A DNA stretch of 64,000 bases from Hyalangium versicolor (lineage in GTDB: Bacteria; Myxococcota; Myxococcia; Myxococcales; Myxococcaceae), in the NCBI RefSeq assembly GCF_020103695.1, contig NZ_JAHXBF010000002.1, forward strand, positions 496,001-560,000, given 5' to 3'. The position numbers and the translations under genes were made by a program. The notes beneath the pieces are model-generated. The model searched no databases. It worked only from the letters and a program-made list of their open reading frames with translations, and was not told where the DNA came from. How positions within the stretch are numbered: the first letter of the stretch is position 1; every line of letters starts with the position of its first letter. Of this stretch, positions 1 to 64,000 are shown in pieces.

Positions 1-22
1 GACATCTTCAGACGGGCAGACA

Positions 23-2677
23 TCAGAACTCCCCCTTGACGCCGAAGGTGGGAAGGAAGGGAAGGCCCCGCAGCGGAGCGTTCTCGCGATACCGGTAATC
101 CCAGAGCGTCCCCTCCGCGTTCGCGGAGTTGTAGACGTTCTGGACGTCCACGTAGAAGGACAGCCGCCAGCGCTCGAAGGTGATGAGCCGCTCGGCGCGC
201 AAGTCCAACTGGTGGAAGACGGTCCCTCGGGTGGACCCTGGCGCTCCCTCCAGCGGGAAGAACCTGCCGGTGTCCGCGTTGAAGGTGCCGCCCTGAACCG
301 GTGTCTCCGGCCGTCCCGTGGTGAGGCGGAACCGTGCCCCCACCTCCCAGCTGTTCTGCAGCTTGTAGGAGCCCACCACCGTGAGGATGTGCGCCTGGTC
401 GTACTCGACCGGGACGTATGCCCGCGTGTCGTCGTCGAACTGCACCGACCGAGAGAGCGTGTAGGCCACCCATCCATAGAAGCGCTCGGTGAGCTCGTGC
501 TTGAGCATCACCTCGATGCCGTACGCGCGGCCGTGCCCGTCGTTGTTGTAGATCTCGGGCTCCCGCTCGCCGTTGCGCTCCACGTAGTCCTCGGACTCGA
601 CGACGAGCCGATCGCGCCAGTTGTAGAAGCCCTGGAAGTCCAGCAGCACCGCTGGGGTGAGCTTCAACTCGATGCCCGCGGCGCTCTGCCGGCTCCGCAG
701 CAACCCAAGGTCCGGGTTGCCGAACGTGGGCGCGATCTCGCCGGGCTGTGGGGCCTGCCGGAAGAGGCCTACCGCGGCCTTCGCGGTGAGCGCCTCGTTC
801 ACCTCGTACCGCGCCGCGAGCCGAGGCTCGAGCGATGGGCGGAAGCCTCCGGGGAGCTGGTAGCCCTCGAAGCGCAGCCCCGGGACGAGCTTCAGGTGCT
901 CGATGGGCGACCAGACCGCCTCGGCGTAGGCCGCGTAGGTGACGACGTCCACATGTTGGTTGATCACTGTGGGCGGTGGCGGCCCGGAGTCCTCCGGCCT
1001 CGCCACGGATGGGAACTCGAAGCCGACCTTGTAGAAGGACGCGTTGAGGTCCAGGCCCGTCTCGAAGGTGAGCCCCTTCATGAGCTCCTTCTCGGCCGCC
1101 GCTCGTACGTTCACGTCGGGCGACGTAATGCCACCCTTGAACTGGTCTCCAATCTTGAAGTTGAAGAGGGTGAGGCCCGCCGTCGGCGCCGCGGACAGCC
1201 GCCAGCCGGAATCCGTCAACCGGCTCCACGTGAGGCGGAAGCGGTGGAAGGCCTGGTGCGTGTCCAGCGAGAAGGGCTGCGTCTCCTCCGAGCCACTCTG
1301 CGACAGGGACAGCAGGTCGCTCGAACCGAACGCCACGAACCCGAGCTGGTCCTTCCCCAGCTTCAAGTCATAGCGCGCCTGGTAGTCCCAGTAGTACGGC
1401 GAGGCCACCGTCGAAGCTTGCCCAGGCTCGCGGACGGCATCGAGGATGGGCGGCAGCAACAGGTCGATGTAGCTGCGCCGCGCCGAGATCGCGAACGTCC
1501 CGTAGTTCTTCGTCTGGCTGATCGGCGACTCCAGGTAGAAGCCCGAATCCAACAGGTCGATGTCCACCTGGCCGTGCAGCCGCTTCGGCTCGGGCGGGCG
1601 CGTCCCCACGTCCACGATGCCCGCGATGGCTCGCCCGTACTTCGCGCCGTACGCTCCCGGGAAGAAGTCGATCCGATCGATGAACGACGGGTTGACGACC
1701 GAGGGACCTCCCGCGAAGTGGTACAGCAGCGGGATGGGCACCCCATCGATCATCACCTGGGTGTCCTGCGGCTGGGCGCCTCGCACCAGCAGCGCGCCCG
1801 AGATGTAGGGCGCACGAGCCATGCCGGGCATGTTCTGCAGCACGCGCAGCGGATCACCGAAGGTGCCCGGAACGCTCTGCACCTCCTCCTTCTGGAGCGT
1901 GCGCCGGGCGACTTCCTTCTTCTCCCGAGCCCCCACCACCACCGTCTCGAAGCCGTTCTCGATCTTCTTCCAGATGTAGGCGGTGAGCTCGGTCACCTCG
2001 CCCTCGCGCACCTCCTCGATCGTGTAGAACTTCTTGTGCTTCGGCTCGGAGATCTCCACCTTGATCCGCCCGGGTGTCACCCCGCGGATCTCGAAGCTGC
2101 CGTCCGCCGCCGTCTCCGCGTTGAGCGCCTGCTCGGGCAGGTACACCGTGGCGTTCGCCACCGGCTCCCGCGTCCCTCGCTCGACGACCCGGCCCTTGAA
2201 GTTCACGGGCTTCTCGACCACGGCCTCCGGTTCGGGCGGTGGCGGCGGCTTCGGAACGAAGTGGTAGACGTACTCGATGCGCACCGGCGCTGGCTTCCCA
2301 TCCACCTCGGCCGGCGAGAACTCGAGCTGCAGCACGGCCTCGCGCGCCGCCGCGTCGAACTCGGGACCCGCCGAGCGCGTCACCTCCGCCTGGCTCACCT
2401 TGCCCGTCTCATCGATGTCGATGAAGAAGGCCACCTCCGCCGACTCGCCCCGCGCGAGTGCCTCCGGGGGATAGGTGGCCTCGACGAACTTGAGCAGCTC
2501 CGGCGCCTTCGTCAGCTGCGGAGCGGGAGGTGGAACTCCCGCGTCCTGCTGCTCCCGCTGGAGTCCAGCACCTTCATAGGCGCCCGCACTTCCCGCCAGC
2601 AGCACACTGGCCAGCAGGAGCAGACAAACCGGGGCCCGCCCGACGCGGAGCCCGAGACGACATCGATGGATGAGCAT
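23..2677 (-). CDS. TonB-dependent outer membrane receptor with an N-terminal TonB C-terminal-like domain
   Basis: Predicted outer membrane receptor of about 884 residues. From the start at 2677 there is a signal peptide (hydrophobic LLLLASVLLAGSAGA, then AYEG). A TonB C-terminal-like domain follows at about residues 54-136 (YPPEALARG, FFIDIDETGKV), then a proline-rich linker. A carboxypeptidase-regulatory-like beta domain (about 159-236) precedes the plug (about 265-365, with LVRGAQPQDTQVMIDGVPIP). A long beta-barrel ends in Phe, as outer membrane proteins usually do. An in-frame ATG at 2734 would add 19 residues before the signal peptide; I prefer 2677 because the signal peptide then starts properly. 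The family imports or binds a ligand using TonB energy; the ligand is unknown. A TonB-type periplasmic domain fused to its receptor is unusual outside myxobacteria and relatives. Confidence 0.88.
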   Translation of the reverse strand: MLIHRCRLGLRVGRAPVCLLLLASVLLAGSAGAYEGAGLQREQQDAGVPPPAPQLTKAPELLKFVEATYPPEALARGESAEVAFFIDIDETGKVSQAEVTRSAGPEFDAAAREAVLQLEFSPAEVDGKPAPVRIEYVYHFVPKPPPPPEPEAVVEKPVNFKGRVVERGTREPVANATVYLPEQALNAETAADGSFEIRGVTPGRIKVEISEPKHKKFYTIEEVREGEVTELTAYIWKKIENGFETVVVGAREKKEVARRTLQKEEVQSVPGTFGDPLRVLQNMPGMARAPYISGALLVRGAQPQDTQVMIDGVPIPLLYHFAGGPSVVNPSFIDRIDFFPGAYGAKYGRAIAGIVDVGTRPPEPKRLHGQVDIDLLDSGFYLESPISQTKNYGTFAISARRSYIDLLLPPILDAVREPGQASTVASPYYWDYQARYDLKLGKDQLGFVAFGSSDLLSLSQSGSEETQPFSLDTHQAFHRFRLTWSRLTDSGWRLSAAPTAGLTLFNFKIGDQFKGGITSPDVNVRAAAEKELMKGLTFETGLDLNASFYKVGFEFPSVARPEDSGPPPPTVINQHVDVVTYAAYAEAVWSPIEHLKLVPGLRFEGYQLPGGFRPSLEPRLAARYEVNEALTAKAAVGLFRQAPQPGEIAPTFGNPDLGLLRSRQSAAGIELKLTPAVLLDFQGFYNWRDRLVVESEDYVERNGEREPEIYNNDGHGRAYGIEVMLKHELTERFYGWVAYTLSRSVQFDDDTRAYVPVEYDQAHILTVVGSYKLQNSWEVGARFRLTTGRPETPVQGGTFNADTGRFFPLEGAPGSTRGTVFHQLDLRAERLITFERWRLSFYVDVQNVYNSANAEGTLWDYRYRENAPLRGLPFLPTFGVKGEF

Positions 2678-2770
2678 GGTCAGAGAGGGTGCTCTTACCA
2701 CTGTATGAGCATTGGCCGGCCCGAGGGCGCTCATGGTGGTCCATGGGTTTTCCCCCCGTCAAGCACGAGC

Positions 2771-4357
2771 TCACGCCCGATAGCGGGTCACCACCTCGGT
2801 CAGCTTCCGGGAGACCTCGTCCAGCATCACCGCCGAATTCTTCGTGGTGTCGAGTTCCTTTTCCGTGTCCTGCATCATCGTGGCGAGCTCCGTCACCGCC
2901 AGGAGGATCTGCGTGATGCCCAGGTCCTGCTGGCTCACCGCCGCGACGATCTGCCGCACCGCCGTGGTGTTGTCGCGGATGAGCGTGGACAGCTCCCGCA
3001 AGTGCTCACCCGTGGTTTGCACCTGCTCCAGCCCACTCTGCATGCGCTCGGCGTTGCGCTGGGTGATGCTCACCGTCTCCGTCACCGCGCGCGCCACCGC
3101 GTCGAGGATCTCCCGCACCCTCAGGGTGGCCTCAATGGATTGGTCAGCGAGCGAGCGAATCTCCCGCGCCACCACGCCGAACCCCTTGCCGTGCTCGCCG
3201 CTGCGCACCGCTTCGATGGCCGCGTTGAGCGCCAGCATGTTCGAGCGGTCCGCCAGCTCCTTCACCGTCTTGGTGATGGCACCGATCTGCTGAGTACTCG
3301 CCCCGAGGTCGCGGATGCGCTGGGCGATCTCCCGCACCTGGGTGCCCATGTCCGCCAGGCCCGAGACCCCCAGGGCAATGGAGGCCTCACCCGCCCGGCC
3401 CAGCGTGTCGGCCCGCTCGGCCACCTCCAGCACGGAGCCAGCCGTCTGGGCCGCTATCGAGGAGGTCTCCCGCAACTGCTCCACCGTGAGGCGCGTCTGG
3501 TGCAGCGCCGCGGCCTGGCTGCTGACCGTCTCCTGCTGCTGCTCCGCCGAGCGGCGCATCTTCGCCGAGGAGTTGGCCAGCGTGCCGCCCGAGGCGCGCA
3601 GTTCGTGGTGGATGGTCCGCAGGCGCTCCACCATCTCGCGGAACGCATCGGCCAGCTGACCCACCTCGTCTCCGGAGCGCACCGGCACGGTGAGCGTCAG
3701 GTCTCCGTTCTGGCTGATCTCGTGCGCCGCCCGCGTCAGGCCTCGAAGCGGGTGGACCAACGAGCGCCGGAGCCCGAACGCCAGCAGCAGCGCCACGGTG
3801 ATGCAGCCCAGCACACCGCCCGCGAAGATCCACGCGCCCCGCCGGAAGTTCAGCCGCAGCTCCCGGAAGGACGTGCGCACCAGGTCCGCCTCCTCCTGCG
3901 CCATGGACTCCAGCAACTGCTCCAGCACCCGCGTCTGCTCGTGGAAGCGCGTGGACTCCTCCTCGGAAGCCTCGGTCCCCGGAGTCGCCAGGAGATGGCG
4001 ACCCAGGCGCAAGGCCTCCTTGAAGCGCCCCTGCACATCAGCGAGTCGATCCGCCGGATAGCCCATCGAACGCAGCGAGCCGATCTCCGTCCCGAAGTTC
4101 TTCTCCAGCGCGTCGAGCGCCTCCGGTGACTCGGCCGATGCGCCCTTGCCGTTCGAGGACAACAAGACGGTGGTCTGCTGATGGATCGTCCTCAGCTCGA
4201 AGAGCGCCGTGGCCACCGTAAAGGAGCGCTCCAGCGAAGTCTCCACACCACGGGCAAGCCGGTACGACGAAACGATGTGCGCCCCCCCGAGCACAGCGAA
4301 TGCCATCACGAGCAGCCCGAAGGATACGTACATTCGTCGGCCGATACTGGCCCTCAT
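2771..4357 (-). CDS. Methyl-accepting chemotaxis protein
   Basis: Chemoreceptor of 528 residues that should signal to CheA/CheW. It has a first membrane helix at about residues 9-29, a periplasmic four-helix-type sensor region, and a second helix at about 175-197 ([17 protein letters not shown]). A HAMP domain follows ([13 protein letters not shown]), then a cytoplasmic coiled coil. The conserved hairpin tip lies near residues 374-395 ([30 protein letters not shown]). A longer frame begins at 4432, but an AGGAGG at 4361-4366 sits 4 bases from the ATG at 4357 and only 1 base from the ATG at 4360, so 4357 is chosen. No che genes are adjacent, so it is an orphan receptor here. The C-terminus ends VVTRYRA with no CheR-binding pentapeptide. 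Confidence 0.92.
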
Positions 4358-4360
4358 CAT

Positions 4361-4366
4361 TCCTCC
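4361..4366 (-). promoter_or_regulatory. Ribosome binding site of the chemoreceptor gene
   Basis: A perfect AGGAGG on the minus strand immediately before two tandem ATG codons (4360 and 4357). Its spacing favours the second ATG and argues against the longer frame that opens at 4432. Confidence 0.75.
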
Positions 4367-4592
4367 TAGGCCCCAGCGTCCTTCGGACAGGGGAGGGGAT
4401 GCAACAGGTAGGGCTGCTACCCCTGTAGGCATGCCTCCTCCCTGGCCGGGAGTCCACGTCTCTTCCCGGGGATAGAGGTGCTCGGGCAGCTCAGTCCAAC
4501 GCAGAGCGTAGTGCCGCTCTAGAAGGCAGACCTCGGGGTCCGCACGATGGCCACTCTCCTGGAAAACCCCGCGGGACTAAGGTGCGCCCCCC

Positions 4593-5243
4593 ATGGCTCC
4601 CCCCAGGAACGAAGAGAGCGTCCGACAGGTGTACGGGGAAATTGCCCCCGCCTATGAGGTCCTCTTCCCCTCCCTGCACCGCTACGAGGACCGGGTGGAG
4701 CGATTCCTCGAGCAGGTGGTGACGCCTGGCTGCCGGGTGCTCGACGTAGGGTGCGGCACCGGGCTGCTCACGCGAACGCTGGAGGGCTCCGTGGAGGTGG
4801 TGGGGCTGGACCTGTCCCCGGAGATGCTGGAGTTGGCTCGCAAGGGCCGGCCCTCGGGGACGTGGCACGTGCACAGCTACCACCAGCCCGTTCCCCAGGA
4901 GCTGGGGCGCTTCGACGTGGTGCTGGCCATCGGCTGCCTGGACTTCTGCGATGACCTGCGCCTGGTGCTGAACCACCTCTCCGCCGCGCTCGAGCCATCG
5001 GGACGGATGCTGTTCACCGTGCTGGAGCGCCGGCAGGGCCTGGACGGGCACGAGATGCCCCGGAGGCAGGTGCAGACGGCGGGGCCCTCGGTCTGGGTGA
5101 CGTTCCCCTCCTTCGAGGAGACGGCCTCGGCGCTCACGACGGCGGGCCTGCAGCCCCACAGCTACACGCACGCGCCCGGCTGGGTGCACCTCACCGAGCA
5201 GCGGACCATGTACTTCGGCTGGTGGGACGTAGGACGGCGCTGA
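4593..5243 (+). CDS. Class I SAM-dependent methyltransferase
   Basis: Soluble protein of 216 residues with a Methyltransf_11/25-type Rossmann fold. Motif I is VLDVGCGTGLLTRTL at about residues 49-63, followed by the acidic end of strand 2 (VVGLDLSPEML) and motif post-I/II (FDVVLAIGCLDFCDDL). It would transfer a methyl group from S-adenosylmethionine to a small molecule or lipid-like substrate that cannot be named from sequence. The N-terminal YGEIAPAYE is typical of UbiE/biotin-type small-molecule methyltransferases. It stands alone, divergent from the chemoreceptor and convergent with rapZ (15 bases between stops), so the context gives no substrate hint. Confidence 0.85.
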   Translation: MAPPRNEESVRQVYGEIAPAYEVLFPSLHRYEDRVERFLEQVVTPGCRVLDVGCGTGLLTRTLEGSVEVVGLDLSPEMLELARKGRPSGTWHVHSYHQPVPQELGRFDVVLAIGCLDFCDDLRLVLNHLSAALEPSGRMLFTVLERRQGLDGHEMPRRQVQTAGPSVWVTFPSFEETASALTTAGLQPHSYTHAPGWVHLTEQRTMYFGWWDVGRR

Positions 5244-5258
5244 ACCCCGAGCGCCGCG

Positions 5259-6118
5259 CTACTCCTTCTCGATGTCGCGGTCCCAGAGCTGGATGCGGGG
5301 AATCTCCTCCTGCAGCCGCCGCGTCAGCTCAGCGGCGATGGCCACCGAGCGGTGCTTGCCGCCCGTGCACCCCAGCGCCACCGTGAGGTACGCCTTGCCC
5401 TCCTTCTGGTAGCGCGGGAACAGGAAGCGGCACAGGTCCACCACCTTCTCGAGGAACTGCTGCGTCTCCTCGCGGTCCAGCACGTACGCGGCCACCTTGG
5501 GGTTCTTCCCCGTGAGCCCCTTCAGATCGGGCACGAAGTAGGGGTTGGGCAGGAAGCGCACGTCCAGCACCAGGTCCGCCTGCGGCGGCACTCCGTGCCG
5601 GTAGCCGAACGACATCACCGACAGCGAGGGCCCCGTCGCCGGCTCCGGGCTGAAGCGCCCCTGCACCATGCGCTTCAAGTCGTGGACGTTCAGCGCGGAC
5701 GAGTCGATGACCTGGTCGGCCAGCTCGCGCAGATCCTTCAGCTTTCCACGCTCGGCGGCGATGCCGTCGGCCACGGCCCCGGTGGGAGCCAACGGGTGGC
5801 GGCGGCGCGTCTCGCTGAAGCGGCGGATGAGGCTGTCATCGCTCGCATCCAGGAAGAGCACCTCCACCTGGTGGCCCGCGCGGCGCACCTCGTCCAGCAC
5901 GCGCGGCGCTTCCTTGAGGAAGACGCCCTCGCGCACGTCCACCACGAGCGCCATCCGCTCGATCTGCCCGCTGCCGGCCAGCTCCGTGAGCTTGGGCAGC
6001 AGCAACACCGGCAGATTGTCGATGCAGAAAAAGCCCGCATCCTCCAGCGCTCGGATGGCCGTGGACTTACCCGAACCGGACATGCCGGTGATGATGACGA
6101 TGTGCTTGGCGGGGGCGC

Positions 6119-6122
<4 letters not shown>
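5259..6122 (-). CDS. rapZ: RapZ/YvcJ-family nucleotide-binding regulator
   Basis: Protein of 287 residues, full length for the RapZ family. A P-loop lies at residues 13-20 (GMSGSGKS), followed by the family signature [21 protein letters not shown]. The C-terminal domain carries the conserved [19 protein letters not shown] and [10 protein letters not shown] motifs. In E. coli RapZ is an RNase adapter controlling glmZ; in Bacillus the homologue YvcJ binds GTP. In this lineage only nucleotide binding and a regulatory role can be inferred. The gene overlaps hprK by 4 bases (ATGA), which implies translational coupling and a shared function, as is common where HprK, RapZ and PTS-like proteins occur together. 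No PTS gene is visible in the window. Confidence 0.93.
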
Positions 6123-7093
<971 letters not shown>

Positions 7094-7143
7094 CGTCAGG
7101 AACTGGATATCACCCGGCGGACCATTTGAGGTGCCCGCTCGAC

Positions 7144-8619
7144 GTGTCGCCCACCCCTCCTCCTCCTGAAGCCCCCTCGCTCGAGCCGACCCTCGCCCGG
7201 GGCCTGCTGGCCCTGGCCCTCCTCCTCGGGGCGACCCTGAGGGTCAAGCTGGCCTTGACGGATGACGGGATTTACTGGCCGGACGAGGTGTACCAGAGCC
7301 TGGAGCCGGCGCACCGGCTCGTCTTCGGCTACGGGCTGGTCGCCTGGGAGTTCATTGCCGGAGCGCGCAACTGGGCGCTCCCTGGGCTGGTCGCCGGGCT
7401 CATGGGGCTGGCCCGAGGGCTCGGGCTGGACACCCCGGCCGGCTACCTGGGGTTCATCAAGTGCGTCTTCGCCCTGCTGGGCACCGGCGCCGCGTGGGGC
7501 AGCTACCGGCTGGCCCGGAGCCATGGCGCCGTTCCGCTCGCCGCCGCCGCAGGCGCCTCCCTGGTCGCCCTGAGCTCCGTGGCCATCTACTTCTCTCCTC
7601 GGGCCATGAGCGAGAACGCCTCCGCCGTGCCCGTGGTGTGGGGGCTGGCGCTCGCGCTGGCTCCGGGCGCGTCCCGGCGGGTACTCGTGGTGAGCGCCTC
7701 ACTGCTGGGGCTGGCGGTGATGCTGCGCCTGCAGAATGGAATCTTCTGCGTGGGGCTGGTGGCTCTCCTGGCGGCGCGGCGGCAGTGGCGCGATGCGGGG
7801 CTCGCGCTCGGCTTGCTCACCGTGTGGGCCTTCCTCTTCGGGCTGCTGGACCGGCTCACGTGGGGAAGCTGGTTCCACTCGGCTCGTGTGTACCTGGAAT
7901 TCAACTTCGTCCAGCAGGGCGGCAACCAGTGGGGCACCGCTCCCTTCGAGTACTACGCCCTCGTCCTCCTCCGAGCGATGAAGGGGGTCACCCTGGTGGC
8001 CGTGGGGCTGAGCCTGCTCGCGCTGTGGCGCGCCCGAGGTCTGGCGCTGCTCGCGATCGTCTTCTACGTGCTCCACGCCTACCAGCCTCACAAGGAGCTG
8101 CGGTTCCTCATCCCGCTGTTCCCGCTCGTCGCCGCGCTCGCGGGCGTGGGGCTGGACGTGGTGCTGGGCGAGTGGAAGACGTTCCGCATCCGCGCCGGCC
8201 TGGCCCTCATCGTCGCGGCGATGGGGCTGGGCTCGGCCGTGCTCGCCAGCAACCTCACCTTCGGGGACATCGGCCAGTACGAGCAGACGCGGCCCCAGGT
8301 CAGCGCCTATGACGACTCGGGCCCCATCAACCGGCTGCTCGAGGTGGCGGGCCAGCAGAAGGACGCATGCGGGCTGAAGATCGAGGCCCCCGCGCACATT
8401 GCCTGGACCGGGGGCTACAGCTACTTCCACCGCAATGTGCCCCTGTACTGGTTCCAGGGTCCGGACCGGGGCTCGGGCCTGTTCAACTACGTCATCACCG
8501 GGCCGCAGGTGGGCACCGGAGGTGGCCAGGAGGTGGCCCAGGATCAGGGCTTCCTCCTGGTGCGCCTGCCCCGCGACACCTGCACGCCGGACCCGGGCTA
8601 CAACTGGCGATTGCCTTGA
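7144..8619 (+). CDS. GT22-like (Alg9/PIG-B-type) mannosyltransferase, multipass membrane protein
   Basis: Integral membrane protein of about 491 residues. The N-terminal loop after the first helix has the GT22 signature WPDEVYQSLEPAHRLVFGYG followed by WEF and GARNW-LPG. This resembles the HPDE-FQ-LEPAH segment of eukaryotic Alg9/Alg12/PIG-B lipid-linked mannosyltransferases, with Trp in place of His. About nine hydrophobic helices follow, and a PHKELRFLIP loop typical of the family lies at about residues 315-324. The likely donor is a polyprenyl-phosphate sugar; the acceptor is unknown. A longer frame from 7084 would overlap hprK. I prefer the GTG at 7144, which has GAGG about 11 bases upstream. 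It stands divergent from hprK. Confidence 0.75.
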   Translation: MSPTPPPPEAPSLEPTLARGLLALALLLGATLRVKLALTDDGIYWPDEVYQSLEPAHRLVFGYGLVAWEFIAGARNWALPGLVAGLMGLARGLGLDTPAGYLGFIKCVFALLGTGAAWGSYRLARSHGAVPLAAAAGASLVALSSVAIYFSPRAMSENASAVPVVWGLALALAPGASRRVLVVSASLLGLAVMLRLQNGIFCVGLVALLAARRQWRDAGLALGLLTVWAFLFGLLDRLTWGSWFHSARVYLEFNFVQQGGNQWGTAPFEYYALVLLRAMKGVTLVAVGLSLLALWRARGLALLAIVFYVLHAYQPHKELRFLIPLFPLVAALAGVGLDVVLGEWKTFRIRAGLALIVAAMGLGSAVLASNLTFGDIGQYEQTRPQVSAYDDSGPINRLLEVAGQQKDACGLKIEAPAHIAWTGGYSYFHRNVPLYWFQGPDRGSGLFNYVITGPQVGTGGGQEVAQDQGFLLVRLPRDTCTPDPGYNWRLP

Positions 8620-8678
8620 GCGGACGTTCCGTGCGCGACGCCGTTCACAGACGCACCGGGGGTTGCTAAGCCCTCCCC

Positions 8679-9023
8679 ATGTCCAACTGCCTCTTCTGCA
8701 AGATTCGAGACGGTCTGATCCCCTCGAAGATCGTCTACCGCGACGACGTGTGCCTGGCCTTCGAGGACATCAACCCGCAGGCGCCCACGCACGTGCTCTT
8801 CGTCCCGCTCAAGCACATCGCCACGGTGAACGACGTGACGATGGAGGACCGGGAGACGGTGGGGCACCTCTACACGGCCGCCGCGAAGGTGGCCAAGGAG
8901 CGCGGCCACTCCGAGAAGGGCTATCGCCTGGTGATGAACTGCAACGAGGACGCTGGCCAGACGGTGTTCCACATCCACCTGCACCTGGTCGCGGGCCGCC
9001 CCATGGGCTGGCCGCCGGGATAG
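8679..9023 (+). CDS. HIT-family (histidine triad) nucleotide hydrolase
   Basis: Small cytosolic protein of 114 residues, the normal length for Hint-type HIT proteins. It begins CLFCKIRDGLIPSKIVYRDD, with Cys residues that may bind zinc. The catalytic triad motif HIHLHL has histidines at 98, 100 and 102, and ends HLVAGRPMGWPPG, the usual C-terminus of bacterial Hint. The family hydrolyses purine nucleoside phosphoramidates and related AMP-lysine conjugates. The gene follows the glycosyltransferase gene by 59 bases on the same strand and is probably independent housekeeping. Confidence 0.93.
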   Translation: MSNCLFCKIRDGLIPSKIVYRDDVCLAFEDINPQAPTHVLFVPLKHIATVNDVTMEDRETVGHLYTAAAKVAKERGHSEKGYRLVMNCNEDAGQTVFHIHLHLVAGRPMGWPPG

Positions 9024-9041
9024 GCCTCGGGCCTCTGCCCT

Positions 9042-9899
9042 TCACATGCCACAGCGCAGCTCCTTCGAGGGTTGCCGCTGAGGAGTCCTCGTGCGCTTCT
9101 CGCCCGTGGGCCTGGGCAACGCCAGCACCTGGGGCTCGGACTGAGGCAGCCGGACGGTCCACTCAAGCGGGTACGAGGAGCCCGACGAGCGCCCCTCCAG
9201 CGTGTAGACGCCGGGGGCCAGCCCTTCCAACCGGAAGCGGCCCTCCGAGTCGGTGGTCACCGTCACCCGCTCCTCCGCGGGTGCGTCCGCGAGTTCCTCG
9301 CCCTCCCAGGGACTCACGTCCGGAGTGAGCGTCAGCTCGGCCCCAGGCAGTGGCCTCCCCGAGCCCTGCAGCACCGTCCGTCCGGTGAAGAGCGTCGCCT
9401 CCTCCAGCCGCAGGCTCACCGGCGTGCGCGGCACACCCAGCGGATGCATCAGGTTGAGCCATGCGGGAGCCAGTCCCTCGGCCCGCACCACCACCAGGTA
9501 CGAGCCGGCCAACGCGGGCATCAACAAGCGCCCGTCATCCCCCGTGGCGCCCGCGCCCGCGACACGCCAGTCCACCTTCCTCGTCTCTGGCATGCGCCCA
9601 TCCCGTCGATAGAGGCGCACCTGCGCGCGGGGCACGGGCAGTCCAGCGGACGTGATTCGAAGCTCCAGCAGCCCGTCCGACTCGCTGGCCGTCTCGGCGA
9701 CAGGGAGCGTCCGCACCTCGCCCGGCGGGCCTGAGGGCAGCCCCAGCGACTCCACGCGCGACGGCTCTCGAGAGGCCTCGGCCGGCTCTCGGGGAACGAT
9801 CTGCCGGAGCGCTTGCTGCTCCGCCCGGCCGTACACCGCCAGGCCCACGGCAGCGGCCACCACCACGAACACCCACACCCTGCCGAGATACCTGCGCAT
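9042..9899 (-). CDS. Membrane-anchored carboxypeptidase-regulatory-like protein
   Basis: Protein of 285 residues with one N-terminal membrane helix (VWVFVVVAAAVGLAVYG, about residues 8-24) and no clear cleavage site, so probably an inner-membrane anchor with a periplasmic body. It contains beta-sandwich modules of the CarboxypepD_reg type. The second is clear (TGRTVLQGSGRPLPGAELTL to DSEGRFRLEGLAPGVYTLEG), and the first (LRITSAGLPVPRAQVRLYR to DDGRLLMPALAGSYLVVV) is looser. Such domains are non-enzymatic binding or structural modules common in myxobacterial envelopes. It is convergent with the HIT gene. No specific function can be assigned. Confidence 0.7.
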   Translation of the reverse strand: MRRYLGRVWVFVVVAAAVGLAVYGRAEQQALRQIVPREPAEASREPSRVESLGLPSGPPGEVRTLPVAETASESDGLLELRITSAGLPVPRAQVRLYRRDGRMPETRKVDWRVAGAGATGDDGRLLMPALAGSYLVVVRAEGLAPAWLNLMHPLGVPRTPVSLRLEEATLFTGRTVLQGSGRPLPGAELTLTPDVSPWEGEELADAPAEERVTVTTDSEGRFRLEGLAPGVYTLEGRSSGSSYPLEWTVRLPQSEPQVLALPRPTGEKRTRTPQRQPSKELRCGM

Positions 9900-10122
9900 G
9901 CCCCTCTACCCTTGCTGGACGCCCCGAACCGGCCTCGGGCTCCAGGCGCACGCTCCTCGCTCGTCTCCGAGTCCGGTACCGCACGCTTTGACCTGCAACA
10001 ACAGGGAGGAGATATCGGTTCCTCCGAGAAGGCGCCAGAGCCATCCCCCGCCTGTCTGCTCACCGGGAGGCGATGTTGGGCGCGCAACTGTTAGCATTGC
10101 ACCCGCCGCAAGCCTCGGTTCC

Positions 10123-10893
10123 ATGCCCTTTTCCAGCAGCGAAATCTCGCCGGCGAGCCGCCGCGCATACTCCTTGTTGGTCCTGTTGCTGGCCAGTGTG
10201 GCGGGCTCCGTCAACGCGATCGGCTTCTTCGAGGTGGGCACGCACACCTCGCACATGACGGGCAACCTGGCCAACGTGGGCGAGTACCTGGCCAATGGGA
10301 AGTGGGAACTGGCCGCCTCGGCCGGCACGCTCGTGCTGTCCTTCCTGCTCGGGGCGATGACGGCCACGGTGTTGATGGATGTGGCGCGCCAGCGCAACCG
10401 CGGGCGGCACGCCATGGCGCTCCTGGTGGAGGCGCTGACGTTGGCGGCCGTGGGGATGTGGTCCTTCCATCACCCGACGGCGAACGAGCCCACGGTGCTC
10501 TGGGGCATGGCGTACGCCATGGGCATCCAGAACGCGCTCGTCACCCGCGTGTCCGGCGCGGTGGTGCGCACCACGCACATGACGGGCGTCGTCACGGACA
10601 TCGGCATCCAGTTGGTGAAGATGATGACGTGGGTGCGGGACGGCGCCCGAGGCCACGGGCTGGGCGGGCTGTTGTGGATGATCCGCAGGCTGCCCACGGC
10701 CGAGCAGTTCGCTCGCACCCGGCTGCACCTCGGGCTTGCCACGTCGTTCCTGCTCGGGTGCACGGGAGGACCCCTGCTCTTCTTCCGGTTCGGCCCGGCC
10801 GCCATGGCCATGCCCTGTGGCGTGCTGCTGCTGCTGGTGGTGCTCGACATGAGCCCGGCCGGGGCTTATGCGCCGGTGACTCGCGGCACCTGA
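10123..10893 (+). CDS. DUF1275 (YoaK-family) membrane protein
   Basis: Integral membrane protein of 256 residues with about six hydrophobic helices. Family hallmarks are the N-terminal SVNAIGFFEVGTHTSHMTGNLANVG and the repeated TTHMTGVVTDIGIQL in the second half, which suggest an internal inverted duplication. The function of YoaK/DUF1275 is not established; a transporter role is often assumed. A longer open frame begins at 9652, but its first 157 codons look like non-coding antisense sequence of the gene to the left. The start is therefore put at the ATG at 10123, giving the normal family length. It is convergent with the ClC gene (8 bases between stops). Confidence 0.85.
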   Translation: MPFSSSEISPASRRAYSLLVLLLASVAGSVNAIGFFEVGTHTSHMTGNLANVGEYLANGKWELAASAGTLVLSFLLGAMTATVLMDVARQRNRGRHAMALLVEALTLAAVGMWSFHHPTANEPTVLWGMAYAMGIQNALVTRVSGAVVRTTHMTGVVTDIGIQLVKMMTWVRDGARGHGLGGLLWMIRRLPTAEQFARTRLHLGLATSFLLGCTGGPLLFFRFGPAAMAMPCGVLLLLVVLDMSPAGAYAPVTRGT

Positions 10894-10901
10894 GCCGCTG
10901 C

Positions 10902-12995
10902 TCAGTGCCGGAGCTCGGTGACTCCGAACGCGGGCTCGTGCTGGAGATCCTCCCGCGGGCCTGTCTGGAGGAAGTGCTCCAGGCCCTTGCGCGTCACCAC
11001 GCCCACGCGCTCGCCGCCGTCCACCGCGAGCACGTTCAGGGACTGCGCGTCCATGGTCGCCAGGGCTTCTCCCACGGGGATCTCGGGGGTGAGCACGGGC
11101 CCGGCATCCAGCAGCGCCTCCACCGTGGCGGCCTCTCCCGCCTGCTGCCAGCGATCGCCCAGCGCTCCCGCCACCACCACGCCTCTCAGCTTCCCGTCCG
11201 AGCCTCGCACCGGCAGCGCCGCCGCGGTGGAGGTGAGCAGGCGCTCGCGCAGCTCCGTGGCGGGGAGCTCTGGAGCGACGGGCTCGGCCCAGGTGACCAG
11301 GGTGCGCACGGGCGTGCGTCGCAGTGCGAGCTTCCGAGCTCCGGCTCTCGCCGCGCGTCGCTCCACCAGCACGTGGCAGAGCGCCGAGGCCAGCGTGCAG
11401 GTCACCATCAGCGGCAGGATGATGGCGTAGTTCCCGCTCAGCTCGTACATCATCATCATCCCCGTGAGCGGCCCGCGCGTCATGGCCGCCACGGCTCCGC
11501 CCATGCCCACCATGGCGTAGGCGCCGCTGGGCGCGGTGATCTCGGGCATGAAGGTGTGAAGCAGCTCGCCGAAAGCTCCGCCCGCCATGGCACCGATGAC
11601 TGTCACCGGGAAGAACGTGCCTCCCGAGCCTCCCGAGCCCAGCGTCAGCGCGGTGCCCACCAGCTTGAGCACGCACCCGGAGGCGAGCAGGGCCAGCGGC
11701 AGCCCTCGCACCAGCGCGTCATTGGCGTACTCGTGCCCGGTGCCCCACACGACGGGGTGTGCCAGCGCGAGCAGTCCTACCAGCAGTCCTCCGATGGCGG
11801 CACGGAGGTGCAGGGGTTGCCGGCCGAGCCACGCGGACAGGCGTCCCGGGCGGTGGCCTCGGAAGAACTCCTCCACGCCGTGCAGCGCCTGGATGAACGC
11901 GTAGGCCAGGGCTCCACAGAGCAATCCGAGCAGGACGTAGAAGACGATCTCCCAGCCGCTCACCATCATATAGGCCACGCGCTCCAGCATGGCGGCGCTG
12001 CCCATGATGCCGCGGCTGACCATGGTGGCGGTGACGCTGGCGAGGATGATGGGCGAGAAAACGCGGAGCTGGAACTCGGCCAGGAGGATCTCCATGGCGA
12101 AGATGGCGCCGGCCACGGGGGCATTGAAGGAGGCGGCGATGCCCGCGCCCGCGCCACTGGCCATGAGGATGGCCAGCTCCCGCTGGGTGAAGCCCAGGGT
12201 GCGGCCTACCTCGGAGCCGAAGGCCGCACCACCGTAGACGATGGGGCCCTCGCGCCCGGCCGAACCTCCCGTGCCGATGGTGACGGCGGAGGCGGCCAGT
12301 TTGAGCAGGCCATTGCGCGCGGGAAGCCGGGCCTGGCTCTCCACGGCCTTGACGACCTCGGGCACGCCGTGGCCGTGAGTCTCGGGCCTGTCACGGAGCA
12401 GCCGTCCCACGAGCGCGCCACCGAGCGCCGGGGCGAGCACGACGAAGAAGGGGGACAGTTGCTCGATGTCCTTGCCCACACCGCGTGCGTGTTGCAGCAG
12501 GGTGTTCACCGCGGCGAGCCCTACGAGCGGGTAGTAGAGGGACAAGGCGCCCAGCACGAGCAGAGCGAGCACCTCGAGGCGGCGCCGGACGACCTCTCGC
12601 CCTTCACCAGGCTCGATGAGGCGCGCCAGCCCGAGGGCTCCCAGCCCCAGGGGAATGCCGACGATGATGAACTCGAAGTGCCAACGCGCGGACATGAGGG
12701 CCTCGGTGAGCTGCAACCGGGCCTCGGTGCCAGAACGGAATGCATCCACAAGGAGCGGAAAGCCGAGGCTCAACCCATGGACGAGGAGGATGAGGTTGGC
12801 GAAGAGTCCCGCGGCCAGCCCGCTGTAGACGCCCACGACGGCACCGGCCACGGGAAGGACCGAGGGCCCCGGCAACCGGAGCCGCTGGACAGCTGCCAGC
12901 AGCCGACGCACTCCGACTCTCCACAACGTTCGCAGCTTCAAGGGGACGGACATCGCTTGCCAGCTTCGCACAGCCGCACTGCCCTGGAAGGGCAA
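10902..12995 (-). CDS. ClC-family chloride channel/antiporter with C-terminal CBS domains
   Basis: Protein of 697 residues with the ClC transmembrane core and a CBS pair at about residues 580-690. Selectivity-filter motifs are present: GREGP (gating glutamate at about 249), GSGGSGGTFFP in place of GSGIP/GKFFP-type loops (about 455-464), and GHGVPE near the first filter loop. The N-terminus may begin at the second Met (12953). ClC proteins carry chloride or related anions, with or without proton exchange. The CBS domains usually bind adenine nucleotides and gate transport. It lies 57 bases downstream of the spermidine-synthase-like gene on the same strand and may be co-transcribed with it. Confidence 0.92.
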   Translation of the reverse strand: MPFQGSAAVRSWQAMSVPLKLRTLWRVGVRRLLAAVQRLRLPGPSVLPVAGAVVGVYSGLAAGLFANLILLVHGLSLGFPLLVDAFRSGTEARLQLTEALMSARWHFEFIIVGIPLGLGALGLARLIEPGEGREVVRRRLEVLALLVLGALSLYYPLVGLAAVNTLLQHARGVGKDIEQLSPFFVVLAPALGGALVGRLLRDRPETHGHGVPEVVKAVESQARLPARNGLLKLAASAVTIGTGGSAGREGPIVYGGAAFGSEVGRTLGFTQRELAILMASGAGAGIAASFNAPVAGAIFAMEILLAEFQLRVFSPIILASVTATMVSRGIMGSAAMLERVAYMMVSGWEIVFYVLLGLLCGALAYAFIQALHGVEEFFRGHRPGRLSAWLGRQPLHLRAAIGGLLVGLLALAHPVVWGTGHEYANDALVRGLPLALLASGCVLKLVGTALTLGSGGSGGTFFPVTVIGAMAGGAFGELLHTFMPEITAPSGAYAMVGMGGAVAAMTRGPLTGMMMMYELSGNYAIILPLMVTCTLASALCHVLVERRAARAGARKLALRRTPVRTLVTWAEPVAPELPATELRERLLTSTAAALPVRGSDGKLRGVVVAGALGDRWQQAGEAATVEALLDAGPVLTPEIPVGEALATMDAQSLNVLAVDGGERVGVVTRKGLEHFLQTGPREDLQHEPAFGVTELRH

Positions 12996-13052
12996 CGGGT
13001 TGGCGCACGGAAGGAAACGTCAAGCCGTAGACCTGCGGTCACCTGCTGACTG

Positions 13053-15260
13053 TCAGGGCGAAGCAGGCTGGACCACGGGCCGGGTGGACGGCGGATGGGA
13101 CAGGAGCCGTGTCTCCACCAGCGGCCGCGAACGGCGTAGCACCGGCAGAACGCTGCTGCGGTCATCCGTCCAGGTGAGCTTTGGAGGCTCCACCAACTCC
13201 AGCCGGTGCACGCGCGAACTCGTCTCCACGAAGGTGCGGCCCCACGAGAACTCCGCATCCGGGCTGAGGATCATCCACTGGCTGCGCAGCGCATCCCCCT
13301 TCGTCTCGTTGACCACGAGCGTGGCGTACATCCCGAACGTCCGCGCGTGCGCCAGGGCGATGGGCACCAGGTCCAGGTGCACGTTGCTGATGTGCAGTGC
13401 CAGCACACCGTGCGGAGCCAGGTGCTTGCGATACACCGCCACCGACTCCTCCGTGAGCAGGTGCATTGGAATCGAGTCCGAGCTGAACACGTCCAGCGCC
13501 AGCACATCGAAGGCCTGTTCCTCGCCGTGCTCCAGCTCTCGCTCCAGCGAGATGCGCGCATCCCCCTCCACCACCTCCACCTTCGCCCCCGAGTCCTTCA
13601 GGAAGCTGAAGTAGCTCCCCTCCCCTTGCGCCAGGGAGATGACCTTCGGGTTGATCTCGTAGAAGCGCACCGTGTCGCCGGCCTGCATGAGCGCCGCGCT
13701 GGTGCCCACCCCCAACCCCATCACTCCGATGCGAAGTCCCGGGGGCAGCCCCACAGCCTCATGGACACGCCGGAACTCGGCGATGGCCAACCCCAGACCA
13801 CTGTCCCAGGTGTAATACGCCGTGGCCTGCCGCCGTCGATCCGGAGAGGCGAACTGGACGCCATGGGTGATGGCGCCGTGCTTGAGTGAGAACTGGTGCC
13901 GGTATGCATTGCCCACTCCATTCTCCAGCACCTGCACCACCCCGAAGAAGTTGCGCGCCGTCAGCCGCAACCCCTTGCCGCTGTCCGCCACCGCCACCGC
14001 CAGCCCGCACGCGACGCCCGCCAACACGAAGACGCGCAGGTTCCGCCCCAACCGGGCCACCCCCTGCTCGCCCGCGGGCCGAGGCAGGAGCACCACCATC
14101 GCCACCCCGCAGCACGCCGCCAGCGCCAGCGGATACTCCGCATACGTATCGAACACGCGCGGCGCCACGACGCTGACGATGAGCCCTCCCAGCACCCCGC
14201 CCACCGACACCCAGAGGTAGAAGGCGCTCAAGTGCCGAGGCGCCGGCCGCAGGCGGTACAACTCGCCGTGGCACACCATGCAGCCCGCCAACAGCGCCCC
14301 GCCATATGCCAGCAACTGCAACGCCAGGGGGAAGTGCGGCCCCTCGAAGATGGAGCAGGTCACCCCTGCCACCGAGACGATGAGCAGCAGGATGCACACC
14401 CCGCGCGGGTACAGCGCCTCCCTCTCGAAGGCGAGGATGAAGGTGAGCAGGTAGATCGCCAACGGCAGCACCCACAGGAACGGCCCGGCCACCACGTCCT
14501 GCGAGAGCTGGTTCGTCGTCGCCAGCAGCAGCACCGACGCGCACGCGCTCAGCACCAGCCATGCCAGCGTCCGCCCCAGTCCCGGCCGAGTCCCCTCCTC
14601 CATCGGAGCCTCCGGAGCCACGGCCACTTCCGTCTTGGGCCCCGGCACTGCCGCCCGCTTCCAGAGATCCACCGCGCACGTCACGCAGCCCGCGACGAAG
14701 AGGACGAACCCCGCCGCCCAGCCCCAACCCTGCACGCTGCGCGGCACATAGGGCTCGACCAGGAAGGGATAACCCAGCAGCGCCAGCAACGAGCCCACGT
14801 TCGACAGCGCGTAGAGCCGATAGGGCGAAACCCCCGGCCGCGCACGGGCGAACCAGCTCTGCAGCAGCGGCGCCGTGGTGGACAGCACGAAGAACGGCAG
14901 GCCGATCGTCACCGCCAGCATCGCCAGCAGCCGGCCCGTGAGTCCCTCCACCCCACTCGGACGCCACTCGGGCCCGGGCGCCACGGGCGAGCCCACCCAC
15001 AGCGCGCGCACGGCGAGCACCCCCACCGTCAGCCCCAACAACCCCAGGTGCAACTTCACCTGCGAGCGCGGCTTCAGGCGCGTGGCCACCCCATGCGAAT
15101 AGGCGTAGCCGGCCAGCAGTGCCGCCTGGAAGAAGAGCATGCAGGCCGTCCACACCGCGGGCGTCCCGCCGAACCACGGCAGCGCGAACTTCCCCACCAG
15201 TGGCTGGACCCCGAAGAGCAGAAAGGCGCTGGTGAAGAGCGTGAGGGCGTACCGAGGCAT
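13053..15260 (-). CDS. Fused multipass membrane/spermidine-synthase-like protein
   Basis: Protein of 735 residues. About the first 440 residues form 10 or more hydrophobic helices (opening LTLFTSAFLLFGVQPLVGKF). The remainder is a spermidine-synthase-like Rossmann domain: IGVMGLGVGTSAAL near residue 515, VRFYEINPKVISLA, VVEGDARISL and DVLALDVFSSDSIP. The fold binds decarboxylated or ordinary S-adenosylmethionine. These fused proteins are common in proteobacteria, but their substrate is not established and true spermidine synthesis is doubtful. It may form a two-gene unit with the ClC gene downstream. Confidence 0.88.
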   Translation of the reverse strand: MPRYALTLFTSAFLLFGVQPLVGKFALPWFGGTPAVWTACMLFFQAALLAGYAYSHGVATRLKPRSQVKLHLGLLGLTVGVLAVRALWVGSPVAPGPEWRPSGVEGLTGRLLAMLAVTIGLPFFVLSTTAPLLQSWFARARPGVSPYRLYALSNVGSLLALLGYPFLVEPYVPRSVQGWGWAAGFVLFVAGCVTCAVDLWKRAAVPGPKTEVAVAPEAPMEEGTRPGLGRTLAWLVLSACASVLLLATTNQLSQDVVAGPFLWVLPLAIYLLTFILAFEREALYPRGVCILLLIVSVAGVTCSIFEGPHFPLALQLLAYGGALLAGCMVCHGELYRLRPAPRHLSAFYLWVSVGGVLGGLIVSVVAPRVFDTYAEYPLALAACCGVAMVVLLPRPAGEQGVARLGRNLRVFVLAGVACGLAVAVADSGKGLRLTARNFFGVVQVLENGVGNAYRHQFSLKHGAITHGVQFASPDRRRQATAYYTWDSGLGLAIAEFRRVHEAVGLPPGLRIGVMGLGVGTSAALMQAGDTVRFYEINPKVISLAQGEGSYFSFLKDSGAKVEVVEGDARISLERELEHGEEQAFDVLALDVFSSDSIPMHLLTEESVAVYRKHLAPHGVLALHISNVHLDLVPIALAHARTFGMYATLVVNETKGDALRSQWMILSPDAEFSWGRTFVETSSRVHRLELVEPPKLTWTDDRSSVLPVLRRSRPLVETRLLSHPPSTRPVVQPASP

Positions 15261-15362
15261 CCGAGGGCTAGGCTACACCGCCAGAGCGAGCCTGCCGCAT
15301 TCCAGGAGTGCGCCACGTGCCCGCCTGCCAGGGCCAGCGAGGGAGCATGCCCCCCCGAGCAG

Positions 15363-18300
15363 CTACTGCCGGGCAATCTGCTGCTGGATCTGTTTCCGCA
15401 GCTTCCTCACCTGGTCAAGGACTTTGGGGTCGAATCCATCCCCGAGGTCGGTGACATCCGTCTTCACGTCCTCATACACCCTGCAGACGAGCGCCAACTT
15501 GCGGTTCTCGCACCCCTGCTCCTCAGTCATCCTCGCGTAGAGGGTGCGCACCTGGGCCCACTCCTTCTGGAGCTCGGCGCTCTCCTTGCTGCGCGGTCCC
15601 TTCTTGGATGCCTTCGAGGACGAGGCCTTCTTGGCGGGCGCGGGGGGAGACGCGTTGGGCAGGGGAACGAGCATGTCGTCATCCACCGCCGCCTCCTCGG
15701 CTGTCTCCTTGGTGACGGGAGCCACAGCTTCGGCCGCGGCAGGAGGCACCACAGGCTCGGGAGGCGGTACCCCTGGAGCCGCAGTCCCTGCCGGAGCCAC
15801 CGCCCCTGGCGTACCGCTCGGAGCAGGCTGCGGGCGGATGGGCACGGCCGGAGGCGGCCTGGATTTCGGCTCCGCCCCCAGATTCAGCATGAGCTCCAAC
15901 TGAGGCAGCAACACCACGACCGCCGCGCCCGCCACCACCAGCAGCATGAAGCTCACCATGAGCCACAGCCACGAGCGCTTCTTCTCGGGAGCCGCAGCCG
16001 CAGCCGCGGCGCGCCGGGCGTCCTCGCGGTGCGTACGCCGTTCCCCGGGCCGGGTCGGAATTGGCGTCTTCCGGGTGTCATCCCGCGGATCCCGTGCCGC
16101 TTCCCCTCCATCCTCGATCTCGATGCCGACCGGATCCGAGTCCTCGCTCGGGGACTCGCTGTCCTCGGCCGGGAGCGGACGGGACGGGCCTCGCGCTGCG
16201 TTCGAGGCGCCTCGGGACACCGCAGGCAGACCACCCGCCGAGCCGCGCTGGCGCCGCGGAGGCTTCGTACGGTTGGCGGCCGAGTCCTCCAGCATGCCGC
16301 CGACGACGACCTGCTCCTCGGGCTCCTGCTGCCCCCGGAAGGCCGCCTCGTCCAGCACGACACGCGGCTGTGTGTCCTCCGCGGGCTTCGAGGAAGCCAT
16401 CTGGTAGCTGGGGTGCGTGTCGTCCAGGCCTCGGCGGCTCGGCTCCGGAACGGCGTCGAGACTCTCGAGCGCCAGCTCCAGCGCGGGCGGCGAAGCGCCA
16501 CGGGACCGCTCCCGCGAGCTCCCAGAGGGCTCGGGCTCCTCGGCAGCCTCCTGCGGCAGCTCCTCGTCGGGAACCGGAGGCGGAGAGGCCTCACGCACCG
16601 CGGGAATGGGGTTGGGAGGAGTGACGTACGACTCGGAAGACGAAGGCTGCCCCATGGGCCCCGTGGGCTCCAGGAACAAGGAATCGATCTCAGCGTCTTC
16701 CGACTCGGGCGCATGCGCAGCCGCGGGAGGAGGTGGAGGCCCCACGGACACGCGCTGGGTCTCCATGTTCCGGACAGCCGAGGCGCTGGCTGGAAGCGGT
16801 GGCGGCGGTCCCGCCCGCTGCGCATCGCCGAGCTTCGGAGCCGGCGCGCTCGCTGGAGGCGGCGGTGGAGGTATGGCCCCGCGCGGGGCATCCGAGGACT
16901 TCAGCGCGGCCCCACTGAGCGGCGGCGGAGGCGGCGGCACGGGAGCCCGAGGCGCCTCCAGGGTCCTCGCCGTGCCAGCGGTCGGCGCGGGCGGTGCAGC
17001 CCCGGGCGGAATGGCCGCCGAAGGCACATACGGAATGGGCACCTCCACCGTCGGCCCGGGCGCGCGAGGACTCGCGGGGGCTGCCGTGGGCAGCGGGGGA
17101 ACCCGATCGTGAGGATCGGTGCGAACCTCCACCGTGACGGTCTCGGTGTTGGGCGAGGTGGACGCCAGCGACGGGCGCACCCGGGCGCGCGCGGCCGCAT
17201 CCAGCGCCTCGAAGGACACCGCGGGGCGCGTATCGACCAGCGGCACCCCGGGCCGCGTCTCCTCCTCTTGCGCCGCGCCGCCGGGCCGGCTGCGCGGCGT
17301 GGGCTGGAAGGAGAGCGGCTGCGAGGGCGGATCCAACTTGATCGTCTTCGCTGGTAGGCTCGGCGGCGGGAAGCGCGCGCCCGGATCCGTGTCCAGCTCC
17401 GAGCGGGGAGGCAGGGGCAGCTCCCCCATCCGCTGCGCATCCTTGAGCTGCGCCAGCAGCTTGCGCTCGCTCTGGAACTCGACGGAGAACACGTCGCGCA
17501 TGAAGCGGCTGACGCTCTCGGGCCCCGCGCTCGGGTCGATCTCCATCAGCACGCTGACCAGCCTGCCGCGGAACTCCTCGGCCGTCTGGAAGCGCTGGGC
17601 GGGATCCACCGCCAGCGCCTTCATCACCAGCTGCGCCACGGGCGGCGGGGTGAACGACTCCACCTCGAGCAGCGGGGTGATGCGCGGGTTGGCCACCGCG
17701 GACATCAGCTCTCCGGGGTGCACGCTGTCGAAGGGGTTCTTTCCGGTGATGAGCTCGTAGAGGCACAGCCCCACCGCGTACAGGTCGCTGCGGCGATCCA
17801 CCTGCTGGTGCTTCGCCTGCTCGGGCGACATGTAGAGGAACTTGCCCAGGATGATGCTCGGGTTGGTCTTCGCCGCCGACAGCCGGCTCTTGGCCAACCC
17901 GAAGTCGATCACCTTCACCTCCCCCTCGTAGGAGATGAGGATGTTCTGCGGGGAGATGTCCCGGTGGACGAGGTTGATCTCCTTCTCGTCGTCGTCCCGC
18001 TTGCGATGCGCGTACGCCAGCGCGTCCAGCACGCGCCCCATCACGAAGAGCACGAAGGTGAGCGGCAGCGGCACGCCCTTGTCCCGCACCCGCCCGGCCA
18101 CCTTGCGCAGGTCCTTGCCGTCCACGTACTCGAGGGCCATGTACGCATCGCCCTCGTGCAGCCCCATGTCCAGCACCTGGGCGATGGAGCCGTGGTGCAG
18201 CTTCACCAGCGTGCGCGCCTCACCCACGAAGCGGTCGACGAACTCCTTGTCCTCGGCCAGCTGGGGAAGGATCTTCTTGATGACGCACAGCTTCTCGAAG

Positions 18301-18434
18301 CCCTGCGCGCCCTCCAGCCGGGCGAGGTAGATCTCCCCCATGCCGCCTGTCGCCAGATGGGACAGGAGCGTGTACCGGCCGAACGGCTGCGGCCGGAAGG
18401 GGCGCAGCCGGGCTGAGGGAGCAGACGTGTTCAT
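15363..18434 (-). CDS. Ser/Thr protein kinase with a long Pro-rich linker and one membrane helix
   Basis: Receptor-like Hanks-type kinase of 1023 residues. The N-terminal catalytic domain (about 19-290) has the glycine loop ATGGMGEIY, VIKK lysine, HRD at 157-159 (HRDISPQN) and DFG at 177-179. A very long Pro/Ala/Glu-rich linker (about 320-815) contains repeated poly-proline tracts. One membrane helix (about 823-845) follows, then a C-terminal periplasmic segment with several Cys and Lys residues. The domain order suggests a cytosolic kinase with an external sensor tail. It is the last gene of a minus-strand set with the FHA-GAF-cyclase-like gene (99 bases upstream) and the SIR2-CHAT gene; an FHA domain and a kinase side by side fit phospho-Thr signalling. 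Confidence 0.92.
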   Translation of the reverse strand: MNTSAPSARLRPFRPQPFGRYTLLSHLATGGMGEIYLARLEGAQGFEKLCVIKKILPQLAEDKEFVDRFVGEARTLVKLHHGSIAQVLDMGLHEGDAYMALEYVDGKDLRKVAGRVRDKGVPLPLTFVLFVMGRVLDALAYAHRKRDDDEKEINLVHRDISPQNILISYEGEVKVIDFGLAKSRLSAAKTNPSIILGKFLYMSPEQAKHQQVDRRSDLYAVGLCLYELITGKNPFDSVHPGELMSAVANPRITPLLEVESFTPPPVAQLVMKALAVDPAQRFQTAEEFRGRLVSVLMEIDPSAGPESVSRFMRDVFSVEFQSERKLLAQLKDAQRMGELPLPPRSELDTDPGARFPPPSLPAKTIKLDPPSQPLSFQPTPRSRPGGAAQEEETRPGVPLVDTRPAVSFEALDAAARARVRPSLASTSPNTETVTVEVRTDPHDRVPPLPTAAPASPRAPGPTVEVPIPYVPSAAIPPGAAPPAPTAGTARTLEAPRAPVPPPPPPLSGAALKSSDAPRGAIPPPPPPASAPAPKLGDAQRAGPPPPLPASASAVRNMETQRVSVGPPPPPAAAHAPESEDAEIDSLFLEPTGPMGQPSSSESYVTPPNPIPAVREASPPPVPDEELPQEAAEEPEPSGSSRERSRGASPPALELALESLDAVPEPSRRGLDDTHPSYQMASSKPAEDTQPRVVLDEAAFRGQQEPEEQVVVGGMLEDSAANRTKPPRRQRGSAGGLPAVSRGASNAARGPSRPLPAEDSESPSEDSDPVGIEIEDGGEAARDPRDDTRKTPIPTRPGERRTHREDARRAAAAAAAPEKKRSWLWLMVSFMLLVVAGAAVVVLLPQLELMLNLGAEPKSRPPPAVPIRPQPAPSGTPGAVAPAGTAAPGVPPPEPVVPPAAAEAVAPVTKETAEEAAVDDDMLVPLPNASPPAPAKKASSSKASKKGPRSKESAELQKEWAQVRTLYARMTEEQGCENRKLALVCRVYEDVKTDVTDLGDGFDPKVLDQVRKLRKQIQQQIARQ

Positions 18435-18533
18435 GCGGTGCGGAGGGCCACGGACTGCGCATTCAAGCCTGTTTCGGGGTTGGCTCTCAACCGGTCAACC
18501 GGACGCAGGGCCACTGAACCGCCTTTTCCCCGC

Positions 18534-20234
18534 CTACCTGACCCCCGGACTGGTGAGCTGGGGGACATCCTCCTCCAGCACTTCGAAGGCCGCCACCTTG
18601 TCCTTGGGGGGCCTCACGAGTCGCTCCCCCAGAGGGAGTACGTCGAAACGGGCCCCGATGGAGGCCAGCGTCTTGCCCGTAATCAGCACCTGCCCCGGCG
18701 AGGCGGTGGACGCCAGCCACCCGGCCACCGGCACCCCCTCGCCCACCGCGCTGAGGTCCAGCCGGGACTCCGGCCCGATCATCCCCACCAGGCCCTTGGT
18801 GGTGTGGATGGCGATGCGCAGCTCGCAGCGCTCGTCCGCGGGCCGGCGCGCCATGGTCCGCTGCCAGTCCGCCCGCAACGCCAGCCCCGTCCGGACCGCC
18901 CGGACGGGATCATCTGGCCGCCCCGAGGGGTAGCCGAACAGGGCCCGGACGGACTCGCCCACGAAGGCCTCCACCGCGCCCTCGAAGCTGAAGATGAGCC
19001 CGCCCATCTTCGCGTGGAAGTCGTTGAGCACGGCGGTGGCCCGCACCGAGCCGATCCGGGCGCTCAGCGCTCCGAAGCCCACCATCTCCGCATAGAGCAC
19101 GGTGAGAGGCCGCTCCTCCAGGGCGGGCAGCCGGCCGCCGGTGCGCTGGGCCTCCGTGGCGCGGCGCTCGGCCACCTCCGGGGGGTGGAAGCGCTCCAGC
19201 GCCCGGCGCAGGCCCGCGTTGGTGCCACCCCCATCCCTCTGGGGCTGGTTCGCGAAGCGCTGCACCCCGCTGGCCACCAGGTGGGCCACGGCGGTGCAGG
19301 CCTCGAGCATCACCTCCAGGGTGGTTTCCGCCTCGGCCGGGGTATTGACGTAGAGCACGCCCGCGAAGGGCGCCTCGTGGCCGATGGGGATGCACAGCAC
19401 CCGGTCCACACCATAGAGGATGACGCTCTCGCGGCCCGCGAAGCGCCGGTCATCCCGCACGTCGCCCACGGCCAGCGCACGGCCCTGGCGCAGGGCCTCC
19501 TCGACGATGGCGTCCGAAACGGGCACCTCGCCCTTGGCCAGCTTGCCCCGGTGACGCACCGAGGCAGGCACCAGGACGCCACTGGAGTGGCGCAGCAGCA
19601 CCACGGCGGTGGTGGCCTCGGTGCGCTCGAGCACCCGGTCCATGGCGGATTCGAGGAAGGCGGGCAGTGCGTCGGCGGTCGCCAGCGCCTCCGCGGTGCG
19701 GAAGAGCAGGACCAGCGTCTCGTAGGAGACGCGGGGGCTGGCGGCACCCGGGGCAATCGGGGTGGCGGTCCCCGTAGCATTATCGAAGGGGACGGGCGCG
19801 AAGTTGTCGAGCGCGCGCAGCACGTCCAGGTCCTTCACGTTCTTGGCGAGGATGACGGAGGGCGCCACGTCCTCGCCCGTCCCGAAGCGGCGCACCCCGC
19901 CCGCGCCCAGGTCCACCATCTCCGTGGCGGCGCTCTCCACCGTGTGAGGCTGGCGGACGGAGAGGGTGTTCTCCCCCAGGGCGACGGTGTCTCCCGGGTT
20001 GAGGCCCCGGGTGCCCTGCAGGGGCTGGCCGTTGATGCGGCTGCCGTTGCGGCTCCCCAGGTCCTCGATGCGCAGAGCATCCCCATCAACGTAGAGACGG
20101 GCGTGCTTGCGGGAGACGAGATCTCCCCCGAGCACGATGTCGTTCTCATCCGCTCGACCGAGGCTCGTCACACCTTCGGGGAGATCGTATGGCGTGTCGA
20201 AGTAGCCCGGCCCGTTGATGATGATCTGCCACAT
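18534..20234 (-). CDS. FHA-GAF protein with a degenerate class III nucleotide cyclase domain
   Basis: Cytosolic protein of 566 residues. An N-terminal FHA domain (about 1-95; TSLGRADENDIVL, SRKHARL, GSRNGSRING) should bind phosphothreonine. A GAF domain follows (about 165-325), then a class III cyclase homology domain (about 375-560). The cyclase domain lacks the usual catalytic residues. The two metal aspartates are Glu383 (LYAEMVGF) and Glu427 (FVGESV). The transition-state Asn and Arg positions appear to be Pro502 and Trp506 (AVGEGVPVAGWLA). It is therefore probably a regulatory pseudo-cyclase, though I cannot exclude weak activity. It lies between the SIR2-CHAT gene (111 bases upstream) and a Ser/Thr kinase (99 bases downstream). 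Confidence 0.85.
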   Translation of the reverse strand: MWQIIINGPGYFDTPYDLPEGVTSLGRADENDIVLGGDLVSRKHARLYVDGDALRIEDLGSRNGSRINGQPLQGTRGLNPGDTVALGENTLSVRQPHTVESAATEMVDLGAGGVRRFGTGEDVAPSVILAKNVKDLDVLRALDNFAPVPFDNATGTATPIAPGAASPRVSYETLVLLFRTAEALATADALPAFLESAMDRVLERTEATTAVVLLRHSSGVLVPASVRHRGKLAKGEVPVSDAIVEEALRQGRALAVGDVRDDRRFAGRESVILYGVDRVLCIPIGHEAPFAGVLYVNTPAEAETTLEVMLEACTAVAHLVASGVQRFANQPQRDGGGTNAGLRRALERFHPPEVAERRATEAQRTGGRLPALEERPLTVLYAEMVGFGALSARIGSVRATAVLNDFHAKMGGLIFSFEGAVEAFVGESVRALFGYPSGRPDDPVRAVRTGLALRADWQRTMARRPADERCELRIAIHTTKGLVGMIGPESRLDLSAVGEGVPVAGWLASTASPGQVLITGKTLASIGARFDVLPLGERLVRPPKDKVAAFEVLEEDVPQLTSPGVR

Positions 20235-20345
20235 CAGTTCCTCGAGATTACACGACCACCTTGGTTATCAGCGCGGTTCTCCATTCGGGTGCTGACGATT
20301 TCACGCGCGGAAGGAGCTGAAGGAGAGCGGCTCTATCGCAACGCG

Positions 20346-22664
20346 TCAATCGTGGATATTCTCGCGGCGCGAGTCCCAGAGCTGGAGCTCGCCATCACCG
20401 CTGAGGACGTACTGGAGGGCCGTGGGCGCCGACGGGAAGGCCTTGCGGACCTCCTGCCGCGCGCGGAGGACGGCGTCGGCCACGGGCAGTCCTGTGGCGA
20501 GATCGTGATGGAGGGCGGCCATGAAGGCCGTGCCGGCTTCGGCGTTCGGCCCGTCGAAGGCTCCGATGAACGCGCCCACGCCCAGGTCGGTGGCCAGGTC
20601 CATGAAGCCCTCGCGCCCTTCGAAGACGGAGGCGTCGGAAGCAGGCGCCGGCATCCGCAGGGCACGCGCCTCGGTGGCGTACCAACCGAAGACGGGAGGG
20701 GCGAACGCCGAGGAGGGCGCATTCAGCACCAGGAAGGGCAACCGCCCCCGGCTGAGAATGGAGCGCAAGGTGCCTTCCGAGAGGTCCACATCACCCGAGA
20801 GCTTCAGGAAGAGTTCTCCGTCCACCCGGCCCACCTGTCCCGAGTAGTGGAGAAGATCGGGGAGCCCTGCATCCAACTCCGCCATGACACGGGCGAAGGT
20901 GGCGTCGGCTCCATGAAGGACCGTGCAGGAGAAACCCCGCGCGAGCGGGTACTGGCGCGTGATGCGCTCGAGTTCCCGCTCCGTATTCCCCCCGCCTCGA
21001 CCTCCGATGAGCAGGACTCGCGGCGTGGGACGAACTCGCGGAGCCCCTCGGGCCTTCTCGGGGACGCCGACGGGTACACGGACCAGCTTGCGCTGGAGGC
21101 ACATCGGCTGGCCCTGGACCGGAAGGAGCTCCCAGGGGAACCACGACAGGCGGGGGGGAACTCGCAACACGAGCGGCGCTTGCGACGTACCCGCCCCTGT
21201 GCCCAGCACGTCGAGGACCTTCCAGACTCCATGCTTCTCGAAGATCCGCGTGAGTTCCTCGTAGCGCGAGGCGGGCAGCTCGCCACCCATCCCCTCGCCG
21301 GCCGCCTTTTGTAGGAACAGCCCTATCTCCCGGTTCAACGCGGCCTGGGCAATCCCGTCCGCCACCTCCTGGCCCTGGCGGGTGAGCCGGAACTTCACCT
21401 GCCCACGCACGAACCTTTCGAGGGCGAGCACATCCGGCCCGATAGGAGCGGGCTGCAGCAAGGCTTCCTCATCCGAGGCCTCCCCGCTGTAGCTCTCCAG
21501 CCCGAAGGACAACAGCGGAGATCCCAGGCTCTCCGGCGCTAGGCCAAGCGGAAACGTTTTGGGAGGCTCAGGGGGATCCACCACAAGAATGTTGGGCAGA
21601 ACGCCTCCTGCAGCAGCCGTCGCTCCCCTGGCCGGGCCCGCAGCGGGAGCCGGAGCCGATGCTGGCGGCGACGGCGAGCCAGGCCACACGTTGGCCATCA
21701 GCCGTGAGAGCCCGGACTGCTGCGGGGGCGCCTGGTTGTGCGAAACCACCTGAGGGGGCGCCACGACCTGAGCCGCTTCGCGCCCCTCGGGCGACCTCCC
21801 GCCGACCGCTTGCGCCACGGGCTGCGGCAACACCGCCGCCTTCAAGTCCTCGAGGAACTGCAGCACCTGCCCGTGCTTTCCCTTCTCATAGGAGATGACG
21901 CGGATGCGCGCCGTGCGCCAGAGCACGTCCCGCTCCACCCGCCCCACATCCATCATCAAGGCGAAGCGCTCGGGGACGAAGCCCTTGAAGTGAGTGAGCT
22001 GCCGGTCCATCAGCAGCCGGAAGTCCGGGTCCGACAGCGAGTAGCCCACGAAGAACAGCGCCTTGGAGAGCAGCAGTCCGCTGAAGGCCTCGTTGAAGGC
22101 GGGGTTGGCGTGGATGATCTCGCTGTAGTCGTGCGAGGTGAGCACCACCGTGTCGGGCCGGTCGATGTCTCCGTGCGCCTTGAGGATGAACCTTCCTCCC
22201 TCGAAGAGCAGCCGGCCCAGAGGCTCCGTGTCCTTGTGCGTCAACGTCCTCGGGTAGCCGCCCAGCACCTTCGAGTAGGCCCGCTCCAGCAGCTTGTCGT
22301 AGTTCGTCGTCACCCACGCACTGAAGGGCAATTGCATCAGCACGTCGTGCGTCGCGGGGAGCGTGGCCTGATCGCCGCGAACCTTCTCCGTGAGGAACTG
22401 GTGGTAGGCCGGGCCCAGCTTGTCCCGGCAGAACTCCGCCACCTCCAGCAACTTGCCCCGCTTCACCAGCTCGCGAAGCTCGTCCTGGTGCTCCTCCCCC
22501 TCCGGCAGCGAACGGACCACCTCGTCGATGCCCATCTCCAACAGCGCACCCCATGTGGGCAACCCTGCTCCCGCCGACAGGCCCGCGCCGACGAACACCA
22601 CGCACCGCTTCTCCTGGATGTAGCGGACGAGCAACCCGGGCAGCTTCGGAGTCATGGGGGACAA
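20346..22664 (-). CDS. SIR2-domain protein with a C-terminal degenerate CHAT domain
   Basis: Protein of 772 residues. The N-terminal SIR2-like domain (about 1-275) keeps the NAD-binding and catalytic signatures: FVGAGLS (24-30) then GLPTW, TTNYD with Asn121, KAHGD with His164, and FVGYSLSDPDF. A Pro/Ala-rich linker spans about 285-400. The C-terminal region resembles a CHAT (caspase/separase-like) domain: WFPWELLP, LLHYSGQ at 604-610 and PFLVLNAPSS near 650. The usual catalytic His is Gln610 and the usual Cys is Pro650, so protease activity is unlikely. SIR2 domains of this kind often act as NADases in phage defence, and CHAT partners as proteases or sensors. The role here is inferred only from domain content. 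Confidence 0.85.
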   Translation of the reverse strand: MSPMTPKLPGLLVRYIQEKRCVVFVGAGLSAGAGLPTWGALLEMGIDEVVRSLPEGEEHQDELRELVKRGKLLEVAEFCRDKLGPAYHQFLTEKVRGDQATLPATHDVLMQLPFSAWVTTNYDKLLERAYSKVLGGYPRTLTHKDTEPLGRLLFEGGRFILKAHGDIDRPDTVVLTSHDYSEIIHANPAFNEAFSGLLLSKALFFVGYSLSDPDFRLLMDRQLTHFKGFVPERFALMMDVGRVERDVLWRTARIRVISYEKGKHGQVLQFLEDLKAAVLPQPVAQAVGGRSPEGREAAQVVAPPQVVSHNQAPPQQSGLSRLMANVWPGSPSPPASAPAPAAGPARGATAAAGGVLPNILVVDPPEPPKTFPLGLAPESLGSPLLSFGLESYSGEASDEEALLQPAPIGPDVLALERFVRGQVKFRLTRQGQEVADGIAQAALNREIGLFLQKAAGEGMGGELPASRYEELTRIFEKHGVWKVLDVLGTGAGTSQAPLVLRVPPRLSWFPWELLPVQGQPMCLQRKLVRVPVGVPEKARGAPRVRPTPRVLLIGGRGGGNTERELERITRQYPLARGFSCTVLHGADATFARVMAELDAGLPDLLHYSGQVGRVDGELFLKLSGDVDLSEGTLRSILSRGRLPFLVLNAPSSAFAPPVFGWYATEARALRMPAPASDASVFEGREGFMDLATDLGVGAFIGAFDGPNAEAGTAFMAALHHDLATGLPVADAVLRARQEVRKAFPSAPTALQYVLSGDGELQLWDSRRENIHD

Positions 22665-23089
22665 CGATCGACCACCAGGCCGCTGCTTGCCAACCGCTAG
22701 CGGGAGCCGCTCCCCACATTCTCAGCACTCGGGAGGAAGCCTCCTCCACCGCCCGCCTGTCGTCTTTCCGACGCTCCAAGTGCGCTCCTCGGAAATGGCG
22801 TGGCCGGGAAGTGCGTTGCCCGCCATGAACACTGGCTTTACCGGACCGGCACGCGAACGCGGTGTGTCGAACCCTCTTCCGGTGCAGCAGCGCGCGGGCC
22901 GGCGACAACCTGAAGGTTGAGGCGGAAGATGAATGAGAGCCTCCATCCGCAGCTTGGGGCAGTAGCGCAGGAAAGTTCCGCGATCCAACGGGCATGCCTC
23001 ACCTCAAGACATACAGAGGTGAGCTCCGTGCAGACGAGTCAGACATCCACCCACCCCACCGCGAGGCTCTGGAGCGAGGAAGGAGCGGT
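22665..23089. other. Intergenic region between SIR2-CHAT and response-regulator genes
   Basis: 425 bases between divergent genes, with no convincing small gene. One inverted repeat stands out at 22998-23023: CTCACCTC, a 10-base loop, then GAGGTGAG, 67 bases upstream of the response-regulator ATG. It could be an operator or a 5'-UTR hairpin. No consensus sigma-54 site was found by eye. Confidence 0.45.
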
Positions 23090-23818
23090 ATGAAGCCCGT
23101 GGAAACCGAGCCGAAGCTCGTGGCCGTGACACGCCGCCGGGTGCTGCTGGTGGATGACAGCGCCACCTTCCTCCACGCGGTGATGGAGGAGCTGCGCAAG
23201 GACGGGTACGACTTGCTGGCGGCGGGTTCCGCCGAGGAGGCGCTCTCGCTGCTGAAGCGCGAATCGGTGGACTGCATCCTGATGGACCTGGTGCTGCCGG
23301 GGATGGATGGCATCGCGGCCTCGCGCATCATCCGGCTGGATCCGAGGATGGCGGCCGTGCCGCTGCTGATGTTCACCGCGCGCTTCGAGAGCCAGACGAT
23401 GGCCGAGGCGCTCGCGGCCGGAGTGGACGCCTTCTGCCCCAAGGCGAGCGACCTGGGCCTGCTGCGCGCGCAGGTGCGCAACCTGCTGCGGCGGCGGACC
23501 ACGGAGCCCGAATTCCCAGCCGTCACCCTGGCTCCCGCGTCGTCGAAGGCTGTGGCTGAAGAGCGCTCGCTGTTCGATCAGGTGGTGGCCATCTGCGGGC
23601 TGGCGCCGGTAGTGGCCGCGACGACGATTGCCCGGGCGTGCCAGCGGGCCAATGTGGATCCGGAGATCCTCGACGTGGACAAGCTCACCCAGTCGCTGCC
23701 CTTCATCCGGGATGCGCTGCGCATCTTCCTGACGGAGCATGAGACGCGCCGGCGCATGGTGAAGATCGAAGCGCTGACGCACGGCGGCAGGTTCGCGACG
23801 GCCGCCTGCGGACGGTAG
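23090..23818 (+). CDS. Response regulator with an uncharacterised C-terminal domain
   Basis: Protein of 242 residues. The receiver domain (about 15-135) has the acidic pair in LLVDDSATF, phospho-acceptor Asp in CILMDLVLPGMDG, the Thr of LLMFTA, and the Lys of CPKASD. The C-terminal half (about 155-242, DQVVAICGLAPVVAATTIARAC to FIRDALRIFLTEHE) is helical and not one of the usual DNA-binding or enzymatic outputs. A longer frame begins at 22994, but AAGGAG at about 23079-23084 and the ATG at 23090 are the better start. No sensor kinase gene is adjacent, so it is an orphan. It may act by protein-protein contact. Confidence 0.85.
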   Translation: MKPVETEPKLVAVTRRRVLLVDDSATFLHAVMEELRKDGYDLLAAGSAEEALSLLKRESVDCILMDLVLPGMDGIAASRIIRLDPRMAAVPLLMFTARFESQTMAEALAAGVDAFCPKASDLGLLRAQVRNLLRRRTTEPEFPAVTLAPASSKAVAEERSLFDQVVAICGLAPVVAATTIARACQRANVDPEILDVDKLTQSLPFIRDALRIFLTEHETRRRMVKIEALTHGGRFATAACGR

Positions 23819-23834
23819 TTCCCGCCTCTGGGTG

Positions 23835-23863
23835 CCAGCCGCGGCATTTCGGACCGCGGCTGG
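23835..23863. terminator. Hairpin between convergent genes
   Basis: A perfect 10-bp stem, CCAGCCGCGG and CCGCGGCTGG, with a 9-base loop, midway between the stop codons of the response-regulator and lipoprotein genes. There is no T-run, but the position suggests a bidirectional terminator. Confidence 0.6.
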
Positions 23864-23884
23864 CGGGAGACTCAGAGGAAGCGG

Positions 23885-25495
23885 CTACGGGATGGCGACG
23901 ACATCCCCCACGAGGGAGAAGCCCGACGAGTTCTGGCAGGCGGGGATGGGCGGCTGCGCGGACGCGCCGAGGCCACGGACCTCGGTGATGCCGGAGCTGG
24001 TGACGTCGTAGACGAAGATGCGACCCGCATTGTTGTCCCCCACGTAGGCCAGGCTGCCCACCACGGCAAAGCGGCCGGCGGACGGCAGGGCGCAGGAGCT
24101 ATTGGCTGCCGGGCACTCGAGGACCTGGGTGGCGGCCACGGCGTCCTGCGCGTCGAGCAGTACGACGGCGGTCTTCTTCACTGCCACGAGGTTGTAGTTC
24201 GCATCATAGGTAGCGTCGCCCCCGCAGCTCACCAACAGCTTGTCGCCCACGGGCGCCAACCAACCCGGGTTGAGGCAGTTGTCGCCGAGCGACAGGTACG
24301 TCACCTCGAGGGACTGCGGATCGATCCGGGCCACCAGTCCGGGGCCGCCAGCACCGAAGGTGTTCGGATCCAGGTTGTTGAGGGTCACGTAGAGGCGGCC
24401 GTGGTGGGCAACGATGCCCGCGGGCGAGGGGACGGGGTTGCTGTCTTCGAACGGCTGGAGCGCGCCACCGGTGGGGAGCTGGATGTACGGCGTGCTCAGC
24501 TGGGGCTGGAGCGGGTTCTTCACATCGACGCGCGCCACCTTGCCTCCGGCGGACACATCACCCCCGAGGTTGCCGTAGAGCGTGACCCAGAGGTCCGTGC
24601 CGAGCTTCGCCATGGCGAACGGGTTGGTGTTGGCGCCGAAGTCCACGCTGGCCACGGGCTCGAGCCCCAGGCCCTGCGGGAAGCGGGTACCGTCGGTGAG
24701 CGGGCCCGGCTGCGTCTTGCGCTGGAGCACCAGGAGCGTATTGCTGGTGGAGTTGATGACATAGACGTAGGGGTCCTCCACGAGCACCTGGTTGGGAGCA
24801 TTACCGGTATCGGGGGCTCCAGGCAGGACGGAGTAGTCCGTCAACCGGGCCTGGCGCAGCTTCTTCGCGGCATCGAGCACCAGCAACACGTCCTGCATGC
24901 CCGCCACAGTCTGCGGACGCTCGCCGAGCTGCCGGTTGGGGCCCTTGATGCTCGTGCCGGCCTGGATGCCCACCACCTGGCCGGTGTTGAAGCAGGCGGC
25001 GACGACGTCATAGGTGCACAGTCCCGCGTGGCAGCTCTTGGCATCGGTGCACGCGGTATCGCAGGAGCCGCAGTGTCCCGAGTCCTTCGCCAGGTCCACG
25101 CACGAGTTCCCGCAGACCGTGAGGCCCTGAGAGCAGGTCAGCTTGCACTGGCCGCTCTCGCAGACCTGGCCCGAACCGCAGACGATGCCGCAGCCACCGC
25201 AGTTGCGCGGATCGGACGCGGTGGCGACGCACGCCCCGGCGCACGCCTGGGTCCCTGCCTGGCACTGACAGGCACTCTCGACACAGACCTGTCCTTGTCC
25301 GCAGGCGACATTGCACGCGCCACAGGCCGTGGCCGTGCTGCTCAGGTCCACACAGCTCCCGTTGCAGTCCGTGAGGCCCTCGCCACACTCCACACCCTCA
25401 TCCGGGCAACCTGTGAGCAGCAGCCCGAAGGCCGCCACCATCAGCGTCAACCACTTGGGAGCCGTCTGCGCCCACCTCATCTGTCTGCTGCTCAT
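23885..25495 (-). CDS. Cys-rich beta-propeller lipoprotein, second gene of a cobalamin-riboswitch operon
   Basis: Secreted lipoprotein of 536 residues. The signal peptide ends in a lipobox LLTGC with Cys30 as the lipidation site (an alternative ATG at 25480 gives the same mature protein). Residues about 38-170 form a Cys-rich stalk of four similar segments (for example CNGSCVDLSSTATACGACN, GQVCESGQCKLTC). The remainder has repeated beta strands typical of a beta-propeller (YVINSTSNTLLVLQR, LWVTLYGNLGG, RLYVTLNN, AYVGDNNAGRIFVYDV). The start overlaps the btuB-like stop by 4 bases (ATGA), so the two are translationally coupled and under the same cobalamin riboswitch. That context suggests surface capture of a corrinoid, comparable to BtuG of Bacteroides. 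This is inference from context and fold, not from sequence identity. Confidence 0.8.
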   Translation of the reverse strand: MSSRQMRWAQTAPKWLTLMVAAFGLLLTGCPDEGVECGEGLTDCNGSCVDLSSTATACGACNVACGQGQVCVESACQCQAGTQACAGACVATASDPRNCGGCGIVCGSGQVCESGQCKLTCSQGLTVCGNSCVDLAKDSGHCGSCDTACTDAKSCHAGLCTYDVVAACFNTGQVVGIQAGTSIKGPNRQLGERPQTVAGMQDVLLVLDAAKKLRQARLTDYSVLPGAPDTGNAPNQVLVEDPYVYVINSTSNTLLVLQRKTQPGPLTDGTRFPQGLGLEPVASVDFGANTNPFAMAKLGTDLWVTLYGNLGGDVSAGGKVARVDVKNPLQPQLSTPYIQLPTGGALQPFEDSNPVPSPAGIVAHHGRLYVTLNNLDPNTFGAGGPGLVARIDPQSLEVTYLSLGDNCLNPGWLAPVGDKLLVSCGGDATYDANYNLVAVKKTAVVLLDAQDAVAATQVLECPAANSSCALPSAGRFAVVGSLAYVGDNNAGRIFVYDVTSSGITEVRGLGASAQPPIPACQNSSGFSLVGDVVAIP

Positions 25496-27495
25496 CGAGA
25501 GTCCATCCTCTGTTGGGGGTTCGAGGGGGAAGGACCGCCGAACGCCACCGCCAGCGTCAGGTAGGCGGAGCGGCCCGGAAGTGGGTAGCCGTCGAGATCC
25601 TCGGCGTGCACATCGAAGACGTTCTTCAGCTCCAGGGAGAGGGTCAGCTCGGGGGAGTGGCCCCAAGCGCTGGAGAGCCCGGCGTGGACGAGCGTGCGTC
25701 CCGGCAGCACGGCCTCCTCGGTGCGGTTGGTGAACTGGGCGGACTGGGCCGCCACCTCCACCCGGCCCGTGAGCCAGCGGGGGCCACCGGACACGCGCGC
25801 GCTCAGCTTGTGCCGAGGCCGGTACGGCAGCTCCTTGCCGTAGTAGCGCGGGTCATCGCGACGATTGCGAGAGACGAGCAGTGTGTAACCCAGCGTGCCC
25901 GCCACCCACGGGTACGGGCGCCACTCGCCCTCGGCCTCGAGCCCGGCCACGCTCGCGGCGGCGAAGTTGTAGGGCTTCGCGGCGAAGGGCGGGTACAGCT
26001 CATAGAGGATGAGGTCCTCATAGAGGCTGTAGAAGCCTCCGAGCGAGGCCAGCGAGTGCTCGGTGCGGTGCACCAGCGCCAGGTCCGCGAACAGCGCGCG
26101 CTCCGGACGCAGCGTGGGGTTGGGCAGCAGCACGCCCTGGCGCACGTACAGCTCCAGGAAGGAGGGAGCGCGGTGGGCCTGGCCGGCGTTGGCTCGCACT
26201 TCGAGGTTCGCAGGCAGCTTCAGCGTGGCGCCCAGCTTCGGAGAGAAGAGCGTGTACGGCCCCGCGCGCTCCACCCGAAGCGATGGCGCGATAACCAGTC
26301 GGCCTTCGGCCAGCCACAGCTCGTCCATCACCATGGCGCTGGAGTGCAACCAGTTCGGCCGGGAGTCCTCCTGGGTGGTTGCCTCCACGCCAGTGACATC
26401 CTCGGCGGACAGGGTCAGCGTCGCGGACACGATGTGCCAGCCGCCCAACGGCTTGCGCGCCTCCAGCTCCACTCCACCCACCCGCTGCACCTGGCTGCCT
26501 TGATTCGAAGCAGGCCCGCCGGACAAGCTGATGCGATCGCCTCGAAACCAGGCCCTCGCGGAGCCCCGAGCGCCACCGAGCTTGCCCGAGAGCCGCAGGC
26601 TCGTCGCCAGGCGCCCCGTGCTCTGCCGCGCATCTGGAATCGGATTTGTCGCGGTGCCCGCCAGCCCTCGGTCCTCGGCGGACAACTCGCCAAGCAGGTC
26701 CAGCGCGAAGCCGTTGCCCCACGCATGCCTCAACCGCAACAGCCCGCCTGCCTCGCGCGCGTCGTTGTTCGTCCGTCGGCGTTCGACGAGATCATCTCCT
26801 GGGAACGCGGGGCTCGGGTCGAAGAGGAAGGGGAAATCTCCCTCGGACTCACCGCCATGGAGGACGAGCAGCGCATCCACTCCCGGCAGCGGCCCCGTCG
26901 CGGACAGCCATCCCCGCTTCGTGTCCCAACTGCCGTAGGTGGCCTCTGCCGCCACACGGGGCTGCTCGCCGGGGCGATGGGTGATGACGTTCACCACGCC
27001 GCCCAGCCCTCCCGAGCCGTAGCGCGCACCGGCCCCACCGCGCAGCACCTCGAAGCGCTCCACGAGGGGCAGCGGCACGCGAGAGACATCGGCAATACCT
27101 CCCGCGCCGTTGAGCGGGATGCCATCCAGCAGCAGGAGCACGCCCGTGGGAGACGCTCCGCGAATCACCAGGCTCTTGCTCTGCCCGAAGCCTCCCGAGT
27201 CCTGCACCTGCACGCCTGGCGCGGTGGAGAGCACCTCGGCGGCATCCTTCGCCGCACCGCCAAAGTCAGCGGTCTCGATGACGGTGAGCGCGCCGGAGGG
27301 ATCCCTCTGGCGGGCCGAGTCCAGGGTCTCGACCACGCGAGGCGCATGAACTTCCACCGTGGGGATGGGGCTCGCCTGGGGCTTGGGCTCGGAAGGAGCG
27401 GGGGCGTCCGCCGCGGGCGCGCTCTGGGCCCGTGCGATTGAACTCGCGATGACCGCCAGGCACACAAAGGCCCTGACGAGAAGAGACGGCCCCAT
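25492..27495 (-). CDS. btuB: BtuB-like TonB-dependent cobalamin receptor
   Basis: Outer membrane receptor of 667 residues. The signal peptide (FVCLAVIASSIARAQS) is followed by a plug domain (about 55-165; VIRGASPTGVLLLLDGIPLN, VERFEVLRGGAGARYGSGGLGG). A 22-strand-type barrel ends near residue 650 (SAYLTLAVAFGG), in keeping with the size of BtuB (about 600-700). A cobalamin riboswitch lies immediately upstream (27556-27780), which is the main evidence for the substrate: vitamin B12 or another corrinoid. The open frame extends to 27606, but that would run into the riboswitch; the ATG at 27495 is preceded by GGAAGGCGGAGC and starts the signal peptide. No btuCDF genes are in the window. Confidence 0.9.
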   Translation of the reverse strand: MGPSLLVRAFVCLAVIASSIARAQSAPAADAPAPSEPKPQASPIPTVEVHAPRVVETLDSARQRDPSGALTVIETADFGGAAKDAAEVLSTAPGVQVQDSGGFGQSKSLVIRGASPTGVLLLLDGIPLNGAGGIADVSRVPLPLVERFEVLRGGAGARYGSGGLGGVVNVITHRPGEQPRVAAEATYGSWDTKRGWLSATGPLPGVDALLVLHGGESEGDFPFLFDPSPAFPGDDLVERRRTNNDAREAGGLLRLRHAWGNGFALDLLGELSAEDRGLAGTATNPIPDARQSTGRLATSLRLSGKLGGARGSARAWFRGDRISLSGGPASNQGSQVQRVGGVELEARKPLGGWHIVSATLTLSAEDVTGVEATTQEDSRPNWLHSSAMVMDELWLAEGRLVIAPSLRVERAGPYTLFSPKLGATLKLPANLEVRANAGQAHRAPSFLELYVRQGVLLPNPTLRPERALFADLALVHRTEHSLASLGGFYSLYEDLILYELYPPFAAKPYNFAAASVAGLEAEGEWRPYPWVAGTLGYTLLVSRNRRDDPRYYGKELPYRPRHKLSARVSGGPRWLTGRVEVAAQSAQFTNRTEEAVLPGRTLVHAGLSSAWGHSPELTLSLELKNVFDVHAEDLDGYPLPGRSAYLTLAVAFGGPSPSNPQQRMDSR

Positions 27496-27555
27496 GCTCC
27501 GCCTTCCGCTCTCTCCATCGAAGAGAGAAGGCCACCGATGCGTCACGAGGACGCC

Positions 27556-27780
27556 CGGACCTCTGGGCAGGTCTCCTGGCTCATGGGCTCCGGCGCGAGG
27601 GCGCACACTGCGCCTCTCCGGAAGGAGCCCTCTCCCTTCCCCGGGATGCTGCTCCCAAGTGGGAACTGCGGAGGACTCCGGCCCCGACTTTCAGGGCTGC
27701 CCACATACAGTGGCGGGACCGCGCCGGATTTCCACCGGCTTCCCTCTTGCGTGCCCGAAGTGGGCACCCAAAGGCGCGCC
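27556..27780 (-). ncRNA. Cobalamin riboswitch
   Basis: Reading the minus strand, the 5' part has the conserved core GGGAAGCCGGTGGAAATCCG then CGGTCCCGCCACTGTA (about 27744 down to 27706). Further 3' lies AAGTCGGGG, and the B12 box GCCAGGAGACCTGCC is at 27580-27566. These match the class-I cobalamin riboswitch consensus. It lies in the 5' leader of the btuB-like gene, ending about 60 bases before the ATG. Binding of adenosylcobalamin would be expected to repress expression of the receptor and the coupled lipoprotein. Exact end positions are approximate. Confidence 0.96.
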
Positions 27781-27784
27781 CCTT

Positions 27785-28318
27785 CTAGGGGTTCAGGCCC
27801 GCGCTCGTCAAGCGCACGGGCGCCAGGGCGCGAGCGTGCACGTACTGCTCGAAAGCAGAAGCCTGGAGAAACGCCATCTCCACGTCACCGAAGCGCAGTG
27901 AGGCGCGATCGAACAGCGGCGCGGGCCGGCCGGGGACGATGAGCACGCCGGCCTGATACGTGCCGTTGTGGCTCTCGGAGTCCACCACCTGCCACATGCC
28001 CGTGTGGGGCTCCTGGCGGAAGCAGGCGTGGAGCCGCGAGACGGTCGGGTCCTCGACGACGAGATCACAGTCCGGCGCGCGCCCCAGTGAGACCTCCACC
28101 TTGCCCGGTGTCCGCGAACGCAGCTCGAGCACGAGTGGATCCACGGAGGTAGGCCGGCGGGCCCAGGTGTTGGACAGGGTGGAGTCGATGAAGCCCAGGC
28201 GGGATGCGGGTCGCGGCGGCGGGGTCTCCCAGATGAGCACCGGCCAGGAAACGGCCTTGAGCACTGCCTCACGGTCATAGACGAGCTGCGAAGCCAGAAC
28301 CGAGAACCTGAGCGCCAC
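27785..28318 (-). CDS. FHA-domain protein
   Basis: Protein of 177 residues with a GTG start at 28318 preceded by GGAGGGG at good spacing; a longer frame runs to 28543 but lacks coding character. The FHA domain is at about residues 75-155: VEVSLGRAPDCDLVV, SRLHACF, SESHNGTYQAG. It is expected to bind phosphothreonine proteins, but it has no fused output domain, so it may be an adaptor of a Ser/Thr kinase. It ends just before the cobalamin riboswitch, which lies on the same strand. No function beyond phosphopeptide binding can be named. Confidence 0.85.
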   Translation of the reverse strand: MALRFSVLASQLVYDREAVLKAVSWPVLIWETPPPRPASRLGFIDSTLSNTWARRPTSVDPLVLELRSRTPGKVEVSLGRAPDCDLVVEDPTVSRLHACFRQEPHTGMWQVVDSESHNGTYQAGVLIVPGRPAPLFDRASLRFGDVEMAFLQASAFEQYVHARALAPVRLTSAGLNP

Positions 28319-28545
28319 GACGCCACCCCTCCGGCCTGAGTCGAGGCCCGAAGCTGTACATGGCCTCCAGTGGCGACCAGCCCCCCTGGACTCGGGGGGG
28401 CTTGCACTGATCCCAACCTTCCACTCGGGGCGTGATTTTGCCGGAGGAGGCTTGCCTCCCGCGCCCGCGCTGTCTCGCCTCCGACAGAAGGCTCTTGGGG
28501 CGGGCTCCGGGTATGCTCGGTGCACCTGAGCAAGAGAGGACACTC

Positions 28546-29208
28546 ATGTCGTGGCTCGACACACTGGATGACATTCGGACACGGGACTTCAGCAAGGTGT
28601 CCGAGAAGGACCGGGACAAGGCAGCCAGGGACGTCATCAACCTGTGCTCGTACGCGGCGGCGCTGGTGGCCATCTCTCCGCTGCCGTTGTCGGATGTGGT
28701 GCTCATGTTGCCCATCCAGACCGGCATGGTCATCACAGTGGGGCACATCTACGGACGGAAGGTGACCAAGGCCACCGCGAGGGATCTCATCCTCGAGTTG
28801 GGCACCACGGCGGGGCTCGGACTGCTGGCGAGACAGGGCATCAAGGCGCTGGTGCCGGTGTTCGGAGCGCTCCTCACGGTGGCGCCGGCCTTCGCGGCCA
28901 ACTGGGCCATGGGCCGCGTGGCGATGGAGTACTTCAAGAACCCACGCCTCAGTCGCGAGGGCCTGAAAGAGGTGTTCCGGCGCGCCCAGGCCGAGGGCAG
29001 CACCCTCTTCTCCAAGAAAGGCTTCGAGCGCTTCCGCAAGCGGAACGAGAAGAGCGTGCAGGACATCGCCAACAAGGCGAGCCAGGAGGACGAGGCTCCG
29101 GCTCCGAGAAAGCGGGCTGCGGCCAAGAAGTCTCCCGCGAAGAAGGCGGCTGCGAAGAAGACCGCTGCGAAGAAACCGGCTGCGAAGAAGACCGCCGCGA
29201 AGCGATAG
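28546..29208 (+). CDS. DUF697 protein with a histone-H1-like Lys/Ala tail
   Basis: Protein of 220 residues. The central part (about 25-140) is DUF697-like: helical and partly hydrophobic (AISPLPLSDVVLMLPIQTGM, LLARQGIKALVPVFGALLT). DUF697 is found with YcjF-type membrane proteins and small GTPases; its function is not settled. The last 45 or so residues are Lys/Ala/Pro repeats (KKSPAKKAAAKKTAAKKPAA) like histone H1 tails. The start is at the ATG at 28546 with GAGAGGA upstream, not at the longer frame from 28432. It is divergent from the FHA gene, with 227 bases between them. The combination of a possible membrane-binding core with a nucleic-acid-type tail is odd. Confidence 0.8.
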   Translation: MSWLDTLDDIRTRDFSKVSEKDRDKAARDVINLCSYAAALVAISPLPLSDVVLMLPIQTGMVITVGHIYGRKVTKATARDLILELGTTAGLGLLARQGIKALVPVFGALLTVAPAFAANWAMGRVAMEYFKNPRLSREGLKEVFRRAQAEGSTLFSKKGFERFRKRNEKSVQDIANKASQEDEAPAPRKRAAAKKSPAKKAAAKKTAAKKPAAKKTAAKR

Positions 29209-29258
29209 GTCCTCGCCCTTCCCCACTCGCGCCCAGGCAGGAGCCCCCTGTCGGGCGC

Positions 29259-29304
29259 GGTTTGGACCAACTGGTCCACTTGTCATACCAGTTGGTCCAG
29301 AACC
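29259..29304. repeat. Palindromic repeat, copy 1 (large hairpin)
   Basis: Stem of GGTT-TGGACCAACTGGT and ACCAGTTGGTCCA-g-AACC around an 11-base loop, 51 bases after the DUF697 stop codon. The right half CATACCAGTTGGTCC (29285-29299) is identical to 53053-53067 and similar to the third copy near 60981-61016. It may also act as a terminator, although no T-run follows. Confidence 0.7.
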
Positions 29305-29549
29305 GCCGCCACGGGCTGCCGCTTCAAGCGCGGGCGGTCCTTCCGAACATCTCTCCGAGCACCCGACCGTCCACGCAGTCCACGTCCGTGGACGCTCGGG
29401 GCGCGCTGGGAAGGGTGTGTCCGCCTGCGTTCAGAGGGGAGACCGCGTTGGCACGGCGGCTGCTCCAGGCGGGGCGACCTCAGGCGGTCGAAGCCAGTGA
29501 GGCACCCGAGCCGTGGTGGCGCGGGGGAGTGAAGGAGTGAGGAAGGAAG
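29305..29549. other. Intergenic region before the small gene at 29550
   Basis: No supported gene. It contains a short perfect inverted repeat GTCCACG-tc-CGTGGAC at 29378-29393, a possible operator. The ribosome binding site of the gene at 29550 (GGAAGGAAG) is at its right end. Confidence 0.4.
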
Positions 29550-29801
29550 ATGCTGACGGCAGGAAAGCGGTTGGCGGTGTTCTCCATTCGGGAGGGCAAG
29601 GGCGGGAGCATCTGGGTGAGGGCGGGGAGTGCCTTCGTGAACAAGGATGGCTCGCTGAACGTGCTGCTGGATGTGTTGCCGCTGGACGGCAAGCTGCACG
29701 TGCGCGAGGCGGCGGACAAGCGGGACGGGGCGCAGGCGACGGGTGGGCGGTACGCGTCCGATCCGGAGCTGGAGTCGGGGCTCGTGGGAGGGCACTCGTG
29801 A
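29550..29801 (+). CDS. Small hypothetical protein, coupled to a ComEA-like gene
   Basis: Protein of 83 residues with a good ribosome binding site (GAGGAAGGAAG before the ATG). It has no signal peptide or known motif. Beta strands are likely (RLAVFSIREGKGGSIWVRAG, GSLNVLLDVLPLDGKLHVR), followed by a polar tail. Its TGA overlaps the GTG start of the ComEA-like gene by 4 bases (GTGA), so both are probably translated together. The function is unknown; coupling suggests a role with the helix-hairpin-helix protein. Confidence 0.75.
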   Translation: MLTAGKRLAVFSIREGKGGSIWVRAGSAFVNKDGSLNVLLDVLPLDGKLHVREAADKRDGAQATGGRYASDPELESGLVGGHS

Positions 29802-30160
29802 GTGGACGTGCGGTGCTGGTGGCGTGGGCGATGGTGCTCGGGCTGATGTTGTTGGGGCCTGGGGTGGCGGAGGCTGCCAAGGGCCGCACGCAGTACACGG
29901 GCGTGGTGAACCTCAACGAGGCGACACGGGATGAGCTGGATCGTCTCCCGGGCGTGGGTGCGAAGGCGGCGGATCGGGTCCTCGAGCACCGGCAGAAGCG
30001 TCCCTTTCAGCGCATCGAGGAGTTGGTGCGGGTCAAGGGCTTCGGGAAGAAGAAGTTCAAGAAGCTCGAGCCGTACCTGACGCTCAAGGGTCCCACGACG
30101 CTGAAGGTGGAGAAGGGAGGCGGCTCGGACGCACCGAAGAAGAAGAAGTCGAAGCACTGA
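29798..30160 (+). CDS. ComEA-like secreted helix-hairpin-helix DNA-binding protein
   Basis: Protein of 120 residues starting at the GTG at 29798, which overlaps the previous stop codon. The signal peptide or anchor (VLVAWAMVLGLMLLGPGVAEA) is followed by a double HhH domain (about 35-95; VNLNEATRDELDRLPGVGAK, RIEELVRVKGFGKKKFKKL). The tail is Lys-rich (PKKKKSKH). ComEA-type proteins bind incoming DNA in the periplasm during competence, but short secreted HhH proteins occur in many non-competent bacteria too. The upstream 83-residue gene is coupled to it. Confidence 0.85.
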   Translation: MSGRAVLVAWAMVLGLMLLGPGVAEAAKGRTQYTGVVNLNEATRDELDRLPGVGAKAADRVLEHRQKRPFQRIEELVRVKGFGKKKFKKLEPYLTLKGPTTLKVEKGGGSDAPKKKKSKH

Positions 30161-30178
30161 GGCAGCGAGCCCAGGGTC

Positions 30179-30212
30179 GCTCCGGTGCTGTCGTGACCGG
30201 AGCGGCCTTCTT
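30179..30212 (+). terminator. Rho-independent-type terminator after the ComEA-like gene
   Basis: An 8-bp stem GCTCCGGT and ACCGGAGC around a 9-base loop, followed by a moderately T-rich tail (GGCCTTCTTGTT). It begins 18 bases after the stop codon. Confidence 0.7.
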
Positions 30213-30261
30213 GTTCCCATCCGTGGGTCGCCCCAGCGAGAAGTGATGTCTGGCGCGGAGC

Positions 30262-30680
30262 ATGCCCCGGAAGGGGTACATCCCTTTTTCAGGGTCCCGC
30301 GTACCTCCGCAGTTCTCACCCTCTGCTCACACGCACTCATGGAGCGATGTGACGGGAGCACCGGACTTCGCGTCCGCGAGTTCCGTGTCGGCACTCACGA
30401 GCCAGGTGTCCTCCATCGAGGGCGGCGTCACGTCCACGCAGGGAAAGCTGACTCAGGCATGGGTTCCCCGGGTAGCGCGTACGTCAATTCCCACTACATC
30501 TATGACCCTGCGTCGAATACTTGGTCGAGCGGCGCAGTCACGCCCTACACGGGCTATGCGGCAGGCATCGCCCAGCTGCGCGGAGGTGTTCTGCTGATCG
30601 GAGGCTGGCCCAGCAGCGGAGGCTCAGCCACCAACGCCGTCTACGAATATCTGGCGCCCCTCTACCTCTACTCCAAATAG
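30262..30680 (+). pseudogene. Decayed tail-fibre/kelch-like gene fragment
   Basis: Two pieces of one plausible protein lie in different frames. The frame from about 30310 to 30460 encodes a phage-tail-fibre-like stretch (HTHSWSDVTGAPDFASAS, then SSVSALTSQVSSIEGGVTST). A second frame from about 30450 to 30680 encodes kelch-like repeats (YDPASNTWSSGA, GIAQLRGGVLLIGGW, NAVYEYLAPLYLYSK). A frameshift or deletion separates them and no complete start-to-stop frame covers both. The likely parent is a collar/fibre or kelch-repeat surface protein acquired from a phage or tail-like element. No other phage gene lies near. Confidence 0.55.
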
Positions 30681-30702
30681 CGCCCGCTCCGACGCAGTGC
30701 GA

Positions 30703-30729
30703 CAAACCCTCGGAACCACTGAGGGTTGT
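30703..30729. terminator. Hairpin after the decayed tail-fibre/kelch fragment
   Basis: Inverted repeat AACCCTC and GAGGGTT with a 9-base loop, 25 bases after the last codon of the kelch-like fragment. It has no T-run and may be the old terminator of the decayed gene. The 200 bases to the MarR gene show nothing else recognisable. Confidence 0.4.
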
Positions 30730-30931
30730 ACGAACCCTGCACAACAGACCCGTGCTCACCGCCGTAACGCACCGCATCAAAACCCATCCCAACTCCAAGG
30801 CCCGCTAGGATGTCTCCCCACGGACAGGCAACCCCTGAGGTAGCCTGTCAGACTGCTCTCCGACTTGCCCTTCTTGGTGGTGCAATCGATCTTCGTTCTA
30901 TGGAAAGGGTGAACAGAGCTAAGAGTAACGG

Positions 30932-31510
30932 ATGGGGAACTTGGAGGCGGAGTTGAAAGAGACTGTAGAACAGGAAGAGAACGTAGAGACACCGGTCGCA
31001 GAGCAACCAGAGAAATCCCGTGGCCCCCAGTTAGGGGAAGTCCTCGAGTTCATGCGCCTGCTGTGGGCCGTGGACCATGGCCTCCAGTCCACCTCCAAGC
31101 GCATGGAGTCCACCCTCGGCATCACCGGGCCTCAGCGCCTGGTGCTCCGCCTGGTCGGCCGCTTCCCAGGCATCACCGCGGGCGCGCTCGCCCAGATCCT
31201 CCACGTCCACCCCAGCACCCTCACCGGCGTCCTCAAGCGCCTCGAGAAGCGTGGCCTGCTGGAGCGCAAGTCGGATCCGCTCGATGGCCGCAAGGCCCTC
31301 TTCGCCCTCACCGAGGCCGGACGCGTGCTCGATGTTCCCTCCACCGGAACCGTGGAATCCGCCGTGCAGCGGGTGCTGTCGAGGATGACCCGCGCGCGCA
31401 TCCTTCACACCCAGGACGTCCTGACCGCCCTCGCCGAGGAGCTGGGTGGAATCCCCTCCGCCGCAGAGCAGACGAACGAGGGCGCGGACCACCGTCCCGC
31501 CGCCCGCTGA
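30932..31510 (+). CDS. MarR-family transcriptional regulator
   Basis: Protein of 192 residues. The winged-helix domain (about 60-135) has PQRLVLRLVGRFPGITAGAL, then ILHVHPSTLTGVLKRLEKRG and the wing ERKSDPLDGRKALFALTEAG, all typical of MarR. The N-terminal 35 residues are Glu-rich and not part of the family fold. MarR proteins act as dimers binding palindromes, usually repressing transport or stress genes. The next gene, encoding the DUF4175 protein, follows 155 bases later on the same strand, but a regulatory link is not shown. Confidence 0.9.
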   Translation: MGNLEAELKETVEQEENVETPVAEQPEKSRGPQLGEVLEFMRLLWAVDHGLQSTSKRMESTLGITGPQRLVLRLVGRFPGITAGALAQILHVHPSTLTGVLKRLEKRGLLERKSDPLDGRKALFALTEAGRVLDVPSTGTVESAVQRVLSRMTRARILHTQDVLTALAEELGGIPSAAEQTNEGADHRPAAR

Positions 31511-31665
31511 ACCTCCGGCCCCTGCCTCCTTCCTCCGCCTGACAGAGCGCCCCTCCGCCGAGGCCCTCTCCTCGCGAAGGGCCGCGCACGCGGGCGGAGC
31601 TTGCTACAGAATTGGGAAATAGGCGGCCCACCTGCGGGTTGCCTCGCTACTGAGCGGACGAGACT

Positions 31666-34600
31666 GTGACCGTCGAAACCCCGCAGACCCCAGGCCCTGA
31701 ACTCCCACCTCCCCTGCCCCCACGCGCCCAGCCCGTGGTCCAGGAGCGACTGCGCTCGCGCCAGGTGGACACCCTGCTCGCCACCGTCCGCACCCGCCAG
31801 CGCCGACAGCTCTGGATGGAGGGCGCCCTGCTCGGCGTCGGCGCCTTCCTGGTGCTCACCCTCGCGGGCGGCTTCCTCGGACTCGTGGCGCCGGACCTCG
31901 GCCGGTGGCTGTTGATCCTCGCGCCGCTCGCGGGCATCGCCGTGGCATGCGCCCTGGGCATCATCCTGTCCCGGCGGCTCGTCGGAGATGACTTCCGCAC
32001 CGCGCGGCTGATCGGCGAGCGGAGGCCGGAGCTGTCCCTGGACGTGCTCGCCGCCGTGGAGCTCTCGCAGCAGAACGGCACCGAGCAGCACTCGCAGATG
32101 CTGGTGGCCGCCTTCCTCAGCCAGATGGACTGGCGGGCCCGGATGGTGGATCCGGCCTCCGTCGTGGACAAGCGGCGCCTCAAGCGCGCGGCCCAGGTGT
32201 TGGGCGCCGTATCGCTCGCCGCGGTGGTCGCCCTGGTGCTGGCCGGCGGCAGCTGGCGCGCGGGCGTGGCGAAGGCCTGGGAGGCGGGCCACGAAGCGGC
32301 CGCCTCCGCGCAGGCCGAGCCCATCACCGGAGACATCGAGCTGACCTACCGCTACCCGGCCTACACGGGGCTCGCGCCGCGCACGGTGGCGGGCACCAAC
32401 GGCGAGGTGAGCGCGCCGGCCGGCACCGAGGTGGTGCTCAAGACGCGCTCGGACCGCGAGGTGGAGCGCGCCGAAATCGTCGTCAACGACGAGACACTTC
32501 CCCTCAAGGTCGAGGGCAAGCGCGAGCTGACGGGCTCCTTCGTGGCGAAGAAGACAGGCCGCTACCACTTCGTCTTCGACAGCCACAAGGTCCGCTCCGT
32601 CGTCGGCCCGGACATCTCCCTCAACGTCGAGGTGGACGCGGCGCCCCAGGTCACGCTGCTCACGCCCGCCACGGAACTCGAGGTGGATCCGGGCCAGCAG
32701 GTGACGCTCAAGTACGAGGCCAGTGACGACTACGGCCTGAGCGGGGTGGCCCTCATGTTCCGCACGCCGGGCTCGCAGCAGGAGACGAGCGTACCGCTGC
32801 CTCGCGAGGACGGCCGCCGCAGCAAGGGCACGTACACGTGGGACCTGAGCCGCTTCCCCCTGAAGCCCGGTGATCGCATCACCTATTACATCGAGGCCAA
32901 GGACAACGACGCGGTGGAGGGCCCCAAGCGGGGCGTCAGCCGCACCCAGGTCCTGCGCATCTACAGCGCCGCCGAGCACCGCCGCGCCGCCCTGCAGAAG
33001 GCCGAGGCGCTCTGGGGCCGGCTGGTGGACCACCTCGCGGACCGGCTGGATGGCGCGGACCACGAGGACAAGAAGGACGCCGAGCGCATCACCGCCGGCC
33101 AGAAGGTGGACACCAGCGGCCAGCAGCTCATCTCGGACATGCGCGCGCTGGCGCAGGACCTGGCGCGCGAGCGGAACATGCCCAAGGAGCTGATCGGCGC
33201 GCTGCTCAACATCGCGGATGGGCTGTCGCGGAAGATCTCGGCCACCTCGGACTTCCGGCGCTTGTACCTGCGCACCCAGCGCCTGCGCGGTGAGGACTGG
33301 GGCACCGGCACCCGGCTCACGGCCGCGGTGAAGGATGAAATCTCCGAGACGGAGAAGGACATCCTCTACCTGGAGTCCCTGTTGGACCGGCAGAAGCTGG
33401 AGGCGCTCCAGGACCTGGCCAAGCAACTGGCCGACGAGCGCAGGGACCTGGCCAGCCTCATCGAGCAGTACAAGAACAGCCCCAACGACGCCGCGCGCCA
33501 GCAGATCCTCCAAGAGATCTCCCAGATGCGCCAGCGCATCAACGAGCTGATGCAGCGCATGGCCGAGCTGCGCAAGGGCATCCGCGACGAGCACTTCAAC
33601 GCGGAGGCCGTCGCCGAGCTGATGAAGGACCAGGACATGCAGAGCGGCCTGGATCAGGTGGAGAAGCTCATGCGCGAGGGCAAGGCGGACGAGGCGCTCG
33701 CCAAGCTCCAGGAGCTCTCCATGCAGATGGACAAGATGATGGAGTCGCTCAACAAGGAACAGGGCAGCATGGGCGGCGAGCAGTATCCCGAGCTGGCGCA
33801 GAAGTTCGGCAGCTTCATGGATGACCTGCAGAAGACGATGCAGGAGCAGCAGCAGGTAGCCGAGGCCACCAAGGCCCTGCGCGACAAGGCTCGCAACCAG
33901 AACCGCGATCGCCTCAACGAGAAGGGCAAGGCGATGAAGGACGAGCTGCTCAAGCAGGTGGAGCAGGTGCAGAAGAGCTACCAGGCGGTGAAGCCGGACC
34001 AGCTCAACAGCCGCGCGGCCGCCCCGCTGTCCGAGGCCCAGGCCGAGCTGGAGAACCTGAAGAACGCGCTCAAGGCGGACGCGTACGATCTGGCGGCGGA
34101 TGCGGCCCAGCGCTCGGAGGAGATGGCCCAGCAGCTCGACTCCATGGGCGAGCACCAGCGCAAGCTGGACGAGATGTTCGGCAACCCCGACGAGGTGCGC
34201 CAGCAGTCGGCGCAGCTGGCCCAGGAGCTGCGCAAGAACTCGCAGACGATGCAGGAGGTCAGCCAGAAGCTCCAGTCGCTCTTCCCGGAGCCGGGCTCGC
34301 AGCTGAGCCAGCAGGAGCGCCAGCAGCTCAAGCAGCTCTCCGAGCAGCAACAGCAGTTGGAGCAGCGCGCCCAGGGGCTGCGCCAGCAGATGGAGGAGAT
34401 GCAGCAGTTGGCGCCCGTGTTCGGCCAGGAGGCCGGCGATCAGATGGAGGAGATCGGCCAGCGCATGGGCGAGGCGGCCCAGCGCATGGGAGGCCAGGAT
34501 CCGGGCCGGGGCTACGGCCAGCAGCAGGCGGCGCTGGAGGGGCTCAAGCGCTTCCAGCAGCAGATGAAGGAGAGCCAGCAGGGCCAGGGCAAGGGCGGAC

Positions 34601-34794
34601 TGCCGCTGCCCATGGGCATGGGGCGGCGCGAGGGCAACGGCATGGACCCGCGCGACAAGGTGGAGCTGCCGGACGAGGACGCGTTCCAGGCGCCCAAGGA
34701 GTTCCGCAAGGATCTGCTGGACGCGATGAAGCAGGGGGCGCCCGAGCGTTACCGGGAGCAGGTGAAGCGCTACTACGAGGAGCTGGTGAAGTGA
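31666..34794 (+). CDS. DUF4175-family membrane protein with long coiled coil
   Basis: Protein of 1042 residues from a GTG start. Two membrane helices lie at about 50-70 and 85-105 and a third at about 183-205. Ig-like DUF4175 segments follow (about 225-430; DIELTYRYPAYTGLAPRTV, LKYEASDDYGLSG). A very long Gln/Glu/Lys-rich coiled coil (about 440-950) is followed by a Gly/Met/Pro-rich C-terminus. DUF4175 proteins resemble BatD-like periplasmic or inner-membrane proteins of uncertain role. The stop overlaps the start of the peptidase/TPR gene by 4 bases (GTGA), so they are coupled and probably work together at the envelope. Confidence 0.85.
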   Translation: MTVETPQTPGPELPPPLPPRAQPVVQERLRSRQVDTLLATVRTRQRRQLWMEGALLGVGAFLVLTLAGGFLGLVAPDLGRWLLILAPLAGIAVACALGIILSRRLVGDDFRTARLIGERRPELSLDVLAAVELSQQNGTEQHSQMLVAAFLSQMDWRARMVDPASVVDKRRLKRAAQVLGAVSLAAVVALVLAGGSWRAGVAKAWEAGHEAAASAQAEPITGDIELTYRYPAYTGLAPRTVAGTNGEVSAPAGTEVVLKTRSDREVERAEIVVNDETLPLKVEGKRELTGSFVAKKTGRYHFVFDSHKVRSVVGPDISLNVEVDAAPQVTLLTPATELEVDPGQQVTLKYEASDDYGLSGVALMFRTPGSQQETSVPLPREDGRRSKGTYTWDLSRFPLKPGDRITYYIEAKDNDAVEGPKRGVSRTQVLRIYSAAEHRRAALQKAEALWGRLVDHLADRLDGADHEDKKDAERITAGQKVDTSGQQLISDMRALAQDLARERNMPKELIGALLNIADGLSRKISATSDFRRLYLRTQRLRGEDWGTGTRLTAAVKDEISETEKDILYLESLLDRQKLEALQDLAKQLADERRDLASLIEQYKNSPNDAARQQILQEISQMRQRINELMQRMAELRKGIRDEHFNAEAVAELMKDQDMQSGLDQVEKLMREGKADEALAKLQELSMQMDKMMESLNKEQGSMGGEQYPELAQKFGSFMDDLQKTMQEQQQVAEATKALRDKARNQNRDRLNEKGKAMKDELLKQVEQVQKSYQAVKPDQLNSRAAAPLSEAQAELENLKNALKADAYDLAADAAQRSEEMAQQLDSMGEHQRKLDEMFGNPDEVRQQSAQLAQELRKNSQTMQEVSQKLQSLFPEPGSQLSQQERQQLKQLSEQQQQLEQRAQGLRQQMEEMQQLAPVFGQEAGDQMEEIGQRMGEAAQRMGGQDPGRGYGQQQAALEGLKRFQQQMKESQQGQGKGGLPLPMGMGRREGNGMDPRDKVELPDEDAFQAPKEFRKDLLDAMKQGAPERYREQVKRYYEELVK

Positions 34795-36587
34795 GGCGTC
34801 ATCCGGAGAGCCAGGAGCGGGTGTCAGCGCTCCACCGGCACAAGCAGGGGCTGGGAGTGCTGGCGGTACTGGGGCTGCTGGCCCTGGGGCTCACCGCCTC
34901 GCCGGCGCGAGCGGATGAGGAGGAGGATGCGCTCCGCAGCGAGGTGAAGGCGCGCCTGAGCAAGGTGGAGCAGGCCATCGACGGCTGGGACATCGTCGGC
35001 GCGAACCGCGAGCTGGCGGAGCTGGAGAAGGTCGTCCCGGACGTGGAGGCGGTGAAGTACTTCCGAGGGCGCATCGCGTTCGAGGAGGGCCGCTACGCGG
35101 AGGCGATCGATCTACTCCAGCAGGCGGGCCTGGAGGACAAGCCGGGCAGCTACTTGCGGCTGGCGAAGGACACGCTGAACCTCACGAAGAACCACCAGAA
35201 GGCCGAGAGCGAGCACTTCGTCTTCTACTACCCGAAGGGCAAGGAGGAGATCCTCGTGCCCTACGCGCTGGAGACGCTGGAGGGCATCTACCGGGCCATG
35301 CAGGAGGACCTGGGGTGGACGCCTCCGGGCGGCAAGGTGCGCGTGGAGGTGGTGAACAACGCGCGGGAGCTGTCGAAGGTCAGCACGCTCACCTACGAGC
35401 AGATCACCACGACGGGGACGATCGCCATCTGCAAGTTCAGCAAGCTGATGGTGACGAGTCCGAAGGCGGTGGCGCGCGGCTACGACTGGCAGGACACGCT
35501 GGCGCACGAGTACATCCACCTGGTGGTGAGCCAGAGCAGCCACAACGAGGTGCCCATCTGGCTACACGAGGGGCTGGCGAAGTTCGAGGAGTCCCGGTGG
35601 CGCGGCGAGGGAGGGCTGGGGCTGAACCCGTCCGCCCTGGCGCTGCTGGGCAAGCGGGTGAAGGCGAACAACCTGGTTCCTTTCGAGAAGATGAGCCCGT
35701 CCATCGCCATGCTGCCCAACGCGGAGGACGCGGCGCTGGCGTTCGCGGAGGTCTTCTACGCCATCCACTACGTGCACGAGACGAAGGGCACGGCGGGCTT
35801 CCGCACCATCATCCAGGAGCTGCGCAACGGGCAGACGGATCGCAAGGCGGTGGAGGCGGCCGTGGGCATGCCCTTCCCGCTCTTCGAGAAGGCGTGGCTG
35901 GCCCACATCAAGAAGCAGCAGTTCCCCAAGGAGCTACTGCCGCGCGAAGAGGTGGTGCTGAAGGAGGAGGCCAAGGGCCAGGACAAGGAGGATCCGAAGA
36001 AGGGACGGGAGATCTCCTTCGGAGACTTCGTGGAGGTGGACGAGCTGCCCGCGCGGAAGCTGGCGCACCTGGGCGAGATTCTGCGCGAGCGCAACCGGGC
36101 GAAGGCCGCGGCAGCGGAGTACGCGAAGGCGTACCAGATCGTCGGCGACAAGTACGAGTCGGTGTCGAACAAGTACGCGTTGACGCTGCTGGAGCTGCGG
36201 CGGCTGGACGAGGCAGAGCAGGTGCTGCGTGGCTCGCTGCGGGTGCACCCGGGCATGCCGGGGACGAACGTGCACCTGGGCCGCATCATGCTGTTCCGCA
36301 AGGACTGGGCGAAGGCGAAGACGGCGTACCTGGAGGCGCTGTCCACCAACCCGTTCGATCCGGAGATCCATGTCGCGCTCACGAAGATCCACGACGAGCT
36401 GGGTGAGACGGCGCTGAAGGCTCGGACGAAGCAGGCCGGAGCGGTGCTCACGGGTCTGTCGCCCGAGTCCATCGAGAACGCGGCCTACAAGTTCATGCGG
36501 GACGAGCGGGAGCTGTCCGGCACGGACGTGCAGGCGAAGCCCGAGGAGGCTCCGGCTCCGGCGGCGGCGAAGGACGGCGGGAAGTAG
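34791..36587 (+). CDS. Secreted peptidase-MA-like protein with TPR repeats
   Basis: Protein of 598 residues from a GTG start. The signal peptide is LAVLGLLALGLTASPARA. A TPR-like helical segment (about 50-125) precedes a zinc protease domain of the peptidase MA type. It carries HEYIH at 239-243 (LAHEYIHLVVSQ) and Glu260 in LHEGLAKFEE as the likely third ligand. A second helical repeat region with TPR character lies at about 420-570 (RKLAHLGEILRERNRAKAAA, AKAYQIVGDKY). The probable substrate is a periplasmic or surface protein. The gene is coupled to the DUF4175 gene and converges on the FliB-like gene, with one base between stops. Confidence 0.85.
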   Translation: MRRHPESQERVSALHRHKQGLGVLAVLGLLALGLTASPARADEEEDALRSEVKARLSKVEQAIDGWDIVGANRELAELEKVVPDVEAVKYFRGRIAFEEGRYAEAIDLLQQAGLEDKPGSYLRLAKDTLNLTKNHQKAESEHFVFYYPKGKEEILVPYALETLEGIYRAMQEDLGWTPPGGKVRVEVVNNARELSKVSTLTYEQITTTGTIAICKFSKLMVTSPKAVARGYDWQDTLAHEYIHLVVSQSSHNEVPIWLHEGLAKFEESRWRGEGGLGLNPSALALLGKRVKANNLVPFEKMSPSIAMLPNAEDAALAFAEVFYAIHYVHETKGTAGFRTIIQELRNGQTDRKAVEAAVGMPFPLFEKAWLAHIKKQQFPKELLPREEVVLKEEAKGQDKEDPKKGREISFGDFVEVDELPARKLAHLGEILRERNRAKAAAAEYAKAYQIVGDKYESVSNKYALTLLELRRLDEAEQVLRGSLRVHPGMPGTNVHLGRIMLFRKDWAKAKTAYLEALSTNPFDPEIHVALTKIHDELGETALKARTKQAGAVLTGLSPESIENAAYKFMRDERELSGTDVQAKPEEAPAPAAAKDGGK

Positions 36588-36588
36588 C

Positions 36589-37881
36589 TCAGCAGAAGCG
36601 GGCGAACACGATCGCCTTCCCCAGCGTCTCCTCGCCACCCGCGCCCGCCATGTTCTTCACGAGCGCGAGGATGTCGGGCGCCTGCTCCACGTGCCGGGAC
36701 ACGAGGTAGAAGCACTCGACGGCGGCACGATCCAGCGCCGCCTCCGAGGCCTCGGGCGTGAGGTCCTGCTCCGCCGTGCACAGCGCCGCTACCTCCGGGT
36801 GCCCCACCAGGGTCAGGCGCAGCAACGCGACACGCAGCACCAGCCGGAACACGTAGGCGAGCAGGCTCGGCGCCTCCGTGAAGGGCGTGCGGAGCCACTG
36901 CGCGATGCCATAGTGACGGAAGTACTGCTCGACCCGTGCGCCGTGAGCCGCCTCCAGGTGTTGCCACCGCGTGACGTATGTCCGCCATGCACTGGCCGTG
37001 TCCTCGGTGTTGGAGTCCGAGCCCCAGAGCGACGTCAGCACGGCGTGGACGAACGGGCCGAAGCGCTCGCCCCGCGCCACCGCCTTCCGGGCCTTGAGCA
37101 TCGAGGCCAGCAACCCGGCACACGGGCCGCCCGGAATCTCCAGCGCGGAGAAGTCCCGGTGCATCGCCTCCAGCGCGGCCGGATCCTCGAAGGCCGGGAG
37201 CACCGCGCGCAGCACCTGCTCGGCCTCGTCCAGGGTGCCCGCGAAGGGTTCGGGCCCCCGGAAGATGGAATCCAACCGGAATGCCATCTGTCCCAGGAAC
37301 ATGAGCCGTGAGGCGATGGGGAACTCGCGCCGGCTCAGGAGGCGCAGCGCGGCGGCACGGATGAGCTGGGCATGAGCGACGTACGCATCTCCCGGCTCAC
37401 CGGGCAGCATCCTCGCCGCCTCCAAGCGTGGCACCTGGTCGAGGGAGCCGGACACCTGCTCCAGTGCCCCTTCCTCCAGCAACAGCAGCCGCGCCATCTC
37501 CGGACACGCGAGGGAGCCTGCGACCTCCACCTGCTCGCCCCACTTCCAGATGATGCGCGGGAAGGTGACACAGGGGTCCGGCAGGGCCCGCTCTCCATGC
37601 GCGCGATGGAGCGAGCAGAGCCGCTGGGGATCAAGGAAGGGACAGCTCCCGTCCGAGCGCATCTGGATGTACGCGCGCTCCGCGGGAGACCCCTGAGGAT
37701 TCGAGAGCAGGAGCGACTCCACACGTTCGGCATCGGAGGTGCCCGCGACCACGCCGCGGATCTGCCACAGCCGCTCCTCGCTCACCGGCACCCGAAGGCC
37801 GACGCAGCAGGTGTCCTCGCACCGATCGGCGAGGCATCGAAACTCCAACACTCTTTTGACGAAGCGGGGAGATGCATCCAT
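36589..37881 (-). CDS. FliB-like lysine-N-methylase family protein
   Basis: Protein of 430 residues resembling flagellin lysine-N-methylase FliB. It opens with a Cys-rich motif (FRCLADRCEDTCC), and a second Cys cluster lies at about residues 83-106 (CPFLDPQRLCSLHR, ALPDPCVTFPRI). The rest is helical, as in the family. FliB methylates flagellin lysines in Salmonella, but no flagellar genes are present and most myxobacteria lack flagella. The substrate is therefore likely another protein. It is convergent with the peptidase-MA gene. The upstream EamA-like gene ends about 100 bases away from its start. Confidence 0.75.
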   Translation of the reverse strand: MDASPRFVKRVLEFRCLADRCEDTCCVGLRVPVSEERLWQIRGVVAGTSDAERVESLLLSNPQGSPAERAYIQMRSDGSCPFLDPQRLCSLHRAHGERALPDPCVTFPRIIWKWGEQVEVAGSLACPEMARLLLLEEGALEQVSGSLDQVPRLEAARMLPGEPGDAYVAHAQLIRAAALRLLSRREFPIASRLMFLGQMAFRLDSIFRGPEPFAGTLDEAEQVLRAVLPAFEDPAALEAMHRDFSALEIPGGPCAGLLASMLKARKAVARGERFGPFVHAVLTSLWGSDSNTEDTASAWRTYVTRWQHLEAAHGARVEQYFRHYGIAQWLRTPFTEAPSLLAYVFRLVLRVALLRLTLVGHPEVAALCTAEQDLTPEASEAALDRAAVECFYLVSRHVEQAPDILALVKNMAGAGGEETLGKAIVFARFC

Positions 37882-37980
37882 GCGCGGGAGGCCTCGAGGC
37901 CGAGGAGTCCCGCACGATACCGCGTCCCAGAATTCCTCGCTGGGAGCCCTCCAGTGCCCGTGAGAGCAAGGCCCGTCGAT

Positions 37981-38868
37981 TCAGGCCTCCACGGGCGGAG
38001 ACACCCGACGCGCCGTGAGTGCGGCTCCCGCGGACGCGGCGCTCACGCAGACCAGCGCGAGCCACTGCATCACGCTGAGCTGCTCACGCAGGAACACCAG
38101 GCCCGAGAGAGCCGCGGCTGCGGGCTCCAGGCTCATCAGGATGCCGAAGGTGCGGCTGGGGAGCACTCGCAGTGCCATCATCTCCAGGGTAAAGGGAATG
38201 GCGCTGGACAGGAGCGCCACGGCGAGCCCCGCCGCGAACAGCGCAGGCGTGAGCCGTGACGCAAGGCCCTCCGCGAACGAGAAGGGCAACACCGTCAGGG
38301 AGGCGCACAGCATGCCCGTCGCGACGCTCTGCCCTCCGGGGAACACCCGGGACACGCGCCCGCCGAGCACGATGTAGGCGGCCCAGCAGCACCCCGCGAA
38401 GATCGCCAGCAGCACCCCGACCACATCGAGCGAACCGACTCCTCCGCGCCACGGGGCGATGAGCGCGATGCCCGCCGCCGCGAGCACCGCCCACAGGAAG
38501 TCCATGGCGCGCCGCGACCCGAACACCGCGAGCCCCAGGGGCCCCACGAACTCCAGCGTGACTCCCAGTCCCAGTGGGATGCGCTGGAGCGCCATGTAGA
38601 AGGTCAGGTTCATCGTGCCGAGCACCACCCCATACGGGATGACCGCACCCCACTGCGCACGAGTGAGCCGCGTGAGCGGTGGACGGAACACCGCGAGCAG
38701 CAGGATGGCGGACAACCCGATGCGCATTCCCGCGGTGCCCGCCGAGCCGAGCACCGGGAACAGCTCCTTCGCGAAGGCAGCGCCGCCCTGCACGCTCAAG
38801 ACGGCGAGGATCACCGCGGGAACGGGGGGTAGGGTCCAAGGAGGACGGACCGGGGGAGCTCCACTCAT
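37981..38868 (-). CDS. EamA/RhtA-type DMT-superfamily transporter
   Basis: Integral membrane protein of about 295 residues with ten hydrophobic helices in two EamA repeats. Family motifs include SVQGGAAFAKELFPVLGSAG, LALQRIPLGLGVTLEFVGPL-like loops and SLEPAAAALSGLVFLREQLS in the second repeat. RhtA-like proteins export amino acids such as threonine and homoserine; the substrate here is unknown. A longer frame begins at 38907, but the ATG at 38868 gives the usual length and has AGGGTG upstream. It is divergent from the metallo-beta-lactamase-fold gene. Confidence 0.88.
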   Translation of the reverse strand: MSGAPPVRPPWTLPPVPAVILAVLSVQGGAAFAKELFPVLGSAGTAGMRIGLSAILLLAVFRPPLTRLTRAQWGAVIPYGVVLGTMNLTFYMALQRIPLGLGVTLEFVGPLGLAVFGSRRAMDFLWAVLAAAGIALIAPWRGGVGSLDVVGVLLAIFAGCCWAAYIVLGGRVSRVFPGGQSVATGMLCASLTVLPFSFAEGLASRLTPALFAAGLAVALLSSAIPFTLEMMALRVLPSRTFGILMSLEPAAAALSGLVFLREQLSVMQWLALVCVSAASAGAALTARRVSPPVEA

Positions 38869-38993
38869 GCGCGACACCCTAACCGCTCCCCCACACCTCC
38901 GCCGCAAAAGGGTTGTGCCGTTCTGCTATGGTGCGCAGCGCCTCGAGTTCAGCTTCTCCGCGGACGCCAGCCACGGCGATCAGGACACATCCG

Positions 38994-39947
38994 GTGGAAC
39001 GACCTCGCCTGCAACGCCATCCCGACGGCATCACGGCCATCGACACGGAGTACATGCGCCATGGCCTCGCGGCGGCTCACCTCATCGCGCACGAAGGGCG
39101 CGCTGCCTTCGTCGACACGGGGACGGCGCACTCGGTGCCATACCTGCTCGCGGCCCTCGACGAGCTCGGCATCGCGCGCGGTGCGGTCGACTATGTAATC
39201 CTGACCCACGTGCATCTCGATCATGCCGGAGGTGCGGGGCAGCTCATGCAGGCATTGCCAAACGCGCGCGCCGTCATCCATCCGCGCGGTGCACCGCACA
39301 TGGTCGATCCGACGAAGCTCATCGCCGGCTCCATCGCGGTGTACGGTGAAGACATCTACCGCACGCTCTATGGTGAGCTGGTGCCAATTCCCGCCTCTCG
39401 CATTGTCGAGACGCGCGACGGCCAGCGCCTGAGCCTCGCAGGCCGCGAACTCGAGTTCGTTCACACGCCGGGGCACGCGCTCCATCACCATGCCATCGTC
39501 GATGTGGCGCACCGGAACATCTTCACGGGCGATACGTTCGGGCTGTCCTATCGCGAGCTCGACACGGAGAACGGCGCGTTCATCGTTCCCACGACGACTC
39601 CGACGCAGTTCGATCCGGAGCAACTCATCGCCTCACTGGATCGCCTGCTCGCTCACAAGCCGCAAGCGCTGTACCTCATGCACTACAGCCGCGTCACCGA
39701 CGTCCCCCGGCTCGCGGAGTCGCTGAAGCAGCAGATCCACCAGTTCGTGACGATCGCGCGCAGTCATCGCGGCGCCGCGAACCGCCATGACGCCATCCTC
39801 GCCGACATGCGCAAGCTTTGGTTCGAACTCCTGCGCCGCCACGGTTGCACGCTGCCCGATGCGCAACTCGAAGAGTTGCTCGGCACGGATCTCGAACTCA
39901 ACACCCAAGGGCTGCTCGTCTGGCTCGACCGCGAGAACAGACATTAG
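38994..39947 (+). CDS. Metallo-beta-lactamase-fold hydrolase
   Basis: Protein of about 317 residues with the complete metal-binding set: HVHLDH (about residues 72-77), a later His in TPGHALHHH, Asp in FTGDTFG, and His in LYLMHYSR. It resembles glyoxalase-II-like and lactonase-like MBL enzymes but has a C-terminal extension of about 90 residues that is mostly helical (RKLWFELLRRHGCTLPDAQL). The start is uncertain: an ATG at 38928 and a GTG at 38994 are in frame; the latter has AGGAC upstream and starts near the fold. The substrate is unknown. Confidence 0.8.
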   Translation: MERPRLQRHPDGITAIDTEYMRHGLAAAHLIAHEGRAAFVDTGTAHSVPYLLAALDELGIARGAVDYVILTHVHLDHAGGAGQLMQALPNARAVIHPRGAPHMVDPTKLIAGSIAVYGEDIYRTLYGELVPIPASRIVETRDGQRLSLAGRELEFVHTPGHALHHHAIVDVAHRNIFTGDTFGLSYRELDTENGAFIVPTTTPTQFDPEQLIASLDRLLAHKPQALYLMHYSRVTDVPRLAESLKQQIHQFVTIARSHRGAANRHDAILADMRKLWFELLRRHGCTLPDAQLEELLGTDLELNTQGLLVWLDRENRH

Positions 39948-39987
39948 TACCGCTCGACGCGAACCTGGCGCGTACCAGGTGTGACCA

Positions 39988-40011
39988 CCGACATGACGGC
40001 TGTCATGTCGG
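39988..40011 (+). terminator. Hairpin after the MBL gene
   Basis: Perfect 10-bp stem CCGACATGAC and GTCATGTCGG with a 4-base loop (GGCT), 41 bases past the stop. There is no T-run. It could be a terminator or an operator for the downstream kinase gene. Confidence 0.5.
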
Positions 40012-40144
40012 CCGACGCCGAAGGAATGCCAGCCAGGAGCTGCTCGGTCCGAGCAAGACATAATCCTTCAGCGAGACTCTCTGAAGGACTTGGCCAGCTT
40101 GCCACTCAGGCGCGCTCTCGAATGCCATACCGAGCACTCGTTGG

Positions 40145-40160
40145 TGGCACATGGGTTGCT
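40145..40160 (+). promoter_or_regulatory. Sigma-54 (-24/-12) promoter
   Basis: TGGCAC-ATGGG-TTGCT matches the sigma-54 consensus TGGCAC-N5-TTGC exactly. It stands 100 bases upstream of the kinase ATG at 40262. The open frame that seems to start at 40151 begins inside this promoter, so the gene must start further down. Transcription would begin near 40170 and would require an activator ATPase; one is encoded nearby at 44377-45972. Confidence 0.85.
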
Positions 40161-40261
40161 CTCTATGTCCCCATGACTCGATGATGGCCAGGCAGTCGCT
40201 GCCATCTCCTGTCGCCGAACCATCAGCGATAGCTGAACAGATGAGCCCCGGGGGGGGGAAC

Positions 40262-43200
40262 ATGCAGGACGCTCGCGAGGAACAACTCGAGGTTGCACTG
40301 AAAAAGGGCTTCATCTCCCCGGCGGAGGTGGAGGCCTTGCGTAAAGAGTCCCACGCCAGGGCACGCAGCCCCCTGCAACTGCTTCACGAGCGGGGACTCA
40401 TCTCCGAGGAGACTCTCAACGGTCTCCAGCAAGACCTGCTGGAGACATCGGTCGTGCAGAGGGCGAATCCGTCCGAGGCGGACACCCTGCCGCCAGCAGG
40501 CACGGCTCACGGCCACGGCACACCAGCGGCAGGCGCCTTTCCCGTGCCCGGCTGGGAGCGCTATCAGTTCGTGAGACTGCTGGGCGAGGGAGGAATGGGG
40601 CAGGTGTTCCTCTCCTATGATCCGCGCCTGCGCCGCAACGTGGCTCTGAAGTTCGTCCGGGGCCAGGGTCCGGAGCTCGTCAGTCGGCTGATCTCCGAGG
40701 CCCGCGCCCAGGCTCGGGTCGATCACGAGAGCGTCTGCCATGTGCACGAGGTGGGTGAAGTCCAGGGCCTGCCGTACATCGCCATGCAGCACGTGAACGG
40801 GCACCCGCTGAGTTCCTTCACCGACACACTCACCGTGACGCAGAAGGCCATGGTCGTGCGCGATGCGGCCCTGGGCATCCATGCCGCTCACGGCGTGGGG
40901 CTCATCCACCGCGACATCAAGCCCTCCAACATCCTGGTCGAGCAGACCCCGGAGGGCCGTCTCCGTCCCTATGTGCTGGACTTTGGCCTGGCACGCGATT
41001 GGCGGTCGAAGGGGCTCACCGAGACGGGAGCGGTGCTCGGCACTCCCCACTTCATGGCCCCCGAGCAGGCGCGCGGCGAGGTGACTCGCTTGGACTGGCG
41101 CGCCGACGTCTACAGCCTGGGCGCGACGTTCTACCACCTGCTGACGGGCAAGCTCTCTGTCCCCGGGGAGAATGCCTTGGAGGTCCTCAACAAGATCGCG
41201 ACCACGGAGCCTCGTCCTCCGCGCAGCATCGATCCGCGGATCCCTCAGGATCTCGAGGCCATCGTCCTCAAATGCCTGGAGAAGGAGCGGTCGGCTCGCT
41301 ACGACTCGATGCTCGCCCTGATCGAGGATCTGGACCGTTTCCTCGCGGGCGAGCCCGTCAAGGCGCGCTCCGCCGGTCTGGGCTATCAGTTGTACAAGAA
41401 GGCCCGGAAGCACCGGCGCATGGTGGCCGTGGCCGCGGCGGCGCTGCTGGCGGTCGCCGGCGCTCTCGGGTGGGCGGTGTACACGCGCAGCCAGGCCGCC
41501 CGACTCCAGGTGTTCACGCGCGACATCACGGAGAAGGTCGAGCGCATCGAATCCCTGGCCCGCCTCACCGCGCTCTCTCCCATCCATGACACGCGCACGC
41601 TGCGCGACACCCTCCTGCGGGAGGTGAGTGCGTTGGAGAAGGACAGCCAGGAGGCGGGCCCCCTGGCGGAGGGAGCAGTCCGCTACGGGCAGGGACGCGC
41701 CTACCTGGCTCTTGATGAGGACCGGAAGGCCTTGGAGAAGCTGGAGGCTGCATGGGCCGCGGGCTTCCAGGAGCCGCGTGTGGCCTTCGCGCTGGCCCAG
41801 GTGATGAGCCGGCTGTACCGCCAGGAACGGCTCGAGGCAGCGCGGCTGGCCGTTCAGCGGGGACAAACCGGACAACCTGCTTCGCCCCCCCACCAGAGAA
41901 TCGAGAGCCGTTACCGTCAAGGGGCCACGGCCTACCTCAAGCTGAGCGAGAAGGCGGATGACTTCTCCCCCGTCTGGGGAGGCGCGCTGATCGCCTTCTA
42001 TGATGAAGACTTCGATGAGGCCCTGAAGCAACTGGACTCGATGAAGGCCTCTGAGCCCTGGCGTTATGAGGCGCTGCAGCTCCGGGGAGACATCCTCCAG
42101 GCGCGGGCCGCCCGGCACGTGGAGACAGGTGACTTCGAGAAGGCCCGGCAGGATTTCGCCGACGGCCGCGAAGCCTACGCCGCCGCCGCGGAGATTGGCC
42201 GGAGCGAGCTGGCCATCCCCCTGGCCCAGGCGGAGCTGGAGCTCACGCAGCTGATCATGGAGATTCACCACAAGGGCCACACCGAAGAGTGCTTCCAGCG
42301 CGGAATGGATGCCGTCGCGCGCGCGCTGCGGATCGCTCCAGATTCCGTCGAAGCCCTGCTCCTGGAAGCCCAGTTGGGCCAGCGCATGGCGGAACACAAG
42401 CTCAACTCCAGGGCCTACGCTGAAGCGAGCGCGCTCGTTGACAGTGCGCTCACCGCGGCCACGAAGGCCGACGCCCAATCGTCGCACGCCCACCTGGAAC
42501 TGGCACAGATACTCATCCTCCAGGGGCGGATCCTGGCCCAGAAGAATGAGTCTCCGAATGCTCCGCTTGCCCAGGCGCTCGAGCTACTCAATCAAGTGCA
42601 GCCAAAGGACCGCGACGCCCATTACATGCTGCAGCGCGGCCTGCTCTTCGCATCCTGGGCGGAAGACACGAACACCCCCGGGAGCACGGCTTCTCATCTC
42701 GATCAGGCCATCGAAGCCTTCCATCAAGCGACCGTGCTCGATGACAAGCTGCGCCCAGCCTGGACCAACCTGGCGAAGAACTACCTGGAGCGCGAGAGAC
42801 GCCAGGACGCCAAGGCTCCAGAGGAAGATCTGCAAAGGGCGCAGGAAGCGATTGAGAGAGCCATGGCGCTCGGCGCTCAGGACCACGTGGTCCATCACTA
42901 TGCAGGCCAGGTTCATGCGAGGAAAGCAGCACGGATCCTGGCCAGAGGTGATGATGCCCGTGCGGAGTGGAACAACGCGCGCGCGGTATATGAGGATGCG
43001 ATTCGCATCAACGCACAGGAGTCCTATCTCCATGATGACCTGGGCGCCGTCCTCAATGAACTGGCACGCGAAGAGTGGAGGCATGCAGGCGATCCCTCCC
43101 AATTCCTGACGCAGGCGCAAGCCAGCTATGAAAAGGCCTATGCGCTGAACCGTCAGTTCACCACCGCGCTGAACAACGTCAGTGATACGTGGATGCTGCG

Positions 43201-43795
43201 TGCGCTGTACGAGCAGGAACGGGGAACTTCCCCCGAGACCAGCCTCAAGAGGGCGCTGGCCGCGCTGACCCTCGTGAGCCAGTTGGACCCTACCGACCCG
43301 GTGCTCCAGGCCAACCTGGGAGCAGTTCATGTCTTGAGCGCGGACTTTGAGTCGAGCCGGGGGCGTGATCCCAGTCAAAGCCTGCGGCTGGCCGAAGACG
43401 CACTGCGTTCGGCCATGGCGGGCTCACAAGACGACCCGCAGATCTGGCGCTACCGTGGACAGCTTCGGGGACTCCAGGCCCGTTGGCTCTCCCGCCATGG
43501 CAAGAGCCGGGATCTCGATCAGGACTTCGCGCAGGCGGCCAGTGACTTCCAGAGGGCACTCGAACTCGCGGGCCGCACCTACGATACTCGGAAGACCGAG
43601 TACCTGATGGCCTTTGCCCGGTTCTGCTGCGAATGGAGCACCTGGCAGCGTGGGGAGGGTGAGAGCGCCAAGGAAGCGCAGAAGCTCGGGCTCGAGACGC
43701 TGCAAGCGACGTTGAAGGTCTCTCCTCAAATGCTGGGCGCGCTCGAGCTCCGACAGTGCCTGCATGAAACAGAGTTCTCTCTGCACGCCCCTTAG
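40262..43795 (+). CDS. Ser/Thr protein kinase with C-terminal TPR repeats
   Basis: Protein of 1177 residues. A short helical N-terminal region (1-60; QLEVALKKGFISPAEVEALR) is followed by a Hanks-type kinase (about 100-365) with GEGGMGQVF, VALKF lysine, HRD at 216-218 (HRDIKPSN) and DFG at 240-242. One membrane helix lies at about 387-406 (VAVAAAALLAVAGALGWAV). A long TPR-like solenoid covers the remainder. A start at 40241 is also possible. I chose 40262 because a G-rich tract lies 4 bases upstream and the conserved region begins there. A sigma-54 promoter lies upstream and an FHA-like sigma-54 activator gene is encoded convergently, so kinase and activator probably form one signalling pair. 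Confidence 0.92.
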   Translation: MQDAREEQLEVALKKGFISPAEVEALRKESHARARSPLQLLHERGLISEETLNGLQQDLLETSVVQRANPSEADTLPPAGTAHGHGTPAAGAFPVPGWERYQFVRLLGEGGMGQVFLSYDPRLRRNVALKFVRGQGPELVSRLISEARAQARVDHESVCHVHEVGEVQGLPYIAMQHVNGHPLSSFTDTLTVTQKAMVVRDAALGIHAAHGVGLIHRDIKPSNILVEQTPEGRLRPYVLDFGLARDWRSKGLTETGAVLGTPHFMAPEQARGEVTRLDWRADVYSLGATFYHLLTGKLSVPGENALEVLNKIATTEPRPPRSIDPRIPQDLEAIVLKCLEKERSARYDSMLALIEDLDRFLAGEPVKARSAGLGYQLYKKARKHRRMVAVAAAALLAVAGALGWAVYTRSQAARLQVFTRDITEKVERIESLARLTALSPIHDTRTLRDTLLREVSALEKDSQEAGPLAEGAVRYGQGRAYLALDEDRKALEKLEAAWAAGFQEPRVAFALAQVMSRLYRQERLEAARLAVQRGQTGQPASPPHQRIESRYRQGATAYLKLSEKADDFSPVWGGALIAFYDEDFDEALKQLDSMKASEPWRYEALQLRGDILQARAARHVETGDFEKARQDFADGREAYAAAAEIGRSELAIPLAQAELELTQLIMEIHHKGHTEECFQRGMDAVARALRIAPDSVEALLLEAQLGQRMAEHKLNSRAYAEASALVDSALTAATKADAQSSHAHLELAQILILQGRILAQKNESPNAPLAQALELLNQVQPKDRDAHYMLQRGLLFASWAEDTNTPGSTASHLDQAIEAFHQATVLDDKLRPAWTNLAKNYLERERRQDAKAPEEDLQRAQEAIERAMALGAQDHVVHHYAGQVHARKAARILARGDDARAEWNNARAVYEDAIRINAQESYLHDDLGAVLNELAREEWRHAGDPSQFLTQAQASYEKAYALNRQFTTALNNVSDTWMLRALYEQERGTSPETSLKRALAALTLVSQLDPTDPVLQANLGAVHVLSADFESSRGRDPSQSLRLAEDALRSAMAGSQDDPQIWRYRGQLRGLQARWLSRHGKSRDLDQDFAQAASDFQRALELAGRTYDTRKTEYLMAFARFCCEWSTWQRGEGESAKEAQKLGLETLQATLKVSPQMLGALELRQCLHETEFSLHAP

Positions 43796-43810
43796 AAGCC
43801 AGGGGCGAGC

Positions 43811-43844
43811 AGCATGGCGCGGGACGATGGTCTCGCGCCATGCT
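43811..43844. terminator. Bidirectional hairpin between convergent genes
   Basis: A 15-bp stem AGCATGGCGCG-GGAC and GTCT-CGCGCCATGCT (one G-T pair) around the loop GATG, between the kinase stop (43795) and the small-gene stop (43866). It probably terminates transcription from both sides. Confidence 0.75.
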
Positions 43845-43865
43845 TCTGCCAGGGATTGACCCGTC

Positions 43866-44126
43866 TCAAGAAGCGCCTGAACGCGTCATCGCTTCAGGAT
43901 TCACGGCCTGCCGGGTTGAAAGAGTCGCAGAGCCCTTGCAGATGAGCTGCCGGATCAGACCCCACAGCTCGAGCAGCCGGAAGGGGAGCTTCTTCTGGGG
44001 CTGAGAGAGGGGTTCCGATTTCCGAGCGTAAGCAATCCCGTTGGGATTCGTGGGCTTCTGGGTCTGAGGGTCGATCTCGGAGGCAGACAGGGTGTTTCCA
44101 ACAACGGCATTGTTCTCGGCAGTCAT
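43866..44126 (-). CDS. Small protein gene behind a sigma-54-type promoter
   Basis: Protein of 86 residues of no recognised family. It opens TAENNAVVGNTLSASEI and is rich in Asn, Ser, Pro and Thr; the second half has a short hydrophobic helix (FRLLELWGLIRQLICKG) with a single Cys. There is no signal peptide. A sigma-54-type promoter lies 105 bases upstream (44231-44245) and the sigma-54 activator gene just beyond it. GAGAG before the ATG is a moderate ribosome binding site. It could be an effector or precursor peptide of the kinase/activator circuit, but no processing motif is evident. The function is unknown. Confidence 0.6.
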   Translation of the reverse strand: MTAENNAVVGNTLSASEIDPQTQKPTNPNGIAYARKSEPLSQPQKKLPFRLLELWGLIRQLICKGSATLSTRQAVNPEAMTRSGAS

Positions 44127-44230
44127 GGGTACTCTCGAGGTTTGAGGTTTTGCGACTCAGCCGTCGTGGATAAGGGATTTCGAAGTGAACTCCCGTTTTA
44201 CGCTTCTCGACGACCTTGCAGGTTGTCTCT

Positions 44231-44245
44231 TCAACCGGCGTGCCA
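44231..44245 (-). promoter_or_regulatory. Sigma-54-type promoter for the 86-residue gene
   Basis: On the minus strand TGGCAC-GCCGG-TTGA matches the consensus TGGCAC-N5-TTGC in all but the last base. GG and GA are 10 bases apart, as the -24/-12 elements require. Transcription would start near 44219, giving a leader of about 90 bases before the ATG at 44126. Confidence 0.65.
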
Positions 44246-44339
44246 CCCCACGGGACGATTTTCCGGGGGGTAGGACGAACGAAACCCAACAAGTCGGGCG
44301 TCGAAATCGCTTTCCGACATGACAAGCCGTGCCGCTGGC

Positions 44340-44355
44340 ATGACGGGGGCGTCAT
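44340..44355. promoter_or_regulatory. Candidate activator-binding palindrome
   Basis: ATGACG-GGGG-CGTCAT, 6-bp arms around 4 bases, about 100 bases upstream of the sigma-54-type promoter at 44231 and just after the activator gene stop. Its distance suits an enhancer site for the sigma-54 activator. I found no second copy near the promoter at 40145. Confidence 0.35.
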
Positions 44356-44376
44356 AGGACGCCATCACTTGGAAGC

Positions 44377-45972
44377 TCAGGGCCGTTGGAGTCCCAATTC
44401 TCGAAGCCTGCGAACGATGGCCCAACGAGACATCCGAAGGCGATGGACCATGCTGTCCACATCGCCTTGGCATTCCTCGTAGACGCGGCTGAACTCCTCC
44501 GAGCCTGAGCTGGGGCGGATGTGCCGCTGGTACCACTCCTGGAGTGAGGAACGGGCCACACGAAGCCGCTCCGCGGCCGATTTGATCTCCCAACCGCAAG
44601 CTTCCAAGGTGGCTGTCAACTCCTGCTCGGAGAAGTCCGAGACCTTGGGCCGATCCGTGCTCTTCGGCTCGGGCGTGGGCGGATTCACTGGGGGAGGGGG
44701 CGTCAAAGGCAGAGCCGGAGGGGGAGCCAGTTCCTGCTCCAGACGGGGGTCGAGCTCCAGTCCACCGGGCTGCCCACGGTTGTTGATGATGATCCGGCGT
44801 GTCAGGTTGCGCAGCTGGCGGATGTTTCCGGGCCACGGATAACGCACCAGCCATGAGGCCAGCGAGGCCGGCAGCCACAGCTCGCTCGTGCCTTCCGGGA
44901 CGTTCAGGCGCTGCGCCTCTCCAATGGCCTCCAGTTCCTCTCGCGCGAAGTGGAGGAAGAGCGAGCCGATATCCTCGCGCCGTTCCCGAAGCGGTGGCAC
45001 CCGAATCTCATACCCCGCCAGCCGATGCAGCAGGGGCGCCTTGAAGCGGCCTTCCTGGATCTGCTTCTCCAGGTGAGCATCCGTGGCGGTCAACAGCCGC
45101 ACGTCCGTGGGCACCGCCGTGGAGGAACCCACCGGGAACATCTCGCGCTCCTCCAGCACCCGCAGCAGCATCACCTGCACTTCGGAAGAAGCCTCACCCA
45201 CTTCATCCAGGAACAGCGTCCCGCCTTGGGCCGCACGAAAGAGGCCCTCCCTGTCCTTCACCGCTCCGGAGTAGGCCCCCTTGACGGCCCCAAAGAGTTC
45301 AGCCGCCGCGATCTCCTTGGGGAGCGCGCCCAGGTTGACGCTGATGAAGGGCCGGTCACGCCTCGGGCTGCGTTGGTGGAGCGCCTTGGCGATCAGCTCC
45401 TTGCCCGAGCCGGTCTCTCCTCGGATGAGCACGGGCACATCCAGATCCGCGACCTGTTCGATGTCGTCCCGCACGCGCTGCAGGCCCAGGCTGTTGCCCA
45501 CCATGCCCAATGCCTCCACCCGGGTGCGCGTCACGGGAGAGGCCAGATGCAGCAGCAGCACCACCCGCTCGGCCAGTTCCAGAGGTACGCCCGTGGCCAC
45601 CTCCTGGGCGCTCAGCATCCGCGTGCCACGCAGCGGCTCTCCCGCGATGGAGACCTTGCTTCCCTCTCCTGCTTCCAGCCTGAGGCTGCCCTCGGGACCG
45701 GGTGAGAACACGACAGGGCTGCGGCTGCTCACGAAGGGATCCGCCAGCGGCTGAGCCAGACCTCCCTGGGGGTGCAGGAAGTCCGGCTCGTTGCGCGAGA
45801 GGGCCACAGAGCGGCCTTCCGCCAGTGCCAGCAACAACAGCCGTTGGCCCACGCGGTGGGGGACCGGATGCGAAACGATGCTCAGCGCTGCAATGAGGCG
45901 AGCCGGCTGCTTGTCATGACGCTCCTGCTTCCAGTCGACCGTCGAAGCGTCCTCAGGACCCTTCTTCGTCAT
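44377..45972 (-). CDS. FHA-like sigma-54-dependent transcriptional activator
   Basis: Enhancer-binding protein of about 531 residues. The N-terminal part (about 25-140) looks like a divergent FHA domain (GRSVALSRNEPDFL, DPFVSSRSPVVF, GEGSKVSIAGEPL). The AAA+ domain (about 150-390) has Walker A GETGSGKE, the sigma-54 contact loop GAYSGA (usually GAFTGA) and Walker B GTLFLDEVGE, ending in WPGNIRQLRNLTRR. Two Fis-like helix-turn-helix segments follow (CGWEIKSAAERLRVARSSLQ and GDVDSMVHRLRMSRWAIVRR). The ATG at 45972 is chosen because GAGGG lies 6 bases upstream. FHA-type activators in myxobacteria respond to Ser/Thr kinases, and one is encoded convergently at 40262. It may act at the sigma-54 sites at 40145 and 44231. 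Confidence 0.88.
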   Translation of the reverse strand: MTKKGPEDASTVDWKQERHDKQPARLIAALSIVSHPVPHRVGQRLLLLALAEGRSVALSRNEPDFLHPQGGLAQPLADPFVSSRSPVVFSPGPEGSLRLEAGEGSKVSIAGEPLRGTRMLSAQEVATGVPLELAERVVLLLHLASPVTRTRVEALGMVGNSLGLQRVRDDIEQVADLDVPVLIRGETGSGKELIAKALHQRSPRRDRPFISVNLGALPKEIAAAELFGAVKGAYSGAVKDREGLFRAAQGGTLFLDEVGEASSEVQVMLLRVLEEREMFPVGSSTAVPTDVRLLTATDAHLEKQIQEGRFKAPLLHRLAGYEIRVPPLRERREDIGSLFLHFAREELEAIGEAQRLNVPEGTSELWLPASLASWLVRYPWPGNIRQLRNLTRRIIINNRGQPGGLELDPRLEQELAPPPALPLTPPPPVNPPTPEPKSTDRPKVSDFSEQELTATLEACGWEIKSAAERLRVARSSLQEWYQRHIRPSSGSEEFSRVYEECQGDVDSMVHRLRMSRWAIVRRLRELGLQRP

Positions 45973-46118
45973 CATGTGCCCTCGTCCACAGCTCAAGGCA
46001 CACCCTAGCGTGCATGGGAGTGCAACGTATAGATGGCCGCAGGGTCGTCCAGGTTCCTGGCGAGCCTATCGTTCGAGCGGGCGAGGAGGCTGTCAATGCA
46101 GGGCCACGCGCTTCGCCC

Positions 46119-46622
46119 TCACCGCTTCGCCCTCCGCTTGCGCGCCACCACCTGCTTATAGGCAGCCTGGAGCCCAGCGAGCACCGACTCCTTGGGAGCG
46201 GGCGCTCCCAGGTGGAGACTGCGCAGCTCGGCCATGAAGGCATCCCAGAGCGGTGGGCCACCCTCTTCCAAGAGCTGCGCGCGGATCGACAGCTCCTCGG
46301 ACACTGGCGCGTGACGGCGGCCCCATGCCCCCATCTGCGCCAGCAATGGCACCAGCTGGATGGAAGGCTCGGTCAGGCTGTAGATGGCTTTCTGTTTATG
46401 GCTCGGATCGTCTCGCCGGCTGAGCAGCCCGATCTCCACCAGCCGCTTCAGGCGATCCGCCAGGATGTTGGAGGCAATCCTCTCCTCCGACTGGCCGAGC
46501 AGCTCGCGATAGTGGCGGCGGTTGCCGAACATGATGTCGCGGATGACAATCAGGCTCCATCGATCTCCCAACATCTCGAGCGTCAGGTTGATTGGACAAC
46601 CTGAACGGTGTGCCTCCTGCAT
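46119..46622 (-). CDS. HxlR-family transcriptional regulator
   Basis: Protein of 167 residues from the ATG at 46622, preceded by GAGAGGCG. The winged-helix core has the HxlR signature: GCPINLTLEMLGDRWSLIVI, RHYRELLGQSEERIASNILADRLKRL, then LLSRRDD and KAIYSLTEPS. The tail of about 70 residues ends in a Lys/Arg-rich stretch. HxlR proteins sense aldehydes, quinones or thiol stress and usually regulate the divergent gene. Here that is a glutathione transferase gene; two 23-bp palindromes lie between the two starts. Confidence 0.92.
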   Translation of the reverse strand: MQEAHRSGCPINLTLEMLGDRWSLIVIRDIMFGNRRHYRELLGQSEERIASNILADRLKRLVEIGLLSRRDDPSHKQKAIYSLTEPSIQLVPLLAQMGAWGRRHAPVSEELSIRAQLLEEGGPPLWDAFMAELRSLHLGAPAPKESVLAGLQAAYKQVVARKRRAKR

Positions 46623-46641
46623 GGTACGCCTCTCTTCATCG

Positions 46642-46664
46642 ACTGCTTGCAAAGTAGGAGCAGT
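46642..46664. promoter_or_regulatory. HxlR operator candidate, site 1
   Basis: Inverted repeat with 6-bp arms ACTGCT and AGCAGT across an 11-base centre (23 bp in all), 20 bases upstream of the HxlR ATG. The left half ACTGCTTGC also occurs in site 2, so both probably bind the same protein. Confidence 0.6.
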
Positions 46665-46678
46665 GTGCCTACAACGCA

Positions 46679-46701
46679 ACTGCTTGCAAACCGCAAGCAG
46701 T
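46679..46701. promoter_or_regulatory. HxlR operator candidate, site 2
   Basis: Perfect 9-bp arms ACTGCTTGC and GCAAGCAGT around a 5-base centre (23 bp), 20 bases upstream of the transferase ATG. Its centre is 37 bp from that of site 1. Together the sites could repress both divergent genes. Confidence 0.7.
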
Positions 46702-46720
46702 CCCAAGGAGCACGACGACC

Positions 46721-47380
46721 ATGGCCCTGACCCTCTATTCCCATCCCTTCTCGTCCTACTGTCAGAAGGTGCTGATCGCCCTCTACGAGAACGGCACCCC
46801 CTTCACCGCGCGCATGCTCGATGGCGACCATCCCGAGGTGCTCGCCGAGTGGGAGGCGCTATGGCCGCTCAAGCGCATGCCCGTGCTCGTGGATGGAGAC
46901 CGGCCGGTGCTGGAGACGAGCGTCATCATCGAGCACCTCGGGCTTCACCATCCCGGTCCTGTGCGGATGGTCCCCGAGGATCCCCGAGCGGCGCTCCCGG
47001 TGCGGATGATGGACCGGTTCTTCGACAACTACATCTCGACGCCGATGCAGAAGCTCGTGGCTGACGGCATGCGCACGGCGGAGAACCGCGACACGCAAGG
47101 CGTCGCCGAAGCCAAGGCCATGCTGGAGCGCGCCTATCGTTGGCTCGACGGAACCCTCGCTGGACACGAGTGGGCCGTGGGGGATGCCTTCAGCCTCGCC
47201 GACTGCGCCGCAGCGCCCGCGCTGTTCTATGCCGACTGGGCCCATCCCATCAGCGAGACCTTCTCCCGCGTCCGCGCGTACCGGCAGCGGCTGCTCGCGC
47301 GCCCCTCCTTCGCCCGAGCCGTCAATGACGCCCGGCCCTATCGGCCGTTCTTCCCGCTCGGCGCCCCCGACCGAGACTGA
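46721..47380 (+). CDS. Glutathione S-transferase family protein
   Basis: Protein of 219 residues with a thioredoxin-like N-terminal domain (LYSHPFSSYCQKVLIALYENG; Ser11, Ser12 and Cys14 as possible catalytic residues; the cis-Pro is in RMPVLVDG; the glutathione Glu-Ser pair is ETS). A helical C-terminal domain follows (SLADCAAAPALFYADW). GSTs conjugate or reduce electrophiles with glutathione. It is divergent from the HxlR gene across two palindromic operators, which suggests induction by a toxic electrophile. AAGGAG lies about 10 bases before the ATG. Confidence 0.92.
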   Translation: MALTLYSHPFSSYCQKVLIALYENGTPFTARMLDGDHPEVLAEWEALWPLKRMPVLVDGDRPVLETSVIIEHLGLHHPGPVRMVPEDPRAALPVRMMDRFFDNYISTPMQKLVADGMRTAENRDTQGVAEAKAMLERAYRWLDGTLAGHEWAVGDAFSLADCAAAPALFYADWAHPISETFSRVRAYRQRLLARPSFARAVNDARPYRPFFPLGAPDRD

Positions 47381-47413
47381 TCAGCCACAAAGTGAACAAA
47401 TCCACACTAGGAG

Positions 47414-47430
47414 CGAATTCTAGGAATTCG
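47414..47430. promoter_or_regulatory. AT-rich palindrome upstream of the esterase gene
   Basis: CGAATTC-TAG-GAATTCG, a 17-bp perfect inverted repeat in an AT-rich pocket 55 bases before the ATG at 47486. A possible -10 (TATATT) is at 47445-47450. It may be an operator. Confidence 0.35.
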
Positions 47431-47485
47431 TGCTAAGACAGATTTATATTGGGTCATTCCTGACATGTAGGAGGGTTCTACACTG

Positions 47486-50239
47486 ATGGCCCATACGAAA
47501 CGTCATCTGTCCCGGCTTCCCGTGTTGGTGACCAGCCTCGCGCTGCTGCAAGGAGCCCTCGCCTCGGAGGCGAGTGCAGCCGAGAGGCGGTTCTTGATCG
47601 ATTTCGGGTCGTCGTCCTTCCAGACCCCGGGCTGGAACAACCTCACCGATGGCACCACCGGCGCGACCCTCACGGGATTGAAGGACTCCACGGGAGCCTC
47701 CTCGAGCCTGGCACTGCAGGTGACGGACTCGTTCTGGCAGGGGTGGATCGGCGCCTACAACGGGGACGGCACCACGGCGAGCACGCTCTACCCCGCCACG
47801 GCGACGCAGGACTCCTTCTTCATCGGCAACCACCAGGGCTCGCTCGATGACACGGCGAAGCTCCAGTTCTCCGGACTCTCCGCGACCGCGACCTATACCC
47901 TGCGCTTCTATGCGTCGCGCGTCACGACGGACCTGACCACCGACCGGACCGCGGTGTTCACCGTGAGCGGGCAGACGGTGGAGTTGCAGGCGCGCAACAA
48001 CGTCGACACCTCCGCGCAGCTCGCCAGCCTCTCGCCCACGAGCGGGCTGCTCGACATCACCATGACGATGAAGCCCGGAGCGGCCTACTCCTATCTGGGC
48101 ATCATCGAGCTGATCGAGAACGGCTCCGTGGTGGTGAACCAGCCGCCCACCGCGAACGCGGGTAGCGACAAGACAATCCCGCTGCCGTCCAACACGGTGG
48201 CGCTGCAGCAGACTGTCGGCGATCCCGAGGGCAAGGCCGTCACCTGGCTGTGGACCCAGGTGTCTGGCCCCAGCACCGCGCGGCTGTACCAGAACCCGTG
48301 GAGCCCGCTCATCGCTGGAGACCTGGTGCAGGGAACCTACGTCTTCCGCCTCACGGTGACGGACGACCTGGGCGCGACCGCTTCGGATGATGTCCAGGTG
48401 TCAGTGGTGCCGAGCACGGGGAGCGGCACCCCCACGAGCCGGACCCTCACCTCGAAGACCGTCACCTCCAACGGGAAGCTCATCTACTATTACGAGTCCC
48501 TGCCGCGCGGTTACAACACCGACCCCACTCGCAAGTGGCCGCTCATCGTCTTCCACCACGGCATCGGCGAGCGCGGCGACACGGCGGACACACTCCCGGC
48601 GATCCTCGGCGCGAGCCTCCCCATTCGGGACGGGGCGCCACTCGAGTTCGTCCAGAACGGCGTCACCGAGTCCTTCGTCATCCTGATGCCGCAGCTGCAC
48701 GGCAGCTACGGCGACTGGCAGGACTTCTTCACCCAGGCGGCCATCGACACCGCGAAGACGAACCTCCGTATCGATCCGGATCGGGTGTACCTGGTGGGCT
48801 ACTCGCTCGGCGCGTTCCACACCTGGTCCTTCCCCCAGCGCTCGGATGCGAACGCCAACCAGATCGCGGCCATCGCTCCTGTCTCGGGAGGGCGGATCGT
48901 CTCCTCTGGAGGCGTGTCGCAGATCTGCCGCCTGGCCAACAAGAAGGTCCCCGTGTGGGCGTCCCATGCGGTGGACGACCACACGGTGGGGGTGAGCTCG
49001 ACCGATGACGCGGTCAATGCCCTCAACTCCTGCGTCCCGGCGCCCAATCCGGCTCCGAAGTACACCCGCTACACCACGGGCGACCACTGGATCCTCGGCT
49101 GGGTCGTCGACCCGAACAACCCGGACGCCTCCAACCTCTACAAGTGGCTGCTGACGCAGCGGCGCAACACCAACATCAGCCCCGTGGTCCAGACCGGCCC
49201 CGCGCAGACGATCACCCTGCCGACTTCGTCCGTGACGCTCACGGGCTCGGCCTCGGATGCGGATGGCACCATCGCCAGCTACAGCTGGACAAAGGTGTCC
49301 GGAGGCACCGCGAGCTTCAGCACTCCCACAGCGGCCTCCACCACGGTGTCGGGCCTGGTCCAGGGAACTTATGTCTTCCGGCTCACGGTGACCGACAACC
49401 TGGGCGCCACGGCCAGCGCCGACGTCACCGTCACCGTCCTGCCCGTGCCGGGCGGGAACAACCCCGCGGCTCGAACGCTCACCGTGCGCTCCACGCGGGT
49501 GCCCAAGCTCTACAACACGTTCCTCGGGTTCTACGAGTCGCTGCCGCGCGGCTATGACAATGATCCTTCCCGCCAGTGGCCGCTCATCATCTTCCTGCAT
49601 GGCCTCGGCCAGCGAGGAAACGGCACCACAGAGCTGCCCTGGGTCCTCGAGCAAGGCATGCCGGCGCTGATCAACGCGGGCGAGCAGCTCGAGTATCCGG
49701 TCAACGGGGTAAACGACTCCTTCGTGGTGCTCATGCCGCAGTTGGGCGCGTCGGCCTCGGACTGGCACGCGTACTACGTGGATCGGCTGATCGACTACGC
49801 GCAGGCGAACTACCGGATCGACCCCCGGCGCATCTACGTCACGGGCCTGTCGATGGGAGCCTTCGGGACGACGGGGTACCCGGAGATGTCTCTGGCGCAT
49901 GCGCAGCGGCTGGCAGCCATTGCCCCCACGGATGGCGCGGGCTACGGCACCGACATGTGGACGCCGGATCTCGGCAACGTGCCGCGGAACACGTGCAACC
50001 TCGTCCAGGCCAGCGTGAAGGTCTGGCAGTTCTACGGTACCGCCGATTCCTGGATGGGCACGGCCACGGACTTCGTGGCGAGGTACAACGCGTGCAACCC
50101 GCCTCCAGAGCTCACTCCGAAGGTGACGGCCTATCCCGGCGTCGGCCACGGGGCCTGGGGCAGGACCTACGACCCCGGACACACCCACCAGAACCCGAAC
50201 CTCTACGAGTGGCTCCTGGCCCAGCAGCGCCCGGAGTAG
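47486..50239 (+). CDS. Secreted protein with two tandem PKD-esterase units
   Basis: Secreted protein of 917 residues with signal peptide (LVTSLALLQGALASEASAAE). A first beta domain (about 35-210) may be carbohydrate-binding. Then comes a duplication: PKD-like domain A (about 215-310), alpha/beta-hydrolase A (about 320-555), PKD-like domain B (about 565-655) and hydrolase B (about 665-917). Nucleophile motifs are GYSLG (Ser440) and GLSMG (Ser789). Likely acid and His are in DHTVG/TTGDHW and in the C-terminal VGHGAWGRTYDP. The hydrolases resemble the phospholipase/carboxylesterase and PHB-depolymerase-like group. Substrates are probably cell-wall or polymer esters. AGGAGG lies 11 bases before the ATG. 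Confidence 0.85.
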   Translation: MAHTKRHLSRLPVLVTSLALLQGALASEASAAERRFLIDFGSSSFQTPGWNNLTDGTTGATLTGLKDSTGASSSLALQVTDSFWQGWIGAYNGDGTTASTLYPATATQDSFFIGNHQGSLDDTAKLQFSGLSATATYTLRFYASRVTTDLTTDRTAVFTVSGQTVELQARNNVDTSAQLASLSPTSGLLDITMTMKPGAAYSYLGIIELIENGSVVVNQPPTANAGSDKTIPLPSNTVALQQTVGDPEGKAVTWLWTQVSGPSTARLYQNPWSPLIAGDLVQGTYVFRLTVTDDLGATASDDVQVSVVPSTGSGTPTSRTLTSKTVTSNGKLIYYYESLPRGYNTDPTRKWPLIVFHHGIGERGDTADTLPAILGASLPIRDGAPLEFVQNGVTESFVILMPQLHGSYGDWQDFFTQAAIDTAKTNLRIDPDRVYLVGYSLGAFHTWSFPQRSDANANQIAAIAPVSGGRIVSSGGVSQICRLANKKVPVWASHAVDDHTVGVSSTDDAVNALNSCVPAPNPAPKYTRYTTGDHWILGWVVDPNNPDASNLYKWLLTQRRNTNISPVVQTGPAQTITLPTSSVTLTGSASDADGTIASYSWTKVSGGTASFSTPTAASTTVSGLVQGTYVFRLTVTDNLGATASADVTVTVLPVPGGNNPAARTLTVRSTRVPKLYNTFLGFYESLPRGYDNDPSRQWPLIIFLHGLGQRGNGTTELPWVLEQGMPALINAGEQLEYPVNGVNDSFVVLMPQLGASASDWHAYYVDRLIDYAQANYRIDPRRIYVTGLSMGAFGTTGYPEMSLAHAQRLAAIAPTDGAGYGTDMWTPDLGNVPRNTCNLVQASVKVWQFYGTADSWMGTATDFVARYNACNPPPELTPKVTAYPGVGHGAWGRTYDPGHTHQNPNLYEWLLAQQRPE

Positions 50240-50247
50240 CAGGAGCC

Positions 50248-50292
50248 CCTGGAGACCGGCCGGCACAGCCATGGCGCTGTCCGGTCTCCAGG
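50248..50292 (+). terminator. Hairpin terminator after the esterase gene
   Basis: A perfect 12-bp outer stem CCTGGAGACCGG and CCGGTCTCCAGG, with an inner ACAGC/GCTGT stem, 8 bases after the stop codon. There is no T-run. Confidence 0.6.
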
Positions 50293-50345
50293 TTCCACGT
50301 GGGGCGTGCCTGCTCGGCGAAGGGCACAAGCCCTGCCGAGGCGGC

Positions 50346-51200
50346 TCAGCGAAACAGAGAGATGTGGTCGCGCACCCACTGCTCGAACGATCGCGGCGCG
50401 CGGCCGAGCACCCGCTCGACGGCATCACTCCGCATCGCGGCCCTGCCTTCTCGTACGAAGAGGAGCCCCTCTTTCACGGCTGCGGCGTAGGCATCCGGGA
50501 CTCCCGAGGACCTCATTCGTTCCACCGCGACATCCACCGTCACCTCCTCGAACGAGATGGGGCGCGCCAGAACCTTGCCGAGGACCTCCACCTGCTCGCG
50601 GGCACTCAGCGGCTCGGGACCCGTGAGGGTATAGGCCTGGCTGTCGTGATCATGGGAGAGGAGCGAGCGCGCCGCGACGGCAGCCACATCCCGTGGATCG
50701 ACGAGCGCATGCTTGCCATTCCCCGTCGACAGCTCGATGGCGACACCCGATCGGATGAGCGGTACCCAGCCGAGCGCATTCGATGCGAACGCCGCGGGCC
50801 GGAGGAGGGTCCACGCCAGACCGGATTCCTTCACGGCTCGTTCGCCGGGCAGGTGCCAGCCCGTGGTCGTCAGCGGCTCCGCGGCGTCCGCGCCGAACAC
50901 CGACAGCTTTACGATCTTCCTCACCCGGGCCGCCTTGGCTGCCTTCACCATCGCCACGTCGTGGTCCGAGATGGCCGGGCTGGGCGCAGTGAGCAGGAAC
51001 AACTCGCTGACGCCGTCCAGCGCGGGGGGCAGCGAGGAGGGCTCAGTGAAGTCGCCGCGCACGATGTCGGCCTCCGGTCCCCACAGCGACTTCGCCTTCT
51101 CCGGGTCTCGCGTCATCACCCGCACGTGGGCGCTCTTGGCGCGCAGCTCGGGAATGAGCGCGCGGCCGATGGTGCCCGTGGCACCCGTCACCAGAATCAT
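50346..51200 (-). CDS. NmrA/QOR2-like NAD(P)-binding protein
   Basis: Protein of 284 residues, an atypical short-chain dehydrogenase. The N-terminal Rossmann motif is VTGATGTIGRALIPEL and the second strand ends VMTRDPEKA. The region SVFGADAAEPLTTTGWHLPGE replaces the classical Tyr-Lys active site. NmrA-like proteins may be NAD(P) sensors or azo/quinone reductases. It is divergent from an AraC-type regulator gene, an arrangement usually meaning that the regulator controls it. Confidence 0.9.
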   Translation of the reverse strand: MILVTGATGTIGRALIPELRAKSAHVRVMTRDPEKAKSLWGPEADIVRGDFTEPSSLPPALDGVSELFLLTAPSPAISDHDVAMVKAAKAARVRKIVKLSVFGADAAEPLTTTGWHLPGERAVKESGLAWTLLRPAAFASNALGWVPLIRSGVAIELSTGNGKHALVDPRDVAAVAARSLLSHDHDSQAYTLTGPEPLSAREQVEVLGKVLARPISFEEVTVDVAVERMRSSGVPDAYAAAVKEGLLFVREGRAAMRSDAVERVLGRAPRSFEQWVRDHISLFR

Positions 51201-51291
51201 GTCGTTCTCCTGTTTCGAGCCAATCTAGAGAGGAGCGCTCGTGGCTTCTTGGAGATTCCGGCATGGTGTGCAGCCTCCAAAGTGGGCGCTT

Positions 51292-52086
51292 ATGATGGAC
51301 GCAATGACCGTGCTCCATGAGCGAGCCCTCACGCCAGCCGCCCCCCTCCAGCCGTGGGTGTCGGAGGTTCGTGTCCTGACCCTGTCGCCCTCACCGGCGC
51401 GTGCGATGACTCGCTTGCCGAGTGGGACGTCTTCGCTCGTGCTGTGCACGGCGCACACCGAAGGCCTCGAAGTGGTTGCGACCGGGCCCAACACGCGTGC
51501 CTCCTACAAACTGGCCCGAGCCGTTCCCCTCTATGTGCGGTTCGCGTTCCGCCCGGGAGGCGCGCGGGCATTCTTCGGCGTCGCGCTCCACGAACTGGCC
51601 GACCGCATCGTCTCCATCAATGACTTGTGGGGGCCTCGTGCCCAGGGGTTGCGAGGCAGGCTGGCGCAAGCGGAGGGCGAAGTGGAGCGGACCATCCGCA
51701 CCCTCGAAGAAGCCCTTCTCGAGCAGTTCGAGGCCCGGCGCGGCTCGAGCTGGCACAGCGAGCTCGTGCGACGCGCGGCGAGCGCGCTCGAAGCCGGTGA
51801 TGCCGAACCCGAGCACATTCATTCGCTCGCGCAGCGGCTCGGCGTGAGCGAGCGGCTCCTGCGGCAGGTGTTTCGTGAAGAGGTGGGAATCTCTCCCAAG
51901 CGGTACGCCCGCATCGCGCGCATCCGAAGGGTGGTCGCCAGGGCCGGCAGCGCGGGCTGGGCGCAGCTCGCCGTCGAGTCCGGGTTCTACGATCAGGCAC
52001 ACCTGACAGCCGAGTTCCGGGATCTTCTCGGTGTCACGCCGCGATCCTTCCTGGCTGGCGATGTCCCCGTACAGAAGGAATGCTGA
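51292..52086 (+). CDS. AraC-family transcriptional regulator
   Basis: Protein of 264 residues. The N-terminal region (about 1-150) is of the DUF6597-like type found in many AraC proteins (LPSGTSSLVLCT, YVRFAFRPGGARAFFGV). The AraC helix-turn-helix pair is at about 170-255: IHSLAQRLGVSERLLRQVF, ISPKRYARIARIRR and YDQAHLTAEFRDLLGVTP. A longer frame starts at a GTG at 51241; the ATG at 51292 or 51304 is more likely. It is divergent from the NmrA-like gene and should regulate it. Confidence 0.9.
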   Translation: MMDAMTVLHERALTPAAPLQPWVSEVRVLTLSPSPARAMTRLPSGTSSLVLCTAHTEGLEVVATGPNTRASYKLARAVPLYVRFAFRPGGARAFFGVALHELADRIVSINDLWGPRAQGLRGRLAQAEGEVERTIRTLEEALLEQFEARRGSSWHSELVRRAASALEAGDAEPEHIHSLAQRLGVSERLLRQVFREEVGISPKRYARIARIRRVVARAGSAGWAQLAVESGFYDQAHLTAEFRDLLGVTPRSFLAGDVPVQKEC

Positions 52087-52090
52087 GTCC

Positions 52091-52996
52091 GTGCAAGCTC
52101 ACGCCTGGTACGAAGATGCGCAACTGCTCCCGACGCTCCCGCTCTACCTGCGCGCATATGGGCGCTACCTGCGGCGGATGCTGGATTCCAAGACGGGCCT
52201 GGTCCGAGGCGGCTCCTTCCTGCTGAGGCGGCTCCAGGATCTCATCCGGTGGCGCGGCCTCCCGCGAGAGCAGGCCTTCCAGGTGGACGGGCTCACCGCG
52301 CACGTGGATCTGCTCGACAACCGGTGGCTGTGGGTACTCGGGGAGTTGCAGGGCAAGAGCGCCGAGGCCCGGCTCATCGAGCAGACCCTGGGGCCTGGCG
52401 GAACCCTGCTCGACATCGGCGCCAACCACGGCAGCTACACGCTCCTGGCGGGCCGGCGCGTGGGTCCCACGGGGCGCGTGGTGGCATTCGAGCCGCAGCC
52501 CATCCTCGCGCGCCTGGTGCGCCAGTCCCTCGCGTCCAACGGGATGAAGCACGGGACCGTTCACGAGCTGGCGCTTGGCGAGCAGGCCGGGTCGGCCACC
52601 TTCTTCATCCCAGCGACAGGCTCCGGCTCGGGCGGGCTGTATGCGTCCTTTTCCGGGCGAGGCCAGCACGAGCGCCTGGAGGTGCGCGTGGCCCGGCTGG
52701 ACGAGCTCCTCCCGGAGCCGCTCCCCCGGGAGAACTGCCTGGTGAAGATGGACTGCGAGGGAGGCGAGCTCGGAGCACTGCGAGGAGGCCACCGGACGCT
52801 CTCAGCGCTTCCGCCCCTGCTGCTCGAACTGAACGCCGCTGCGGCCAGTGCCGCGGGCTACTCCCTGACCGAGCTCCGTGACGAGCTACAGGCCCTGGGC
52901 TATCGCCACTTCTCCGAGCTGTCCGCACCATCGCGGACCGAGCCGCTCGCGACGATGCCGCTCGTTCCGCTCCGCAATGTGATCGTGCGCGGTTGA
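52091..52996 (+). CDS. FkbM-family methyltransferase
   Basis: Protein of 301 residues from a GTG at 52091 with AAGGA 9 bases upstream; an in-frame ATG at 52061 would overlap the AraC gene. The FkbM fold has motif I GTLLDIGANHG (Asp108), VVAFEPQPILA and the motif LVKMDCEGGELGALRG. The N-terminal 90 residues are helical. FkbM enzymes methylate sugar hydroxyls or other small acceptors in capsule and natural-product pathways. It converges on a glycosyltransferase-like gene, and the two are separated by a palindromic repeat copy. Confidence 0.85.
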   Translation: MQAHAWYEDAQLLPTLPLYLRAYGRYLRRMLDSKTGLVRGGSFLLRRLQDLIRWRGLPREQAFQVDGLTAHVDLLDNRWLWVLGELQGKSAEARLIEQTLGPGGTLLDIGANHGSYTLLAGRRVGPTGRVVAFEPQPILARLVRQSLASNGMKHGTVHELALGEQAGSATFFIPATGSGSGGLYASFSGRGQHERLEVRVARLDELLPEPLPRENCLVKMDCEGGELGALRGGHRTLSALPPLLLELNAAAASAAGYSLTELRDELQALGYRHFSELSAPSRTEPLATMPLVPLRNVIVRG

Positions 52997-53039
52997 GGCG
53001 CCATCTCCTCAGTCCCGTTGGCGGCGACAATGGGCCGAG

Positions 53040-53067
53040 CTGGTATGGCCAGCATACCAGTTGGTCC
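53040..53067. repeat. Palindromic repeat, copy 2
   Basis: CTGGTATG-gccag-CATACCAG followed by TTGGTCC, 44 bases after the FkbM stop and 23 bases before the stop of the convergent gene. The right half CATACCAGTTGGTCC is identical to that in copy 1, and GAACC follows in both. Confidence 0.7.
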
Positions 53068-53089
53068 GAACCCGGCCCGGAGGGTCTTC

Positions 53090-54622
53090 CTAGAAGCGGC
53101 GATACAGCGTGAAGTCGCCAGCGCTCGCCACCCGCTTCCACCCGAGCGCTTCAGGTGTGGCTCCGAACCCGAAGATGAACATCGATGGCACATCGCAGAG
53201 CCACTGGACGTGCTGGGCCTCCAGGTACGTGGCCATCCGTCCCCGGTGAGCCAGCGCCTGCGCGTTGACCTTCCCATCCAGGTTCACGACAGCCGGCTGG
53301 AAGAATCCGAGTGTCCCGGACTGGAACGCGGCGACTCGCTCCCCCTCCGGGACCCACGCACGCACCAGATCGAGCTGGTTGAAGAAGCCCGAGCGGACGA
53401 TCCGCTCCGGTGCGAACCACATCAGCAGCAACAGCCCCAGGCCGGGCGCGATGAGCAGGAACGGCAGGCCCTTCGCTCCCCACCGGATGCGCTCCCGCAG
53501 CACGAGCACGGCTGCCGAGAGCAACAGCGCGCCCGGAATGGACAGGGCAGCGACATAGCGCCGGTAGAAGTGGGCAGCCCAGGAACTGGCGCAGTACCAG
53601 ACGGCCAGCAACAGCCCGAAGACGAGCAGCAGTTGGATGTACCGCCGGGCCCACCGCGCCGGCTCTCCGTGCGGCAGCCCGCCACGCCAGGCCCTCCCCG
53701 CCCCCGACGCCAGCACGAGCACCGCGAGCACCGGCACCACGAGGACAGCGGCCGCCATGGCCCAGCTCGGCGCTCCAAAGGGGTAGATGAACGGCGAGGC
53801 GGCCATCGCCACCGCGTGGACCGCCGCCTGCACCCGAGTGGGTTCGAGCGCAAACGCCTGCTGTGCCCTTCCACTCGTGGGGACAAACGAGCCGAAGTAG
53901 ACGACGTTGTAGAGCCACCACGGCAGCGAGACGAGCGTCGACAGGACGCCCACCGCTCCGCTGGTGAGCACGCGGTTCAGCAGCGAGCCAGCGCCTCGGG
54001 CCAGGAGCAGGCTGCCCGCGAGCAGCACCACGAGGATGCCGGTGTCGATGCGCGCGAGCACGAGCAGCCCACACAGCACCCCCAGCGCCAGCGCGGAACG
54101 GGGCTGCGCGGGATCCGTCCGCGCGAAGGCGAGGCCCACGGCCAGCAGCAGCAACAGCACCAATCCCGTCTCCAGGCCATTCTGGTGCTGCCAGAAGAGG
54201 AACATGCTCCCGGCATAGGTCAGCGCGGCCACCCACTCCGTGGCGCCCTCACGCTCACCGAAAGCCTTCGCCGCGAAGCGCCCGAACAGCAAGGCGGAGC
54301 CGGCCTGCACCAGCGCCAGGAACAGGATGATCAGGCGGATGGCCCAGGTGTCATCAGGGGCCACCTTGAAGGCTCCGAAGCACACCCCGAAGAAGAGGGG
54401 CTGGAAGCCATTGGTCAGGTGCTCGCCATCCGCGGTGATGCCGTGCCCCGCCACCGCATGGCGAGCAATCTGGAAGTAGTAGTAGGCGTCCTCGACGAGG
54501 GGACGGTGGAAGATGCGGTCCCCTCCTCGGGCCGCGAGGCTGGCGAAGAGGAGGGACAGGAGGAGCGCAAGGCGAGCCGTCCGCTGCGCGCCCGGTCGGG
54601 TCATCGCTCCATAGTGGAGCAT
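53090..54622 (-). CDS. Glycosyltransferase-like multipass membrane protein
   Basis: Integral membrane protein of 510 residues with about 10-12 hydrophobic helices. After the first helix the loop VEDAYYYFQIARHAVAGHG, then TNGFQPLF, resembles the catalytic acidic loop of GT-C glycosyltransferases (ArnT/PMT-like, GT39/GT87 group). The C-terminal periplasmic portion (about 390-510) has CDVPSMFIFGFGATPEALGW. It would move a sugar from a polyprenyl carrier onto a lipid, glycan or protein acceptor; donor and acceptor are unknown. The start may be the ATG at 54604. It follows the RCC1 gene by 43 bases on the same strand. Confidence 0.7.
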   Translation of the reverse strand: MLHYGAMTRPGAQRTARLALLLSLLFASLAARGGDRIFHRPLVEDAYYYFQIARHAVAGHGITADGEHLTNGFQPLFFGVCFGAFKVAPDDTWAIRLIILFLALVQAGSALLFGRFAAKAFGEREGATEWVAALTYAGSMFLFWQHQNGLETGLVLLLLLAVGLAFARTDPAQPRSALALGVLCGLLVLARIDTGILVVLLAGSLLLARGAGSLLNRVLTSGAVGVLSTLVSLPWWLYNVVYFGSFVPTSGRAQQAFALEPTRVQAAVHAVAMAASPFIYPFGAPSWAMAAAVLVVPVLAVLVLASGAGRAWRGGLPHGEPARWARRYIQLLLVFGLLLAVWYCASSWAAHFYRRYVAALSIPGALLLSAAVLVLRERIRWGAKGLPFLLIAPGLGLLLLMWFAPERIVRSGFFNQLDLVRAWVPEGERVAAFQSGTLGFFQPAVVNLDGKVNAQALAHRGRMATYLEAQHVQWLCDVPSMFIFGFGATPEALGWKRVASAGDFTLYRRF

Positions 54623-54665
54623 CGGGCGCGAGATGGCCAGCGTTCGACGAACCGCCCGAGAGCGA

Positions 54666-57212
54666 TCACTGAACGAAGTACATCAAAGCTCCGGGCGACA
54701 GCCGGTTGGCGGTCGTCCCATCCCCGAACGCCCCCTCACTGTTCTGGCCCCAGGTCCACACGGTGCCATCCCGCTGCAATGCCGCCGAGTGATAGAGCCC
54801 CGAGGCGATGGTGGTGATTCCATTGAGACCGGGCACCAGGAGCCGCATCGACTGTTGGGTGGTCGTTCCATCCCCCAGCTGGCCATAATAGTTGTAGCCC
54901 CAGGACCATGCGGTGCCGTCGAGCTTCACCGCGAGTGTCGAGGCGTACTTGGCGGAGACCACACTCATCCCGTCGAGATAGTGCACCATCACGGGCGTGG
55001 TGCGCTGGGTGGTCGTCTGGTCCCCCAACTGGCCGCTGCTGTTGAGGCCCCAGGCGGAGGCATAGCCGTACTGGCGCAGGGCTACGGAGTGGAAGGTCCC
55101 CGCAGAGATGTCGAAGGCATCGGTGAGAGAAGACACCTTCACGGGCGTCGCCCGGTTGGTGGTCGTCCCGTCCCCGAGCTGGCCGAAGGCGTTGTAGCCC
55201 CAGGCCCACACCGTCCCATCCGGCTTCAACGCCAGCGAGTGGTAGGCACCCGCGCTCACGGTAATGGCTCCGGTGAGGTTCAACACCTTCACGGGCGTCA
55301 CCCGGTTGGTGGTCGTCCCATCCCCGAGCTGGCCACTGGAGTTGGAGCCCCAGGCCCACACCGTCCCGTCCGCCTTCAACGCCAGCGACTGGTACCACCC
55401 CGCGGCAACGGCGACGACGCCACTGAGACCCGACACCTGCACGGGAGTGCTGCGCAGGTTGGTCGTCCCGTCTCCGAGCTGGCCGTAGGAGTTGGAGCCC
55501 CAGGCCCACACCGTCCCGTCCGCCTTCAACGCCAGGATGTGGTAGGCGCCCACGCTGATGTCGGTGACACCTTCGAGGCCCAGCACCGGCCCGGCGGGCA
55601 CGAGTCGCGCGACAGTCGACCCATCCCCGAGTTCTCCGAGGGAATTGCTGCCCCAGGCATAGACCTGGCCATCCTGCTTCAGCACCACCGTGAATCCCGC
55701 CCCCGCGCCCACGGCCTTGAGCGGAGGGAGCACCGGCGTCACGGGCAGATTGCGCTGGGTGACGCTGCCGTCTCCCAGCTGGCCGGAGCCGTTGCTACCC
55801 CAGGTGAACACGGTTCCATCCGCCATCCTCGCCACTGCATGGTTGAGCCCCGCATCGAGCCCCATCACATCCATGAGGCCGCTCGCCCGAACGGGAGTGA
55901 CGCTGCGATCGACCATCCCATTGCCGAGCTGACCATAGGAGTTCTCGCCCCAGCCCCAGACAGTGCCATCCTGCTCGATGACGGCGGAGAAATAGAGGCC
56001 AGCGGCCAGGCGGGTGACGCCGCTGAGCCCGCTCACCTCCACTGGGAGCGAGCGATTCGTGGTCGTCCCATCGCCGAGCTGGCCGTTGTAGTTGTTACCC
56101 CAGGCAGAGACAGTGCCGTCCTTCTTCAACGCCAGGGTGTGGTAGCTGCCGGCCATCACCGCGGCGGCATTGGACAGGCTGGAGACTCGCACAGGCACGG
56201 GCCGGTACGTCGTCGTCCCGTCGCCCAGCTGGCCGTATTCGTTGGAGCCCCAGCCCCACACGGTGTTGTCCTTCTTCCAGGCTACCGTGTGGAACAGGCC
56301 TGCGGAGATGGAGCCGATTCCGCTCGAGCTCGCCACCTGCACCGGCGCGTTGCGCTGGGTGATCGTCCCATCGCCGAGCTGGCCATAGGAGTTGTTGCCC
56401 CAGGCCCACACGGTGCCGTCCTTCTTCAGCACCACCGTGTGGAAGGAGCCCGCGGACACGGCGACGACATCGCTCAGGCCCGGCACCTTCGCGGGCAGCG
56501 CTCGCAGCACGGTCGTCCCATCTCCCAGCTGGCCGTTGCCATTGTTGCCCCAGGTCCACACGGTGCCATCCGCCGCGAGCGCCACCGAGTGGTTGGCTCC
56601 CGCGGACACGGCGACGACGTTGCTCAGCCCCTTCACCTGCTGGGGGGTGGCGCGAGAGCCTCGGTGCCCGAGCCCCAACGCCCCATAGGAGTTGTCGCCC
56701 CAGGTCCACACGGTGCCGTCGGCCTTCAGCTCCATCGTGTGCTGGTTGCCCGCCGAGACACCGGGGCAGGACTGCAGGACGTTCTGGAACAACGACCGGG
56801 AGATGGTGAAGCACGTGGTGCGCTTGCCATTGCTGTCGATCACCATCGGATAGGCCGTCACCTCGACCGCGTGCGCCCCGCAGCTCACTCCGAGCTGGCT
56901 GTAGAACCATTCGCCCGAGGTGGTGGGGATCTCATCGGCGGTCGTCAGCGTGCCATCCACCCGGTACTCCACGCGCACCCCGGCGGCCAGACCCGACACC
57001 GCATAGGTCCCTGCTCCCGCGAGCTCTCCTTCGTACGAGCTGATTCCCTCCAGCTCCAGCGCGCTCACGTCCAGCCCCGTGCACAGCCCCTGCTGCTGGG
57101 TGCCCAGCGGCTCGGCGCCAGGTCCCTGCTCCTGCGTGGGCACCCCACAGGCCAGCCACACCACTCCTCCCAAGACCGCCCACAAGAGCCTGCGCTTCAT
57201 GTCCTGCCTCAT
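54666..57212 (-). CDS. RCC1-repeat lipoprotein (14 repeats)
   Basis: Secreted lipoprotein of 848 residues. The ATG at 57212 has GGAGGA upstream; a lipobox WLACG follows a hydrophobic helix. After about 150 residues there are 14 RCC1-type repeats of about 50 residues. Each carries a core like VWTWGDNSYGALGLG or VWAWGSNSYGQLGDG, and the GQLGDG signature is nearly invariant. Fourteen repeats are enough for two seven-bladed propellers. RCC1-repeat proteins in myxobacteria are common on the surface, but their ligands are unknown. It lies upstream of the GT-C-like gene on the same strand. Confidence 0.9.
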   Translation of the reverse strand: MRQDMKRRLLWAVLGGVVWLACGVPTQEQGPGAEPLGTQQQGLCTGLDVSALELEGISSYEGELAGAGTYAVSGLAAGVRVEYRVDGTLTTADEIPTTSGEWFYSQLGVSCGAHAVEVTAYPMVIDSNGKRTTCFTISRSLFQNVLQSCPGVSAGNQHTMELKADGTVWTWGDNSYGALGLGHRGSRATPQQVKGLSNVVAVSAGANHSVALAADGTVWTWGNNGNGQLGDGTTVLRALPAKVPGLSDVVAVSAGSFHTVVLKKDGTVWAWGNNSYGQLGDGTITQRNAPVQVASSSGIGSISAGLFHTVAWKKDNTVWGWGSNEYGQLGDGTTTYRPVPVRVSSLSNAAAVMAGSYHTLALKKDGTVSAWGNNYNGQLGDGTTTNRSLPVEVSGLSGVTRLAAGLYFSAVIEQDGTVWGWGENSYGQLGNGMVDRSVTPVRASGLMDVMGLDAGLNHAVARMADGTVFTWGSNGSGQLGDGSVTQRNLPVTPVLPPLKAVGAGAGFTVVLKQDGQVYAWGSNSLGELGDGSTVARLVPAGPVLGLEGVTDISVGAYHILALKADGTVWAWGSNSYGQLGDGTTNLRSTPVQVSGLSGVVAVAAGWYQSLALKADGTVWAWGSNSSGQLGDGTTTNRVTPVKVLNLTGAITVSAGAYHSLALKPDGTVWAWGYNAFGQLGDGTTTNRATPVKVSSLTDAFDISAGTFHSVALRQYGYASAWGLNSSGQLGDQTTTQRTTPVMVHYLDGMSVVSAKYASTLAVKLDGTAWSWGYNYYGQLGDGTTTQQSMRLLVPGLNGITTIASGLYHSAALQRDGTVWTWGQNSEGAFGDGTTANRLSPGALMYFVQ

Positions 57213-57530
57213 GATCGATTCCTCCGGCTCATGGGCACTCTCGGTCCCCGGCCAGTGCATGTCCGCGCGGGGCCTTTGCATTCGACACGCCACCCGGCCG
57301 CTTCCTGTCTTTCGAAGGACTTACGGAGCTCCCCACCCTGTCCCCTGGTAACGCCAGTGTCCACGCGCGGGTTTCCGCCTGATCACTCCCGTTACCCCTC
57401 TGGCCCCTGCGTCCGGAAAATCACCCGATAATTCGCCGGGAAGATCGTCGACCCGGGTCGTTGTGAGGACGAGCCCCTCGGAAAGCAGGGGCACATCGCT
57501 CTTCCTACCCAGGACCCAGAGGTCTCACCC
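57213..57530. other. Divergent intergenic region (RCC1 / zincin genes)
   Basis: 318 bases without a supported gene. It contains a weak sigma-54-like site on the minus strand at 57278-57293 (TGGCGTG then AATGCA, GG and GC 10 bases apart) that could serve the RCC1 gene. The plus-strand gene is preceded by an AT-rich segment near 57415-57440. Confidence 0.35.
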
Positions 57531-59330
57531 ATGAAGCGCTCTTCCTTCCTGAAAAGCTCCCTCCTGGCCGCGAGCCTGAGCGCGGGCTCATCCTTCGCCA
57601 CCACGCCCATCGTCGCGGACATCGAACCGACGCTGACCCTCCCCAGGGGCTCCATCCGCGAGATGAGCGGCTGGATCGAGGTGCAGAACCCCAACCGCGT
57701 GGAGCTCTGGGCTTCGGCGCGCAGCTTCTCCAGCCCGCTGGGCTACTCCGTCGAGGTCAGCTCCGAGCCGGTGCTCGTGAAGGGTGGGGACCGGGCGCGC
57801 ATCACCCTGAGGCTGTCCGTCACGGGAGATGGGCTCTACCACGTGGCGATCCCGGTCAACCTGCTGGGCGCGGACGGTTCACTCGTCAGCCGCGTCGAGG
57901 GCACGATCGATCTCGAGGTGCGCGACGGCACCTACCTGGTCGACAAGTACGAGAACCTCTTCGTGCGCCCCGTCGACCAGCAGCTCGACGAGGACGACAA
58001 CGAGGTGTTCGTCTTCCGCGCCGCGCCGCCGCGGACCGACATTCCCCTGAGCCGGGACTACGCGCTCGAGCGCTGGGAGATCGACGATCTCTCGATCATC
58101 ACCGACGGCGCCGTCTACGAGAGCACGCCGGGCTCCGAGGGAGACGAGGTGCAATCCCCCACCCTGCCCCTGCCTCCGCCCCGCGACTCCACGCTGCCGC
58201 GGCACGTGGATCCGGAGGATGTGAAGTACACCCAGAGCGCGGTCGATGAGCGCATCCAGCGGGCCCTCGAGACCGGGGGGAAGGGCGTTCGACAGAACGG
58301 CGTGAAGCCCACGGGACTCGTCTCTGGGATGAAGGGCCAGGGCTCGTTCAACTACACGGGCATGGACGGCCTGCTGCACCCGGCCTGGGGCTGGCGCGTC
58401 TATGCCTATATCGACCTGGGCTTCATCTCGGTGAGCATCGCCAAGACGAACGTGAAGGCGAACGGCTCCTGGAGCGTGAACCTGCCCGCGCTTCCGAGCG
58501 GCTACCCCGTCCACTTCGCCTACGAGCCGCGCAACATCTACTTCACCCTGAAGAACTCGGCGGGGAGCTACTACAGCTTCAGCTCGGGCGCCCAACACTC
58601 CACGGCCACCAACAAGACGCTCAACGAGTACACGCAGGCGGCCTACCTGAGCAACAGCGACCTGGTGGGGCTGGGCGAGGTCCACCGCGACGGCATGGAG
58701 TTCTGGGAGTCGCTCAAGACGAAGGGCGAGGGCATTGATCCAGTGCCGTCCAAGAGCATCTCCCTGCACTACCCGAACACGACGGAGGACTGCGGCCGGA
58801 AGGACGGCAAGCTCTGGAGCTGCGCCAGCACGGACGGCCACATCTGGATCATCCCGGCGCACGCCAGCGGCAACGTGATCAAACACGAGCTCGCGCACCA
58901 GTTGCAGTACAAGTTCTGGGACGGCAAGACGCCCGACGACAGCAGCGGGACCCACAAGATCACGGACTGCTACACCACGGGACTGGCGCTGTCCGAGGGC
59001 TTCGCCGACTTCATGCTCGTGTGGTCCAACCTTGACCGCACCCAGAACGGAAACACCCCGTGGAACGTCGAGCGTCCCGACCTGGCCGGCGCCTGCACCA
59101 CGAAGAACCTGAACGAGCTGTGGGTGGCGGGCAACTTCTGGGACTTCTACGACTCGGTGACGGACGGCAAGGACACCATCTACTACGTGCACACCGGCAT
59201 CGTGCCCAAGATGTACCTGAACAACGGCAAGCACAACTCGATGTCCGAGTACCTCAGCATCTTCAAGTCCAAGGCCAGCTCGAACCACCAGACGATCGTC
59301 TCGGACATCTTCACCCAGAACCACCAGTAA
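57531..59330 (+). CDS. Secreted zincin-type metalloprotease-like protein
   Basis: Protein of 599 residues with a signal peptide (LAASLSAGSSFA). Residues about 25-290 form beta-rich domains that may be Ig-like. The region from about 395 carries a zinc protease motif HELAH (His452, Glu453, His456), with the probable third ligand Glu489 in SEGFADFM, a gluzincin-type layout. Cys pairs (CGRKDGKLWSC) suggest disulfides in the secreted protein. Its closest family is not recognised. A strong Rho-independent terminator follows. Confidence 0.75.
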   Translation: MKRSSFLKSSLLAASLSAGSSFATTPIVADIEPTLTLPRGSIREMSGWIEVQNPNRVELWASARSFSSPLGYSVEVSSEPVLVKGGDRARITLRLSVTGDGLYHVAIPVNLLGADGSLVSRVEGTIDLEVRDGTYLVDKYENLFVRPVDQQLDEDDNEVFVFRAAPPRTDIPLSRDYALERWEIDDLSIITDGAVYESTPGSEGDEVQSPTLPLPPPRDSTLPRHVDPEDVKYTQSAVDERIQRALETGGKGVRQNGVKPTGLVSGMKGQGSFNYTGMDGLLHPAWGWRVYAYIDLGFISVSIAKTNVKANGSWSVNLPALPSGYPVHFAYEPRNIYFTLKNSAGSYYSFSSGAQHSTATNKTLNEYTQAAYLSNSDLVGLGEVHRDGMEFWESLKTKGEGIDPVPSKSISLHYPNTTEDCGRKDGKLWSCASTDGHIWIIPAHASGNVIKHELAHQLQYKFWDGKTPDDSSGTHKITDCYTTGLALSEGFADFMLVWSNLDRTQNGNTPWNVERPDLAGACTTKNLNELWVAGNFWDFYDSVTDGKDTIYYVHTGIVPKMYLNNGKHNSMSEYLSIFKSKASSNHQTIVSDIFTQNHQ

Positions 59331-59349
59331 GCAGCCCGAGCTTCACCCC

Positions 59350-59400
59350 ACACCCTCGGCGATCCGTCCGCGGACGGTTTGCCGGGGGTGTCGCTTTTTT
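59350..59400 (+). terminator. Rho-independent terminator of the zincin gene
   Basis: Stem ACACCC-t-CGGC and GCCG-g-GGGTGT enclosing an inner CCGTCC/GGACGG stem, followed by TCGCTTTTTT (T-run 59395-59400). It begins 19 bases after the stop codon. This is the clearest classic terminator in the window. Confidence 0.95.
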
Positions 59401-59470
59401 GCAGGACGCTCCCCCACATCTGCTCCGAGGCCAGGCTGGCCTTCCCAAGCGGGCTGGCCTGAGCGCCCAC

Positions 59471-59686
59471 TCAGCGCATGTTGTTGATGATGGCCATGCT
59501 CATCTCATTCAGCTTCTTGAGGATGTTGCTGATGGTGCTGACGGCCTGCTGCTCCTTGTCCAGCCTCAGCTGATTCGTCATCAGATCTCGCTGCTCCGCA
59601 GGAACCTGGGCGAGCATTTTCTGCTCATCCGCCGTAAAATTCTTATTGGCCGCAACGGAGTTGAGAAGCGAATCAATGGAACTCAT
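59471..59686 (-). CDS. Small helical protein (71 residues)
   Basis: Starts at the ATG at 59686 with AGGAGG 8 bases upstream. The protein is almost wholly helical (SSIDSLLNSVAANKNFTADE, EQRDLMTNQLRLDKEQQAVS, KKLNEMSMAIINNMR) and has no signal peptide or Cys. The C-terminal IINNMR and overall size recall type III secretion needle-type subunits, but the likeness is weak and no secretion genes lie nearby. Local GC content is lower than that of neighbours. It is separated from the zincin gene by the terminator. Confidence 0.6.
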   Translation of the reverse strand: MSSIDSLLNSVAANKNFTADEQKMLAQVPAEQRDLMTNQLRLDKEQQAVSTISNILKKLNEMSMAIINNMR

Positions 59687-59889
59687 GTGGAGCCTCCTGC
59701 CGCGACAAGGTGGAGTCCCTGTCGCAGGGCAAAGAGGTACCTGAGCGATAGGCGAACCTCTGTACCGCTGGGGAGGTACCCTTCCGAGGCATTGGACGTT
59801 CACGCCCGAACGGTCGGACCGATGAAACCAGTGGCAGGCTCGGCTCGAACGCCGCATGGTGCGCCCCCATGAACTTCAGGAGGCACTTC

Positions 59890-60969
59890 ATGCGTCTGTT
59901 CCCTCTGACTGTCGTCGCCCTGACGATGGCGGCCTGCGCTCGAAACGCCACGCTCCCCGAGCCCTCCGCGGGCCCCCCGGAGACGAGCGCGTCGGTGGAA
60001 TCACGGAGACCCACGCTCGAGCTCGTCGCCCAGTCACCGAGACAGTGGACGGGGATCACCGTTTCGAAGGAGGGCCGCATCTTCATCAATTTTCCCCGCT
60101 GGTCCGAGGACGTGCCCGTCTCGGTGGCGGAGCTGAAAGGCGACACGGTCATTCCCTGGCCGGATGCGGCGTGGAACTCGTGGACTCCGGGCGGGACGGC
60201 GGAGAACCGTTTCGTCGCGGTGCAGAGCGTGGTCGTCGATGATCAGGACCGGCTCTGGGTCGTGGACACCGGCAACCCGCAGTTCAAGGGCACAGTCATC
60301 CAGCCACGGCTCCAGCAGTTTGATCTCTCAGGACGGCTGGTGCGCACCTACGGTTTCCCGCCCGAGGTCTCCTCCGGGAACAGCTACCTCAATGACGTTC
60401 GCATCGACACGGAGGGTGGGGTGGCGTACCTCACCGACTCGCAGGCAGGGGGACTGGTGCTCCTCGACCTGAAGAGCGGGAGCGCACGCAAGGTCCTGAG
60501 CCAGCATCCCTCCACCCATGCGGAGGCCAATCAGATGGTCGTGATGGGCCGGTCCTTCCCGCGAGCCGTCCAGAGCGATGGCATCGCGCTGAGCCCGGAC
60601 CGGAAGACGCTCTATTGGACGGTGCTGACGGGCCACACGCTCTGGCGCATCCCCACCGAGGCCCTGCGAGACGCCCGTCTGGACGACGCCGCGCTGGCTG
60701 GCCGCATCGAGCAGGTGGCCACCATCGTGGCGACGGATGGCATCGAGTTCGATCGCCAGGGGCAGCTGTGGCTCGGGGGCCTGGAGGACAGCTCGCTTGC
60801 CCGATATGTGCCGGAGGGGAAGTACAAGCAGGTCCTCCAGGACGACCGCCTCCGGTGGCCCGATACCTTCGCGGTGGGGCCGGACGGCAAGGTGTACGTC
60901 ACCACCTCGCAGATCCACCTGCAGCCCGCGGAGCGCGGGCCCTACGAGATCTACCGCTTCACGCCGTGA
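59890..60969 (+). CDS. MRJP/SMP-30-like beta-propeller lipoprotein
   Basis: Lipoprotein of 359 residues. The ATG at 59890 has AGGAGG 6 bases upstream; a longer frame starts at 59869. The signal peptide ends at a lipobox MAAC. The rest resembles major-royal-jelly-protein (Yellow) six-bladed propellers: SVVVDDQDRLWVVDTGNPQF, NDVRIDTEGGVAYLTDSQ, SDGIALSPDRKTLYWTVLTG and DTFAVGPDGKVYVTT. Bacterial members are related to L-dopachrome-tautomerase-like and gluconolactonase-like proteins; the activity is not known. A copy of the palindromic repeat lies just after the stop. Confidence 0.88.
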   Translation: MRLFPLTVVALTMAACARNATLPEPSAGPPETSASVESRRPTLELVAQSPRQWTGITVSKEGRIFINFPRWSEDVPVSVAELKGDTVIPWPDAAWNSWTPGGTAENRFVAVQSVVVDDQDRLWVVDTGNPQFKGTVIQPRLQQFDLSGRLVRTYGFPPEVSSGNSYLNDVRIDTEGGVAYLTDSQAGGLVLLDLKSGSARKVLSQHPSTHAEANQMVVMGRSFPRAVQSDGIALSPDRKTLYWTVLTGHTLWRIPTEALRDARLDDAALAGRIEQVATIVATDGIEFDRQGQLWLGGLEDSSLARYVPEGKYKQVLQDDRLRWPDTFAVGPDGKVYVTTSQIHLQPAERGPYEIYRFTP

Positions 60970-60980
60970 GCCTTGTGCAC

Positions 60981-61016
60981 GAACCAACTGGTATGGCGGT
61001 CATACCAGCTCGGTTC
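60981..61016. repeat. Palindromic repeat, copy 3
   Basis: GAACCaaCTGGTATG, loop GCGGT, then CATACCAGctCGGTTC, 11 bases after the stop of the MRJP-like gene. The inner CTGGTATG-N5-CATACCAG equals copy 2. It lies between that gene and the convergent gene at 61030. Confidence 0.75.
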
Positions 61017-61029
61017 ATTACCGTGGCAT

Positions 61030-61344
61030 CTACGCGGTACGCGGCTTGGCTCTCTCGAGAATGGGGTAGTAACACGCGCGCTTCCACTCGTATCCATCCT
61101 CGCCGCAAGCTGGAGGAACATCGACTAGACGACGCCAGCATCCTCCGTTGATCTCGATGTTCCCCACTCTTCGACAAGGAGCGCGCCGCTGCCCTGGAAG
61201 CGGATGCTCCGGTAGCTCCGTTGCGATGACCTGGGCCTCCCAACGGATAAGCAGCTCGTCCAATGTCACCCGTGCATTTCCCCACCCCAGGCTCAGTGGC
61301 AGCAGCAACGCGGCGGCAACAACAAACCCCTGCGTCTTCATCAT
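61030..61344 (-). CDS. Small secreted Cys-containing protein
   Basis: Protein of 104 residues with a signal peptide (TQGFVVAAALLLPLSLGWGNA). The mature part has four Cys (RRAPCRR, NGGCWRRL, PPACGEDGYEWKRACYYP), probably in two disulfides. The pattern GGCW, then PPACGEDGYEWKRACY, resembles short external segments seen at the end of some myxobacterial Ser/Thr kinases, as I recall it. The gene stands divergent from a kinase gene at 61553, which may be meaningful. The function is unknown. Confidence 0.7.
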   Translation of the reverse strand: MMKTQGFVVAAALLLPLSLGWGNARVTLDELLIRWEAQVIATELPEHPLPGQRRAPCRRVGNIEINGGCWRRLVDVPPACGEDGYEWKRACYYPILERAKPRTA

Positions 61345-61552
61345 TGGCTACCTCAGCGTGGGCGCAGGGCAGTTCGTTCCGCCCTCTTGCACACTACCCA
61401 ATGCGTCACGCGTTTGAGGCAGGTCCTGCCTGTGCAGGCTCGGGCTCCACCTACACGCATCTGTTTCCCGATCAACAAGCTATAGTCGCTTTTCGCGGAT
61501 AAACAGGGAAGACTGCGCGACCTGAACTGAATCGCCCGGAGCACTTCCCTGG

Positions 61553-64000
61553 ATGACGCGGACGCGCGACGAGGAAAGGCAGGAGGCCCCAGGAACCCGC
61601 TCTCACTCGCCCGGGCCGGAAGAGTTCCCCACGCCTGCCGAACGTCCACCACCGCCAGTTCCGACCCAGCCCACCGTCCCTCTGCGCAGGCCTCCCTCGA
61701 CCCCGGGGGAGAAAATGGTGCTCCCGGAATGGCAGCCGCCTTCTGGCCGCGAGGTGCCGCCTCCAGGGCGCACCCTGGCTGGGCGCTACACGGTGCTGGA
61801 GCCACTCGGCGAAGGCGGCATGAGCGTGGTGCTGGCCGCCTATGACGCGAGGCTGGACAGACGCGTGGCCCTCAAGCTGCTGCGCATGGAGGCGAATCCG
61901 GATGATGCAAATCCGGAGCTGCGCCTGGTGCGAGAGGCGCAGGCCATGGCCCGCCTCAACCACCCGCATGTGGTGGCAGTCTACGACTCGGGCCAGTTGG
62001 AGGACGGCTCGCTCTTCATCGCCATGGAGTACGTGGAGGGACAGACGCTGCGCCAATGGGGCAAGGAGAAGCCTCGCTCCTGGCGCGAGGTGCTGGAGCT
62101 CTTCCAAGCCGCCGGGAGCGGGCTGGCCGCGGCGCACGCTGCCGGCCTCATCCACCGCGACTTCAAGCCGGACAACGTGCTGGTAGGCCGGGACGGGCGC
62201 GTGCGGGTGGTGGACTTCGGAGTGGCGAGGCCCGTGTCTCGCCCTGAGACGCCTCCGCTCCCCGTGCCCTCTCCCCTGCCACCCGGCGCATGGGACACCG
62301 AGCTCACCCTGCCAGGCTACGTGGTGGGCACTCCCCGCTATCTGGCTCCAGAGCTGTTCACCGGTACCCCCGCGGACACGCGCAGCGATCTGTTCTCCTT
62401 CTGTGTCGCGCTCTACGAGGCCCTCTGCGGCCAGCCAGCCTTCTCGGGTCCTCCAGACAGAACACCCGTCACTCCACCACCTGCCCACCTGCCGACCTGG
62501 CTGATGAGGTCCGTCCTCCAGGGGTTGTCCATCGATCCCGCGCGGCGACCGGCCTCCATGCCCGTGCTGCTGAAGGCGCTGGCAGATGACCCTGCCCTCC
62601 GGCGCAATGCCCGGCTCCGCAGGGCCGCGATGGTGGCCATGGGCACGGCAATGGTGGCACTGGCCACCTGGGGCTGGCTGCGTCAGCAAGGAGAGGCTCC
62701 GGACTGTTCTCATATGGAGCGCAGGCTCGAAGGCATCTGGGACACACGTGTCCAGCAACAGGTGCGACAGGCTCTGGAGAGCACCCAACTGCCTTACGCG
62801 TCCGCCACCGCCGAGCGCGTGGCCGCAGCGTTGGAGCGCTACGCCCAAAGCTGGACGCGCATGCGAAGCGAGGCGTGCAAGGCAGCGCTCGAACCGACGG
62901 AGTTGCCGCGAGGCCTCGCTGTGCTGCAGGAGTACTGCCTGGAGCGCCGGCGCAGTCAGCTTCGCGCGCTCACCGATCTGCTGGGCAGAGGCGCGGATCC
63001 GGAGCTGCTGCCTCGCGCGGTGGAGGCGGCCCAGGGGCTGCCGCCGCTGGAGTACTGCACGGATGCCCAATCGCTGACCGCGGCTGTGCCTCCGCCCGAG
63101 GAGCCCGGGCTACGAGCCCAGGTCGAAGCGCTCCAGCAAGAGGTGGATCGACTGGAGGCGCTGTACGAGGCGGGCAAGTACTCGGAGGGCATGGCATTCG
63201 GCGTTCAACTACTCCCGCGCGTGGCCTCGGTGGCCTTCCCAGCCTTGCGCGCACGGGCGCTGTACCAGTTGGCCCAGAACCTGGAAGGTGCCGGAGAGTT
63301 CAAGCAGGCCGAGACCCGCGTGCGCGAGGCCATCCCCCTGGCTGCCGAGGGCCGGGACGATGCACTGCAATCGCGCGCGTGGGGTCTGCTCACGCTGCTG
63401 GTAGGCACCCGGCAGGGCCGATACGAGGAGGCGCAGGGCCTGGAACTCATCACAGCAGCAGCCGCAGCGCGCACAGAGGATCCCCTGGCCCGCGCCGAGG
63501 CGCTCAATGCCCTCGGAACGCTGATGAATGGCCTTGATCGCTACGACGAGGCTCAGCGCCTCTTCGAGGAAGCGCTGAAGCTCTGGGAACAGGTACGAGG
63601 ACCGAGGCATCCCTACGTGGCGGGATTCCGCAGCAATCTGGGCGCCGCACTCCTCATGAGGGGTGAGTACGACGCGGCGCGGAAGCACCTCGAGAGTGCG
63701 CAGGCACTCTGGGAAGAGGAACTGGGGCCAGGGCATCCCTATCTGATCAACTCACTCGCCAACCTGGGGTTGGTGCACTGGCGGTTGGGGCATCTCCAGG
63801 AGGCGCTGACCTATCTGGGACGCACCCGAGCCCTCGTCGAGAAGGTGCTGGGCCCCGAGCACCCCTTCCAAGCCGAGTCCCTCAGCCTGGAGGGCCAGGT
63901 GCTGGCGGACCTGGGGCGCTACACGGAGGCGGAGCAACGGCAGCAGCAGGCACTGGCGTTGATGAAGAAGGTTCTCGGACCGGAGCACCCCAGCATCGCC
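61553..64000 (+). CDS. Ser/Thr protein kinase with TPR repeats (3' end beyond window)
   Basis: At least 816 residues from the ATG at 61553; the right end of the window cuts the gene. A Pro-rich N-terminus (about 1-70) is followed by a Hanks-type kinase (about 78-345): GEGGMSVVL glycine loop, VALKLL lysine, HRD at 201-203 (HRDFKPDN), VDFGVA and GTPRYLAPE. A membrane helix at about 360-378 (RRAAMVAMGTAMVALATWGW) precedes a long helical region with kinesin-light-chain-like TPRs (about 600 on; repeated LGPGHPYLINSLANLGLV). TPR tails of this type usually bind partner proteins. The 200 bases upstream contain the palindrome GGCAGG-t-CCTGCC but no clear consensus promoter. Confidence 0.9.
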   Translation, partial: MTRTRDEERQEAPGTRSHSPGPEEFPTPAERPPPPVPTQPTVPLRRPPSTPGEKMVLPEWQPPSGREVPPPGRTLAGRYTVLEPLGEGGMSVVLAAYDARLDRRVALKLLRMEANPDDANPELRLVREAQAMARLNHPHVVAVYDSGQLEDGSLFIAMEYVEGQTLRQWGKEKPRSWREVLELFQAAGSGLAAAHAAGLIHRDFKPDNVLVGRDGRVRVVDFGVARPVSRPETPPLPVPSPLPPGAWDTELTLPGYVVGTPRYLAPELFTGTPADTRSDLFSFCVALYEALCGQPAFSGPPDRTPVTPPPAHLPTWLMRSVLQGLSIDPARRPASMPVLLKALADDPALRRNARLRRAAMVAMGTAMVALATWGWLRQQGEAPDCSHMERRLEGIWDTRVQQQVRQALESTQLPYASATAERVAAALERYAQSWTRMRSEACKAALEPTELPRGLAVLQEYCLERRRSQLRALTDLLGRGADPELLPRAVEAAQGLPPLEYCTDAQSLTAAVPPPEEPGLRAQVEALQQEVDRLEALYEAGKYSEGMAFGVQLLPRVASVAFPALRARALYQLAQNLEGAGEFKQAETRVREAIPLAAEGRDDALQSRAWGLLTLLVGTRQGRYEEAQGLELITAAAAARTEDPLARAEALNALGTLMNGLDRYDEAQRLFEEALKLWEQVRGPRHPYVAGFRSNLGAALLMRGEYDAARKHLESAQALWEEELGPGHPYLINSLANLGLVHWRLGHLQEALTYLGRTRALVEKVLGPEHPFQAESLSLEGQVLADLGRYTEAEQRQQQALALMKKVLGPEHPSIA

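Follow-up and report, generated by a model that had tools for sequence, protein, structure and literature searches.

A cobalamin-riboswitch operon in a myxobacterium pairs a BtuB-like receptor with a putative BtuG-like propeller lipoprotein

A two-gene operon in the 64-kb window (the whole stretch of DNA analysed) probably encodes a cobalamin-responsive outer-membrane uptake unit, in which the lipoprotein P0001 would act, by analogy, as a BtuG-like, corrinoid-capturing lid for the BtuB-like TonB-dependent receptor P0002, outside the Bacteroidota; we put the probability of this reading at roughly 0.7. The pairing resembles a B12-grabbing lid that has so far been reported only from gut Bacteroides, where BtuG is a seven-bladed propeller lipoprotein paired with BtuB (PMC6143338, PMC10404256). 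BtuG was reported to be confined to the Bacteroidetes (PMC6143338), and it was not seen in other BtuB users (PMC12751083).

In the proposed mechanism, low cellular cobalamin would cause the riboswitch to permit expression of the operon, and the BtuB-like receptor would import corrinoids with energy from TonB. P0001, lipid-anchored in the outer membrane and raised on a disulfide-rich stalk, would capture extracellular corrinoid with its seven-bladed propeller and pass it on to the receptor, in the way that BtuG serves BtuB in Bacteroides. Four elements of this scheme are inferred: that P0001 is exposed on the cell surface, that it binds corrinoids, that it sits on the receptor as a lid and that the stalk serves as a spacer. 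The features concerned are as follows (positions in the window).

27548..27787, minus strand: cobalamin riboswitch aptamer (Rfam RF00174; cmscan 67.7 bits, E 1.4e-14)
27569..27580, minus strand: B12 box GCCAGGAGACCT (sequence, aligned to the RF00174 consensus)
25492..27495, minus strand: BtuB-like TonB-dependent receptor P0002, 667 aa (Pfam Plug and barrel; TIGR01779; PDB)
25492..25495, minus strand: 4-base ATGA overlap of receptor stop (TGA) and lipoprotein start (ATG) (sequence)
23885..25495, minus strand: putative BtuG-like propeller lipoprotein P0001, 536 aa (sequence, family search, AlphaFold)
25406..25495, minus strand: signal peptide with lipobox LTGC, lipidated Cys30, then PDEG (sequence)
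25016..25387, minus strand: Cys-rich stalk of three 8-Cys repeats, Stig1-like; NF041328 MXAN_6577-like (sequence, NCBIfam)
23888..25009, minus strand: predicted seven-bladed YVTN-type beta-propeller body, residues 163-536 (AlphaFold, Foldseek, VIA-align, conservation)

The riboswitch and the receptor

The first-pass annotation had placed a cobalamin riboswitch ahead of the TonB receptor gene, and this is borne out by the sole Rfam match in the window, which is to RF00174 over its full length (1-189, at 27787-27548), exceeds the gathering score of 31.5 bits more than twofold and includes the conserved core and, at 27580-27569, the B12 box. The stop codon of the FHA-domain gene upstream touches the 5′ end of the aptamer. 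The 4-base overlap by which the receptor gene runs into the lipoprotein gene, also annotated earlier, is present as ATGA, and most relatives whose start is confidently placed keep the gap of −4; an overlap of this kind points to translational coupling of the two genes. A consensus scan for a promoter and a terminator found neither, and such a scan says little in a GC-rich myxobacterium.

P0002 has the BtuB traits of a plug (E 1.5e-21) and a barrel (E 1.1e-28) in Pfam, and its closest solved relative is BtuB itself, the E. coli protein being the best match in the PDB (E 5e-23, plug region). E. coli BtuB shares with it not only the plug and barrel but also an upstream riboswitch. They differ in that P0002, for which TIGR01779 (TonB-B12) is the best-scoring NCBIfam model, reaches 139.3 bits against a cut-off of 599.7, and in the lipoprotein partner gene of P0002, which E. 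coli btuB does not have.

The stalk and predicted propeller of P0001

The lipobox with Cys30 that had been noted in P0001 is evident as LTGC and is also found in its relatives; the lipoprotein export signal rule of Bacteroides is phylum-specific. The stalk had been described as four repeats, a count that has to be corrected to three (residues 37-76, 78-117 and 121-160), each with eight Cys in the identical spacing 7-4-10-3-4-6-5, giving 24 Cys in total. Residues 18-161 match NF041328, the model of MXAN_6577-like Cys-rich proteins, above its curated cut-off (146.5 versus 100 bits), but this model spans the stalk only and the propeller body falls outside it. No mention of MXAN_6577 was found in the literature searched. 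Several distant relatives of P0001 have no stalk, which is therefore regarded as a dispensable, lineage-specific addition and not as the essence of the system. The conserved part of the family is the propeller, in whose body Cys168, 407, 424 and 520 are near-invariant among relatives.

The body matches no named family in Pfam or NCBIfam scans, and its fold was predicted with AlphaFold from an alignment of six sequences. A model of the whole mature protein had a poor first blade, which led to a separate model of the body (pLDDT 76, pTM 0.83); this blade is of low confidence in both. The two models and the structure comparison nonetheless agree on a seven-bladed beta-propeller, the fold that the first-pass annotation had expected from modelling. 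When searched by Foldseek, as had also been suggested, both models have BtuG as their best match in the PDB; BtuG takes the three best places and, with the body model as query, 11 of the first 20. VIA-align of the body model with seven-bladed propellers gave Z values of 23-26, of which BtuG accounts for about 23 (over 275-283 residues, rmsd 3.0-3.4 Å), with lactonases and the S-layer YVTN propeller slightly above it at 25-26.

The fold is common to 6-phosphogluconolactonase, carboxymuconate lactonizing enzyme and virginiamycin B lyase (Z 22-26), as it would be if the propeller were not a capture lid but an enzyme (a lactonase, lyase or corrinoid-modifying enzyme) acting on a surface or periplasmic ligand before or after uptake. 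An enzyme is, however, quite improbable, given that both Foldseek and profile comparison prefer BtuG over Pgl and that Pfam scans of the P0001 family return only weak, scattered propeller-repeat matches. XusB of Bacteroides fragilis, likewise a surface propeller lipoprotein, is among the Foldseek matches of P0001 but ranks lower structurally than BtuG; it works in xenosiderophore uptake, where the ligand is an iron chelate, and we know of no link between it and a cobalamin riboswitch. The archaeal S-layer YVTN propeller (1l0q) and E. coli YncE have the same seven-bladed YVTN fold as P0001 and, to our knowledge, no association with cobalamin riboswitches.

Possible sequence kinship with BtuG

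P0001 alone found no match as a PDB query, while the profile of its family reached BtuG and S-layer propellers, the top sequence-profile match being 1l0q; YncE gave no profile match to the family. In hhalign comparisons the P0001 family aligned in register with BtuG at E 2.7e-7 with three sequences and 1.8e-5 with one, compared with 0.033 for YncE, 0.022 for Pgl and 0.043 for another DUF5074 protein as controls. On the other hand, PF16819 had no match in P0001 at E<=1, nor in any of 38 relatives at E<=0.01, and the proteins of the host genome that it does match are encoded by other ORFs. A BtuG profile run against the host genome ranked P0001 ninth (E 3), and a reciprocal search across the phylum did not rank it first either. 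Full membership in the BtuG family fails on the absent PF16819 match and this ninth rank. Orthology to BtuG was considered and rejected as unproven, since P0001 ranks below first in the reciprocal profile search of both its own genome and the phylum.

The earlier statement that P0001 has no sequence kinship with BtuG is not supported as it stood: profile-profile comparison and Foldseek single out BtuG among propellers, although neither PF16819 nor the reciprocal search does. The proposal of a BtuG analogue holds with respect to the predicted propeller body, the BtuB-like partner and the cobalamin riboswitches across myxobacteria; the term convergent is not supported, and distant common ancestry of the two families is likelier, if unproven. 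Like BtuG1, BtuG2 and BtuG3, P0001 combines a lipoprotein signal and a (predicted) seven-bladed propeller with a gene that lies beside that of a BtuB-type receptor under a cobalamin riboswitch. Peculiar to P0001 are the three-repeat 8-Cys stalk and the conserved propeller Cys, and its host belongs to the Myxococcota whereas BtuG has been reported from the Bacteroidota.

Conservation of the pair and B12 economy

Of 195 Myxococcota genomes, 125 encode relatives of P0001, among them almost every genome of the host's own family, and for at least 125 of the 139 propeller matches in the phylum a BtuB-like receptor lies directly upstream on the same strand; the remaining matches are mostly at contig ends or have a receptor outside the matches listed. 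This linkage is far beyond chance. A cobalamin riboswitch is located upstream of 48 of the 61 pairs with enough upstream sequence to be evaluated, and conservation of the pair under riboswitches across myxobacteria is what the first-pass annotation had proposed to check. Nine of the 13 evaluable pairs lacking one are extra copies in a single genus, Myxococcus, near which neither cmscan nor B12-box matching found a riboswitch.

Such conservation bears on whether P0001 could be a structural protein of the cell surface, with a Cys-rich stalk, that is co-transcribed with the receptor and has no role in B12 uptake. This might be supposed from the N-terminal module, which forms a family of its own that takes its name from an M. 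xanthus protein (NF041328), and from the body, which has no family name. Such a role is highly improbable: the receptor pairing is kept over much of the phylum, also where relatives have no stalk, receptor and propeller have been duplicated as pairs in one genus with the partners staying together, and it is the propeller, not the stalk, that is conserved.

The unit might instead import another ligand of the cobalamin regulon, bound by the propeller, such as cobinamide, other corrinoids, corrinoid-protein complexes from prey or cobalt chelates. Cobalamin riboswitches also control cobalt uptake in other bacteria, and the riboswitch-less extra copies in Myxococcus suggest other substrates. BtuG2 itself binds cobinamide (PMC10404256). 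Such a ligand is nevertheless unlikely, as BtuB and the TonB-B12 model score best among known receptors and as CbiC and CobS were not found in the host genome, which implies that a complete cobamide is needed. From the absence of these two B12-synthesis genes the host, a predatory soil bacterium, appears unable to make vitamin B12 and is probably a B12 scavenger. The CarH photoreceptor of myxobacteria needs B12.

A second riboswitch operon encodes a 500-residue lipoprotein, to which searches gave no identity, and a 248-residue lipoprotein with a weak in-register hhalign match to BtuH (E 4e-4), a link that BLASTP and PDB searches did not return. In related genera this operon lies beside the receptor-propeller pair; in a single genome the genes of both form one operon. 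The evidence is evenly balanced on a broader view, in which corrinoid capture throughout the Myxococcota would parallel that of Bacteroides, with a stalked BtuG-like propeller, BtuB and a riboswitch-controlled lipoprotein pair (one of them BtuH-like) serving B12-auxotrophic predators, and in which the BtuG principle would predate, or be independent of, gut Bacteroidota.

BtuG has been discussed as a matter of gut competition. If P0001 is indeed a BtuG-like lid, its conserved counterparts in soil predators would extend lid-assisted B12 capture beyond gut ecology and would account for the B12 supply of a myxobacterium whose own B12 pathway is incomplete. It would also provide, in relatives of M. 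xanthus, a genetically tractable system for the study of lipoprotein lids on TonB receptors outside the Bacteroidota, and a likely function for a family that NCBI names only by its Cys-rich N-terminus.

The riboswitch operon and the conserved receptor-propeller pair

The receptor and lipoprotein genes lie behind a cobalamin riboswitch on the minus strand and share an ATGA overlap, confirming both the riboswitch and the 4-base overlap described in the first-pass annotation. The operon, in order of transcription, is as follows.

27787-27548, minus strand: cobalamin riboswitch (RF00174, 67.7 bits)
27495-25492, minus strand: TonB-dependent receptor gene, from the sequence
25495-23885, minus strand: lipoprotein gene, from the sequence

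An FHA-domain gene (27785-28375, minus strand) ends with its stop codon abutting the 5′ end of the riboswitch, and its transcripts could therefore run on into the operon. A consensus scan found no consensus terminator 3′ of the aptamer, and for this reason translational control by the riboswitch is a guess. Also on this strand, 20346-22664 encodes a protein that has a SIR2-like domain and, at its C-terminus, a weak CHAT-like match; it may act in defence or cell death.

The lipoprotein body was found in 125 of the 195 Myxococcota genomes searched, including almost every member of the family to which the window's genome belongs, and a similar receptor is encoded directly upstream on the same strand in at least 125 of 139 places, the exceptions being mostly contig ends or loci where direct reading does show a receptor. 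Most relatives with a confident start have the same 4-base overlap. Among the 61 pairs with enough upstream sequence to be evaluated (the window included), 48 are preceded by a cobalamin riboswitch, such that the pair is conserved under riboswitches across myxobacteria. Of the 13 pairs lacking one, nine are additional copies within a single genus (Myxococcus, judging by the named loci; L007, L008, and L099-L105) and two are second copies, in G031 and G032; the last two are a pair close to the start of a contig and a pair in G091. The other pair of that genus, where read (L047), does have the riboswitch, and a change of substrate or regulation is possible for the extra pairs. Several two-pair genomes show each type of receptor matched with its own type of propeller, as expected if the two proteins work together. 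Other arrangements include one receptor flanked by two propeller lipoproteins (L067, G145:C176), an additional lipoprotein copy on a contig that has no receptor (L106/L060, G102:C79), and two loci with a riboswitch and BtuB-like receptor where no propeller partner was detected (L089, L093).

A predicted propeller lipoprotein and its probable relationship to BtuG

The signal peptide of the lipoprotein ends in LTGC, placing the lipobox cysteine at Cys30 as first annotated, and is followed by a Cys-rich stalk and a 374-residue body. The stalk, which matches NCBIfam NF041328 and Pfam Stig1, contains three repeats rather than the four originally counted, each with eight cysteines in an identical spacing (7-4-10-3-4-6-5). 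Because the stalk is absent from some distant relatives (L071, L072, L074), it is best seen as an addition to a propeller core. The body matched no named family in Pfam or NCBIfam. Four of its cysteines (residues 168, 407, 424, and 520) are near-invariant across the family, and Cys168 and Cys520, each close to one end of the body, could lock ring closure by forming a disulfide.

The propeller proposed for the body is predicted by AlphaFold both for the mature protein (mean pLDDT 73, pTM 0.66) and for the body alone (mean pLDDT 76, pTM 0.83), with VIA-align Z scores of 22-26 over ∼250-310 residues to seven-bladed propellers. When the body was compared with the whole PDB by Foldseek, the best three matches were BtuG chains and BtuG accounted for 11 of the top 20, while with the mature protein BtuG ranked first and second. 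VIA-align places BtuG (Z ∼23) slightly under lactonases and an S-layer YVTN protein (Z 25-26), and therefore geometry alone does not single out BtuG.

BtuG has been described as exclusive to Bacteroidetes (PMC6143338) and as not found in other organisms using BtuB (PMC12751083). The sole paper that our literature search found to connect BtuG with Myxococcota deals with DUF4465 (BtuJ) proteins, and no mention of MXAN_6577, the protein that gives NF041328 its name, was found in the literature searched. The first-pass annotation saw no obvious sequence kinship with BtuG and proposed convergence. Here, a family profile built from 38 sequences aligns in register with three BtuG sequences over 204 columns (E 2.7e-7) and with one BtuG sequence at E 1.8e-5, whereas the same-fold controls YncE (E 0.033), Pgl (0.022), and a non-BtuG DUF5074 protein (0.043) gave no match. 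In a profile search of PDB sequences, an archaeal S-layer propeller came first and BtuG second. On the other side, neither PF16819 nor a BtuG profile, run on the host genome, recovers the lipoprotein well. Distant common ancestry with BtuG appears more likely than convergence. We do not class the protein as a BtuG. Another propeller beside a receptor is seen in E. coli K-12, where yncE neighbors the TonB receptor gene pqqU (L097, 4964-8369).

Cobalamin setting and a proposed uptake route

The best PDB relatives of the receptor are E. coli BtuB structures, with the match spanning the plug region. Its top NCBIfam model is the TonB-B12 receptor, and since the score is far under the cut-off of that model, the receptor is best described from its sequence as BtuB-like and not a strict equivalog. 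The case for its ligand rests mainly on the cobalamin riboswitch. The host genome (13.6 Mb, estimated 100% complete) probably does not encode cobalamin synthesis, as neither CbiC nor CobS was found in it while control genomes expected to carry them do score. It contains three cobalamin riboswitches, the other two of which precede the following.

L080 6076-8470 (G000:C21:12075-14469): second riboswitch operon, encoding lipoproteins of 500 and 248 residues, the second gene ATGA-coupled to the first
L079 4381-12086 (G000:C3:242380 onward): third riboswitch, before class III aminotransferase, aldehyde dehydrogenase, CoA-transferase, and thiolase-like genes

The third cluster may serve B12-dependent amino acid degradation. 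In the second operon, the 500-residue lipoprotein matched no family. The 248-residue one gives a weak but in-register alignment to the BtuH domain that BtuG1 carries as a fusion. Other genera have relatives of these two lipoprotein genes immediately 3′ of the receptor-propeller operon, and one genome (G108, L039) has all four genes behind a single riboswitch in one operon.

By analogy with BtuG (PMC6143338; PMC10404256), the propeller lipoprotein would be surface exposed, capture corrinoid and act as a lid. Low cobalamin would open expression of the operon, the disulfide-rich stalk would keep the propeller away from the outer membrane, and the propeller would hand captured corrinoid to the receptor for import using TonB energy.
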